Assembly: GCF_020520425.1 (NCBI RefSeq)
Contig: NC_079487.1
Coordinates: forward strand, 131,834,385 to 131,898,384
From: Spinacia oleracea
Lineage: Eukaryota; Streptophyta; Magnoliopsida; Caryophyllales; Amaranthaceae
Length of the DNA stretch: 64,000 nt
Direction: 5' to 3'
This document shows positions 1 through 64,000 of this stretch, piece by piece; position 1 is the first letter of the stretch; each line of letters begins with the position of its first letter. A model generated the notes under the pieces. That model saw only the letters and a list, made by a program, of their open reading frames with translations, was not told the origin of the DNA and did no database searches. A program made the translations under genes and the position numbers.

Positions 1-1029
1 ACTGGGTCGCAGCAACAGAACCGGCGCGGTGGTTGGGGTTTTGTCGAGCAGCGATGATGCGGGGGACAGCGGCAGTGTGTGCGTTGATGGTGGTGGTGTT
101 GTTGTGCGGTTTGTGGTGGTGGTGGTTGTGTGGCGCGGTTTCTGGTGGTGGTGGTGGTGTGGCGCATTTTCTGGTGGTGGTGGTGATGGTGAGGTGGTGG
201 TGGTGATTTACAACAGAGAAATAAGGTTGAGGTGAGAGAAGGGGAGAGGGAGGGAGGGAGGGGGGAGGGGGTTAATTTGTTTAGGGGTACTAGCGTAATT
301 TTACCTTTGAAATGAGGGCGTTTTTAGCGGAATAGGACGTCGAATAAAAACCCCTTTTTCTTTTGTGTTTGACGTTATACTCCGTATAATGTAACTTACA
401 TAGATTTCTGGCATGACTTTTTTGAAAATCTAACACCGCAACACTCCGTCTCTATCCTTTTAACAATCTATAATGGTGTAATCGTATTGGTAGAAGGATC
501 TTACTTTAGTGTTATATGAAAAGAATGCCATCAAAGTCATATTATTATTATGCACCACTTCGAGAGTTGTTACATCCATGCTTAGATAGTTCGTATTTGA
601 AAATGTATTTTCTTGCATACTCCGTACTTTGTAACATCTTGAAAATCCAAAACCGATGCATCCCATTTCCATTGACGCGATTGTCATTCGAGGTAGTTCG
701 AACTTGGAAAATTAGAAGTACGGGTATAAAGGAACATTATAGTCCTATAGTTATATTAGGCCTATACTCCTATTGTATTAGTACAATCAATCATCATTCA
801 AAAATCAAAATGAATACTAGAGCCCCAACTCCCCAAGTACACATGCTTCCTTAGAAGAGTAAACAAATGATTCATCATTCAAAATTTACAAGTTTTAGAA
901 GTACACTTTGTTCTTCCTTTGTCATTACTCACGGGGTTGCTTTTCTCTCTTTCCAATGCAAACCCTCTTCTTTTCATAAAACACACATTTATCATTTCAT
1001 TAGCACCTTAACAATCCTCCTAATCTTCC

Positions 1030-1088
<59 letters not shown>

Positions 1089-1489
1089 GACTTTCACTAT
1101 TGCATCGTTTTAGCCACAGAGAAGCCAGTAAGTGAGAGGTGGTCCAATTATACACTACTATAGAAATGAAGAAAAGCCTCATTTTGTAAGAAAGACATCA
1201 TTCTATGATTCTACTGCATCACTGAACTACTCTCATCAGTATTTCTTTGGATGGTCAATTGGTCATTGGTCAAATATCTCCCTAGTCCCCACAAGGCCAA
1301 ACCCTCTTCAAAGTACCTAGTCTGCTAAACTTGGGCCGAGTTGACACGTGCCGGGTTTCGATCCCGTAAAATCCTTACCATATAAAATTATTACTCCATA
1401 GTAAGAAATTAAGTTACTACTCCGTACCATTTTCATCTTTTTTTGCACCAAAAGAAACCATTCTCATCTTCAAAGAATCACAACAAAAA
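1..1489. other. Upstream spacer and putative remorin promoter
   Basis: No gene could be supported here. The first 270 bases are strongly G-rich on the + strand, with GGT repeats followed by GGGA runs, which is low complexity. The rest is ordinary AT-rich spacer. A CT microsatellite lies about 400 bases upstream of the remorin start codon. The open frames in this stretch have biased or random composition and no recognisable domain. Confidence 0.6.
1033..1083 (+). repeat. (CT)n microsatellite
   Basis: About 25 uninterrupted CT units. CT/GA tracts are common in plant promoters and 5' leaders. This one lies about 400 bases upstream of the remorin ATG, so a promoter role is possible but not shown. 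Confidence 0.95.
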
Positions 1490-4400
1490 ATGGATTTTAC
1501 TACCCAAAAATACTATCAACCCACACCTTTATTTGCATCATCACAAGTGGTAAGCTAAACTAACTCAAATATTTGTTCTTTTCAGATTTTTTACTATTTC
1601 TTTGATAAAACCCTTGTTTTTCACTGTTGATTTAACCCTCTTTGGCACTTACTCAACTTTGGAAAGGAAAAATAATTTCAAAATTTTCTATGCAGGAATC
1701 ACAAGAAGGAAAAGCAAAGGGAAACCCATTTGCAGAATCAATATTAAACAGTAATCACAATGCAGTGGACCCAATTTGCAAGCTCAATCTGAGAGAAACA
1801 TCAGATTTTGTCAAGTCATTACCAATGAGTACTCACAATGGGACTCAATCAGCACAGAGAAGAAGAGATAGTTTTGGGAATTCAATGACAAGGAAAATGG
1901 AGGCTCCTTCAACACCAGGCAGACCTGTTTTTAGCTTCAGTGTTTCAAGAAAAAGTGTTCCTTCTAAATGGGAAGATGCAGAAAAATGGCTTTTCAGAGG
2001 CGGCAGCGGCGGCGGCGGCGGAGGTGGTGGTTCTTGCCATGAATCACCTGCTCATCATGCTTTCAATCATCATAACAACAATGATAATAAAATGATGATT
2101 AAGCAAAGTGATGTGAGTTCAAATTCAAAAGCAATATTAAATGAAGTAATAGCAGAGAAATTCAGGGTAATTGAAGAAGAAAAGATTGCAAAAGAGACAG
2201 TTCAAAAGTTTATTAATTGCCCTGCTTCTGCTACTGGTGCTTCTATGGAGGACCACCACCATCATCAGCAACAGCAACAGCAACAGAAACTGAGTTCAGC
2301 TATCACTTTCAATGGGGTCATAATTCCTGCAGATTTGCCTCTAAAAGGTATGAAATTTCTCTCAAATGTAGGCTTTTTGGTTACATTTTAAACAATTTCT
2401 TCCCTCCTTTTCAACTTTTTAGTTGTAAATTTCTTCACCTTTTTTGTTTTTATGGTGGGTTCCATTTTAAATGCTTCATAACTGAAAACCCATTTTCCAG
2501 AATTCAGGGGAACTTGATTAAAAAAAAGAATTTGATGTTTCAGTTGAACATGCAGATTAATTTACAGATGAAATTTTGCAGGTGATACATAAAGGAAGGA
2601 TTTTTCTTGCAATTCTGCACATTTATCTGCATTAGAATTATGATTTTATCAAGTTTAGAATTCCTTTTTCCTGACAATTTGATTGTTGTTAAATGTTGGT
2701 TTATCAATCTGTATGTTTATAAATTTGACAGTAAAAATAAATGTTGTGAAAATGCAGACAAATTCACAGATGAAATGAGTCCTTATATCACCAATTTCAG
2801 ATACTCAGAGCCTACAAAAGAGGCATTTTTGTTCAAAAGTCACAATTTTGACAACAATAATAATAAGGCTATGACAGATGCAAGTACAGAAGTGATCCCA
2901 TTTGAAGAGGTGAAACACAGAGATTTTGGCACTGAAATGACCCCTTTAGGCAGCTCCACTACCTCAAGGTGCCACACACCCTTCAAGAGTTCCTCACCTG
3001 CCCGTCACAACACTCCGGCTAGCCGGTCCGGTCCATTAGCATTGATGGATCAACCCACTAGCCCAATTAACATGACTCAATTACAAGAGTGTCATTTTGC
3101 CAAGCTCCAAATTGGATCAACCCCATTTGATTCGGTTACGACCAATTGGAGCTCCAAAGAAGAGGAGGAAGAGGAGATATCCAAGAGTTTAAGGCATTTT
3201 GAAATTGGTAGGAGGAGTGTTTCTGTTTCTGAGTCCAGGGCATGTGCTTGGGAAGAAGAGGAAAAGACCAAATTTTGTCTTAGGTGAGTTAAATTACTAA
3301 TAGAAAAAAGAAATTTTGATTGTTTAATGGATGTTATTATTGTTTCTTGAACTTGGATGTATTGGAATTTGTTAGGTACCAAAGAGAAGAGGCCAAAATT
3401 CAAGCATGGTTAAATCTTCAAAATGCCAAAGCAGAAGCTCAATCAAGGAAACTAGAGGTACAATTCTTGACCAATACTCGTATTTGTTATGAAATCTATC
3501 ATCCCTTAATTAGGAAAATAGGCAATGAACTCGGGTCTTAAACTATACGGAGTAACTTCTAATTAGTGCATACAAAAGTATCTAAGGTTTTATACTTTGT
3601 ATTTGTTATTGGACTAATATTTCAGGAAGAAGTTCCTAAGATGCATAACATGTTAAACCATTTCTAGAGTTTTTCAGCATACAAATACCCATGATAAGTA
3701 CAATCTCACCCCCCGACCCTAAATCATGGGATCAAGCAAAGAATAACAAACACATACGTCGTATACATAAAGCAGTTGCTCGTGTCTATTGCTTTGAGTT
3801 TGTTGTTTAGCTCCATGAATTAGGTCTTAAAGTTCGGGGATCATTTAAAATAATGGAAACCTTGTTTGATTGCTAATAAACAAACACCAAATCCCAAGTT
3901 TTAAATAAGTAAGTTGCTGTGTTTTGTTGACTGTTCTTTAGTTAGAAGACTGTGTTTTAGGGCATTTTTAAACAAACATGCATTATCCATCTCGAGCGGA
4001 ACGCAACATGCCAATATCCTTCCTCAAAAATTTTCTTTCTCGCCTCTTTTTAAGCTGTTTTTTTACCTGCTTTGTCTTCCTAAGTACCTTCCAAAACCCA
4101 ATTGTTACATTACATTAAATTGGTCCTTCAAAAGTTAAACACATGCATGCTTTAAGTCTAAACAATGGAAGAAGAGAAAGAAAGTCAAGCAACTATGCAT
4201 TCTTAAAGTTTAGACCCATGTAAAGAGTAAAAACAGCTGTTTTTATATTGTTAGTTGTGTATACCCCATGTGAGGTTCTTGTATCGAATGAATATAAGTC
4301 TGATTTGGAGGACATTGTTATTGGAAAACGCTAGTATTACCAATTGTAACTGCTTAAGATTAGAAATTCAGAGTGCTTGTTTTGTCCATTCGTGATTATA

Positions 4401-4963
4401 TGACCCTAGCCTGCTCGTGAGCTACTTGAACTCGGCTCAATCTAAGCTTCACTCAAACTCAGCTCAATATACTCGTGAGTAGATTCATAGCATTAACAAA
4501 GGTTAGAAATTGAGATATTTCAATCAAGTATATTTCTTGATTGAAGCTCGTTTTGTGAGCTTGATTCGCTCAAATTCAAGTTGATGTATAAACTGACTTA
4601 CTGGGGTTAGCTTTGAATTGACTCGTGATCACCCCTTGTTTGTTTTCTAGTCAATCGTTCTATATCAGTAAACTGGAATTCTCTATTATTTTGGAATAAG
4701 TTTTTATATAAACTTACATTGGTGTAACACAGGTGAAAATACAGAAGATGAGGTCAAATTTAGAAGAGAAGTTGATGAGAAGGATGTCAATAGTTCATAG
4801 AAAAGCAGAGGAATGGAAAATAGCTGCACAAGTTGAGCACTCAGAGCAAATTAGGAAAGCAAGTGAACGAGCCCAGAAGCTGATAATGAACCACCACCAA
4901 CACCCCAACTCCAATCTATCTCCTCACATTGTATCATGTGGTTGCTTCCCTTGTACTTCTTAA
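1490..4963 (+). CDS. Remorin family protein (long N-terminal region, C-terminal remorin domain)
   Basis: Five exons by hand: 1490-1549, 1696-2347, 2758-3283, 3376-3457 and 4733-4963, giving 516 residues with phase kept at every junction. The C-terminal ~110 residues are a remorin_C domain: WEEEEKTKFCLRYQREEAKIQAW, followed by a long charged coiled coil (AEAQSRKLEVKIQKMRSNLE, then RMSIVHRKAEEW). The protein ends in CGCFPCTS, the cysteine-rich tail through which remorins are S-acylated to the plasma membrane. The preceding ~390 residues are low-complexity Ser/Asn/Gly/His-rich with poly-Gly (codons near 2000-2030), His/Gln runs and several SPxR- or TP-type sites. This is typical of the long-N-terminus remorins, which are membrane-nanodomain scaffolds. 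The start gives a 20-residue first exon; an ATG further in is possible. Intron 4 is 1.3 kb and carries a decayed hAT-like element. The family call is firm; the subgroup is inference. Confidence 0.9.
4400..4640. mobile_element. Decayed hAT-like MITE in remorin intron 4
   Basis: The left part reads 'agcctgctcgtgagctactt', then 'gaactcggctcaa'. This matches, with changes, the left arm of the hAT-like element at 61290. The right part ends near 'gactcgtgatcacccc', which fits a degraded inverse of the same arm. It looks like a shorter, much older relative of that element. No clear target duplication was found. Confidence 0.5.
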
Positions 4964-5291
4964 TAGTAGTAATCATAATAATACAACATTCATACAAGTT
5001 ATTAGTTCAAACACATGTTCTCAAGTTACTAATTTCCTCCACCTGAAAACTAATGTCACATTTGCGTACATTGTTACGGGTCCCAGAGTATACAGAAGAA
5101 TGCATCTCCTTGTAGACTCCTACCTTCTAGGTAACCTGTAGTTTATTGGAGGGATCTGTGAGAACCTACTTTTTGATGCCTGAATTTATATTTTTGGGGG
5201 GTAAAAATATATCAGTAAGTATTTCAGATGAAAAGTGGTTACCATTTCAGATGTTCCAATCTAAAGAACACTGATTTTTCGTACGAATCTA

Positions 5292-5466
5292 CTAATTGTC
5301 TATTGGTTTAGTGGTAATTGAGGCTGAATTGGTAGGGAGGACCCCGTGTTCGATCCCTCGCAACAACAATCGGGAGGGGACTGAAACCTATCCACTCAGA
5401 ACTCGCCCCGAATTCGGATTAGCCTTAAGAGTGAACCGGGTGGTACACCAAACAAAACAAAAAAAA
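5292..5466 (+). mobile_element. SINE, full length, flanked by 13-bp target duplication
   Basis: A tRNA-derived head with an A-box-like 'ggtttagtggtaattgag' and an exact B-box 'gttcgatcc' is followed by a unique body and an A-rich tail. The direct repeats 'tcgtacgaatcta' lie at 5279-5291 and 5467-5479 and are identical, so the insertion is fairly young. The same family is present at 6199-6373 and 24722-24884. Amaranthaceae are known to carry such tRNA-type SINEs; the exact family name was not checked. Confidence 0.9.
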
Positions 5467-6198
5467 TCGTACGAATCTATGAGAAAACCACACATGAAAA
5501 GATGAGGGAGAAACGATTAAGTAGCCGGACAAAATACGAGTAATTTTGATATTGAAATCGGACTAGTGGATTTCATTCCATGCCGTTGAGAGCACAAGAA
5601 GACTTTACCAACTAAATTAATCAACATCTCTATGTTAAATGACTACTCGTGCCTTATTTTACTAAGTGATATCCACTTACTAGACTAGAAATTCCTAAAT
5701 AATCTTTGAGATTGGCGAAATTTACATATCGGGTGGCATTTTCGTAAATATGTTGAAAACAATATACAATCAAAAATATATACACGTGGTAATTGCTACT
5801 TTAAAATAAATAAAAATAAAATAAAATAATTTTGTATTATAAAAGAAATTGTATAATTATCAGACGGTATATTTTGACAATTTATTTATTTACGAATATG
5901 TCACTCATATAATTTGCTCATTAATCTTGAAGATGAACCGGGCAACCCTCCCTCTCTGAACATCTGAACATCTAAATAACTGGAGGTATATAAAGGGATA
6001 CACACTGCATTGATGTTCAAAGATTGTAGCGAGCATTGGAAATTGCGCTGTGAAAGAAAAGAGAAAGAAGAAAGGGATGTAACAAGGAAAGTGAAAGTAA
6101 TGCAAGTTTGACAAGGAAAGTGACTAACAGAAGTCACCCCCAAATCTAAAAGGAGGTCAATTATTCATCATCTTTTTGTTGATATAATGACGCACTAT

Positions 6199-6373
6199 TT
6201 TTTTTTTTTTTGGTGTTAGCACCCGGTTCACCCTCAGGGCTAATTCGGATTCGGGGGTGAGTTCTGAGTGGTTAGGTTCTAGTCCCCTCCCAATTGTTGT
6301 TGCGAGGAATCGAACACGGGTTCTCCCTACCAAGTTTAGCCACAATCACCACTAAACCAACAAGCAATTGGTT
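6199..6373 (-). mobile_element. SINE, full length, flanked by 17-bp target duplication
   Basis: Same family as 5292-5466, in reverse orientation, and the same 175-bp length. The poly-T at 6199 is the A-tail. The B-box reads 'ggttcgattcc'-like on the minus strand. The identical direct repeats 'atataatgacgcactat' lie at 6182-6198 and 6374-6390. Confidence 0.92.
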
Positions 6374-8120
6374 ATATAATGACGCACTATGCATTATGCA
6401 ATGCAACCCTTTATAGTTTATACCAAGTACTCGTATAAGGTAAAATTATAAGAAAGGGATTTGGGATCAGGTTAGGACTCAGCCCTCAGGTGGTAAGTTT
6501 TCAGAATTGTGTTGGATATACAAGAAACATTAGGGGACCTAAAATAAAACAAACTACATAATACCAAAACACCACAAACAAATTGCACTGACCATACATA
6601 CACCTTTTGATTTGATTTGTGTACATTGTAAAACAAAGCTAATAGTAACACACTTCTCTATTTAGGATGGCTTGTTTGGGTTTGATTGCTAGAACCCTAG
6701 AATCCCCCTGTTTGTTACGGAGAATGCACGCCTGAAACTATGTTATTACGAGTATTGTTTTTTCTCGGGTTAAAAGAACAACTCTATTAGACTGTGGCCT
6801 CTCACAGTCATCTCATGGCCCCAAGAAAAGAGTGAATATTTAGTCTCGTAGTCACAACTGGCTTAATGCACAGTTAGTCTCAAACACAACTTTTCGGATA
6901 ACAAGTAGTTTGTGCATTGTTTTTTCAGGTTACGTGTGTCATATCTTAAACACAACTTTTCTCAAATTCATGACCTCAAGGTTATAAGGTGAAATCCCTA
7001 CCAACTACAGTATCAGATAAATATGCTTCATCTTGCCCCATGTCATTTGCCTAATTGTGCATTTAACCAAACTCAAGTTCTAGATCGAATTTGTACACTC
7101 CATGGGTGAGTTTTGGTAGCGTCGTATTGTAGATTTGTAGGTTTATGAAAATGCATACCATTCCTATGTCAAAAAAGAAAAGAAAATGCATACCATTTTA
7201 AGAAAAATTCTGCTAATACAAATTTGATTGGGGCATATCGTGGCTATTTAATTATTTATAGATTACATCAGAGCCCTCTGCCCCGTGTTTTGTCATATCA
7301 CAATACTCTTTACATTTAGATTAGGCGAAAACTAGAAAAGGTTTGGGAGCCAATTATAATCTTCACGTTTTTCCGTATTTATTTAAGGGACACACTTGTC
7401 TTTTTTGGACGTATTTATTTAAAAGATACACTTGTTATTTTTAGTAACTCATCAACCCCACCATCTAATTAAATAATCTATAATTTCAGAACTACACATC
7501 ACCTAGTAGAAATTATTATGAATCTATTGTACTCTACATTTTATAAATCATTTTTTAAAAAAAATTAGGTAAGAAGAACCACCCTACTTGACCAGCACCT
7601 ATCACACGTTAGCCATTCCACTTACTCATGTCAAATTTGAGCCATTCTGAAATATTTTTGCAACTGATAGGGCTAGATCCTATGACTTTCAAGTCACAAA
7701 ATAAGTGTTCCCACCAACTCCACCAACTTATGTTGGTTATTCTTTCAAATCAAATGTGGCATGTATTTAAGGGCGGAGAGAGCATACATTATACGGGGAA
7801 TGGTAGCATACGAAAAAGTTGTCAAAACAATCAAGCAAATAATCAAACTAGATACACGTGAACTAACCCTAATTTGAACTAATTTTCTTAAAATTTAAAA
7901 TCGGGAAACTCCATCTACAAACATGGAACATGAAACGAAAAGAAAGAACAAGAAACACAAAGACAAACAAGTTAAATTACTCTTTACCAAGCCAAGTAGA
8001 AGAGTAGTAGTTGTAAACATCCATAAAATCTCAACAGTCTTCCTTCATCTTCCTTTCTCAACCTGCTGAGCAAATCAATACTGTTTTTAAAGAATAAAGA
8101 AAGAAAAAAGAAAAGTGTTT

Positions 8121-8268
8121 CAAAATCAAGCTAAAATTTCAAGGAAACTTTGGCTAATGAAGCCAATAAATACCCTTTTCTAGCATTAAATTAACAAAAT
8201 CAAGCTAAAATTTCAAGGAAACTTTGGCTAATGTAGCCCATAAATACCCTTTTCTAGCATTAAATTAA
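8121..8268. repeat. Tandem duplication, 2 x 74 bp
   Basis: The block beginning 'caaaatcaagctaaaatttc' at 8121 is repeated at 8195 with only a few differences. It lies about 250 bases past the aminotransferase stop codon, in or near its 3' untranslated region. The near-identity suggests a recent duplication. Confidence 0.9.
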
Positions 8269-8512
8269 CCAACAAAGTGTATTCAACAACTATGCTTCTT
8301 TCCCTGATAGCTAACCAGTAACCATGATGCTAAATGTAGCTAATGAAACCTAGAAAACAATGTTTTCTGCACAAATGCAGATAATTTTATGTATGAGGGA
8401 GTAAAGCCGAATACTATAGTTCCAAAATAATGATACAGAAAACTACATCCGTCTTCAAGATCACCAAACTTTTGGGCAAGAATGTCTAACAGGAGAGGTT
8501 CGTTGGATGTTC

Positions 8513-14495
<5,983 letters not shown>

Positions 14496-16670
14496 TACCG
14501 CTAAATTGTCAGGAACCCAGCAAAATTATTTATATTGGTTGCAGAAATTTGGAAAACAAATCTAAATTAATGTAAAAAACACTGTCCTTTTGGGAAAATT
14601 CGTCAAATATATCCCTTTTACTAAGAGTATATTTTGGAAAAACGAGACAATAAATCAGGCTTTCTGGACAAAGTGGAGCTTTCTGAGCCGCCCACGGGAA
14701 ATTTCGTGGCTAAAATAGAAGAATTGTGGGCGTCTCTCTCAGTTTCATGCCGTTTTGCGTCACTTATTAAGAATTCGGGAAAGGAAAATTGAATTTGTGA
14801 AAATTGAGTTCATGTCGACTAAGTCAAAAATGTCATTTATGAATGAATACTCGATTACTCGTATTATATCTTGTTGTCCAAGACATTGTATTGAATACTA
14901 GTACTAAATTATTTGGATGTTTTCTGCCATTTAAAATAAGTTGAAGAGAGTTGAGTAAGAAATAATTGAAAAGATGTATATAGAGTGGAGTAAGAAATAC
15001 TTAGAAAGATTGCTATAAATATGTGGATCGTGTGGTATAAATGCGTGGATGAAACGAAGTAAGAGGGGAAAAATTCGAAAGATTCCGGGGAAACAACCAG
15101 GTTATTTGCTTCCGTTTAATTTTAGATGCAATGTTTTGACTTCTACACTAATTATAAAATCAAATTCATACTTAAAAAAATAACTAGAAAATTAGGGTTA
15201 AGAGTTGTTTTTCGGACTTCGAAAAATAGACCATTCAGTGTTGCATGGATCGTGTCTACGATCAGTTTATTTATCATTCATGGCTAAGTTATATGAAGCT
15301 CTTCTTTTCCTAAGAAATGCAAAATAATATTCAACTGAAAAAAGTTTTAAATAGTAGAAGTAGATTTTTAAAAAATACGAGTAAACTTTAGTTTGAAAAA
15401 TCAATACTTTTTACAATAAAATTCGATTTTTAATATTTGGATTGAGGAACTTCGGTCATTCTTTAATTATCCCATGGTCAGTGCTAAAACCTACTGTGTA
15501 CTTATAAGTGTGGCAATACAACTATAGAAGTATAACTCTCACTATAATAAGAAACTCACAAAGCAGTGATACAAAAGTATAGTGGATTAGTAAAATAGGT
15601 GGATAATCAATGAAGGATTATATTGAAAAAGTTTTTTTGTGCATAGAATTGTGTATATATATATGTGCCCAGCAATGCATATTTATGGTGCGGAGTATGG
15701 CGGTGTACATAACTTGGTGACTTCTTCATGAAATGTGTTATGTGTAGAATTATCTCTAGGTTCTAAACTTCTAATACAACTCACCACATGCTCCCAAATT
15801 TGTTATAATATCTCGCAATTTTAGGAGCTTAATAATTCAATTTACCGGTTACCACCACCTCAAATAAGTGAACTTAAATCAACATGCTAGAATTGTCTAG
15901 TGATATTGAGACATGTCTTTAATTGATTGGGTCATATGGAATTGGGCCTCACCTAACCCAAAAACTAACATTGAAAAATTTGAAGTTAAGCACAAAAATA
16001 AAAACATGAAGGAGAGTTTAACATCTTTGCCGGAGCTATACTAGGACTACCAACGAGGAAGAGAAGGGTCTTGTTTCAAATTTCAGTGGATTAAAAGAAC
16101 CACAATAATGTACTCTTAACAAACAGTAGTATGTTGATCCATCGATTGTTTATGTCATTATATTGAACTAATGAAATCAACACCATATATGGCTTCGAAG
16201 ACTTTTGCTCGTTTAAGTTTGTATCTCTTATATATTACAATAACAAAAGAACGAAGAAACTATACTATAATAAAAACCATAAGCCACAATTGACTCAAGA
16301 CTTTTGGTCGTAAAAGTTTGTAAATACAATCGATATGGTGAAATTAGTTTTGTTAGATTTATCTTAATAGTCAAATCTTACTAGACATATACTCCCCCTG
16401 TCTCGAAATACTCGCATCAGTTTGATTCGACACGCTTGTCAATGCACAACTTTGACCACTAATATCTTTAATTGCGTATTATAAATACTAACATTTGTTT
16501 TTATATTACTATAAATAAAATAAGGTCAAAATAAATTATGCAAATAGTGCAAAAAGTCAAAATGGTGCGAGTATTCTGGGACGTAGAGAGTAGTCTGTAC
16601 TACGTAGTAAGATATTACTCCGTATTAAATAAAAGAAGAAAAGAAGAGGAATGTTGTTATTGTTATAAGC
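14496..16670. other. Aminotransferase promoter side and spacer
   Basis: No gene seen. The part next to 14495 should hold the aminotransferase promoter and 5' leader. The rest is AT-rich with stop-dense frames. The only clear element is a Stowaway MITE at 16392-16590, which ends about 80 bases beyond the pectin methylesterase stop codon. Confidence 0.6.
16392..16590. mobile_element. Stowaway-like MITE, 199 bp, TA target duplication
   Basis: The ends 'ctccccctgtctcgaaatac' and 'gtattctgggacgtagagag' are inverted copies flanked by TA on both sides (16390-16391 and 16591-16592). It shares the internal motif 'gacacgcttgtcaatgcaca' with 20033-20290, so both belong to one subfamily. It lies in the 3' flank of the first pectin methylesterase gene. 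Confidence 0.85.
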
Positions 16671-19600
16671 TCATAATGCTGTGTCAAAGGCAACATCAGT
16701 GCTTGCTAACCAAGAACTCCCGTCAATGAAGTTGCCAACTGTAAACTTCGAGGCTTCATCCGCTGTAATTTCGGGCTTAAACCCAGCCCATGTAACTCTC
16801 TTGCTAATATCAGCTCCAGGCCCAGTGTTTTGATACTCAGCATAATAAATCGTGGAAGGGGGCTCAACCCCATTGACCCATCCAACCCAGCCCGACGGAT
16901 GTAAAACTGGCCCAATAATAGATTGCATGATCAAAGTAGTGGAGAACTGCTGCCAAGGTCGGCCCAAATAAGTTGGGGCAGTCACCTGGCCCAAACCCGA
17001 GATAGTGCATTTTTGGATCGAGATCCCGGTGTTTTGGTTTAAATCCTTCCTACCTTGAGCTGTTATTGTGTTGAATTGTTTTGGCAATGGTTCCCTAGGT
17101 TGGATGTTGCAATTTTGGAATACTACGGCCGCGTTACCAAATATGAAGTCGATGGTACCTGTGACGGTGCATTCACGATAGAATTGGCGGTAGGAATGTG
17201 CGTAGAGGGTGTCTTGGTATCCATCGAACAAACAACGATAGTAGATAGATTGGTCTGATTGTGACCGAAATGCTACCGCCTGGTGCTTCTCGGCTCCTGC
17301 CGTGTTCTTGAAGGCCATATCCTTTGCAATGAATCCTCTTCCAGCAATAGCTATTACATACATTGACATTGTAACTAATGAGAATCATACTACTAATTGT
17401 ATATTGGATAACTAAACCAGACAAGGCCATGGAAAAGAAAAAAAAAAAAAGACCAGACTTATCAGAAAAAACAAAAAGCACTAACAGAAAACATTCAAAC
17501 CGTATTAGAAACGAATTTTTATATAAGACGGTTTTACATAAAAGACCGTCAGGGTGTTATATAAGTTAAATACTGTAACCTATTAGTTAAACAATAGAAC
17601 TAATTAGTTAAGCACTGAAACTATTTAGTTAAACAATGGAACTAGTTCCTTAAGCAATGGAATCACTTATTTAAGCAATCAAAACATTATTTCGATAAAA
17701 CGGGCTTGCACAAATGTTACCAAAAAAAATAGACCATATCATACCGAAAACTAAAAATCAGTTTAAACTTGGTGTGAAGAGAATAGAGCCTTACTTTTTT
17801 AAACAAAAATAGTACTTTTTTATATAATGATTTTTTAAAACATAAATGGTACTTTTTTTTTTTCCTATTTATCTTTTAGCTATTTGTCTTTTACTCTGAC
17901 AGATATTCGAAAATACTTCCTCTACGACAATCAGATTACTAAATTTGCAATTAAATTGAAACTGACATGCACATGTTGATGGGCCACCGACGTAAGGCAG
18001 ACAATCAGATTGCTAAATTTGCTATCGCGTTATGAATGTCCAAAAATTTGACATGATGTAATAGGTCACATGCGGACCCAAGCTAAAGCAAGTAAGCAAC
18101 CCACACAAGCAAATAGTCGTAGCATTTACTTATGTTATTCATCGCCTTAAATTGCGGCCTAACTTAACATACCTCTATTTGATTGGCTTCCTCAAAAAAA
18201 CAAACATACTTCCTCCGTCCCGAAATACTCGACCCGGTTTGACCGGTATAGAGTTTAAGGGACTTGAATTGACTTATTTAATTTAATAGGTAGTAGTTGA
18301 TAGTGGGGTATTATTTTAATGTAGTTAGTGGGAGGGTGGGTTAAGAGGTGGGGTTGGGGGAGGGTAGGGGTTGAATTTTTAATTATTTTTTGTATGGAGT
18401 AGGGGGTAGGTGGGTTAATAGAGGTGAAGTGAGAAATAATATAATATTATTAGAATATTTCCATTTTTAGAAACAGGTCAAGTATTAAGGGACGGCCCGA
18501 TAAGGAAAACAGGTCAAGTATTCCGGGACGGAGGGAGTAACACTTTTCTTTTGAACTTTCTTCTAGTAGTAATTCATTGCATTTGTTCATATAATGAAAA
18601 AAATAAGGTTAAGGTAAATAGAACAATGTAAAACATATACTGAGTACAAGGATGACTTTATGAATGTTGAACATGCAATAAAAAAAATATGAATGTTGTT
18701 CGAGTTGGGCTAGAGATTACGTACCAAAGGTAGCGGTAGAGAAGGTTGGGGTACCATCGATGAAGTTGAGATGACCCGAAACGATACTCTTATCCATTCC
18801 ATCACCATACATCATCACATTCCAAACATGTTTACCCATTACCACATTCTCCTCGTACACTCCTTCCTTAACATATATCACATACCTCTTCTTACTCTTC
18901 AACGTCACCGCCTTTATCGCCTCCGTGATCGTCTTATACTGTCCGCTACCGTCCTTAGCCACCACCGCGTCCGCTCCCGGCCCCATCGCCTCTTCCCCTA
19001 ACAACAACCGTCTCTCGGCGGGCCCCACCCAATCAGGAAACATCTGATCACTCCCATATTCGAGGAGTTTCCTTAAGTGGAAACTTTTAGGAACCTTAAT
19101 ACTATTAGAATTTTTAAACTTGCCTAAAATAGTTCCAATTTTACTCACAATAGCCAAACTATTACTCACCAGTTCGGTAGAGTTCTTCATCTTTAACCGT
19201 AAGTCCTCCACCAACGACGCCGTCCCGTTGATCTCCGACACGCCGTCGACACAACTCTCGAGGTTAGTCAAAACAGCACTAAGCCACGTCCGTAGATCGT
19301 TATCACTCTTCTTATTACTATTACTCAATGATAAGAGAGATTCTCCTAGTTGATCCTCGGAATCGTCAAACAACTCACCACAATCCTTTAACCCCTTAGC
19401 CAATACGGTGTCGTTCGTGTCCTTTGGAAGGATTGAACGAAGATCCGAAACCGAGTGCTTTGCTACTTGTAGAGATAGCGAAAAGAGGTTAGTGGGGTTA
19501 ATAGAAGTGGAATTGGAGGTAAGAGGAGATAGAGAGGAGAAGCATGTGTCAGGGTATTGAGTTACTGAGCATACTACTTTTAGTGATTGAGAAGGAGATG

Positions 19601-19796
19601 AACTGGATGGCTTATCGATATCGCCGCCGTTGTCGCGGGTTAGTAAGACTCCTGCGACGGTGGAGATGATGACGGCGAAGAGGATGATGGCGGAGATGGA
19701 AATGATTATGATTCTTTTCTTAACTTTTTTCTGGAATGCTGCTTCCTCTGTTTCGTCTACTTTGCCATACCCCTTGAAGGATTTTATGGTGTCCAT
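16671..19796 (-). CDS. Pectin methylesterase with PMEI pro-domain (type I), copy A
   Basis: De-esterifies cell-wall homogalacturonan (EC 3.1.1.11). Two exons, 18725-19796 and 16671-17350, joined in phase (TTT G / CT ATT), give 583 residues. Order: short cytosolic N-terminus, signal anchor around residues 29-52 (KKRIIIISISAIILFAV), PMEI-like inhibitor domain (VCSVTQYPDTCFSSL to about residue 220), an RRLL processing site at about residue 262, then the catalytic domain. Catalytic blocks are complete: GVYEENV, QAVAF, GYQDTLY, DFIFGNAAVVFQNC and YLGRPW, containing the Gln, two Asp and Arg used in catalysis. The 1374-bp intron holds a 329-bp Stowaway and a TIR element with internal repeats. The next gene on the same strand is a second member of the family. 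An ordinary, intact enzyme by sequence. Confidence 0.95.
17515..17718. mobile_element. TIR MITE of the 'taagaccgcc' family, diverged copy
   Basis: The ends 'ttatataagacggttttaca' and 'aaaacgggcttgcacaaatg' are imperfect inverted copies of the family terminus. The interior consists of ~21-bp degenerate units around 'aattagttaagcaatg'. It is related to 28911-29156 and 30904-31152 and lies in the intron of pectin methylesterase copy A. Confidence 0.6.
18209..18537. mobile_element. Stowaway-like MITE, 329 bp, TA target duplication
   Basis: It starts 'cttcctccgtcccgaaatac' and ends 'tattccgggacggagggag', with TA at 18207-18208 and 18538-18539. Near the right end the terminal motif occurs twice ('gtcaagtattaagggacggc' and 'gtcaagtattccgggacgga'), a layout shared with 27537-27863. 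It lies in the copy A intron. Confidence 0.9.
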
Positions 19797-20032
19797 CTTT
19801 TTTGGATTGGTTTTAGATTTTACAGATTTTAAAGATATTAGATTATTATCAAGAGAGTGTAGAATGTAGGAAACAATGGGAGGTTTTTGTTTTTGCTTTT
19901 TTTGGGCGGGGAGGAGACAGAGTTAACAGCTACCCCTACCGCCCTACGCGCATGTTAGCCAAGTTGACATAATTGGAAAGTTGGGTATGGGCAGTGGAAT
20001 GCATATTCGCGGAATCAAAGGAAAAGAGACTA

Positions 20033-20290
20033 CTCCTCCGTCCCTTAATACTCGATCTGTTTTAACCGGACACGCATGTCAATGCACAATTTTGACCACC
20101 AATTTCTTTAACTAAATATTATAAAAACTTATAAAAATATTAATATTTTGAAAATATATGTTAAGATGAAGCCAACAATATATTATATCTAACATTTATT
20201 TTCATATAATAGAAATAAAATAGGGTCAAAGTGAATTATATGGATAGTGCAAAAAGTCAAAACAGGTCGAGTATTAAGGGACAGAGGGAG
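20033..20290. mobile_element. Stowaway-like MITE, 258 bp, in promoter of pectin methylesterase copy A
   Basis: The inverted ends 'ctcctccgtcccttaatact' and 'agtattaagggacagaggga' are flanked by TA (20031-20032 and 20291-20292). Its interior matches the element in the Pumilio intron at 38234-38493 ('gtcaatgcac' / 'gacacgca' region and the ~260-bp size), so both are one subfamily. Confidence 0.9.
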
Positions 20291-20388
20291 TATGAGTGGA
20301 TGTGTTATAAGTTTGTACGAAATTAACGGATCGATTTGATAGTCGGTAATAGATATTATTAATGAGAATGACAATAAGTTGAATGATA

Positions 20389-20561
20389 CTCCCATTGTCC
20401 CTAATTGTTTACCTTGTAGGTAAAATGTGCTTTATTAAGATTTTGGCCAAAATGTGATAAGGAAGAGAGGGTATCTTTGTTACTGAAGTATATAAGAAAA
20501 TGAACTACTTTAAGTAACGCACTAAAATAAATATGGGGCAAACAAATAGGGACAAAGTGAG
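20389..20561. mobile_element. Short Stowaway-like MITE, 173 bp
   Basis: The inverted ends 'ctcccattgtccctaattgt' and 'aaatagggacaaagtgag' are flanked by TA on both sides. The ends differ from the 'aatactcg' subfamily and resemble those of the outer element at 59505-59980 ('ccctaattgttt'). Confidence 0.8.
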
Positions 20562-20715
20562 TAGGTAGGTGTCAAAAATTGGCTTATTAGCATGATTAGG
20601 ACACATATTTCATGAAGATTTAGCCTTCGTTTGTTTCTAAATGAATATGATTTTCTAAGGGAAAATAGTTTTCCTTTATTTGTTTCCTTGTGGGAAAAAT
20701 TACAAGGGAAAAAAA

Positions 20716-21226
20716 TGTTAGCTAAATAAGTAATTTGAACGACTTAACTGGATATTGCGTAATACGAACTGAACCGATTGTCGTGCCGTGGCCGGACCAC
20801 TATTCTAAAAGACAATTCCGCGCTACCTCCGATGCAGTAGAACACTTGCGGTTGCCCTCCAGGGTTTACACGACACCGAGAATTATGTGCACTCACAATC
20901 CCCGATTGGAGACCAGAATATTTGCCCAGAAAGAGAGGAATTTGAGAGAGAGATTGATTGTAAGTTTCTGTATATTTTGTGGAAATAAACGATGAATTTA
21001 TAGTGAGGCTTTTGGGAAACTGTAACAGCAAAAAACGGCTAGTGGAGAAGTTACGGGAGTAATGGGGAACTGCAACAGTCATAAAACGGCTAGTGGGGAG
21101 TAATGACGTGATTAATGGAGCAGTTTCCAAAGTTAGTGGGTTGATTAAGTCAGAACCGCCCTTGACCAAAAAGAATAACCCGGCCCACAAAACCCACCCC
21201 ACGCCCGCGAACCGCATTTTCCTGTC
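20716..21226. other. Possible solo LTR of an LTR retrotransposon (uncertain)
   Basis: A ~510-base block, GC-richer than its surroundings, begins TG and ends CA and contains two similar stretches around 'aaacggctagtgg'. No internal region or matching long repeat is in the window, and the flanking 5-mers are not a convincing duplication. The call rests on shape only. Confidence 0.2.
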
Positions 21227-21460
21227 AAAACAAAATGAGCCTTAGTTGGTGCGGCGATGCCATAGCTAGCGCCTAGTTCATTATACTACGTATATATTTA
21301 TTCCTTTCTGGAGGCTTGTCCCTCATTTAATTTGCAACAAAATAAAAATTAGCCTGTAGTAGAGTTGGCTAGTTTTTCTTGATGACAAACAAAACAATAT
21401 TGCATATTACATGATCACTTAAATCGCAATAAGAAACAAATTAAACATGCTCAATTATTA

Positions 21461-24400
21461 TTAGAGGCCAAGAGAGAAAGGAAAAGCAGTAGCAGGTAAC
21501 CAATTTCCTCCAGCAATGAAATTCCCAGGAGTATACTGTTGAGCTTCAACGGTGTCTGTAATTACTTTAACACCCCTCCACTGTACACGCTTCGAAGTGT
21601 CAGCACCTGGACCAGTGTTCTTATACTCTCCATAGTGAAGAGTTTTAAGTGCAAAGTCACCCTCCCACTCATGCCAACCTGCTGGATGAACCACATCACT
21701 TATAGTCGATTGCATTATTATTGTCCTTGAGTAATCTTGCCATGGTCTACCAAGATACGTCGGAAACGTATTTTTCGAGGCTTGTAGATCCGAAGTGGCT
21801 CCGATTCTACATTTCTGGATCACGATTCCGGTGTTCTGATTCGGGTCTGTTCTTGATTGGGCCGTCACCATGTTCTTTTGGCCCGGGTTAGGTTTACGGG
21901 CATGGATGTCACAGTCTTGGAACACGACTGCCGCGTTACCGAATATGAAGTCTACGGTACCCGTAATTAGACATTTGACGTAGAATTGCCGGCTTTTGTG
22001 GACGTATAATGTGTCTTGGTAAGCTAGGATGTCGCATTGGTAGAAGGCTGCGAGGTCTCCTCCTACACGAAGTGCTACTGCTTGGTGCTTTGCTGGACCC
22101 GCCGTGTTTTGGATGGTTAAGTCTCGGGCTAAGAAACCGTCGGCGGTAACCGCTGCACATACAATGCTAAATCAATATGGGATCGTAACCAACATTTAAA
22201 AACAATGAGACAATTAATTTCGGATACAATAGGTCCTACGTATACTCAGTTTTGAATATTTTTATATTGTGAAGTATTTTTAAGTGGATAAGCTTTTTGA
22301 AAGGTTACATAGTTATCTTTCTACAGTATGATTTTGAAGGTATACGTTTTGTTTTAATGCATTATTACTCTATATATCAATTAAGTTTACCTTCGTCTTA
22401 CAATATTTTAACAAAAGGTTTTTCACGTACAACGGCACAAGATAATGTTTTACCCACTTTTTTTTATAACTTTTACCTAGTTTTTTGTACGCAATAACTT
22501 TTAATACGTAGTATATTTTGATTAAATTTATATTATAAAAAAAGGTTGATAGATAAATATTTTATAGGGTTAAATTATTAATTTTATATATTATTAGTGA
22601 TTTAAAGAAATATTTTTTATTAAAATGGAAAACTATCACTGGGAAAAAATAGTAAGAGCAAGATTAGCGCTAGTATAGGCTAAGACTTCCATATCATATT
22701 TTTATTATTTTTTATTCATTTTTAATTTTTCAGATTATTCTCGAGACCCTTTCAGACTTACTTAATTTTTCCACTTCACCCCTCGTACTCATTCAAGACT
22801 CCTCAAACTTATGAAAATAATAAAATAAAATAAAATAATAAAAATAAAATAATTAAGATTGAATCTAACTTTTAAACGTCTTAAGTAGAGTCTTGGAATT
22901 CCAAGGCTCTTGTTCAGACTTTTGTCATACTCTTCCACTTAAATGGGAGGTCTTAGGCTAATACTCAATAAGTCTATTGCTCAGACTAGCGCTAATCATG
23001 CTCTAAGAAATAGATAAATTTTACATATATATAAGGGTAACTTTTAAGCGCGCATTTTAAATTAAATTTTAATCCGGTATACAATGTTTATTGTACCACC
23101 ATTTGTAAATATGAATTTCTAATATTTTAAATATTGTACACCAAGTGTTTTCCGATGAAGAAAATATTCATAATTATTAAATCGGCATCTCACTATACTA
23201 TTCTAGAGAGACAAAATTGATTGTTTGGACAACAACGCTTGGAAAAAGCAGCCAAGCTAAAAGAATTTTCCTCGATGTTGTTTGCTTCTGGTATTAATTG
23301 ACGCAACTTGATTAATGAGCATCTACTATCTTAACGACTTCCCGTATTAATAAGGTTTTAATCTAGTGGTTAAGACTAAAGGATTGAGTATGATAAGTGG
23401 CAGATTTTAATCTTTTTCTCCTGAAGAGCTCACACCAAAAAAAATTTGAAAAATCAACTTAACATTAGCTAATCAAAAGGACTGCTTAATTAAGACATGA
23501 AAATCAATTAAGATCTCTTTTTAAAGGAGTATTACTTTTGAAACTTTCTTTTAAAAAGGTGCTAATCAACTTTACTAAACACACTTAATTATCATTCCTT
23601 CAACACTAACCTCACTCACTCACTCTATAGCCTATACATTTCTCATTTTATCAATGAGAGGGAAAGGAGTAGAGAATTTTCTAAGGCTAATAAATTTATT
23701 GCTTCCAAGACTTTCAACTAAAACCAAATTATTGAGGAGGGAATAGGTGCGAATGAGTTATAAAGACAATATAAATCTATACCTAGTCTATGCCTAGGAA
23801 CACCATAGATTATTAGAAGCCATGTGACATCTCATTATTAGAAGCCATGTGGCATCTTTCCTTTCATTCATCATTTTATTTTGTTTTTTTTTTCAATTTT
23901 TCTTTATTGTTTCTATGATTTACAACTTCTAATGCCTCTTCCACTCCATTTTCCTTATTCAGCTTCAAGTTATTAATAGTCTAATATACTCATTAGTCTC
24001 TTCCACTCCACCCCTTTAACATCCAATATTTATTCAGCATATAATTTTTACATTTTTCCAACCTTCAAATTACATCTCTATTTAATTCATATATTACCAA
24101 AAATCACAAGTATTCACTAATTAAAACTTCAAAAGACATCTGAACAACCACTAAACAACTGCCCGTTCTATAAACGGGCTAAAAAGCCAGTTATAAATAA
24201 AAAAAGGTAGACGAAAAAATTAACATGTGACTTATCATAAACAGGCATTTGATTTTTACTACTATGCCAAAACTTCATTAACAACATTAAATTATTTTCT
24301 ACCTATAAATTATTAAGGATAAAGGATAAAGAGGGGGAAAAAGAAAGAGAAAAAGAAAGATGCGGAAATAATTTTGAACAATCACATGGATGTGTCATAT

Positions 24401-26396
24401 TCGTATGAAAAAGCCAATTCAAATTATCTTTATCATGGAAGATTAGCAATAAAAGTCCGCCAACGATAAATTGATAATGACTCTTAGGCTCTATTTAACA
24501 CGGATGAATCTAATGTTACTTATATGTAAGTTGTTTGACATTGAAAAAAGATGAGAGAAAATATCATCCTATAAATTTGAGAAGTTACTTTCACTATTGT
24601 TAATTGGGCAATTGATATATATTAGTGAATGGGGCAATTGATAGATATTAGTGTGAATTCTTTGGTGACTAATATGCTTATAAGTGGATATTGAAATTTT
24701 AAGATACCAATTAAATAATTAAATTGTTTGGTTAAGTGGGATTGAGGCTGAACTTGGTAGGGAGGACCCCGTGTTCGATCCCTCGCAATAACAATTGACA
24801 GGGGACTAGAACATATCCACTCAAAACTCGTCCCGAATCCGAATTAGCTCTAAGGATGAAACGAGTGGTACACCCAAAAAAAAAGGTTAAGGGGATACCC
24901 CACGTACCTTAATTAAACTCATATTTAACTAACCTTAACCCTTTTGATCAACACTAATTATCAAATATTATGTACAAAATCATTCTGATCAAGTAAAATT
25001 CTAATCAGTTAACTTATCGGATTCAACTCCTTTTCATTCATTGATATATACCAAACAAAACCCTAAAAACCTAGTGATGTATTCTTTTATCTCTTTTTAA
25101 GAAAGGAAAAGCAAATGAAAATAGGATAGTGATACATACATCTACCAAACTACTTAACTACCAATAAAATTATTAATGTGGGGTGATCTATACTATTCCT
25201 ATTAATAATAATAAATATATAACATGGGGTGTATATATTAATTATGATTATTGAATTGAATAACTAAAATTAGGCTAGGTAAAGCTATGTGTTAATTAAT
25301 GCATGTGCTTACCAACAGTTGCAGAATTGTATGTGGTGCTACCATCAATCACATTCTTCTTCCCAGTGATAATCGTCTTGGACCTCCCATCTCCAATAAA
25401 CATAAGATTCGTCTTCTTATTATGAATATCTACATTTTCGTTGTACACTCCTGCTTTAATCCTAATCACATACCTCTTCTTACTCTTTACCGGTGCCGCC
25501 GCCACCGCCGCCGCTATCGTCCGGTGGTTCCCGGTCCCGTCAGCCGCCACAACAGTATCCGCCTTTACGGGACCCCCTTGAAGCATCCTTCTATCTACAC
25601 TTGACATCCACCTTGGCCACCCGAACTCGTCGTGATCATGATCATGATCATTATTATTAGTAGAATAAAGTTGCCTCTTCTTAGTGGCTGCTTCGGCAGC
25701 CATATCAACGTCAGTCATGTTTGTTATCATGGCTAAGGCGTTACTACACATTTTTTCCACGTGGACCTGCCCGCTTTGGAGCGTGTCTCGCACGTGCCTA
25801 TCGGCGTCCCCGTGGGAGAATCCGTCTAGGCATGTCTCTTGATCGGTTATGGCGGATGATATGAGCGTCTTCATATCATCCGCATAACCCTTTAAGGACT
25901 TACTGCGTGTTGTATTATTATTATTATTATTATTATTGTTGTCAGTATGTTGGTAGCTCAGGAGGTCCTGTAAGGTTCTCCTGAGCTCATCCAGAGTCTC
26001 ATCAATAGACTCGAGACAGTCGTGGAGAGCAATTTTTTCGCGGACTGTAAGATTCTTACGAGTCTTGATGAGCTTTTTTACCGTGAAGTAGTTATGTTCC
26101 ACGGCCAGTGTGGTGAGGTTTAAGGAGGCGGCAATGACATCTTTTAGGGTGGAGATTTTGGTGGTGGAGGTGGTGGAAGGAGCGGTGGCAATAGCCGAGT
26201 AGCAAAGGTCAGGGTATAGAGTGCTACTGCATGAGGTTTTAACAACGGCATGTGTTTCCGGGGAAAGTCTATGATCTCTTTGCCGATGAGATGAGCTTAC
26301 TCCGACGCTAATGCCGATGGTGGTGGCTATGAGTAGGAGGGAAGAAAGAAGGGCTAACAAGAGTAATTTCTTGTGTTTTTTAGATAATTGCTTCAT
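21461..26396 (-). CDS. Pectin methylesterase with PMEI pro-domain (type I), copy B
   Basis: Two exons, 25313-26396 and 21461-22152, joined in phase, give 591 residues. Order: N-terminal signal anchor (LLLLALLSSLLLIATTIG, about residues 10-28), PMEI domain (VVKTSCSSTLYPDLCYSAI onward), an RRML processing site in DRRMLQGG, then the catalytic domain with GVYNENV, QAVAL, AYQDTLY, DFIFGNAAVVFQDC and YLGRPW. An in-frame ATG at 26526-26528 would add 44 residues. I rejected it because a TATA-like 'tatatatt' lies at 26537-26544, which would put transcription start downstream of that ATG, and because the shorter form gives a normal signal anchor. Oddities are an (AAT)n-encoded asparagine run in the PMEI domain, an HDHDHD run just before the catalytic domain, and a 3160-bp intron filled with MITEs and SINE pieces. 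Confidence 0.94.
22656..23003. mobile_element. Tourist-like (PIF/Harbinger) MITE, 348 bp, TAA target duplication
   Basis: It starts 'gagcaagattagcgctagt' and ends 'actagcgctaatcatgctc', a close inverted pair, flanked by TAA at 22653-22655 and 23004-23006. The 3-bp TAA duplication and the size fit Tourist MITEs. It is inserted inside another AT-rich element, whose halves lie on either side, and both are in the intron of pectin methylesterase copy B. Confidence 0.85.
23353..23446 (+). mobile_element. Short SINE-like element (second family)
   Basis: An A-box-like 'atctagtggttaagact' is followed by a degraded B-box and an A tail at 23436-23444. It resembles 55776-55896 and the head at 56947-56985. 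No clean target duplication was found, and it is probably old. Confidence 0.5.
24722..24884 (+). mobile_element. SINE, third copy of the 175-bp family
   Basis: From 'gaggctgaacttggtaggga' onward it matches the copies at 5292 and 6199, including the exact B-box 'gttcgatcc' and the A-rich tail. The A-box region differs from the other two copies. A short repeat 'ggttaag' occurs at 24730 and 24885, but the target duplication is not certain. It lies in the copy B intron. Confidence 0.8.
25912..25937. repeat. (TTA)n microsatellite inside a coding exon
   Basis: The trinucleotide run encodes a stretch of about nine asparagines on the minus strand within the PMEI domain of pectin methylesterase copy B. 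Because it is a trinucleotide, length changes keep the frame. Confidence 0.9.
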
Positions 26397-27149
26397 GATT
26401 ATGGCCTTTCTAGCTTTCAATAATGAGTAGAAATGATTTTGTACTAATGTACTATGAATGTATATTTGAGAGAAAAATAAAGGATAACAAGTTAGTGGTT
26501 GTTTTGATGAGGAGGTAGCAATGGCCAATAGCGGGGTATATATTGGATTATTGGAATATTAATTGTGAGTTGAAAGTTCTTTTCAAAAAGCATATTGACA
26601 TAAGATGCTTGGTGATTTTGGCGTAAATAGTGAAGTTTAAAGGAGATAAGTCATAGGTTATGTGTATATTTTACGTCATAATTAATGATAATATAAAAAA
26701 TAATCAAAATAGGTTAAAAGTTATCAAAAATATATTGGGAAAAAGCTAACTGAGTGCGCGCAAGACCTTTTGATCTCAAATTTTCCAATTACTAGGGTAG
26801 TAACATACTTAAGAATAACAATAGGCTACAAATTTGAAACCCCCCTCCCTCATTTGTGTTTTATTTTCCTAAAAAAAAAAAAAAAACATCTAACATCCTC
26901 CTTTCTTTCATTGTTTAGTTCGTTGGGATCATACATTCATACTTTGACATACAAATTAATCCCATGAATGTAGTTGGTTGCCATTAATTAGGATGATCTA
27001 AATTAAAATAATTAACAACATGATTGAGATATTAATCTAATAATCTAGTGTTTAACACGGAGAGTCTATGTAGTGTAGGACGATAAGTCACCCATTCTAA
27101 CATTCTTTTTTCCACTTGTAATTTATAATGACTTATAGCTCGTTTCGCA

Positions 27150-27460
27150 CCTAAAAAAAAAATCAACGTCTATTCAGGTAATTGTAAAGAGAGAGCATTT
27201 TGCTTTACAAAAAATTTTGCACGAATAAGTTATACTTTAGTAATATTGAAATAATTTTTATCTAATTTTTTGTAACTTTTAACAGGTTTTTGTTGAACTT
27301 TTATATTATGAAAAATAAATGATAGGTAAATTTTAAAGGATTAAATATTACTTTTATATATCATTAGCAATTTTGAAGGAATACTTTTATTAAAAGAAAA
27401 AATTACATGATTAAAAAATAGATATTATATCAGGATCATTTTTAAGTATTATGATGAAGT
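27150..27460. mobile_element. AT-rich MITE, relative of 57040-57360
   Basis: It shares an ordered series of motifs with 57040-57360 and with the split element around 22480-23130: 'ttttgtaactttta', 'acttttatattat', 'gataggtaaa' / 'gatagataaa', and 'attagcaattttg' / 'attagtgattttg'. In the better copy the ends carry 'gtacaataaatttattgtac'. It is assigned by similarity between copies within this window; the superfamily is unknown. Confidence 0.5.
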
Positions 27461-27536
27461 TTTCCATTAGTTTAACCGCGGTTAACCATTCCTTAACAAT
27501 AATAATAAATAAATAAATAAAACAAATCAAGAAATA

Positions 27537-27863
27537 CTCCCTCCGTCCCTTAATACTCGCACCGGTTTGACCGGTGCGGAGTTTAAGACATTTGAATTGA
27601 CTTATTAATTTAATGGGTGTTAGTTGATAGTGGGGTATTTTTTTTAATATAGTTAGTGGGAAATGTGTAAGAGGTGGAGAATGGTGAGTTGGGGTGTGAA
27701 TTTTTAAATGATTTTTTGTAGGGAATAGGGGTGTAGGTGGGGTTAGTAAATAAGTGTGAGAAATAATATAATATTGGTATAAATTTTCATTTATAGAAGC
27801 GGTGCAAGTATTAAGGGACGGCCCGAAAAGGAAAGTGGTGCGAGTATTAAGGGACGGAGGGAG
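27537..27863. mobile_element. Stowaway-like MITE, 327 bp, TA target duplication
   Basis: The ends 'ctccctccgtcccttaatac' and 'attaagggacggagggag' are flanked by TA at 27535-27536 and 27864-27865. It has the same internal layout as 18209-18537, including the doubled right terminus around 'ggacggcccg'. Confidence 0.92.
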
Positions 27864-28910
27864 TAATTAAAAGAGATGTGTAGGCATTGAGATGCATATT
27901 TTTGCAGTAATTTTGTACGTAGTAATTTTTTATGACATGGAAGATCTAGGGAAAGTCATTCGTTAAACACTCCGAAATTTGACCCTTTTGAGAGTTTTGT
28001 CATGTATTTGAAAAAGAACATTCAATTCTCCATTGCGAGATACCTTGTTGATTGTTCATTCTAGACACTTGTAGTTTTTGTATAACACAATTAGTTGACA
28101 TCTTTACAAAACTATGTCTAAAAAAATTAAATTGGCAAAGAAAATCACTTCGACAACATACTTGTATTTTAAGAGAAATTAATTCATTAGTCATCACCAT
28201 TTTCTGAACATAATTTTTGATACTATGATACTATGTGTACTAACATGGGAAACATGAAAAGAATTTTTTTTTTTTTTTTTTTAACTTAGATAACCGTGGT
28301 TAAATATTTAATGGAATAAGTCATGGTAACAAAGAAGTCAATACCTTAAATGTACCATTGGCAATATAATTAAAATTAAGTGTATTATTGACAGAAGACA
28401 ATAGTACAAGTGTACTAATGAGAATTTCCCTATTATTATAAATTGCCTTTAAACAAGAGTTTTTGCTTGCTTTATCTACTCTTTCACTGATTACTGAAAG
28501 TATAAGAATCGAAAGTCGGGAACCGACGAAGCTATTGAAATAAAAATACTTATCACGTTTAAAAGCATATAACTATTGATAGCTACTGAGATGCTTTCAT
28601 TATTGGTGGAAAAATCAAAGGATCTCCTTTTCTTTTCCTTTACTTTCTTTACAACTTTTTTTGTTTTTGTTTTTAAGAATTAAATTTCCTCACAACTTGA
28701 TATAACGTGGAGCCCCTTTGATGAAACGTTAACGAGATTTCCTCTCAATCCAATCACAATATTTTACTCAAGACGGATATATAGATGGTTGGTCTTGCCA
28801 ATTGACGATTTAAGAGAATACTTTATCTTGCAATATCTGAAGTAAGGATCCTCTCCATTTTCTTAAATCAGCACTTGTAAATACAATGAAAGGAAAAGTA
28901 ATTACAAACT

Positions 28911-29156
28911 TTTCTATAAGGCGGTCTTACATAAAAGACCAACTTGGTATCATATAAGTTAAACAATGAAACCAATTAGTTAAGCACTTGAACTAATTAG
29001 TTGCGCACTGAAACCAATTAGTTAAGCAAAAGAATTAATTAGTTAAGCAATTGAATCAATTAATTAAGTAATGTAACCAATTAGTTAAGAAATTGAACCA
29101 ATTAGTTAAGTAACCAAAGTGGTCTTTCCGGTAAGGCGGTCTTACACAAAAGTTGC
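28911..29156. mobile_element. TIR MITE of the 'taagaccgcc' family with internal repeats
   Basis: The ends 'aacttttctataaggcggtc' and 'gcggtcttacacaaaagtt' are inverted copies. The interior is about eight imperfect ~21-bp units of the form 'aaccaattagttaagcaatg'. Its superfamily is not clear from the ends. Sister copies are at 30904 and 17515. Confidence 0.75.
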
Positions 29157-29307
29157 CGAAAAGTAATGGGCCGGGGTTTGGAATGTTCTTTTTAACTTGC
29201 ATAGTTATCATGATATTAAGATAGAAAATAGATTAAAAAAAGAAACATAGATTACCTTAACATTAACGCCAATGTTTGAGTACCTATTTTCATTGTAACT
29301 TATATTA

Positions 29308-29730
29308 CCTCCTTCTCTAAATAATCGTATCACTTTGACTTTTGTCACTATTCATTTATCAAGTTAATATTTTTTCTATCATTTATACAAGCTACTAAGG
29401 TCCTGTTTTTTTTTTGCTTAATTTCAGTTTCAGGATTTATTTCGCAGTTCAACTCAGTTACGGTTAAGATCAGTTCAGGAGCATTCAGTTCAGTTCAGGA
29501 GTATTCAGTTCAGTTCAGTTCAGTTCAGTTCAAGAGCATTCAGTTCAGTTCAATTCAGTTCAGGAGCATTCAGTTCAGGAGCATTCAGTTCAGTTCAGTT
29601 CAGTTCAGGAGCATTCAGTTCAGTTCAGTTCAGTTAAGCTCTAAAGAACATGGCCTAATTAGGGCCAAAGTTTAAAATTTGTGACCATATGAATGATAAA
29701 CATGAGAAACATTATGGAACGGAGGAAGTA
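29308..29730. mobile_element. Stowaway-like MITE split by a CAGTT-rich insertion
   Basis: The left end 'ctccttctctaaataatcgt' and the right end 'aacggaggaag' fit a degraded Stowaway. Within it lies a second segment with 'aggtcctgttttt' and 'aagaacatggcct' as inverted ends and a pentamer minisatellite core. This looks like an insertion into an insertion. Confidence 0.55.
29460..29636. repeat. CAGTT pentamer minisatellite
   Basis: About 30 CAGTT/TTCAG pentamers are broken by a recurring 'caggagcatt' variant, giving a two-level repeat pattern. It forms most of the inner insertion at 29398-29655. Confidence 0.92.
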
Positions 29731-29985
29731 TACACAATTGTTAACATAAATAATTACTTGATTTTATAGTTATTTTACTTTTGTTTTATATATTAAAAGA
29801 GAGGCATATCCGATAGCGACAATTTTCAGTTGATTTGATGCACCTCTCTTTTAGTACATGAACTACTAATCTACTATTTAGTAGTACTATAGTACTTGTG
29901 CGATGCACGACTTATAATCTCAATATTAATTTTGAATGAAAACTAAAACTATAGTTATTGACAATTATCATCAATATATCTTATA

Positions 29986-30270
29986 CTCCCTCCGTCCCAG
30001 ATTAGTTGTTACACTTACCTTTGCACAAAGTTTTAGGTGGTAAGTGGTTGTTTCATTATCAATTGTTATTTTATTAAAAAAAGTAGATGTGATAGGAGAT
30101 AGTGGGGTATTTTTTTAATTGAATGAGAGAGAGTGTGGGGACAAAAAAAGTTTAGTGGGAAGAGAGAGACAATATAATAATTGTGGGATCATTCCTAATT
30201 TAGAAGTGTAACAACTAATCTGGGACGGACGAAAAAGGAAAATGTAACAACTAATCTGGGATAGAGGGAG
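29986..30270. mobile_element. Stowaway-like MITE, 285 bp, 'gttgttacact' subfamily
   Basis: The ends 'ctccctccgtcccagattag' and 'ctaatctgggatagagggag' are flanked by TA. The terminal block of 38 bases (30243-30280) occurs again, identical, at 30400-30437, so part of the end has been duplicated. Confidence 0.88.
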
Positions 30271-30903
30271 TAGATGTTTTTCTAACTAAAATTAATGATA
30301 GATAGATATGTTATGGCTCGTTCAGTGTCTTATTTTATTTTTCAATAAAAAGTAAACCCACTAAGGGTATGTAAACCCCTTTTTGCATCTAAAGGGGTAT
30401 GTAACAACTAATCTGGGATAGAGGGAGTAGATGTTTTACGATCTAAAATTTTCAATTAGCTATTAAATGAATTTCAAATTCATTTAATTCGGCGATCCAT
30501 TTTATCCATTGTTGCGACCTTGTAGGTTCATTCAAGAGTTGTTGAGCCTAATAAGGATTAGTTCTCATTGATCGGAAGCATTGCTCCAGCTAATTCTGAT
30601 CACTTAATCTTACTCGGAGAATTAACCCGAACCTTAGTATTAGACTAATGCACCTTGGTTAAAGGACAAATTCCCTTCAATATGTATGTTGAGAGGCCTT
30701 CTATTTTATATGTAGACGTGCAAAATGATGATATTTTTACCACATTTGGGGATGTATCAATCATACATACGGGATTGGTTGGATGAGTTAAGTTGATGAT
30801 GTTTGTCATGTCTTGAATGTTTAAATGTTGATGGAATTTGCTAATCACCTTGAACTGTCGAACTTTGAAACTATAGAAGTTGGAACTTGAATTTTGCAGA
30901 ACA

Positions 30904-31152
30904 ACAACTTTGTGTAAGACCGCCTTATCGAAAATACCACTTTGATTATTTAACTTATTTGTTATTTCAATGTTTAACTAATTAGTTTCGTTGCTTATTA
31001 ATTAGTTATAGTGCTTAACTAATTAGTTTCATTGTTTAACTAATTGGTTTCAGTGCTTAACTAACTAGTTATAGTGCTTAACTAATTGATTTCATTGGTT
31101 AACTTACATGAACCAATGTGGTCTTTTGCGTAAGGCCGCCTTATATAAAAGT
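30904..31152. mobile_element. TIR MITE of the 'taagaccgcc' family, opposite orientation
   Basis: It begins 'aactttgtgtaagaccgcct' and ends 'aaggccgccttatataaaag'. It holds repeated 'gcttaactaattagtttcat' units, the reverse complement of the units in 28911-29156. It lies between the spacer and the Pumilio gene, 0.4 kb upstream of the probable leader. Confidence 0.75.
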
Positions 31153-31559
31153 TTATGTTTGCCGAATAAGAGGTTTGAACTTTAGAAATTTGAATATTGG
31201 AGCCTTGAATTTTGAAATGTAGATACCGTTCATAGCATGTACGGAGTAGTCGAATGGTAGGAATTTGAATGGACCTTGAACGTTCGCAAGTTAGTCACTC
31301 CTCCTTTCATTTTACTTGCAATGTTGGTCATTTTCACGCATGCCTGCACAACTTTGATCATTAATATATTTAGTTCTCTTTAAGCTAATATTATAAAAAA
31401 TTGATATTTTAACCATACACATTGACATAATTTAACAACATTCAACATGGTTGTGTTCTAGCTTACAAAATCACCACAAATAATAATAGTAGAATGAGTA
31501 ATAGTGTAAAAAGGAAACGGAGGAAATGGGGATTAGGGAAGAGAAGGGTAACATAGTAA

Positions 31560-32222
31560 AACAATTATTTATTGTTGAAATCCTGAAACTCCAACTCGCA
31601 GCTGCTGGTCGTCTCCTTCCTCTTCCTCCCGCCTCCTCCCGCCGCCTCCTCCGCCTAAAACCCTCCAACAAAACCACCATATTGTAGTTGTATAACCACC
31701 ACTAATCGGCGCCGCCTCTGTCAACCGCCTCTCCTTCTCAGGCACTGATATTCTCGGTATGTACTTTCTTCGCTTACCTATGTTGTATCGATTTTTTGGA
31801 TTATCTGTTGATTTTATTTGTATTTTCATTGATTCAGAAAGTGTAGTTTTCTGATATGATAGATAGATTCTGTTGGGTTTTTGTATTAGCTCTGTTTTGA
31901 TGTTGTTTTATGTCCAATTAGTGTATACCCGCTTCATAGTCTATAGGTTCAGGGACGGGCCTGGTTGAACACTGCTTGTCTTCTGTCAATTTTCTCAAAT
32001 GCTTGTTGATTATGGTCCTGTGGCAGCTTAGAAGTGTGATTGTGCAATTTTTTAGGTTTTCTGAGTTGATATTTTTGAGTGCAATGTTTAAGAAAACCTA
32101 AATTATAAGACTTCAAAACAAATTATGCTCTGAAAACCGGTCTTTGCATTGTTGGAGACTGCTTAATGTCTGTCAATTTGTTCAAATGACAGCTTAGAAT
32201 TGTGGGGGATACTTAGACTCTT
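31560..32222 (+). promoter_or_regulatory. Probable 5' leader and leader intron of the Pumilio-23 gene
   Basis: A pyrimidine-rich stretch (cctcctcccgccgcc type) at 31600-31740 precedes a donor-like 'ctcg|gtatgt' at 31757. A T-rich intron-like region then runs to an acceptor such as 'caaatgacag' near 32190. The start codon at 32223 follows. The model is inferred from composition and splice signals only. Confidence 0.45.
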
Positions 32223-35200
32223 ATGGTTGCTGTTGGTTATAAAGCTTTACCTCTTAGAAGACTGAAGGACCATAGTGTTGCCGAGACTACCCAATTTTCC
32301 GGGGAAGAAGGTTGTGTTGTGTATAGGCAGGGAAGAAGAAGAAACATGGGCAGAAAGGCGGATGGAAGACGGGGAAGTTCTGATGGGAATTATCAGTCCA
32401 AAGCTTCTCATGGAAGCGAATTTGACAAGGCTATGAAAGATAAAAAGTATCAAAAGAAGCAAGATTATTCGGGAGACGCTGAAACTTCACATATCAGGTA
32501 TTTATTTCTGTTTGTTCCCCTTCACCAAGTGATAATATGTATGTTATCTTGTCATTTATTTTTGTGCTCGAGTACTCAACAAAATCTTAACCAAACTCTA
32601 ATATCCACATAGGAATCAGATAGACCCTGAAACAGTGAAATACTTATCTGAGATTGCGAATGTACTAGAAAGTGGCGAAGTAGAGTTGGAAGAGCGTTCT
32701 GTCGTATGTGGCAATGCTTTAGAGGAAAGCAGAGGGAAAGAGATGGAGCTTGCAACTGACCATATTATCAGCCACACGATGCAAACGTTGTTGGACGGCT
32801 GTGATGCGGACCATCTTTGTAGTTTTCTCCGTAGTTGTGCCAAGGATTTTGGTCGGATTGCTATAGATAGGTGTGGTTCTCATGTAGCAGAAACAGCTCT
32901 CAATTCTTTATCCAAACATCTCCAAGATGAGGACTTCTACAATCTAATCAAAGATACTCTAACCTTGATATGCCAGGTAGTCTTTTTTTCTCTTGCCTAT
33001 ACTTATGTAGAACAAGGAGTTTCAAGTTTTTTTCAGTTGCTAGTATCTTTTACTGCTTCCTCTTGATGATACTGCTTTCGCTTGCAATATATGCTCTCTA
33101 AAATTTCTTTGGTGTGAGTTATATAGTTCACAACTTCACATGGTAGTTACTGATACAAAGTAGATCTTATAGTGCATAGTAAATTGTTCCTTTGTAGTAT
33201 TTCGAGCATTTGTTTTTCCAAATTTATTTAGTTAGCATTTGTTTCTCTGTAGACTAACGGACATCATTTTTCTTTTTCCTTGTCAGGAAATTGTCCGAAA
33301 ACCTGTAGTTGTTATGTGCAACTGTCATGGATCTCATGTTATCCGGAGTCTCCTTTGTTTATGCAAAGGAGTACCATTGGATTCAGAGTTCCATTCTGCA
33401 AAACCATCTACAGCTTTATCTCGCCGGTTGAATCTTAGTTCCGACAAAGAGCTCAAGAATGAGACACCAATTGTCCATCAAGGGTTTCCAGATTTACTTA
33501 AGTTTCTTGTGTCTGAAATGTTAAAGTGTAATGCAACGGATATTGCGGCCCTTCAAGTGGACCAATTTAGCAGTTTAGTTCTGCAGGTATGTTCCTATAG
33601 CCTTATAGTCACCACTACCTCTGTTGGCCTCTTGCTCTTGTTTGATACCCATTCTTTCGAAAAAATTGAGCTAGTGTGAATATTATGTGGGAAATCTGAT
33701 TAATGTATCCAGGTAGCCTGAACAGAGCTGCCTCAGTCTCATTCATGCAATGGGCTGAGAAAATTTATAGTTTATGGCTTTATGCAGCTTCAGTTATTGG
33801 TTACCTGTCGCCTGTTTGTGCAAAGTTGTATATGTGAAGATTCTGTCAAGAATTATCTAGTTTACAATACTACAACCCGAATACTTGTCTACTTCCCAAT
33901 AATCTGTGGAATTTGTGCCTTGCAGACAGCTCTAAAGTTGTTAGCAGGACAAGAGCAGGATCTCCTCCACATCATTCCAGTTATAATGGGTTGCAATGTG
34001 GAAAACGCAGATCAAAGTAGCTTTATAGAGAAAACAGAGGTGCAGAACATCAGAGATTTGGTCAAAGAAAATGCATTTAGCCATTTGATGGAGGTAGGCT
34101 GTTTTTGTATGAAAGTTATTTGACTTTGGTTCATGAACACTTATTTCTGATTCAAAATTACTACTGTAGTTTACTTTGGAGTTGGGTCCACCTAATCGAA
34201 TGGTATTTTCCTTCTTGGATTGCTTAAGACCTTTGACAGTATGAAAATTTTACATTGTTGGTTCAAATTATAAAGGTTAGAAGTAAATTAACAAATTAAA
34301 TCATGTACTCTCCTTTTTCATCATTATCATTATCATTACCCCATTGCCTCACAGAGGCTCCCGCAAGAAGCGGGGTAAGGGGGGGTCGGACGTACGCAAC
34401 CTTACCCCTGCAATTGAAGAGAGGTTATTTCCAATTGACCCAAAAACGATAACGGGATGACCACAGGACGACCATCTTCTACTTCATGGAAAAGAAGCGA
34501 AGAGGTTTTAAGAGCCATTTTGATTTAGTCCATTATATCCCACAGCCAAAAGAACAAATGAATCTTTGGCTCCATCCGAAATGGACTTATACTCTACTTT
34601 TTCATCTTTAGTGAAAATTAATGAGAGCCATCTGTTTATTTTTCCTGGTATTCGCCGGAAGAAATTAAAGGGGGGGGGGGGGTGCCTAGGATTTGGGTGA
34701 AGAGGAATGAATTAATCCAAAATCATCCATCTGCAATCGTACTTCTCTTCTCTGTTTTAAAAGTATGCCAGCATGGAATTGCTACTCAACTTGCTTCTTA
34801 ACTCTTAAGATATCGCTGTGGAAAGGGGATCATCTTAGTCGTCAATTAACGTCCGTTTTCTGTTGTCCTTTTTTGTGCTTCTCTTTCTCTTGCAATAAGT
34901 ATATCTGGATTTACATCCTTGTAAAGCTAGAGGGAAGCTTCAGTATCATCATCCAGGCTTCAAAAGATTGTAGTTCTTTTTTTTTTTGTAATATACAAAT
35001 TTTTATGCCAATTAGCGTAACCTTTGTACTACTTATCCTGTTATCCATACACAAGTATAGATTTTTGGAAACCTGATTGTTTCACTGGGATTAAGGCTTT
35101 GGTTTACACGACTTTGGTGTGGGGTTCATTAAACTTTGCTGCTTCTAATACGTTGTGAAGTAGCAAGCATCTGTTATGTGTCAGGTTCAGATTAAGAACC

Positions 35201-38200
35201 AACATAAATCGAAAAATCTGCCATATGAAGGTGCCACCTAGTTTCCCTCTTATGTACCCATGCTTGGGCTGATTTTGGTGAGAAGATACTGATTTTACCT
35301 GTTTGGTTCTGTTTCATGGTGTTTTGAAAGTTTTTGGCTGGACTTAATTTTAGAAGGGTACAGAATTGAGGTGTTCTTATTTCATTTTCGTTTTCTCTAT
35401 ATAGTTTCCTCAACCTCTATATTATGTGTATAGACTCAAAGTCTTTCCAATTAGTGGAAATGCATCTTTTTTTTGTTACTTTCTTCACAATTCTGAGGAT
35501 TTAAGCAACTAGGCCCATCTTTTCCTACTGTGTAGCTTGCTGCATGTTTTCATATTAGTGGCTGATATATTAAAACTACCAGTTCAATTTAAGCCAAGCT
35601 CATAGGAAATATTGAAGAAATTGATTCAGTGATCCCAATAGTGTTTCGGGTCTCCCGAGGCAAAGGAGTGCTAAATTGTAGGGGGGGGGGGGGTTAGATG
35701 TTAGGTTTTAATCATGTTATATCTAGGTGTATCTAAGTTTCCATTTATTCTCTCCTTTTGATGAAAAAAGCCGACTTTGCAGGTCATATTGGAAGTGGCT
35801 CCAGATACTCTGTATGATGAGATATTCATGAAAATATTCAAGGATTTGTTGTATGATATTTCAAGTCATCCCGCTGCCAATTTTGCTGTGCAAGCCTTAA
35901 TTTCTTATGCAAGAAGTCAAGATCAGGTATGTCGCTTGCTACTGTCCGTGGAGTGCTGGTTCCAATAGCGCAGCATCAAATGTTTGCTCATCAATATATC
36001 ATACGTTCATCCTTTAATTTTTCCCCTATTAATTAGATCTTGTCATATTGTATTTTGAATCACTCAGTTATGCTGTGTACTGTAGTAATTCTGGTTGAAG
36101 TGTTACTCTCCTTATTCGATTCATGTTATATTATGCTCTAGGTAGGTGCAATAAGCGAGGAACTTGGACCAAAAATGAAGGATCTCCTGAAAATGGGAAG
36201 ATCAGGGGTTGTAGCATCTTTGATTGCCGCAAGTCAGAAGCTCCATGCTAATGAACATAAGGTACACGCATGACACATCTAGGAATTATAAAAACTTATG
36301 TATGTCGATCTTATGTGTAAGACCAATTTCTTACCTAATAGTTATATATTGTGATCAAATAGTTATATATTGTGATCAAATAGTTACACATTGTGATCAA
36401 ATAGTTATGCTCAATAATTACAATCAATCAAATAGTTACAATTTGTCATTGTATAGTTATATTTTTCAATGATGACATCAACGGTTTATGCGTATGACGG
36501 TCTAATAGGAGACTTACTCGTCTTAACAGTACACCAAGAATTATTTTGGCTTTCCTTTTCTGTGCTAAATTTATTTTCACATCAATTTATTAACTTTTGT
36601 CATTTTTTCTATCTGACTGGCAGTGCTCTAAGGAGCTTGCAGCTGCTGTAATGGCAGCTAATGAGGCCCCGATTTGTATTGTACCTCGATTACTGTTACT
36701 TGACAATTACTTATTCTCCAAGGATAAAGCCAACTGGAGCTGGACAAGTGGATGTAGAGTACATCTCATGGGCTCTCTAATTCTGCAATCACTATTCAAG
36801 TATCCAAGCGTATGTAACTTTCTTCTGTCTTTTTACTCATACAGTCATTTATGTATTGCAATCACTGTGCATTGGTTTGCTCCAAGGTTTTCAGTGCCAT
36901 TATGCGCTATTAAGTATTTATCGCTTGCCGTTAATGGCGGTTTTGTGGTGGTGGTGTCTGATCTTGAAGGGGCAATGTTTAGGTTGTAAGGCAAGGATGG
37001 AGTAAGGGGTGGGAGTGTGGGACAGACCCATGAAAGTCTAAAATGGAATGTCCTGTAAAATTAGAAAGTGGAACGTCAAAGCGAATTCAGCTGTGTTTCT
37101 TTATCCGCAAATATTCTGAGATGAATGAAACCAAACTGTGAATACTTCAGCCAAAATTTTAGTATGTTGACTTTATCATATCAGAAAGCTGCGGAAAAAT
37201 GGCTAAAATATACTATGATTACTCAACAGTCAGCAGGTTGAGTAGTCAAATTCATACTTCTATATACTTAACAATTTAAGCTTGTGAACATAAAATTCTA
37301 CAGAGTACTTCTAAATATCATTCGGAAACTGTAAGCAACCTTCGGAATAAATTAAAACTGGATGACAATTTTACAATAAATCTGAACTAAACAGAAAATT
37401 TGATCAGATATCACTTGCAAGAATTTCAACATCATGATAAATTCTTAACAACCTAAGCAACTAACATAAGCTCTGATAGACTGCTCACAGTAAACATATG
37501 GCAGGAGTAATTCTGATTGAATCTTCATAATACAAGCAATTCTGTCACAGCAATTCTGTCCATGATCTTCGAAACAATGTCTCATTGAGTGGTGGGCAGC
37601 AGGGCTAAGAAGTTATGGACTATGAAGCGGAATGTGTGGATGGAGGTGGTGGCCACCGTGGGGCGGCTGGCTGGGATGGTGGGGCGGCTAAAAGGGAGAG
37701 GAAGGAGAAGAGGATTTAATGGCTGTAGAAGAAAAGAGAAAAAAAAATTACAATAGTTTGCCACGAATTTAATCTGTTACAACAAGTCATTACTCGTCCA
37801 TACTCCCATCCTAATAAAAGAGAATGGGTGCCGAAGTTTGTATTGTTCTTAGTTAATCCAAAGGTCAACCTATTTTAAGCATACCGGCCAAAGGTTATTT
37901 TATTAGAATCAATTTTTCTTTAAAAAAAAAAACTCTAGTAAACATTAGAATTAGAAATTTATTTGCAGTGATTTGAACTCTTCATCTTATCTTGTAAGTT
38001 TGAAAAAACCCTTCCCTTCATACCTAAGTTTGTAATGTGACTGTGGAGAATCCTTGAATCAGTTAAGCTTGTTAATTGCAGGAATATATACAACCTTACA
38101 TCACAAGCATCACATCAATGGAAAGCTCTCATGTCCTAGAAGCGTTGAAAGACTCCGCAGGAGCACGTGTTATTGAAGCCTTTCTGGCCTCAAAGGCTCC

Positions 38201-39768
38201 TGATAAACAGAAGAAGAAGTTGATTAGCAAGTACTCCCTCTGTCCCTTAATACTCGCATCGTTTTGACTTTTTACACTATTCACGTAATTCACGTTGACC
38301 CTATTTTATGTCTAGTATATGAAAACTAATGTTAGTATATAATATATGGTTGGCTTCATCTTAATATATATTTTCAAAATATTAAATTTTGTATAAGTTT
38401 TTATAATATGTAGTTAAAGATATTGGTGGTCAAAGTTGTGCATCGGCATGCGTGTCCAGTCAAAACGATGCGAGTATTAAGGGACAGAGGGAGTATACTT
38501 TTAGCCTTATTTTCTGTTAAATTAATGTTTTGTGTCCTTTTTGTTACCCGAAGTTGCTAATTAACCAACAAATATGATAAAGCTCTCTCCATAGCTTTAT
38601 CAATCCTATATTCTCGTGGCAAAGGAGAAACTATAGAAGACCAAGTAACAAAGTGTAATTTAGGGTTAGCATTTCACTTTCCTTAAGCAGCCAGTTACTT
38701 TTCTGATTATTATTAATATATTGTGAAGGTTGAAAGGTCATTTTGGAGAACTTGCAATGCATTCATCAGCTTCTTTCACTGTTGAAAAGTGCTTCAATGC
38801 CAGTGATGTTCCATTAAGAGAGGTGATAGTCACTGATTTGCTTGGTGTACAGAAAGAGCTTTCTAAGACGAGGCAGGGTCCTCTTCTCCTGAGGAATCTT
38901 GATGTTGATGGGTAAGCCCTCGCTTAGCTAATTTTTAGTCTTTGAGCAGTATTATGTTTACAACATCAAAATTAGTTTGAATTATACTTCAGCTTGTACA
39001 ACTCTGAGAAAAAGGTTTGGATACGTGGGCCTTTGAACACCAGAGTCAATTGCTTGCAACTTATAAGGCCGTTTTAAGTTTCTTATGTCAGAATTGGATG
39101 AGTTGGTATATAGCTTGTTACGATCCATATGAGTGAATCGTGTAGACATTTTTTTTTACTATGTATAATTTAAAAAGTTATAATGTAAGATGAAATTTTA
39201 AGTCAAGCATTTAAGAGATGTTTTATGACGGATGTGCGGAGTATTTGCTAACACCAAAAAGGGTGATAAAGTGAAGGGATGTATGTGATATTAGTTTTTC
39301 ATACTGGTGAATGTATATGCTCATTTCAAATCAAGGTTTTGTCCTTTTTTTCCCCTTCTTTTGTATACCTTCTTAATTTTTTTTTTGTCTCAACTCTTAT
39401 CCAGTTTTGCAAGACGGCCTGAACAGTGGAGTTCTAGACAGAAGTCTAAACTTACTGTTTACAAGGACTTTTTAGCGGAATTTAGTGAGCCAGAAACTGG
39501 CTCCTGGGAAAGGAAGAATCCACCTCCTGATGTTTCTAAGAAAGCAACCCAGCAAACGAATATGAAGCAGATGAGGCAAGAGATTGACACTGTCTTGGCA
39601 TCATTCACAAACTCTGATTCTTCTAAGAAACACAAGAAACAGAAAAAATCTGGAAAAGATCACGGTGATGATAATGTTGAACAGAAATCCTCTTCTGACA
39701 AGAAAAAGCGTAAGCATCACCAGAAAGATGATACGTCAAAGTCTTCTAAGAAGAAGCTTAAATCCTAA
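32223..39768 (+). CDS. APUM23: Pumilio homolog 23 / NOP9-type nucleolar RNA-binding protein
   Basis: Ten coding exons: 32223-32497, 32613-32976, 33287-33586, 33926-34093, 35783-35926, 36142-36261, 36624-36809, 38082-38230, 38729-38911 and 39405-39768. They give 750 residues with phase intact. PUF-type repeats are spread through residues ~120-640, e.g. DRCGSHVAETAL, NCHGSHVIRSLLCLCKG, QVDQFSSLVLQTAL, HPAANFAVQALIS and DSAGARVIEAFLAS. The C-terminus is Lys-rich (KKHKKQKK, KKRKHHQK, KKKLKS), a likely nucleolar signal. Plant APUM23 and yeast/human NOP9 bind pre-rRNA and help process 18S and 5.8S rRNA, so the same role is expected. The opening MVAVGYKALPLRR and the block EVELEERSVVCGNALEE match what I recall of the Arabidopsis protein. 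Intron 8 begins with a MITE touching the donor site; intron 4 carries an Au-like SINE, and intron 6 a repeat element. Confidence 0.93.
34315..34435 (-). mobile_element. Au-like SINE, partial, in Pumilio intron 4
   Basis: On the minus strand it reads, in order, 'ggaaataacctctct', 'aggggtaaggttgcgtacgt', 'cttaccccgcttcttgcggg' and 'agcctctgtgaggcaatggg', followed by a short TAATG-type repeat tail. This order matches my memory of the angiosperm Au SINE. The tRNA-like head is weak or lost. Confidence 0.7.
36290..36520. mobile_element. Repeat element with 22-bp units in Pumilio intron 6
   Basis: Several tandem units of 'atattgtgatcaaatagtta' lie between end-like sequences 'gatcttatgtgtaagaccaa' and 'gacggtctaataggagactt'. 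The layout (TIR with 'taagacc' plus ~21-bp internal units containing 'aatagtta') is close to the 'taagaccgcc' family at 28911, so it may be a distant relative. Confidence 0.45.
38234..38493. mobile_element. Stowaway-like MITE abutting the splice donor of Pumilio intron 8
   Basis: The ends 'ctccctctgtcccttaatac' and 'agtattaagggacagaggga' are flanked by TA at 38232-38233 and 38494-38495. Exon 8 ends at 38230 and the donor G is 38231, so the duplicated TA supplies the T of the donor GT. Before insertion the site would have read 'caa|gtatac'; now it reads 'caa|gtactc'. The nearly perfect ends suggest a fairly recent insertion. Confidence 0.92.
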
Positions 39769-40726
39769 CTTGCAGGCGCTATTACACCAACTGCTTAAGA
39801 TTTTAATTTGTTGAGAAATAGATATGTTAGAAGATTATCCCTGTAACAATTCCCCTTTTTCTGTGTAACGACAATATGTAGAAGATTTAACATTCGAAGT
39901 TTTTATGAATGAGAATAGGCAATTTTGGCTTTGATAATCCTACCAGCATTTTCTTTACAGAATTATTTCCTGACATTCCTAATTTCTCTGTAAAACTGGA
40001 ACTCGTGACTACCAGCTGACTTGTTTCTTTCTACTTCTTCGTTTGTGTGGCGAAACAATGCTAATTTTCAAGCGGGACAGAGATAGCAAAGATGATTGTG
40101 GGCTGGCCCAACCCGGCAAGAAGCCATGGGCTGGGCCTGGGCTGTATTTTTTAGGAAAAAGCGCGACAAGGCACCGCACGACAAGGCACCTCACGACAAG
40201 GCATGCTAAATGTAGTAAAATTAGGCTTAGGCATGACGGTCTGACCCGCCCCGACACGACAGCCTGTGGGCTGGGCCCTGTTTTGAACTTTTCAGCCCAC
40301 CCCGCCCGACACGATGTAAACTGGGCCTGGTTTGCACCCGGCCCGGCCGACGGCCATCTTTAATTCAGAGAGAGTATATGTTGCATTATTAGAAATCGAC
40401 ATTAACATGTGATAATAGAGACAGCAAAATTGTTGTATTTATAAGATATCAGGAAAATTTGTTCTTGGAGTAAAGATATCAGAAAAAGTTCTACATATAC
40501 ATACAGTAAGCTAAAAGCTGTCCACAACATATCCCAAAAAAAAAAATCAAAAAACTACTCTACAAAACTATAGACTAAAAAGATTGAAGACCTTCATTCC
40601 AATCATCCATGAAGTAGTAGAGGCTTCAACCTGACAAAAAAACAGAACAAGAAACACAGTATCTGAGACAACTATGAAGCACCTAACTATTCTTTCTGAA
40701 GACTTGATCATGAACAAAACCAGAAT
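39769..40726. other. Spacer between Pumilio-23 and the peptide gene
   Basis: It holds the Pumilio 3' region, the GC-rich hAT-like element at 40087-40362, and the 3' flank of the CLE-like gene. Nothing else was recognised. Confidence 0.6.
40087..40362. mobile_element. hAT-like GC-rich MITE ('taaagatggccgt' family)
   Basis: The left end 'aaagatgattgtgggctggc' is the inverse of the right end 'ccggccgacggccatcttta', with differences. The interior is full of GGCCC/GGGCC and GGCAC/GACAAGGCA motifs. A related element lies at 62554-62893. The target duplication is unclear. The frames that cross it have only composition-driven coding look. Confidence 0.6.
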
Positions 40727-40948
40727 TTACTTGTTCTGGGTTGGATTCGATCTGCTAGGAGGTATCCTTCGAAAACTCGAGTCTACCTTGTTGAAAGGAT
40801 TCTTCATATCGGATCGCAGATGTTTTAATGTCTGAGACGATACACCTATTAACCTCGCTTGCACTCCACTCGACCATGACAGCAAAACCAGTGCAAGAAC
40901 AAGAACAAGAACAAGAACAAGAGTCTTACATTGGACTTTCATGGTCAT
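40727..40948 (-). CDS. Small secreted peptide precursor, CLE-like
   Basis: A 73-residue intronless precursor starting MTMKVQCKT. A second Met two codons on, or a frame extended upstream to 41017, is possible, but only the short forms place the hydrophobic signal peptide (LVLVLVLVLALVLLSW) at the N-terminus. After a variable middle (SSQTLKHLRSDMKNPFNKVD) it ends RRIPPSRSNPTQNK. Against the CLE dodecapeptide consensus RxxPSGPNPxHN it keeps R1, P4, S5, N8, P9 and N12, but the usual G6, P7 and H11 are R, S and Q. Precursor size, position of the motif at the extreme C-terminus and the preceding Arg fit CLE signalling peptides, which act outside the cell on leucine-rich-repeat receptor kinases. The IPPS stretch also recalls IDA peptides, but the rest fits that family less well. 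The receptor and role cannot be told from sequence. Confidence 0.6.
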   Translation of the reverse strand: MTMKVQCKTLVLVLVLVLALVLLSWSSGVQARLIGVSSQTLKHLRSDMKNPFNKVDSSFRRIPPSRSNPTQNK

Positions 40949-43900
40949 ACTATCTTTAATTTCTTGTTTTGTGTTTTTAGTACTGTATAGTAGTTTGTTG
41001 AACAAACAAAGATACATAAACTCTCAAATCATTTAGTTATATACTGGAGTACAGTTTAAGGGATCTGAAAGGAAGTGGGATCATGTGCTACTTTGTTTGA
41101 CTATATGCATGTTTGTGGTCTGACCATTGGATTAACTACTAACTATTGTACTATATACTATAATCTCAGAGGTAATCATGTGATCTATCACGTGATTATG
41201 TTAGTTTAGTTTTCTTGAAGTTATAAAAGGATAATTAATTAATGCATGCTTCTTTCTTTTCTGATAATCTTTGGATTATTTTATGATTATTGATTAACAG
41301 AAATCAGAACTTAGAATCAGAACACTGCAAATTTGCTGCTTTGTACTTGTAAATCTTATAGCTGTCTTTAATGAACAAAATTAGCGTTTTTGTCAAAGAC
41401 ACTTTTTTGTTGTCCCATTTCTCACTTGCTTTTGCTAAATAGGTGACTCATCTACTATAGTTTATTGTTAATGAGGGATCAATGATTCAAGGGCCTTATA
41501 TGTACAGATAACAATATTTGGCATAATGACATAACAACACGATAAAGCATACGCGGAAACTAAATCGAAATTTTGTCATATTGTGCGACTATCCTGTTAT
41601 GTATGTCTGATTTTTGTATATTAGGGGAAAACCCGAATTTGATAAGTGTCAAAGGACCAACTCAACCAAAAGCTTAAGCTTATGGTTGGAGCCCAAATAT
41701 TAGTTTTATACTCTATCACGCCCCCTCACATGAAAGCCCAAAGGGCTTGAAGTGTGGATGCAGCATAGGCCTCCTCATACCCATGTCAAAGGACCAACTC
41801 AACCAAAAGCTTAAGCTTATGGTTGGAGCCCAAAGATTAGTTTTATACTCTATCAATAAGAAATCAAACACGGACACACATGGTTCTTTTCTTTAAGAGG
41901 TCATTTCTTGGTTTATTTACCCTTTACATATAAAAATCATCTATTTGTAAAGTTGATTTTATGTGAGTTGGTTTGAAGTTAATGATATTTGGCTATTTGG
42001 GATGCAAATACACAACACATGATATTATTTTCTATGGATCATGTAAAATGTTCTCTCTTTTCGAAAAGATATTTTAATCAGTCCGCCTAGATTTTCTTTC
42101 TTAATAAAACAAAATGTAAAATATTCTCTCCATATTACTTTGACCATCATCTTTGAACTACTTTAACTTTTTATTAAAAGTCTATTTTGACCGTAATTAA
42201 TTAATAAAAGTAAGTCAAGATTTTTGTTTTTATTTTTGTTTTTGCGAGTCCGTATAATATGATAAAATTATTATGACAACATTATAGAGGGATCGATTTA
42301 CTAATCGACTATTTTTTCATCAGACCAGAACAATATAAGTTATAAATGGAGGCGGAAAATCAAACCTGAAAACTACTTAGTCAATTCTAAGATCAAGACC
42401 TCATTGGTTCATTTGACCAAATATTAGTTAGACGAAAAACATTAAATTTCACAAGAATCATAAAGAAGGAGAATATTCTTTAAAAAAAAAAAAGATATTT
42501 TGAAAATCAAAAGAGGCCCTTTCCCCAGCCACCCCCAACGAAAGAACTTGCAAAAAAGGGGCGAAAGAAACAGGAGCACATGAATTTCCATTTGTACGAG
42601 TGATGATGAGGAGAGAGATTACCAGCGAACAAAGATAAGATTATTCTACTGCGATCTCTTCTTTGCTCACGCTTTCATCCTATTTTTGGTAATTATTCTT
42701 CGATTTCTGTTCCTTCTTATTCAATCTCGCTCTATATTTTTCTTGATTGATTGGGTTTCGATTTGGTTTCATAATTAGGGATTTTTTAGGTTTTTGGTTG
42801 AATATTTAGGGTTGATTCACTAATTTTGATGAAACTATTATCAAATTTTGTTTTCCAGACGATAATCAGTTGGTACTAGGGTTTTTGTGGTTCTTGATTG
42901 ATTGGCCTTGTTTTTTTTTTGATTCGTATTGCTTGAATTGATTGATAAAGTGATGCTTCTTTCTTACTCTTCTTCTATTCGATTGAATTTTTGAAATTGA
43001 GGATCTTTTAATCATGTAATTTTGTTTGCATTTTTAGTTGAGCCAAAGTTAAAATTGAAAGAGGATTTTTAGATTTGATTAAGAACGCAAGATAAGGCCA
43101 GTGGAAACTGAAGATTATCATTGTAAATTGCCAGATTCTAGCTGTTTATGGTCATTACTATCCTATCATGTCAGGATTATGTGTTTGATTACTGTTGTAG
43201 AAATGACTCCTTTATCGATCACTGGAATTCATGTTCTTTAGTCGACAATGCCATTTTATTTATCTTGTTTGTCGAAGATAGTCATCTTGTTGAGAATTCA
43301 TAAGCTAGCAAGTTCTTTGATGGGTTGGCGTTCGTTTTTATGGACTAAATTTTCCCTTTTAATTGGGTAGTGGATCATGAAGAGAGGGCTGGTAGTCTGA
43401 TCCTAGTTATAGACAAACATTTTCACTACACCATTTGGAATATCACCATAGGAACATACAATTTGATAACACAACCTTTTACATTTCTACCAGACCTATC
43501 CAAAGTGCTACAGAAATCACGAGATCGGGATATTTTTGTTATCCCCACGATCAACTAAGATTACCTCGTCATGAGTATGTTACACAACAGTACAATTTAA
43601 TTAGTGAATTAGCATCATAGCTCTTTATGAATTATGAGTTTGCACTTATGATTGAAGGATTTATTTTATCTCTTTGTCTATTGTGCCTGCCAGTTTCTAT
43701 AAAAGGACCTGGTGTTTTTCTCATTCCCCGGAGTTGTGATAGAAGAAAACATCTAATAAGAAAAAGATTTATCTGAGAAAAAAAGGCGAATTGGATAGGT
43801 TCATTTTGAAATCGTTTTCTAAACTTTCCCAATAGCTTATGTTTTTAGTTTTTCTGGCCATGAATCTCTAAATTTTGGTGTTTGTTTGTGCAATTCGCCT

Positions 43901-44640
43901 CTTCTATCACTTGTCTGAGATGTTGCCACTTGAAATTTTGCAAGTTCTATTTCTACCCATCACAGTCCTTGTATATGCGGGTTTTGAAGTTCTTCAATAA
44001 TGAAAGAATTGAACTCTTAAGGTTAGGAAGATAGAAAGAGAGTATATGTCCAGATGTTAGATTGGTGTTAATTATGATGATAAGATATATTTGTTGTATT
44101 AAAAAACTGGTTGTATTTCCGTCTTGCATGTATGATGTATGTGCCAACCTTCTTCGTATGACTCTCATCAGATCCTATCTACCACTGATCCACTACTTGC
44201 TGTGGTTTGTCTTTTTCATAATTCTCTTTTCTGGTTATAGCTATCACTCCCTTTATTTGTTTTCCCTAGGAGTAGAGTGATCTCCAAATTGCAATTTCTC
44301 TTACCTGGTTATAGCTGTCAACCTATCACTCCCTTTATTTGTTTTCCCTAGGAGTAGGAGTGATCACTGAATTGATATTTCTCTGTCTTCAGTTTTGATG
44401 TTCCTAGAAAAGGTTGGTTTTGATTAATTGTTCAATTAGCCAATTAGGTGTTTTCATCTAAGATAATTTTGCATGTGATGCATTTGACTGGGATGTCTTG
44501 AGTTCTTATTTTTTTCTTAATATTGTAGACCTGGAATCAGTTTAATGTTGCCGATCCTAATCATAACTACTTATCTGCTGTTTCTGACAGTTTCATCTGT
44601 TACCTAAGGGTTAAGTTAGGAGTTGGATTGAAGAATATAA
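40949..44640. other. Spacer plus probable 5' leader of the UBC gene
   Basis: No gene seen from 41020 to 42580. A 73-bp block is repeated at 41648-41720 and 41785-41857. A likely leader exon lies at about 42600-42690 with donor-like 'tttttg|gtaatt', followed by a long T-rich leader intron to about 44588. Two further short imperfect duplications lie at 44237-44390. Confidence 0.5.
41648..41857. repeat. 73-bp direct repeat separated by 64 bp
   Basis: Both copies start 'gtcaaaggaccaactcaacc' and end 'ttttatactctatca', and differ at about one base. The segment between reads 'cgccccctcacatgaaagcc', a GC-richer stretch. A two-copy tandem arrangement of 137-bp period, or a small insertion with long flanks, is possible. 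Confidence 0.85.
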
Positions 44641-44812
44641 ATGGCTGAAAAAGCTTGTGTCAAACGTCTTCAAAAGGAGTATAGAGCACTCTGTAAAGTA
44701 TGCTTCCTCCTTTTTTCTTTCTCTTGTGTCAACAGTTGGTTTCTTTTGAGCTTACTATACTATTTCTGCTGTGTATTATGATATCCTGGTGGATTTTTCT
44801 GCAGATAACCTT

Positions 44813-44882
<70 letters not shown>

Positions 44883-47800
44883 GCAGACACTTGCTTAGTT
44901 GTTTATACCCTCCGGCCTCAGCTGTCTCTCTTACTCTCAGCTCATGAATGCTGCTTAGCCTGCGTATCTTTCTACTGAGGGTATATAGTTTCTAGATATT
45001 AGATATCTCCTATTAGTTGCTTGGCTTCTTCGAGTGGTGGAGGTTACTTTACAGATCTCTTGCAGACTGCTCTCTCTAACACACACACTCAACACACGCA
45101 TGCACAGTCACTTTCTCTCAGCTGAAAAAAGTACTGATAGGGTGTTCTAAGGGCATTTAGTTTCCTGTTCCTCTATCTCTTTCTGCTCATGAATGTCTTT
45201 GTACTGAGGGGATATTGTTTCTAGATAGTAGATATCTTTTTTTTCGTTGCTTGGCTTCTTTGAGGGGTAGAGGTAACTTTTAAGTGAAATATGTTTCTTG
45301 CGATCGTAATAACTTAATTCCTCAAGAAGAGGACAGAAAAAAGCTTCTGTTGATAAAATTGAATGTTCAAACATCCTATCATTATGCTGTAATGATTGTT
45401 GTCTTAATGTATGTGCCGTAGTGCTCTCTACCTCTCTATATTTAATGAAAATATTGGAGAAACAAAATTTCTTGTATGACAGAGCAAATCTCACCCCAAC
45501 TCACTATTATACTGCAGTGTTTTAGAACTCAGCTTTTGTGTTTTTTTTAAGAAAAAGAGACGGAAGCAGAAATCTCATACCAGGCCTCTTTTTTTCTGGT
45601 TATCTTTCTGTGAAATGGATGTTCAAAAATTTATGCAATCACTCTTTAGATATCCCCACAAGATGGAGTTATTTCTCTTGTAATTTTGCTTTTATGCATA
45701 CATTGTTCCATCATGCATTGAGATGATGTAGTTGCATTTTTGCAGGAGCCTGTATCTCATGTTGAGGCTCGCCCCTCTGCCAATAACATTCTTGAATGGT
45801 GTAAGTTTTATTTCAACAGTCCTTCACTGAAAATTTAAACTAAGTTTCCCTTATTTTATTTGCAAAACAATTCGAACTGAAGCATACATTTTAGTTTTAG
45901 TATACTAGTAGGTGGCAAATAGGGGAAATTTGGCGGTTTAAGTAAGTCTGCCTTAATCTGGCAAGTGCTACTTGCTCAATGATCTTTTGGAAAACGGAGA
46001 ATGATGTGACCATATTTGTTGGACGTTTCTGCTATACTTTTTTTTTGGGATAAAGGGAAATGGAGAAGAAGGGAGGGGATTAAGTTCCATTGTTCGGAAA
46101 AGAGGTTGGAGGAAGGAAGGGGACCCTTGTTTCGAGAAAGGGATTGGGGAAAGGAAGGGTGGAGAGGGAGGGATCCCTTTTCCATCCCTCTTTAATAACA
46201 TCCCTCTAAAACTGGAAAGATTTGGAAGGAAAATGGAGCTTCACCTTCCCCTCCCTTTCTTTCCCCTCTCGTTCGTCTTTCCTTACCCTCCTTTCCTATC
46301 TTGCTATCCAAACAAAGTGGTAGTAGATGTAGCTTTAATTAAGCTGACATTCTCTTTAGATCAAATTCTCCACCATGTTTTCAAAATTTTAGAAAAAAAA
46401 TTATTTACTATTTGACTATTCTTATTTTTTTTTTAAACGGGGAGGTTTGGAGTATAATTAAACTAGAAGTCCTTACACTTAGATTATCAATTTCATCAAC
46501 TTATAATCTCCACAAAATAAGGATGCCCTGTTTTTGGTGGTTTCACTAATGATATTGGACCGTGTACTTGTTTGTTTAGGGTTTTTAGTTTTCAAATTTT
46601 ATTACTATATGTTGCATTAGCCTTAGTTTTGTACTGATCTCTCTTTCTTATTTGTGTTTTGTCTTCCGGTCTTGTTTTCTATTTCAGATTATGTACTCGA
46701 GGGAAGTGAAGGAACACCTTTTGCAGGTTTGTCTACTTATTTTTCCTATGTGTTTATTTTTTCCTAGTTGTGAACTCTTGTGACTCGGTCATTGCTCTTG
46801 TTTTCTCGTGTGAACTTCATTTCCGTCTGTTACTGTTCTTACTTTTCCTGTCTTATGAAGGTGGATATTATTATGGGAGGATCACATTTCCATCTGAATA
46901 TCCATTTAAACCACCATCAATCAGGTATCTGTGTTGCTTAATTTGTTGCTAGTAATCTTCTCTGTTGACAGCATACAGATTTTTGTGGCTTTGGCATTCA
47001 AATGTTTTATTATGAGCAGGATGACGACTCCCAATGGACGGTTTATGACTGATACAAAGATATGCTTGTCTATGAGTGATTGTAAGTGTGATTTGAGCTC
47101 CATAGATGCTTTTTTATGTTCATTAGTCGTTGATAATGATTTGGCCGATAATGATAATTTATGTATTTGCAGTTCATCCGGAGAGTTGGAATCCAATGTG
47201 GTCAGTATCCAGGTAAGATACAGTGTGTTAACAGGTGTTCAATGCCAAAGGTTAAATTTTGTTAAGGTTAAATTTAGGAAGATTTTTAAGGGAGTCAATT
47301 TAAAACATTTATGGAAATCAAGTATTTCATCTTTTGCTGGATTCAATAACATAGAGCAGCTTTTTCAGTTTTACATCAAATTTTTTGTATTATCATTGAA
47401 GTAACGAAGTTTCGGAGATCTTCTTACCCAAATGCAGGATATATGGAGTAGTTATGTATCATTATAAATTCCTCGTTTCTTAGCTGCTGTTGGTGAATGA
47501 AGTAAAGACCATTTTTATGTCTTCCTGTAATTTTAATGCATGGCATTGACTACTCTTTGTTTTTGATGCAGTATTCTTACAGGTCTGCTCTCCTTCATGG
47601 TAAGTTTATTCTTGCTAGTTGATTAAAATTGTTAATGCTGCTTTTATTTTTTTACTGAGCAAACCACTTTCATTTCATCTGTAAAATTCAGTGATAATTA
47701 CATGTGTTTACTCGCATCTCTAGTAACACTGTCAGATGGATATGCCTAGTTTCAGTTGGTATATTTGGTTGTTTAAGTCTCTCTTTTGTCTTGCAGATGG

Positions 47801-48618
47801 ATAAAAGCCCTACTACAGGAAGCGTTTCAACATCTGCTGAGGAAAAACAAAGTTTAGCCAAGACTTCACTTGCTTATAATTGTAAAATGTAAGTGAATGA
47901 CAGTTTACTGTTGGTTTCTGTTTTCCTTTTGGCTGTTGTCTTACAAAGTCTGCTGATTAGTATTGCATATAAAGCCATTCTGCCTCTTGGTTTGTTATAT
48001 TACACGATGCGCATTAAGGCCTCATGCACACAATTACATTTTATTTGCCATTTTGTCATACAATTTGCTCTTCATACGTTGGCGCTTCAGATGACTAAAG
48101 TCAAGGTTATGAATTGACATTTTGCTCTTATCATTTCTTACACGTCATTTAGGTCAAAATTTACTGTGAATTGAAACATCAAATAAGCTGCTTTTCTTTT
48201 TTCAATTTTTTTTTTCACTCTGTTTCATCATATCTTCAGATGAATCCTGTCTGAGTATGAAATAATCCTGAAATTGGAAATACAGCGGACTCTGTTGGTT
48301 AATTCAGTCGTGTTTGGTTTTGTAACTTCTCTTTTTTCTAGCCCTACTTTCAGGAAATTGTTTCCGGAATACGTGGAGAAGTACAACGAGCAGCTTGCTG
48401 AGCAAGCTCGGTTAGTGGCATCTTCAGTGCCTCCACAAGAAGAATCATCGCTTCTCAATTCAGAGACAGTTGATAACAATAACATGCAAGGTAGAGTAGC
48501 GACAGCAGAAGACGGGGACAGAAGAAATAATCAGAAGAAATCCTTCCCAACCTGGATGCTGTTGTTGCTCTTGTCAATATTTGGTTTAGTAATGTCACTG
48601 CCTCTTCTTGAACACTGA
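44641..48618 (+). CDS. UBC34: Ubiquitin-conjugating enzyme E2, tail-anchored (UBC32/33/34, UBE2J type)
   Basis: Nine coding exons: 44641-44697, 45746-45800, 46688-46726, 46861-46924, 47020-47081, 47173-47212, 47572-47599, 47797-47888 and 48342-48618. They give 218 residues with all phases consistent. The UBC fold is seen in RLQKEYRAL, ILEWYYVLEGSEGTPFAGG, FPSEYPFKPPSIRM, TPNGRF and KICLSMSDFHPESWNPMWSV. The active-site cysteine is in KICLSM. The TPNGRF loop replaces the canonical HPN, as in Ubc6/UBE2J enzymes. The last ~25 residues (FPTWMLLLLLSIFGLVMSL) are a C-terminal membrane anchor, placing the enzyme on the ER with the catalytic domain in the cytosol, where relatives act in ER-associated degradation. 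The choice of UBC33/34 over UBC32 is from the length and linker and is uncertain. Intron 1 holds a CT/CA microsatellite and a diverged internal duplication. Confidence 0.94.
44815..44879 (+). repeat. (CT)n(CA)n compound microsatellite
   Basis: About 17 CT units pass directly into about 15 CA units, in intron 1 of the UBC gene. Confidence 0.95.
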
Positions 48619-51174
48619 TGATGTCACAGCAAAATTTAGGCTTTTTACCTAAGTGGGTAATCTTCAAACCATAAGTTGTTATAGATGTGTATGTGAGGTG
48701 GTCATATTTTTCACATCCAAAATTACCTTTTGGGGTGTTCAATGTCTTGTGATGACACTATACTAACTTGTACAGTCTATGGAATTCTATTTCTTCCTAT
48801 ATTCATTTCTCTAATCGAAAGTTTTTTTGAAGTGTTGAAATTATGTCATGATTATAATTTGTTACAAATTCGAACCGATGTCCTTGGAGAAAAACACAAT
48901 TTGTCCCTTTCTACTATGACCGCGATGGTTAACCGTAGTCAAGACGCGTAGGAGTGTGCACCGGTCCAAAATTAACCGTAGTCAAGACGCGTAGGTCGTA
49001 GAAGTGTGCACCGGTCCAAAACTGGTTTGGCCCGGATCGTAACTGGTATGAGGAATGGTGGATTTAGAAAAATGAGTCATTAAGTGTGGACAAACTACAA
49101 ATGATTGTGACTTGTCACTTGCAATGGCTCGCAAATTAAGCTTTTGCCCCTTCCCTTTCTTTCTCAACTCCTTTTGGCATTTGGACCACCGTTCTTTAGA
49201 CAGAACCACCACAACCAGCAACCAGAACTTGCCTGAGCACCGCCACTGAATCAGCCACACAATTGCAGCCCACCCAGAGCTAAAATAATACTTCGTACTC
49301 CTTTGACTTGAATACTGAGAATTTATGGTCAAAGTTTTTTAATGAGTTTTTTATATTTAATAGTGAGAATTTATGGTCAAAGTTTCGATTGTTGAACACA
49401 TTATTCAAAGCTTAAAAACATAATGAAACGGTATATAATAAAATGAACTCCACAAGTCCTACTCCCCCTATTTAAGAGTGCAGGAGTTGAAGTTCTCCCC
49501 CCTTTCCAGAAGAAGACATTCTTAATTTGATTAAAGTATTCTCTTCCTCCATCTGAACGACTACATACATTGTATATTGTATACCAATATGAGAGGACGA
49601 GGTTTCATGATAGGATGACCTTATTGAATTTACATTATACTCCTCTAAACTTGACCCTCTTTGCTGTTTTTAGGTATGTGGCTAACTAAGTGTGTGATTA
49701 ATTATCTTATCACTCTAGAGGGCATGAAGGCACGATGTAACTACTGCTTTAGTTTAGTCCTGGTCAACTCGGTCAACGCCTCTCTTTTCACACCGTGTTC
49801 GAATTACTGCACTTATTATTGAGTTTAAAGAAATAAAATGGATCTGAGTAATTAGTTTTTTCACCGTTTAAGGTCTATGTTTTACTTTTTTCATTGGTTA
49901 AGTCTATCTTCAATTTTAAGGCAAACTAACTCATATAAACTGAGTTGTACATTGTGGTATAAATACTAAACATACATAGTTGAGTTAATTAAGCTCATTT
50001 GCTATTCAAGTTCAAAACTTACGTTAATCTTAGTACCGATATAGTTTTGAAGAAACCGATTCGATTAGCAAGCCATTCACAAATGTATGGGCTCGTTTAC
50101 AACTCCGCTCAATCGACTAATCGAGTGAGTAGTAGACCTACTGACCAAGTAGTGATAATAACGCACAATAATTGTCATCAATATTGGCCAACATACATCA
50201 TGCATTGATACATATATGACCCTTCATTATTATATTTTGCAAAAACGCGTCAAATTAAAATTCATATATTGGGTAAGATTACAGCAGTACCTGTTGCTAA
50301 CTTGCTTGTAGTATAGCCAAAAGTTAGAATAGTCTTCTAAAAATTATAGTCTAAAAAATGAGTAAATGTATTATCTATGTACGGATCAATATCTCAGTGG
50401 TTCTGGATGTGATGACATAAAGTGATAATATAATCTGTTACGCGATTGACTTCTCCGTAGATACAATAGAAAGAATTAAGAACTATTAACATCATTCAAA
50501 AGTTGCTTGATATCTTTCGTCAGCCCTCAATTCTTCCATGGGCATTGAGCTTGTTTACTAGTATAACAATTAGCAACACATTGAATATTTTACTACATAT
50601 CGTCCTTAACCAAACAAGCTTGTAGGGAACTCACTTATAACTTTCAAGTTACAAATTCGAACCTCACATTATGCATGTACTTGATTATTTGGGAGTGGAA
50701 AATCACCTATAATTTCAACTGTTTTTGTGTAACTAGGTTGGCTAACTTGTGAAATTTGATATCATTCTAAAATCTTAATACCAATGTTTCATATTAGGGG
50801 AAATTTGACCAGTTCTTACATTTTCATTTACCATGATTACATTTTCTTAATGGTATAATAATCAGGAAAACTCAATCATTCAGGATACTTCAGTAGTGAG
50901 TTGGATGTTAAATATCTTACTACCTTCCTCACGTGGATTCTGATTACAAAACCACCGACCAGATTTTAAATTCCTAAAATTCAGTACAATTGGCACCAGC
51001 TGTGTCTTCTTTGGCTGCCTTTAATTTTATTAATCATCCCATCTACTTGATTTTTATTTCAATTATTTTGTTTAACTTTAGATGTACCATTTTATCTATA
51101 TATACCCCCTTTATATTTCTTATACAAAATAAATCAAACCAAACAAATAATTCATACTTATAAATCCAAACAAA
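48619..51174. other. Spacer between UBC34 and the GASA cluster
   Basis: No gene supported. It contains the UBC 3' region, a short tandem repeat of about 43-bp period at 48929-49021 ('agtcaagacgcgtagg' units), and a fragment at 49310-49430 matching one end of the MITE at 55303-55556. The end next to 51174 should hold the GASA-1 promoter; 'tctatatatac' at 51095-51105 is a good TATA-box candidate about 70 bases before the ATG. Confidence 0.6.
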
Positions 51175-52376
51175 ATGATGAAGAAAATCTCACTTACAAC
51201 TCTTGTTCTAGTTTCTATTGTTATAACTTGTGCTTTCATTCAGATTGCTGATGCTGTTTCAGCTCCTCCTACAGCTCCTCCTACTCAACCCCCTACCGGA
51301 GGTATATATATATTTTTTACTTCTTTTATACATTTTTGTAATGTAGGTCGTGTTTAGAGTTTATCATACTTGATTTATCTTTTTTTTTTTTTTTGACATA
51401 GACTTAATATTACATAAATGAAAAGGTTTACACACTACTTAAGAACCTGTAAAGCGCGCTTGACATACAAGGAAAGAAGTAGAAGAGTAGTAACGACACG
51501 AGTCGGTTGCAAAGAGCCTGTGAACTGCTCACAAGCTATAAGAATCATAAAAAATAACCCGGAAAGCATGCTATGAAGTATGAACCCCCATAAAATGAGG
51601 AACAACGTAACATTATTTATCTATACTTAAAACATGATAAACTCGTACATTATTTTTAATAACGCCGTAATATTATTTTTGGAGAACAATAGTCAAAACG
51701 GTATCGTCAATGAAGTCAAAAGCGTGCAAGTAAGAAAGTATTCTAGGACTATCCGAAAGATCTCAAGTCATTGACTTCATTCTGCAGTGCTCCGTACATG
51801 TTTAGTCAACGATTTTTGACTGAGATTCTGATCGTTTTTTTAATTGTGATTAATTATTCGTGTCAAATCATATTCTTAGTTACGTTAACCCAGTACTAAT
51901 TAGTGAAACTAGGTCAAGAAAACCAAATTTGAAAGAAGAGTAGATCATTTAGACACCTAAATATAGTATACACTTTTTTTGGTAGTTAATTAAACCATTC
52001 CACATGTTTAGGTTGCGTTTTCTTCGCCTGTTCTAGTATGATTTTTCAAGTTTCTAATCTGACATAGAATAAAGGTTTTTAGGAGTGTTTTTTGCTTATT
52101 CTGTTATGATCTGATTTTTCTGAACTGATCTAATGATGCAATGGCTAACATTTGAAATTGGTGTTTGTGTATGGTAAAACTACAGTGCCAAAAACTTGTG
52201 CGGAGAAATGCGCATATAGATGCTCAAGGAATCCCAGGAACTTATGTAAGACATTGTGCATAAGTTGCTGCGCAAAATGCAATCAGTGCGTTCCTTCAGG
52301 CCCTTTCGCCGACAAAAGCGAGTGCCCTTGCTACAGAGACATCAAGACCAAGAAAGGCCTATCTAAGTGCCCTTAA
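51175..52376 (+). CDS. GASA/snakin-type cysteine-rich peptide, copy 1
   Basis: Two exons, 51175-51301 and 52186-52376, joined in phase, give 105 residues. The N-terminus is a signal peptide ([19 protein letters not shown]) followed by a short proline/threonine linker ([13 protein letters not shown]). Exon 2 is the GASA domain with all 12 cysteines: [29 protein letters not shown] and KCP at the end. GASA proteins are secreted, gibberellin-regulated or antimicrobial peptides with six disulfides. One oddity is that cysteines 8 and 9 are spaced CNQC, one residue more than the usual CxC seen in copies 2 and 3. It is the first of three tandem copies. A TATA box lies at about 51095. The 884-bp intron has a poly-T beginning an unexplained GC-richer block (51380-51620). 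Confidence 0.93.
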
Positions 52377-53364
52377 ATCTGAAGTATTACTTAAGAGTTA
52401 AGACCCTACGACTTCTTTACAAGTCCTTAATTTGTCTATTAATAAATTATAGATATAGGGCAGTAAGGGCACCATATATACTTATATTGATATATATTAT
52501 ATGCCCATAAATTTTCAAGATTTGGCCCATTCGTGAACTAGGCTGTCTCTTTTTGTTTTTCTTATGAGCTTGTATGTAATTTCTTACCAAGTACTCCGTA
52601 TATCTTAAATAAATTTTGGTTTCGAGTTACTTTTCGGCAATTTTTATTATACAACCAGTAATTGTATATTGCAAGGCTGGTACAACCAAGGTTATTTTAT
52701 TTGCTCATTTAATTATTTGTCATTCAAATGAGCAAAAAGACAGAGCATAAGTTGTAGTTTATAATAAGATACAACCGATTATACCATGCATGATCATTTT
52801 TTCCTCTTAATATTGACATAAGATAAGTACTTATATGGTTTGATTGTTTTACTAATATTTGGATTGAGATCATTTTCATATTGATCATGAGGTAAGGGTT
52901 GTCCTATGGGCGGTTGATGGATAGGCTTGTTAACGTATGATAAATTCAATTTAAATCAGATTCACATATACCAATAAAAGGGTTAAAAAATATTTAACTA
53001 GAGAATAAAATTGCACGTAGTGCAAGTTATTTCTTCCTCTAATTAAGTGATTTTTTTTTTTGGACAGCACACAACAAGACTTTAGTTTAGTCATTTTGAT
53101 TTGTATAACATCTAAATGATGCTTCCTCTATTTCTGGTAAAGAAATCTAAAATTTAGTTGTATGTTGCTTAGGCATAATTCCAAGACTCACCTCACCGCC
53201 TAGGATTGCCATTACAAGGAAACAAAATGTTATGTTTTTGTTTGTTTGTTATGTTATGTTGTGTCACACAACTTGTGTGTATTAGACTAGTGTGTATATA
53301 TGTTATTCAAAACAATCTTTTATCCAAAATTCGTGACATTTTCCACGAAATTTAATCCGGCAAA
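52377..53364. other. Spacer between GASA-1 and GASA-2
   Basis: AT-rich spacer with no gene or clear element seen. It should contain the GASA-2 promoter; 'tgtgtatatatgtta' near 53288-53302 is a possible TATA region about 65 bases before the start codon. Confidence 0.6.
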
Positions 53365-54061
53365 ATGAAGAAGTTCACATTTCCAAGTTTGGTAATCATT
53401 TCCCTCGTCCTAACTTCGGTTGCCCTTGAGATTGTTGATGCTACTACAACACCATCTCATGAAGGTAATTTAAACTTTTTCAATCCCTCTGTTTTATACG
53501 TTTTCAAATTAATCTTGGAATATTAATTCATGTCTTTTGTTACACTTTGTTTTGTAGACTCTATTTTATTAATAAAATAAAATAAAACACATATAGTAGT
53601 ATCTAGACCGAAAAACATTTTTGAATGTACTACTTACACCGTAAAAGCATTTGAATGCAACCATCTTGACTCTTGAGGAAGAAATATTTTTTCTTTTATC
53701 AAACGACACAAAATCATCTTTAGGTACATCGTACACCTAGGTATATATGCACTTAATACACACTCTTGTGTTGAGTTGTGACGTACGTTTGTTTATAAAT
53801 ATGTATATAAATTTACACATTTGTGAATTGGCACTATAAATTAATCATTTCCTTGAAAATAATAAAACAGTTGCTCCAGAATTGTGCACGAGCAAATGTG
53901 AGTGGAGATGCTCAAGGAATCCAAGGAATTTATGTAAGAAATTGTGCAATATGTGCTGCTCAAAGTGTAAGTGTGTTCCTTCAGGTCCTTTTGCCGACAA
54001 AGCCGAGTGCCCTTGTTATAGAGACTGGAAGAACAACAAGGGTAGAGACAAGTGCCCTTAA
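53365..54061 (+). CDS. GASA/snakin-type cysteine-rich peptide, copy 2
   Basis: Two exons, 53365-53464 and 53871-54061, joined in phase, give 96 residues. The signal peptide is MKKFTFPSLVISLVLTSVAL. The mature part has 12 cysteines: CTSKCEWRC, LCKKLCNMCCSKCKC, ECPCYRD and KCP. It is close to copy 1 (shared SRNPRNLCK and VPSGPFADK), which points to a recent duplication, but it has the usual CxC spacing. No long single-frame read covers it because each exon is short, so it is easy to miss. Confidence 0.92.
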
Positions 54062-54082
54062 TTTTACTTATAATTTGGCTCA

Positions 54083-54555
54083 ATTATTAACTTATCAAAG
54101 ATAATTGTAGGATTATACATACACGTTAATGTCTAAAAAGTAGTACTCCCTCCGTTTCTTTTTGTTGTATCCGTTTCCATTTTAAGCATTTCATATTGTT
54201 GTATCCATTTAGAATCTATTCTATTTTTGGACATACATTTTATCCTAAAATACCCTTACATTTTTATCTAATTACCAAAATACCTAAAGATTCTACCCAT
54301 ATTCCCACCTTATTTTCCCCACCCATAATATTTAATTCTTTTCCCTTCCCCATATACCCACTCTCTCACCTCCTTTATCACCCATCATTATCACTCATCT
54401 CTCTTACCTTATTTCTTTATTATTTTCTCACTCCTTTATTTATTATAATGTCTTACACCCAATCATTTCTCTTACACCCAATCACGTAGGATTATTAACT
54501 TATCAAAGATAATTGTAGGATTATACATACACGTTAATGTCTAAAAAGTAGTACT
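54083..54555. repeat. 65-bp direct repeats (54083-54147, 54491-54555) around a half Stowaway-like sequence
   Basis: The block 'attattaacttatcaaag...' ending 'aaaagtagtact' occurs twice, essentially identical, 408 bases apart. The left repeat runs straight into a Stowaway-type start 'ctccctccgtttctttttgt'. No matching inverse end is found before the second repeat, so the layout is not a normal MITE insertion. Confidence 0.85.
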
Positions 54556-55302
54556 ACTCGTGTTGATTATGATTTGAATGTTTGTTAATTTTATAACTTT
54601 CGTTCTTATTCTCACGTACCATTTGTGTATCACTTAAATCTATTGACCATCTTTATTTATATTAAATTTCAAAATAAAAGACGTCAATCAATAAAATAAA
54701 CCAATTTGACATCCGTCAAATATAAACAAACAAATGGTGGGATACAAAATTTAAACTCGCACCCGAAATCATTCAAATTTTGGTGAAACTTGATTTAATA
54801 CTTCGTGTTTTCGTATAATTTGGATTACTCGGATCTTTCCCTAGAAAAAAATAAAAATAAAAATAAAAATAAAAAATGAGACTTTCCTGGAAGCGCTTGG
54901 AAGCTTCATTTGGAAACTGTATAACTCCATTCAACTAATGGCGACAAGTTCTCTACATAGGTCGAAAGCACATGCACCCATAAATTTGTATGTTTAAAAA
55001 TTGTTAAAAGATAAACAAAAAATGCCAAATAATCCAAGTAATGTGGTACACCACTATCATGCATCAGTGTTACTATTGACTAATTTGGGCTAAACACCAC
55101 CGACAATTAATATTATCCGTCCTTGAATTATTCATGCACTTCAACAACTTTAACATGGTTCTGTCCCAATTTCTATGTTCTATAACGGCTAAAACACTTG
55201 AAAAATGCCGTTCAATTTTATTTTTTGTTCACTCATACTTACTCTACTCCGTAGTAATTTGGTACTTAACGGGATTTTTTTCAAATTACTTCGTACGTAC
55301 TA

Positions 55303-55556
55303 CTACCTCCGTTTCAAAAACATCTTTACAGTTACTATTTGTACGGACTCCGGTGCAATGTTTGACCGTTAATATATCCAATTTCGTATGGAAAAAAATT
55401 ATAAAAAATTGATATTTATAAAATACATTTAGAGATGAATCTAACAAGATATCTCATGATAATTTTTGATAGATATAATAGTGAGAATTTATGGTCAAAG
55501 TTTAGAATATTTGACACATTTTTCAAAGCGTAAAGATCTTTTTGAAACGGAGGTAG
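55303..55556. mobile_element. Stowaway-like MITE, 254 bp, TA target duplication
   Basis: The ends 'ctacctccgtttcaaaaaca' and 'tctttttgaaacggaggtag' are flanked by TA at 55301-55302 and 55557-55558. A fragment of the same subfamily lies at 49310-49430 (shared 'gagaatttatggtcaaagtt'). Confidence 0.9.
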
Positions 55557-55775
55557 TACGTTGTAATAAATTAATGATACTGAAAGAGTTTTTCTCACAT
55601 AAGATGTGTTGAATGGAGTAATCCAGTCAACACCATAACAGCTGCTTGAATAATTCGAGTGGTTCTAAACAGAAGTATCTAGGTTCATTCGACTCAATCC
55701 ATAACCATCACCATCACCAATTGATATGTCATTTTGTTACACACCGATCCTATTTGGATAACTTTCTAGTTTAAT

Positions 55776-55896
55776 GTCTTGACAAAATGGTCTAGTGGTT
55801 AAGATTGAGGGATTGTGTATAATAGATCTCAAGTTCTAAGACAAACCCCAATTTATAACTTATATTGTCCTTTTGACTCATTCGCGCAAAAAAAAT
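55776..55896 (+). mobile_element. Short SINE-like element (second family)
   Basis: A-box-like 'tggtctagtggttaagattg', B-box-like 'gatctcaagttctaa' and an A tail at 55888-55895, in the right order and spacing for a tRNA-derived SINE. Relatives are at 59358-59457 (reverse), 23353-23446 and, head only, 56947-56985. Confidence 0.6.
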
Positions 55897-56777
55897 AACA
55901 ATTTACTTAAAATACGGAGAATCATCTTAAGAAGTACTCCATAATTTTTTATTCAAATTAAATCTATGTCGGCCCACCTTCTAAATTGCGTGTCTGGTCT
56001 GCTTCAAGTTTCTTTCAAGAGATTTCATATTAATTTGATATATAGGATACAGAGTATTAATTAATTCAAAAATATTGGATACCAAACACCAAGAACCTTT
56101 AAGATGCATTCACTAATACACTCACATAGTCACATATGGAGCTGGTAAACCTTAACACTAACCATTTACTATATATATACTTGTTTAATTGATATGTCAT
56201 GTCTTGTTGACCTACTTAATTAACCATGTTGGAAATTATTGACGTATTCATGAAATTTGGCTCCATTATAAAGGTTTGTCATTAAATAAATTAAATTATT
56301 TGTTATTTTTTCTTAAATCGTGTCAGTTTTGTGTTGAGGATGTCAACAAATAACCCGACCCGTTTAATTAAATGTAACGTTTCATATTTACCCTTTTAAT
56401 TAAGCTTGTTAGCAAACTCTTGACACTAATCTGCCTTTTTATATCCGGTTCACGTTGTGTTTCATGTCCGCTATACTCACGTACCCCTTTACATGTGACT
56501 ATGTGAGAGGAAAATAGGAAAGGATCACCTAATGTATATTAAAAACACCTTTTAGTACACCGATTAGGTATGCCGTATTGCGTTACTTCCCCGAAACAGA
56601 GCACGATTTTAAGTTTGCTTCCTCGAATTGTCAAGAAGAAAGGGGAAAAGGAAAAAAAGACTTTGGCTTCGTGAATATAAATGCGCAACACGGCATGAAC
56701 TTTTTCCACTAGCAAGTCATACAAACATTCATATCACCAAAAACCAAGTATTTCTCTCAAAAAACTTGAAAAATAAA

Positions 56778-57749
56778 ATGAAGATTTCAATGGCAACTCT
56801 TCTTATTTCCTTAATCATATGCTCTACTTTGCTCGTTATCACTAATGCTGATCTCTCCGTTATGCCACCTCAGCCTTCTGCTGCCTCAGCCACAACCTCC
56901 GGTAAACATCTTTCTTTCCTTTTACCATACGAGTATTTTAACCAGTAAGGTTTTAGCCTAGTGGTTAAAACTGATAACATCCTGTAAAAGAAACATATTT
57001 TAGGAAAATTGTTTCATATTTTACATTTTCAAAAGGTCTTGCGCGCACAAGGTGTACAATAAATTTATTGTACACCAAGATAACTTTTATGCAGTTTTTT
57101 GTAACTTTAACCTATTTTTCTGTAACTTTTATATTATAAAATTAAAAAGTTGATAGATAAACATTTTAAATGGTTAAATGATTAATTTATACATTATTAG
57201 TGATTTTGAAAAAATAATTTTTATTCAAATGAAAAATTTATCATTAAAAAATAGATAACTTATACATATATAAATGTAACTTTTAAGCATTTTGATTCAA
57301 CTTTTACTCCGGTATACAATATTTATTGTAAACCCATTATAAATAAGAATTTGTGTTACATTTTTACATCCAAGTATAAGTTATCATGTCACAATGTTTG
57401 AGGTTGTTCCCAAAAAAAGAAAAATGGAGTCACATACTTGGAAAAAGTCGTTACTGTCCCGTTATAAATTATTGTAAGTTCGTCTCATTAATGTATTGCG
57501 CGTGTTAGCACTTGGAATTTATGTTTCTCACAAATGATTTCATGGCAATATTTGGTTTGTGCAGGATTTTGTAACAACAAATGCGGTGTAAGGTGCGCCC
57601 TAAAGGGGATAAACTCAAGGTGTATGAAATATTGTTTGATGTGTTGTGGGAAGTGCAGCTGTGTTCCTTCTGGGACTTCCGGGAATTTGAATGAGTGCCC
57701 TTGTTATAGGGACATGAAGGCACCAAATGGCAGGCCTAAGTGCCCTTAA
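56778..57749 (+). CDS. GASA/snakin-type cysteine-rich peptide, copy 3
   Basis: Two exons, 56778-56901 and 57565-57749, joined in phase, give 102 residues. The signal peptide ([20 protein letters not shown]) ends near ITNA-DLS, followed by a short Pro/Ser/Thr linker. The mature domain has the standard 12-cysteine pattern: [33 protein letters not shown] and RPKCP, and the conserved GTSGN turn that copies 1 and 2 have lost. It is therefore the most canonical of the three, and copies 1 and 2 are probably derived later. The start was chosen at 56778 because the open frame upstream lacks a signal peptide. The 663-bp intron contains an AT-rich MITE. Confidence 0.94.
57040..57360. mobile_element. AT-rich MITE in GASA-3 intron
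   Basis: It begins around 'ggtgtacaataaatttattg' and ends around 'cggtatacaatatttattgt', which are related to each other and partly palindromic. Sister copies lie at 27150-27460, in split form around 22480-23130, and as a fragment at 63350-63405. I did not determine the superfamily. Confidence 0.6.
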
Positions 57750-58210
57750 AATCAATCATCACTTTTAATTAATAATTAATTATGTATCCCAACTTTTCTC
57801 ATATTTAATCGATCAATTAATCTTTGTTGCTATAAATGAGAATGATGTACTTCGTATAACATGTATTATCATATGGATCATTAGATCTTTATGTGTTAGA
57901 TTTTAATTGATTGAAATATGCTTTATCTAAATAAAGATATGATTTTGTAATAGTTGGTCCAAGGAGAATTTGACCATATTATATATAGACCCTTAGTATT
58001 AATCACTAAGTTAATATCTTAGTAAAACTTTAACTTGAAATTAATATTTTTTTTAATTGGATTTGATTTACGGTAGAAAATACCGTAATTAATGGTCAAA
58101 AATATGTACTAAAAAAATACATAAATCCTCTAAAATACGAGGGTTGTGACCATCGAAACATATTCAAATAGAAAAGTTGGTCTTTCAACTTGATAAGTTG
58201 GCCTTGTGTG

Positions 58211-58357
58211 CAAATCCTTCAAAATAATACCACATTTGCATCCAATTTTTTCACTTGGCAATCTGTCTTAATCAAAATGTTCCTGGACATACCTGCTGCA
58301 CTCTTCAGCCCTTCCCAGATCGCTATACATTCAGCCTGTAGGCCAAAGTGGCACAAA
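58211..58357 (-). pseudogene. RNase H-like remnant, probably from a LINE
   Basis: The minus strand reads LCHFGLQAECIAIWEGLKSA and then ILIKTDCQVKKLD. The pattern AExxAxxxGLxxA followed by ILIKTDC is the core of the plant non-LTR (RVT_3) RNase H domain. Only about 45 residues remain in frame, with a stop directly after; no reverse transcriptase is nearby. It is a short fossil piece, and an origin in a host RNase H-like gene cannot be excluded. Confidence 0.6.
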
Positions 58358-59357
58358 CTCTCATAGACCTTCGAATGTGTCTTTCCGTCGACCTCTCCCT
58401 TGCGTGGTTATCCCTCGTCTAATTCCTCGGTGATTTATCTTGGTTTTGCGCTAAGAAACCGCGTTAAAATGCAAAGGTGAAGAATATCGAACGATGGATA
58501 ATTTTGGGCCAATACTGGACCAATTGAGATTAGTCTAACACGTTGACGTTGTCACCCCAAGCCCTAAAATATAAGGACTACCGCAATCAGAAAGAAGAGA
58601 AGGCCAGAAAGAAATTGTATGTTGACTTGTACAAAGTAACAAAACTATAAAAATAACTACGTGGGCTTAAATTTATTGTATTGGGCCTATGTTTATATCT
58701 ACTGTTTAATTTAATAATCAGATTAGAATAGAGGGCGCAAATTAACACCAACGTTGATGCCTTTTTGAACGGGATCACAACATTGGTCCACGTTCACTTT
58801 GTGGACACCTTGCAAAACTATTAGGTTATGTGTTCACCTTATTTTCACTTTTTTTAAAAAAAATAAAAAATAAAATCAGATAATATCAAATAAGTTCAAA
58901 TAAGGTGATTATAACACACTCTTACCCTTCCAAATAATAGCATTAAGCAGGTGCTATCAAACTCGATACCACAGAAGAATATAAAACTCGATTTTAATAT
59001 AAAGAAAAAGGTCGTGGAAAACAATACCCATTTGGAGTCCTTTGTCCGAGGGTCACTCCTAAGAAAACACTACAAAGAACTGAAAGTAGGGGCGAACTAT
59101 TACAAGTATTTATATACATTCTACTGCTAATAAGGTGGCCGACATTCGCTATCCAACTTGCTTCTCTATTCGCCTATCTACAAATATGATTGATGTCAAC
59201 TATCTACCAAATCCCACCCAAACAACAATTAATATCGAAGGGTTTTAATCATTTCCACCTCTTTTCCTTTGTTGGTCTCATTCCTTTTACCCCATGTGAA
59301 CCAAACTCCCCCTAAGTGTAATGAATAAATCATGTTGGTTGTGCCATTGTGGCCCAA

Positions 59358-59457
59358 TTTTTTTTTTTTTTGCAAATGAGCTAGAAGGGCGATATAAATT
59401 TCAAATATGAGACCTATTGCTCATAAACCCTTTATCTTAACCATTATACCAAGACTT
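59358..59457 (-). mobile_element. Short SINE-like element (second family), reverse
   Basis: The poly-T at 59358-59371 is the A tail. On the minus strand the head reads 'gtcttggtataatggttaag', like the element at 55776. The B-box is degraded. Confidence 0.55.
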
Positions 59458-59504
59458 CGTGGTAGTCTAACTTAATTTTATTGTTAGAGCTCGACGTCTA
59501 TTTA

Positions 59505-59980
59505 CTCCCTCAGTCCCTAATTGTTTGTCTCATGCAATAACAATGCTTTATTAAATTTTTGTTGCGTAAAATTGAGAAGAGATAAAAGTGGTAGGCCGAA
59601 TGTAATTTAGGTTAGAGTAAAGTTGTGGTCCGTGAACTTTTATAATTATACTCCCTCCGTTTCGAAATAAAGGGAACAATTTACCTTTTTACGCTTGCCA
59701 ATGTAATTGTTTGAACATTAATATATTTAATTTTGTATTCGTAAAAATTGTAAAAAATTGATATTCTGAAAATACATATCGAGACAAATCAAACAATCCT
59801 ACACCACTATATTTTTCATTGTTCATAAATCATAAATGATAGTCAAATTTAAATTTGTAAATAGTGTCAAAAGTCAAAGTGTCTCCATTATTTCAAAATG
59901 GAGTGAATATCATAATAGGACAATCTTTTAAAAACGACATAAAATATCAAATGAGACAAATAAAAAAGGACAGAAGGACT
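59505..59980. mobile_element. Stowaway-like MITE interrupted by a second Stowaway-like MITE
   Basis: Outer ends: 'ctccctcagtccctaattgt' at 59505 and 'aaaaaaggacagaaggact' near 59980, with 'tgtctcat' and 'atgagaca' as inner matches. Inside, 59654-59905 starts 'ctccctccgtttcgaaataa' and ends 'atttcaaaatggag', a separate inverted pair. The inner one is therefore the younger insertion. Confidence 0.7.
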
Positions 59981-60575
59981 AGTTTGATATGTTTACCTAT
60001 TCTCAATTCCACTCAGTTTTTAATTTTTTAACAAAACTCTCTATTTCTCCAAAAGTAAATATTTTCACAAGAGGGCGCACCGTATCGTCAAATCCAAATT
60101 GATTCCATACTCAACAAACAGGGAGTTGGGGTGGCCACAGCAATTTGCCTATTATGTTGGGTTCCTTAAAATGTGGGGTTAATTGCCCACTTGCCACACT
60201 CATCACCTTCCTAAATTACCTTTAACTGTCCACATAATTAGCTGTAATCATAAAAGTATATCACTCCCAAAACCCCCAATTTGAACAAAACAAACCAATT
60301 TTTTTTGGTACAAAATCGTCTTCTATTTTCCTATCATGGAAATACAGATTTCTTCACCTCATTCACTTCCTCCTTTTTGGGTAGTTGGGATTTACTTCTA
60401 TTTTATCTACTCTTTTGTTTCTATCATTTTTTACTAGTTCTATTTCAAGTGTTACTCAACAAAAAGAAAAACCCCAAAAGTTCATAAAAGGTAGTCCATT
60501 TTTACTCTGATTTATTCAAAAATTTCATGGAAAACTTTAGGAATTTGAACTAATCCTGTTTCTTTTGCAGAGAAC

Positions 60576-61194
60576 ATGAAGGAATCCCCTGTTTTTCCTG
60601 GGTTCGAGACGGCCAAGAACGACAACTGCAACAATGGATTTGATTTCCAGACAGATTTCACACAGGTCAGGAAAAAAATTCAATTCAATTCAAATCGATT
60701 CTCCTAAATGCATTGTCTGAATTTTAAAATCTCATTTTTGGTTGTGTTTATCCGATCAGTTCTTGGTAGAGGCGAGGAAATTTGCTAATGAGAAGAAGAT
60801 GCAACCAGTAATAGAACAACAAAGTAGTACAAAAAAAGTGGGAGCAAATCAAGAAAAAAAGGGAAAGAAGAAATCATGGAAAACTGCATTGTTTTCATTT
60901 TGGAGATCATCATCATCAGAAAAGAAGGCTAAACAACAGCCTAATGAAAAATCGTGTCCTAAGAGACGCGGCCATGTTTCGGGCCCGGTGTACGGCGTTG
61001 TAGGAGCTGCAACCACCATCGGCGGCGGGCAGTGGCAGCGGCTAGCGGTGTCAGGGCCAATGAGTAGTCAATTTCATCAGAAGAAGATGAAGGGATATGA
61101 GGATGGAATAGGAATAGCATATGTTAGCCTTGAAAGGCTTAATCAACCTGAATATGATTCCAAAACTTATGGTCCTGTTTACTTAGTTTCTTAA
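60576..61194 (+). CDS. Plant protein of unknown function with SGPVYG and C-terminal YGPVYLV motifs
   Basis: Two exons, 60576-60665 and 60760-61194, joined in phase, give 174 residues. A leader intron upstream (60490-60575) is likely. The start MKESPVFPGFE follows the acceptor directly. The middle is very Lys/Ser-rich (KKVGANQEKKGKKKSWKTAL, then FSFWRSSSSEKK), which could be a nuclear signal. Then come KRRGHVSGPVYGVVGAATT and a C-terminal end YDSKTYGPVYLVS. I do not recognise a named domain. Similar small plant proteins with the order 'FPGFE', basic middle, 'RRGHVSGP', and 'YGPVYLV' exist in my memory as uncharacterised, so conservation is plausible. No signal peptide or membrane segment. The regular splice sites and coding bias support a real gene. 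Confidence 0.75.
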
Positions 61195-61289
61195 CTAACT
61201 TTTTGTGTCAACTGTCAACTAGGTTTATTTTGTTAGGATAATAATAAGTACTACTTCACTGGGTCAATTTTGATAACTATTGATGTAAC

Positions 61290-62336
61290 TAGGGGTGTTA
61301 ATGAGCCGAGCCTGCTCGTGAACTATTCGATACTCGGCTCGCTAAAGCTCGGTCAAAGTTCGGCTCGGGCGGGCTCGACTCGAGCTCGGGTTCGGCTCGA
61401 GATCTTAACAAGCCAAGCCTGAGCTATCCTAAGCTCGGCTCGAAAGCTCGTGAGCAAGCTCGAGCTTTAATAATACTGTAATTTTTACTACTTAAGACTA
61501 TCCCACAATGGTTATTGCAAAAGAATGAAAGAATGAGATGCATATAAATTAAACTCATATTGCAATAATCATACTTTATATGGGCCATTTGGTTTGTCAA
61601 GCTGAGGTGTTTCTCTTTGAAGCATTTCGTCAAGGTCTTGATGAGGAAATGGAAAGGGGTGCGAATGTAAAGTGACTAAAGGACTGGCCCCCAAATATGA
61701 GGATCTAAGAGTTCTTGATACACCAATTGCTGAAAATTCCTTCAGGGGAACGACCATTGGAGCTGCCATGACTGGTCTAAGGCCTATTATAGAACTATAG
61801 AAGGAATGAACATGGGATTTATTTGTTGGCAATATGGCATTCAACCAAATCTCAAACAATTGTGCACGTTGCATTACACTTTTGGAGGACAATTTAAAAT
61901 AGAGAATCACATTTGTTAATGGCAGTAGTTGAGACTTTATTACTGACAAAGTTTCATTGTCCCATATCGGCAAAAGCAAATAAGTAGCCAACTAGAATCA
62001 CTTATAAAACTAAATGACTATTAGGCTGTTTGGATATGGCATCAAATAATACCATTTATTGGGCCCTATAAAGTCTAATATTTTGTGTCTATTTTGGGCT
62101 TAGCTTATTTTGAATTGGGCTACAGTTATTCCTATGCTTGAACAAAGCACGAGCCGAATCGAGCTTGGTTTCGAGCCCGAGCTCGAGCCGAACCGAGCCT
62201 AGGTTCGAGCCCGAGCTCGAGCTCAGTTTTCAAGGCTCGTCGAGCTTCGAGCTCGAGTCGAGCCTAAGGTTAGAAGTTTCGAGCTCGAGCCGAGCTTGCC
62301 TAAGTTCGGTCTCGGCTCGGCTCGTTAACACCCCTA
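61290..62336. mobile_element. hAT-like non-autonomous element, 1047 bp, 8-bp target duplication, carrying a host gene piece
   Basis: The ends 'taggggtgttaatgagccga' and 'cggctcgttaacacccct' plus 'a' are a close inverted pair. The flanks 61282-61289 and 62337-62344 are both 'gatgtaac', an exact 8-bp duplication as produced by hAT transposases. Each end has a ~190-bp arm rich in 'ggctcg/cgagcc', so the element could fold into a long hairpin. The 650 bases between the arms are unlike the arms and include a broken copy of a plastid pyruvate dehydrogenase gene segment. No transposase is present. Confidence 0.88.
61596..61903 (+). pseudogene. Captured fragment of plastid pyruvate dehydrogenase E1 beta gene
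   Basis: In pieces of different frame the + strand encodes [18 protein letters not shown], then [20 protein letters not shown] with [20 protein letters not shown], then GMNMGF and LHYTFGGQFKI. In this order these are segments of the N-terminal part of the plastid-type E1 beta subunit; GAAMTGLRP and EGMNMGF separate it from the mitochondrial type. About 16 residues between ERGANV and KVTKG are missing, and small insertions break the frame. No intron is seen within the fragment. It lies wholly between the arms of the hAT-like element, so it was probably carried in. It cannot make a functional subunit. Confidence 0.8.
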
Positions 62337-62553
62337 GATGTAACTTGTAAGATTTTGGATTTCGCAGATAGGGATTTCAGATGAATGGTTGAGATTATAA
62401 TGTTACCATGATTCTCTTATTAAGATTATAACTTCGTATTTGACTATTTGAATTTATCCACTAGTTTTCGCCCTCTAATATCGCTCTGTATTGTTCTCGT
62501 CTCTAATTAGACTATATGAATTTATCCACTAGTTTTCGCCCTCTAGTATCGCT

Positions 62554-62893
62554 TAAAGATGGTCGTGGGCTGGGTCGGGTCGGGCTTTAGGCCGAGCCCA
62601 TGGGTCGTGGGCCTAACCGGGTCGGTCCACGCCATGCCCGCGTTGTTTCGTGCCGTGCCAGGTCGGGGCGAAAAGTTAAAAACATGACCTAGGCCAGGCC
62701 CAAGTCCATGTACTTTCGTGTCGGGCCGGACCGTCGTGTCTAAGGCTAATTTTACTAAAGTTAGTGTGCTTTGTCGTGTCGTGCATTGTCATGCTTTTTT
62801 CAAAAAATTAAGGCCCAGACCCGGCCCACGACTTCGCGCTCGTGCCGGGCCGGGCTTTTTCCGTGCCGGGTCGAGTTGGGCTCTGGGCCTTAA
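62554..62893. mobile_element. hAT-like GC-rich MITE, second copy of the 'taaagatgg' family
   Basis: It begins 'taaagatggtcgtgggctgg', as does the inverse of the right end of 40087-40362. The interior is rich in 'gggtcgggc' and 'gtgccgggc'. The right end near 'gggctctgggcctta' is less clear. The flanks share 'atcgct', but no clean 8-bp duplication was found. Confidence 0.55.
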
Positions 62894-64000
62894 TTACTCG
62901 TATACTCTAAATCGCTCTGTATTGTTCTGGTCTGTATTTTTTTCCTTTTCAATCACTAGACGTGCTTATTCGTATATTATCATGTATGGATTATCATAAT
63001 AAGTTCTTTAATATAGGTTGTTTATCATGTGTGGATTAAGACAAGTACTCTTGTTACTACAAAAGTACTAAGGCATTTAATGGTATGCATCAGATATGAT
63101 GGCAATAGGCAGCATGTCACATGGTTTTGTAAGACTGTATAATGTATATGAAGAAAAACTCCCGTGCACGGCAAACAACGTCGGCTATGGAAATTGCTAA
63201 TGACTACTTATATTAGTCGACTACCACAAATACAGAGTATATGAGTAATTAAGGTTTATCATATTGTGCTGAGTAGAATTTATTAAAAAGAGAAGTTTTA
63301 TTACTAAAAAAGTAATACTCCGTAATTTTTAAGAATTATCGGGGTAACTTTACATCCGTCTTACAATATTTATTGTACACTTGGTGTAATTCAGAATTTG
63401 TGTAGTACTCGCTTGCTAGTACTTTGCTAGGACATTTCTCTAGAGAGTTTTAAGTTCTCAACTAGCGTATCTGAGGTGAGTGATAGCCGATAGGTGCTCA
63501 AAATTGGCAAGGAGCCTGATACTGAGATAAATAGGGAAATGAGTCATAGAGAAGAGGTACGGTGTAAGAAAAATACTTCGTAGTTATGAAATGCAGTATT
63601 TAATTTGTAGAAAATGATACGAAATACAAAAAGTAAAAGAATTTGCATCGTTTGTTTACATAATTTCTTAGCTTCATTTTCATAGTCTATGTGGAAATGT
63701 GGATGATTACAACACCAAAAGAGACAACTTAATTGGATTACAAAACTATAAACACATAATTATAATCAAATGCATTATGTAATGCTGATGTAACATCTAG
63801 ACTCCCACAAGCAAAGCCAACTTATTATAGTTTAAGGTAAAGACTTTAGACTCCTTTTCTTTTCAACATTTTTTATATAAAAAAGGTCCAATAATTTGGG
63901 AGGATGCATGTTTTTTGATAAAGACTGACATTTTATTGATCTTATCAGCTCCAACGGTAACAATCTTCGTCCATCATAATCATTAATCACCTGGTCTATT

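Follow-up and report, generated by a model that had tools for sequence, protein, structure and literature searches.

Putative U-snRNA-type promoter modules on both sides of captured host gene pieces in a hAT transposon family of spinach

In spinach, a non-autonomous hAT element of 1047 bp carries a piece of a host gene for pyruvate dehydrogenase E1-beta and, on either side of this cargo, a module with the architecture of a plant U-snRNA promoter. The element is present in many copies, its parent gene lies elsewhere in the genome, elements of the same family have made several captures, and the module architecture recurs across subfamilies. From the sequence of the modules we infer that they act as promoters. 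Taken as a whole, the account of a non-autonomous hAT element which captured E1-beta DNA, was amplified and holds two snRNA-type modules able to start RNA is, in our judgment, fairly probable. The features are listed below by their positions in the window, which is the whole 64-kb stretch of DNA that was analyzed.

61282..61289, no strand: left copy of the target-site duplication, GATGTAAC, identical to 62337-62344
61290..62336, plus strand: non-autonomous hAT element, 1047 bp, with 21 full-length capture-bearing copies; terminal inverted repeats 22/23
61290..61312, plus strand: left terminal inverted repeat, 23 bp, one mismatch
61290..61472, plus strand: left subterminal arm with CTCGAGC-type repeats, inner edge approximate
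61500..61510, plus strand: left USE-like box, ATCCCACAATG, 2 mismatches
61543..61548, plus strand: left TATA box, 32 bp past the left USE
61588-61598: putative microhomology junction of the capture
61588..61900, plus strand: captured pyruvate dehydrogenase E1-beta piece, covering the intron 3 end and the beginning of exon 4; sense and frame-shifted
61901..61937, plus strand: probable remnant of a QWRF-family gene piece captured earlier, 37 bp, directly after the E1-beta piece
61959..61969, plus strand: right USE box, GTCCCATATCG, 1 mismatch
62003..62008, plus strand: right TATA box, 33 bp past the right USE
62147..62336, plus strand: right subterminal arm with CGAGCTCGAGC-type repeats, including the terminal inverted repeat 62314-62336
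62337..62344, no strand: right copy of the target-site duplication, GATGTAAC, the same 8 bp as the left copy

The element, its copies and its relatives

An earlier note, made from the letters of the window alone, had placed here a 1047-bp element with an exact 8-bp flanking duplication, and this extent (61290-62336) holds, with both flanks reading GATGTAAC. The terminal inverted repeats of hAT elements start with (C/T)AGGG; those of the present element are short, begin TAGGGGTGTTAA and pair at 22 of 23 positions. What the note called two long complementary arms stands in part. The arms are GC-rich and contain many complementary blocks, with 18 inverted pairs within 60900-62700 that are mostly arm-to-arm, and the two ends of the element pair in a single-strand fold (for which there is no shuffle control at such length), but the complementarity is imperfect past the first 23 bp.

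The initial 197 bp of the element show 89.8% identity to the left end of a transposase-bearing relative, L061 (overlapping locus L045). L061 (3981 bp) and a second such relative, L053 (3895 bp), have the same ends as the element and 8/8 duplications, with open reading frames of 302, 161 and 269 aa in the former and of 302 and 423 aa in the latter. In L053, hAT domains are seen in the ORF tested: the 423-aa frame matches the hAT RNase-H and dimerisation domains (PF14372, 5e-29; PF05699, 2e-26). The 302-aa frame, in its L061 version, has no Pfam match. Because the ends are common, a hAT transposase from relatives such as L053 and L061 would move the element in trans.

The genome search covered 894 Mb in 242 contigs, with six large contigs of 115-189 Mb among those met, and scored the best candidates only, so that its copy counts are lower bounds. 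The same captured piece is found in at least 21 full-length copies, which are dispersed across the six large contigs, and in one broken relic (L059). Perfect 8-bp duplications, the length characteristic of hAT elements, flank 18 of the 21 capture-bearing copies; for L018, L020 and L025, the flanks agree at just 3, 2 and 3 of 8 bases, with no recognisable duplication. Mean pairwise divergence is 1.0% among 19 of the 21 copies, indicating recent movement, and the other two, L028 and L029, are 3.5% and 5.7% away. At mutation rates usual for plants, the amplification burst would be younger than about a million years.

Fourteen relatives have both ends in common with these copies and contain other middles. 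Their duplications are perfect in ten cases and match at 7/8 in two; the last two scored 1/8 with the right end set one base off, and are 8/8 by eye. The reading of the earlier note, a gene-capturing non-autonomous hAT element, is thus borne out by the 18/21 duplications, the end-sharing elements, the hAT domains and the intact parent gene elsewhere. Searching the genome with the ends and the inner piece returned both end-sharing relatives and the copies with the capture (at least 21), and none of the three contrary outcomes that the note had named, namely an inner segment free of arms, ends unique to this element or a failed E1-beta similarity, was found.

Two arrangements among the relatives are of a different kind. 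At C3:115059510-115880090, six L036-type middles (94-96% to L036) are spread across 0.8 Mb in both orientations, which looks like segmental duplication rather than transposition. L056 is, by eye, a nested element, in which a block of GACGGGTTTACGACGGG-type repeats interrupts the L055 element (697 bp).

The surroundings of the element in the window include a plus-strand reading frame of unknown type that ends in 60721-61194 (stop 61192-61194); the element starts 95 bp beyond it, and its putative right promoter would point away from this frame. On the other side, a 48-bp direct repeat (94%) at 62438-62553 is followed by a GC-rich fold-back-like stretch of the GGTCGTGGGC / GGCCCGGCCC type (~62555-62890), possibly a second small transposon beside the element. 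A cysteine-rich ORF at 57492-57749 presumably encodes a peptide resembling GASA/Snakin.

Captured pieces of host genes

The parent gene of the captured piece, L044, is intact and lies on another chromosome (C5), with four exons and 397 codons counting the stop. Pfam, NCBIfam (5e-111) and a PDB E1-beta match place its product in the pyruvate dehydrogenase E1-beta family, and the similarity that the earlier note had read from a few translated peptides is thereby confirmed. We take this product to be the plastid form, from its similarity to Arabidopsis plastid E1-beta. Alignment of the inner part of the element to the parent, a check proposed in that note, gives 91-94% identity with the intron junction included: 93.9% for L029, the oldest full-length copy (314 aligned sites), and 91.1% for L010 (291). 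The same two copies are only 87.6% and 85.6% identical to the paralog L058, which rules out L058 as the donor. Differences from the parent coding sequence at codon positions 1, 2 and 3 number 2, 6 and 11 in L029 and 5, 7 and 13 in L010.

L029 retains intron 3 bases and the splice junction, which indicates that genomic DNA was copied. In the window copy, a peptide of 11 residues and GAAMTGLRP lie in the frame from 61588 and GMNMGF in the frame from 61590; the piece is therefore frame-shifted and the reading frame of this copy broken. With a host gene fragment, a donor elsewhere (L044) and no transposase of its own, the element belongs to the Pack-TYPE, and its capture of a host gene piece is demonstrated.

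At the left capture junction, capture-free relatives have nearly identical 10 bases (TTTGGATTGT, by eye), a hint of a template switch guided by microhomology. In the scheme we propose, about 340 bp of E1-beta genomic DNA would have been copied once into the middle of the element, probably by break repair with a template switch at the ~10 bp of shared sequence; the captured piece would then have lost parts, and the element would recently have been amplified to about twenty copies. In the relic L059, the left module is fused straight to the capture, and the retained part has no internal deletion. This locus is a truncated element relic and is ruled out as a third E1-beta gene.

A sense copy of E1-beta together with hairpin arms might also act as a source of siRNAs which regulate the parent gene. 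The window copy and the parent coding sequence share exact runs of 27, 43, 32, 20 and 25 nt, all sense, so that small RNAs acting on the parent gene are possible, and the arms are able to pair when single-stranded. Nevertheless, the captured piece is located between the arms rather than within them and is in sense orientation, and the parent gene has a close paralog, all of which make such a role improbable.

Other host genes have contributed to this family as well. The search of sister middles covered L049, L030 and L036, out of a set that also comprises L035 and L037-L043, and all three match other host gene loci outside their own subfamily. The L030 middle matches L073, within a QWRF-family open reading frame (Pfam 1.4e-44). 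The L049 middle, which occurs in 11 copies at 98-100%, matches L072 at 78%, mostly in an intron beside a phage-type RNA polymerase exon (Pfam RNA_pol, 1.7e-16; mitochondrial RNA polymerases in the PDB). The L036 middle matches L071 within an exon-like frame that has no Pfam match, and also at the edge of the adjacent exon, that of a GDSL lipase (Pfam 1.3e-9).

The short segment after the E1-beta piece appears to derive from one of the same genes. Positions 637-675 of L029 are 82.5% identical to L073 (E 5e-4, weak alone), and the overlapping stretch of L073 matches the relative L030 at 91% (E 2e-29). The element probably took pieces of two host genes and, judging from the host gene loci behind 3/3 searched middles, capture is a habit of this hAT family.

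The snRNA-type modules

According to passages of PMC9845283, plant U-snRNA genes require a USE (RTCCCACATCG) and a TATA box, which are four helical turns apart in Pol II genes and one turn closer in Pol III genes. The two modules of an element have the same direction, one on each side of the cargo, and the module gaps of 31-35 bp, edge to edge, correspond to the Pol II-type plant U-snRNA promoter architecture. Among the 21 capture copies, the left USE is ATCCCACATTG, with 1 mismatch, in 18 and has 2 mismatches in L025, and L023 has no left module under the criteria used; the right USE is perfect in L028 and L029 and has 2 mismatches in L019. A scan of the 64-kb window returned one other USE and TATA pair only, which is weak and lies at 6457 on the minus strand. 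The earlier note had not recorded the modules.

Modules were defined by a USE with at most 2 mismatches and a TATA box at 30-36 bp, and were compared with 200 dinucleotide shuffles. Fourteen representative elements contain 25 forward and 0 reverse modules, whereas the shuffles average 0.05 and never exceed 1 (both strands). Across 48 elements, many of them nearly identical, at least one module is found in 41, at least two in 37 and a reverse one in none. The seven elements without modules are L053, L055, L056, L057, L060, L061 and L066. These include the transposase-bearing L053 and L061, which leaves the USE unsupported as part of the transposase gene promoter. At the opposite extreme, L069 (C1:3289500-3291300; 827 bp, similar ends, duplication not clear) shows four tandem forward USE and TATA modules.

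Where present, the left box is confined to element position 194-223 (elements L009-L052), a constancy which would also suit a binding site for the transposase or a host factor needed for movement. Nevertheless, the two boxes share one direction rather than facing inward, each is accompanied by a TATA box at snRNA spacing, and the boxes are missing from the transposase-bearing relatives, whose ends are the same. We therefore consider it very unlikely that the boxes are such sites rather than promoters.

We also compared the boxes with their surroundings in conservation rows, 11 for the left module and 9/11 for the right, L035 and L039 being without a right module. Between the L049 subfamily and the other rows, identity is 0.40-0.55 for flanks and spacers, 0.88-0.89 for the USE and, for the TATA box, 0.74 on the left and 0.98 on the right, values that suggest selection acting on the boxes. 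Since each row was anchored by its boxes (at most 3 mismatches plus TATA), part of the box identity is built in, and the rows are few and related, so that descent without function could also account for these values.

Genome-wide, TCCCACATCG is followed by TATAWA at 32-36 bp in 102 cases, at 40-44 bp in 4 and at 22-26 bp in 51, and the reversed-pattern control gave 1 each in the 32-36 and 40-44 bp searches; the sharpness of the spacing is shown against 22-26 and 40-44 bp only, the two other ranges that the searches covered. One hundred of the 102 sites group into 26 sequence clusters, 24 of which have a gap of 32 or 33. Clusters containing modules of fetched elements of this hAT family account for 51 of these 100 sites, and 15 more belong to the L069 cluster, sharing its perfect module (L069 alone read). 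Another locus, L070 (C1:49439900-49441400), has a perfect TCCCACATCG box and a TATA box, with five sites among the matches listed in its cluster, and may be a non-coding RNA gene yet to be described or else a further repeat. Starting from the inner ends of left arms, 35 of 143 across the genome have a USE start within 10-40 bp (by an exact pattern, which misses the window copy), so most elements with these arms may lack modules.

About 40 of the 51 sites at a gap of 22-26 bp belong to one unrelated-looking repeat with a gap of 26. It has the form TCCCACATCG...CTGATGTGGG...TTTATATA, is often paired 284 bp apart (e.g. C1:104345344 and C1:104345628) and could be a small LTR element whose promoter is USE-like. 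The motif is thus not exclusive to hAT elements. The combination of a USE-like box, a TATA box and frequent pairing in this repeat could suggest that the two modules of our element are the LTRs of a small retroelement inserted in it. However, the two modules of one element share the boxes only (by eye), whereas LTR pairs would be near-identical, and the module gap is 32-33 as against 26. With spacers that are unrelated by eye, we dropped this reading, to which we assign hardly any probability.

Of 42 U2 matches in the same genome, the genes read were L074 and L075-L077. In one array, three U2 genes (at the overlapping loci L075-L077) show GTCCCACATGG, a gap of 32 and a start 32 bp past the TATA box (by eye); in L074, the U2 gene with the top score, the USE is degenerate and a TATA box is lacking at that spacing. 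The U2 genes are arrayed ~700 bp apart in a single orientation. Two RNA starts are predicted by analogy with the U2 genes, one near 61575, ~25 bases upstream of the E1-beta exon piece, and one near 62035; the right module would transcribe the right arm and outward.

The elements lack the snRNA body and downstream 3' box of a U-snRNA gene. The 3' box shows no enrichment in them (9 seen, 9.6 +- 3.6 expected), and Rfam on 8 sources yielded no U-snRNA among 14 weak matches (E up to 1, all below gathering score), one of which is a C/D snoRNA (E 0.15). At curated cut-offs, Rfam gave no match on L058, L059, L069 and L070.

These observations bear on the view that the element is an ordinary Pack-TYPE hAT in which the modules merely persist, neither active nor selected today, from an snRNA-type promoter captured earlier. 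It is in line with the varied DNA that the family has taken up in its other gene captures, with the lack of a 3' box excess, with the decayed left USE of the window copy and with the part of the box conservation built in by anchoring; moreover, U2 arrays in one orientation with ~700 bp periods could yield two same-way modules per capture. Against it stand the near-fixed module spacing, which persists in subfamilies whose neighbouring bases have diverged, the spacers of left and right modules, which are without similarity (by eye), and the four tandem modules of L069. We regard it as a serious possibility, although not the one we favor.

In our favored account, with modules able to start RNA, the chassis would have retained two same-way U-snRNA-type modules, one on either side of the cargo. 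Most likely SNAPc, together with Pol II as the spacing suggests, could start RNA at two places, just upstream of the cargo and upstream of the right arm. The outcome would be a cargo-containing non-coding RNA and chromatin of the element kept accessible, possibly to its benefit. A further step would make the element a natural expression cassette, in which two selected SNAPc-dependent promoters flank a cargo slot, any captured host gene piece is transcribed as nuclear non-coding RNA and the second promoter reads into neighbouring host DNA at each insertion; this extension is tentative, and we are inclined to doubt it.

Should the modules be active, a DNA transposon would have acquired the promoter of splicing-RNA genes, with a slot for cargo downstream of it. 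Transcription of captured gene pieces would be the default, leading directly from capture to regulatory RNA, and the element would scatter snRNA-type promoters through the genome. The reason why elements free of protein genes keep host-type promoters becomes directly testable.

Comparison with known systems

Gene capture by hAT elements is known from Pack-hAT in maize and rice, Hatvine-6 in grapevine and Ds in maize. The Pack-TYPE hAT elements described in passages of PMC8903248 are likewise non-autonomous, with 8-bp target-site duplications and host gene DNA between the terminal inverted repeats. The cargo of the spinach element differs in being flanked by two snRNA-type modules recurring across subfamilies; the word "promoter" is absent from the main text of PMC8903248. 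Hatvine-6, according to passages of PMC2528002, is likewise one hAT family with common ends and different genic or non-genic pieces. Its members, unlike the spinach element, share transposase-coding sequence, and those passages contain no snRNA-type module. In maize, Ds2 and Ds-l4 (modal length of the latter ~1 kb) also belong to the hAT superfamily and contain genomic gene fragments with introns, as passages of PMC3260210 report. There the fragment-bearing elements are 2 Ds2 and 9 Ds-l4, whereas in spinach one piece was amplified to at least 21 copies.

A published spinach repeat survey includes hAT elements, and its main text does not contain the term "gene capture"; the main text of a plant gene-capture review (PMC13317346) has neither "hAT" nor "snRNA". 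The arrangement is undescribed in the titles and abstract openings among the matches listed in open-licence literature for a USE or snRNA promoter with a transposon, and also among those listed on hAT gene capture or spinach elements. As far as these open-licence matches show, paired snRNA-type modules around changing gene cargo are new.

The modules have the same two boxes as the plant U-snRNA promoters treated in passages of PMC9845283 and PMC545797. Their spacing is that of the three U2 genes in the same genome and fits the four-turn Pol II arrangement. Unlike U-snRNA genes, the modules reside in a transposon, with no snRNA body and no 3' box excess. According to passages of PMC545797, screens for non-coding RNA genes, e.g. 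U4atac, have relied on the USE and TATA pair, and the element modules therefore bear on annotation.

Reuse of such promoters has parallels in two other plant systems. At the Cuscuta trans-species microRNA loci, the USE likewise serves a non-coding RNA other than an snRNA, but these loci are U6-like, of the Pol III type, and are separate MIRNA loci not described as a transposon in passages of PMC10226582. Cassandra retrotransposons, as presented in PMC10853983, are likewise plant transposable elements with the promoter of a host non-coding RNA gene; they differ from the spinach element in being retroelements with the internal promoter of 5S.
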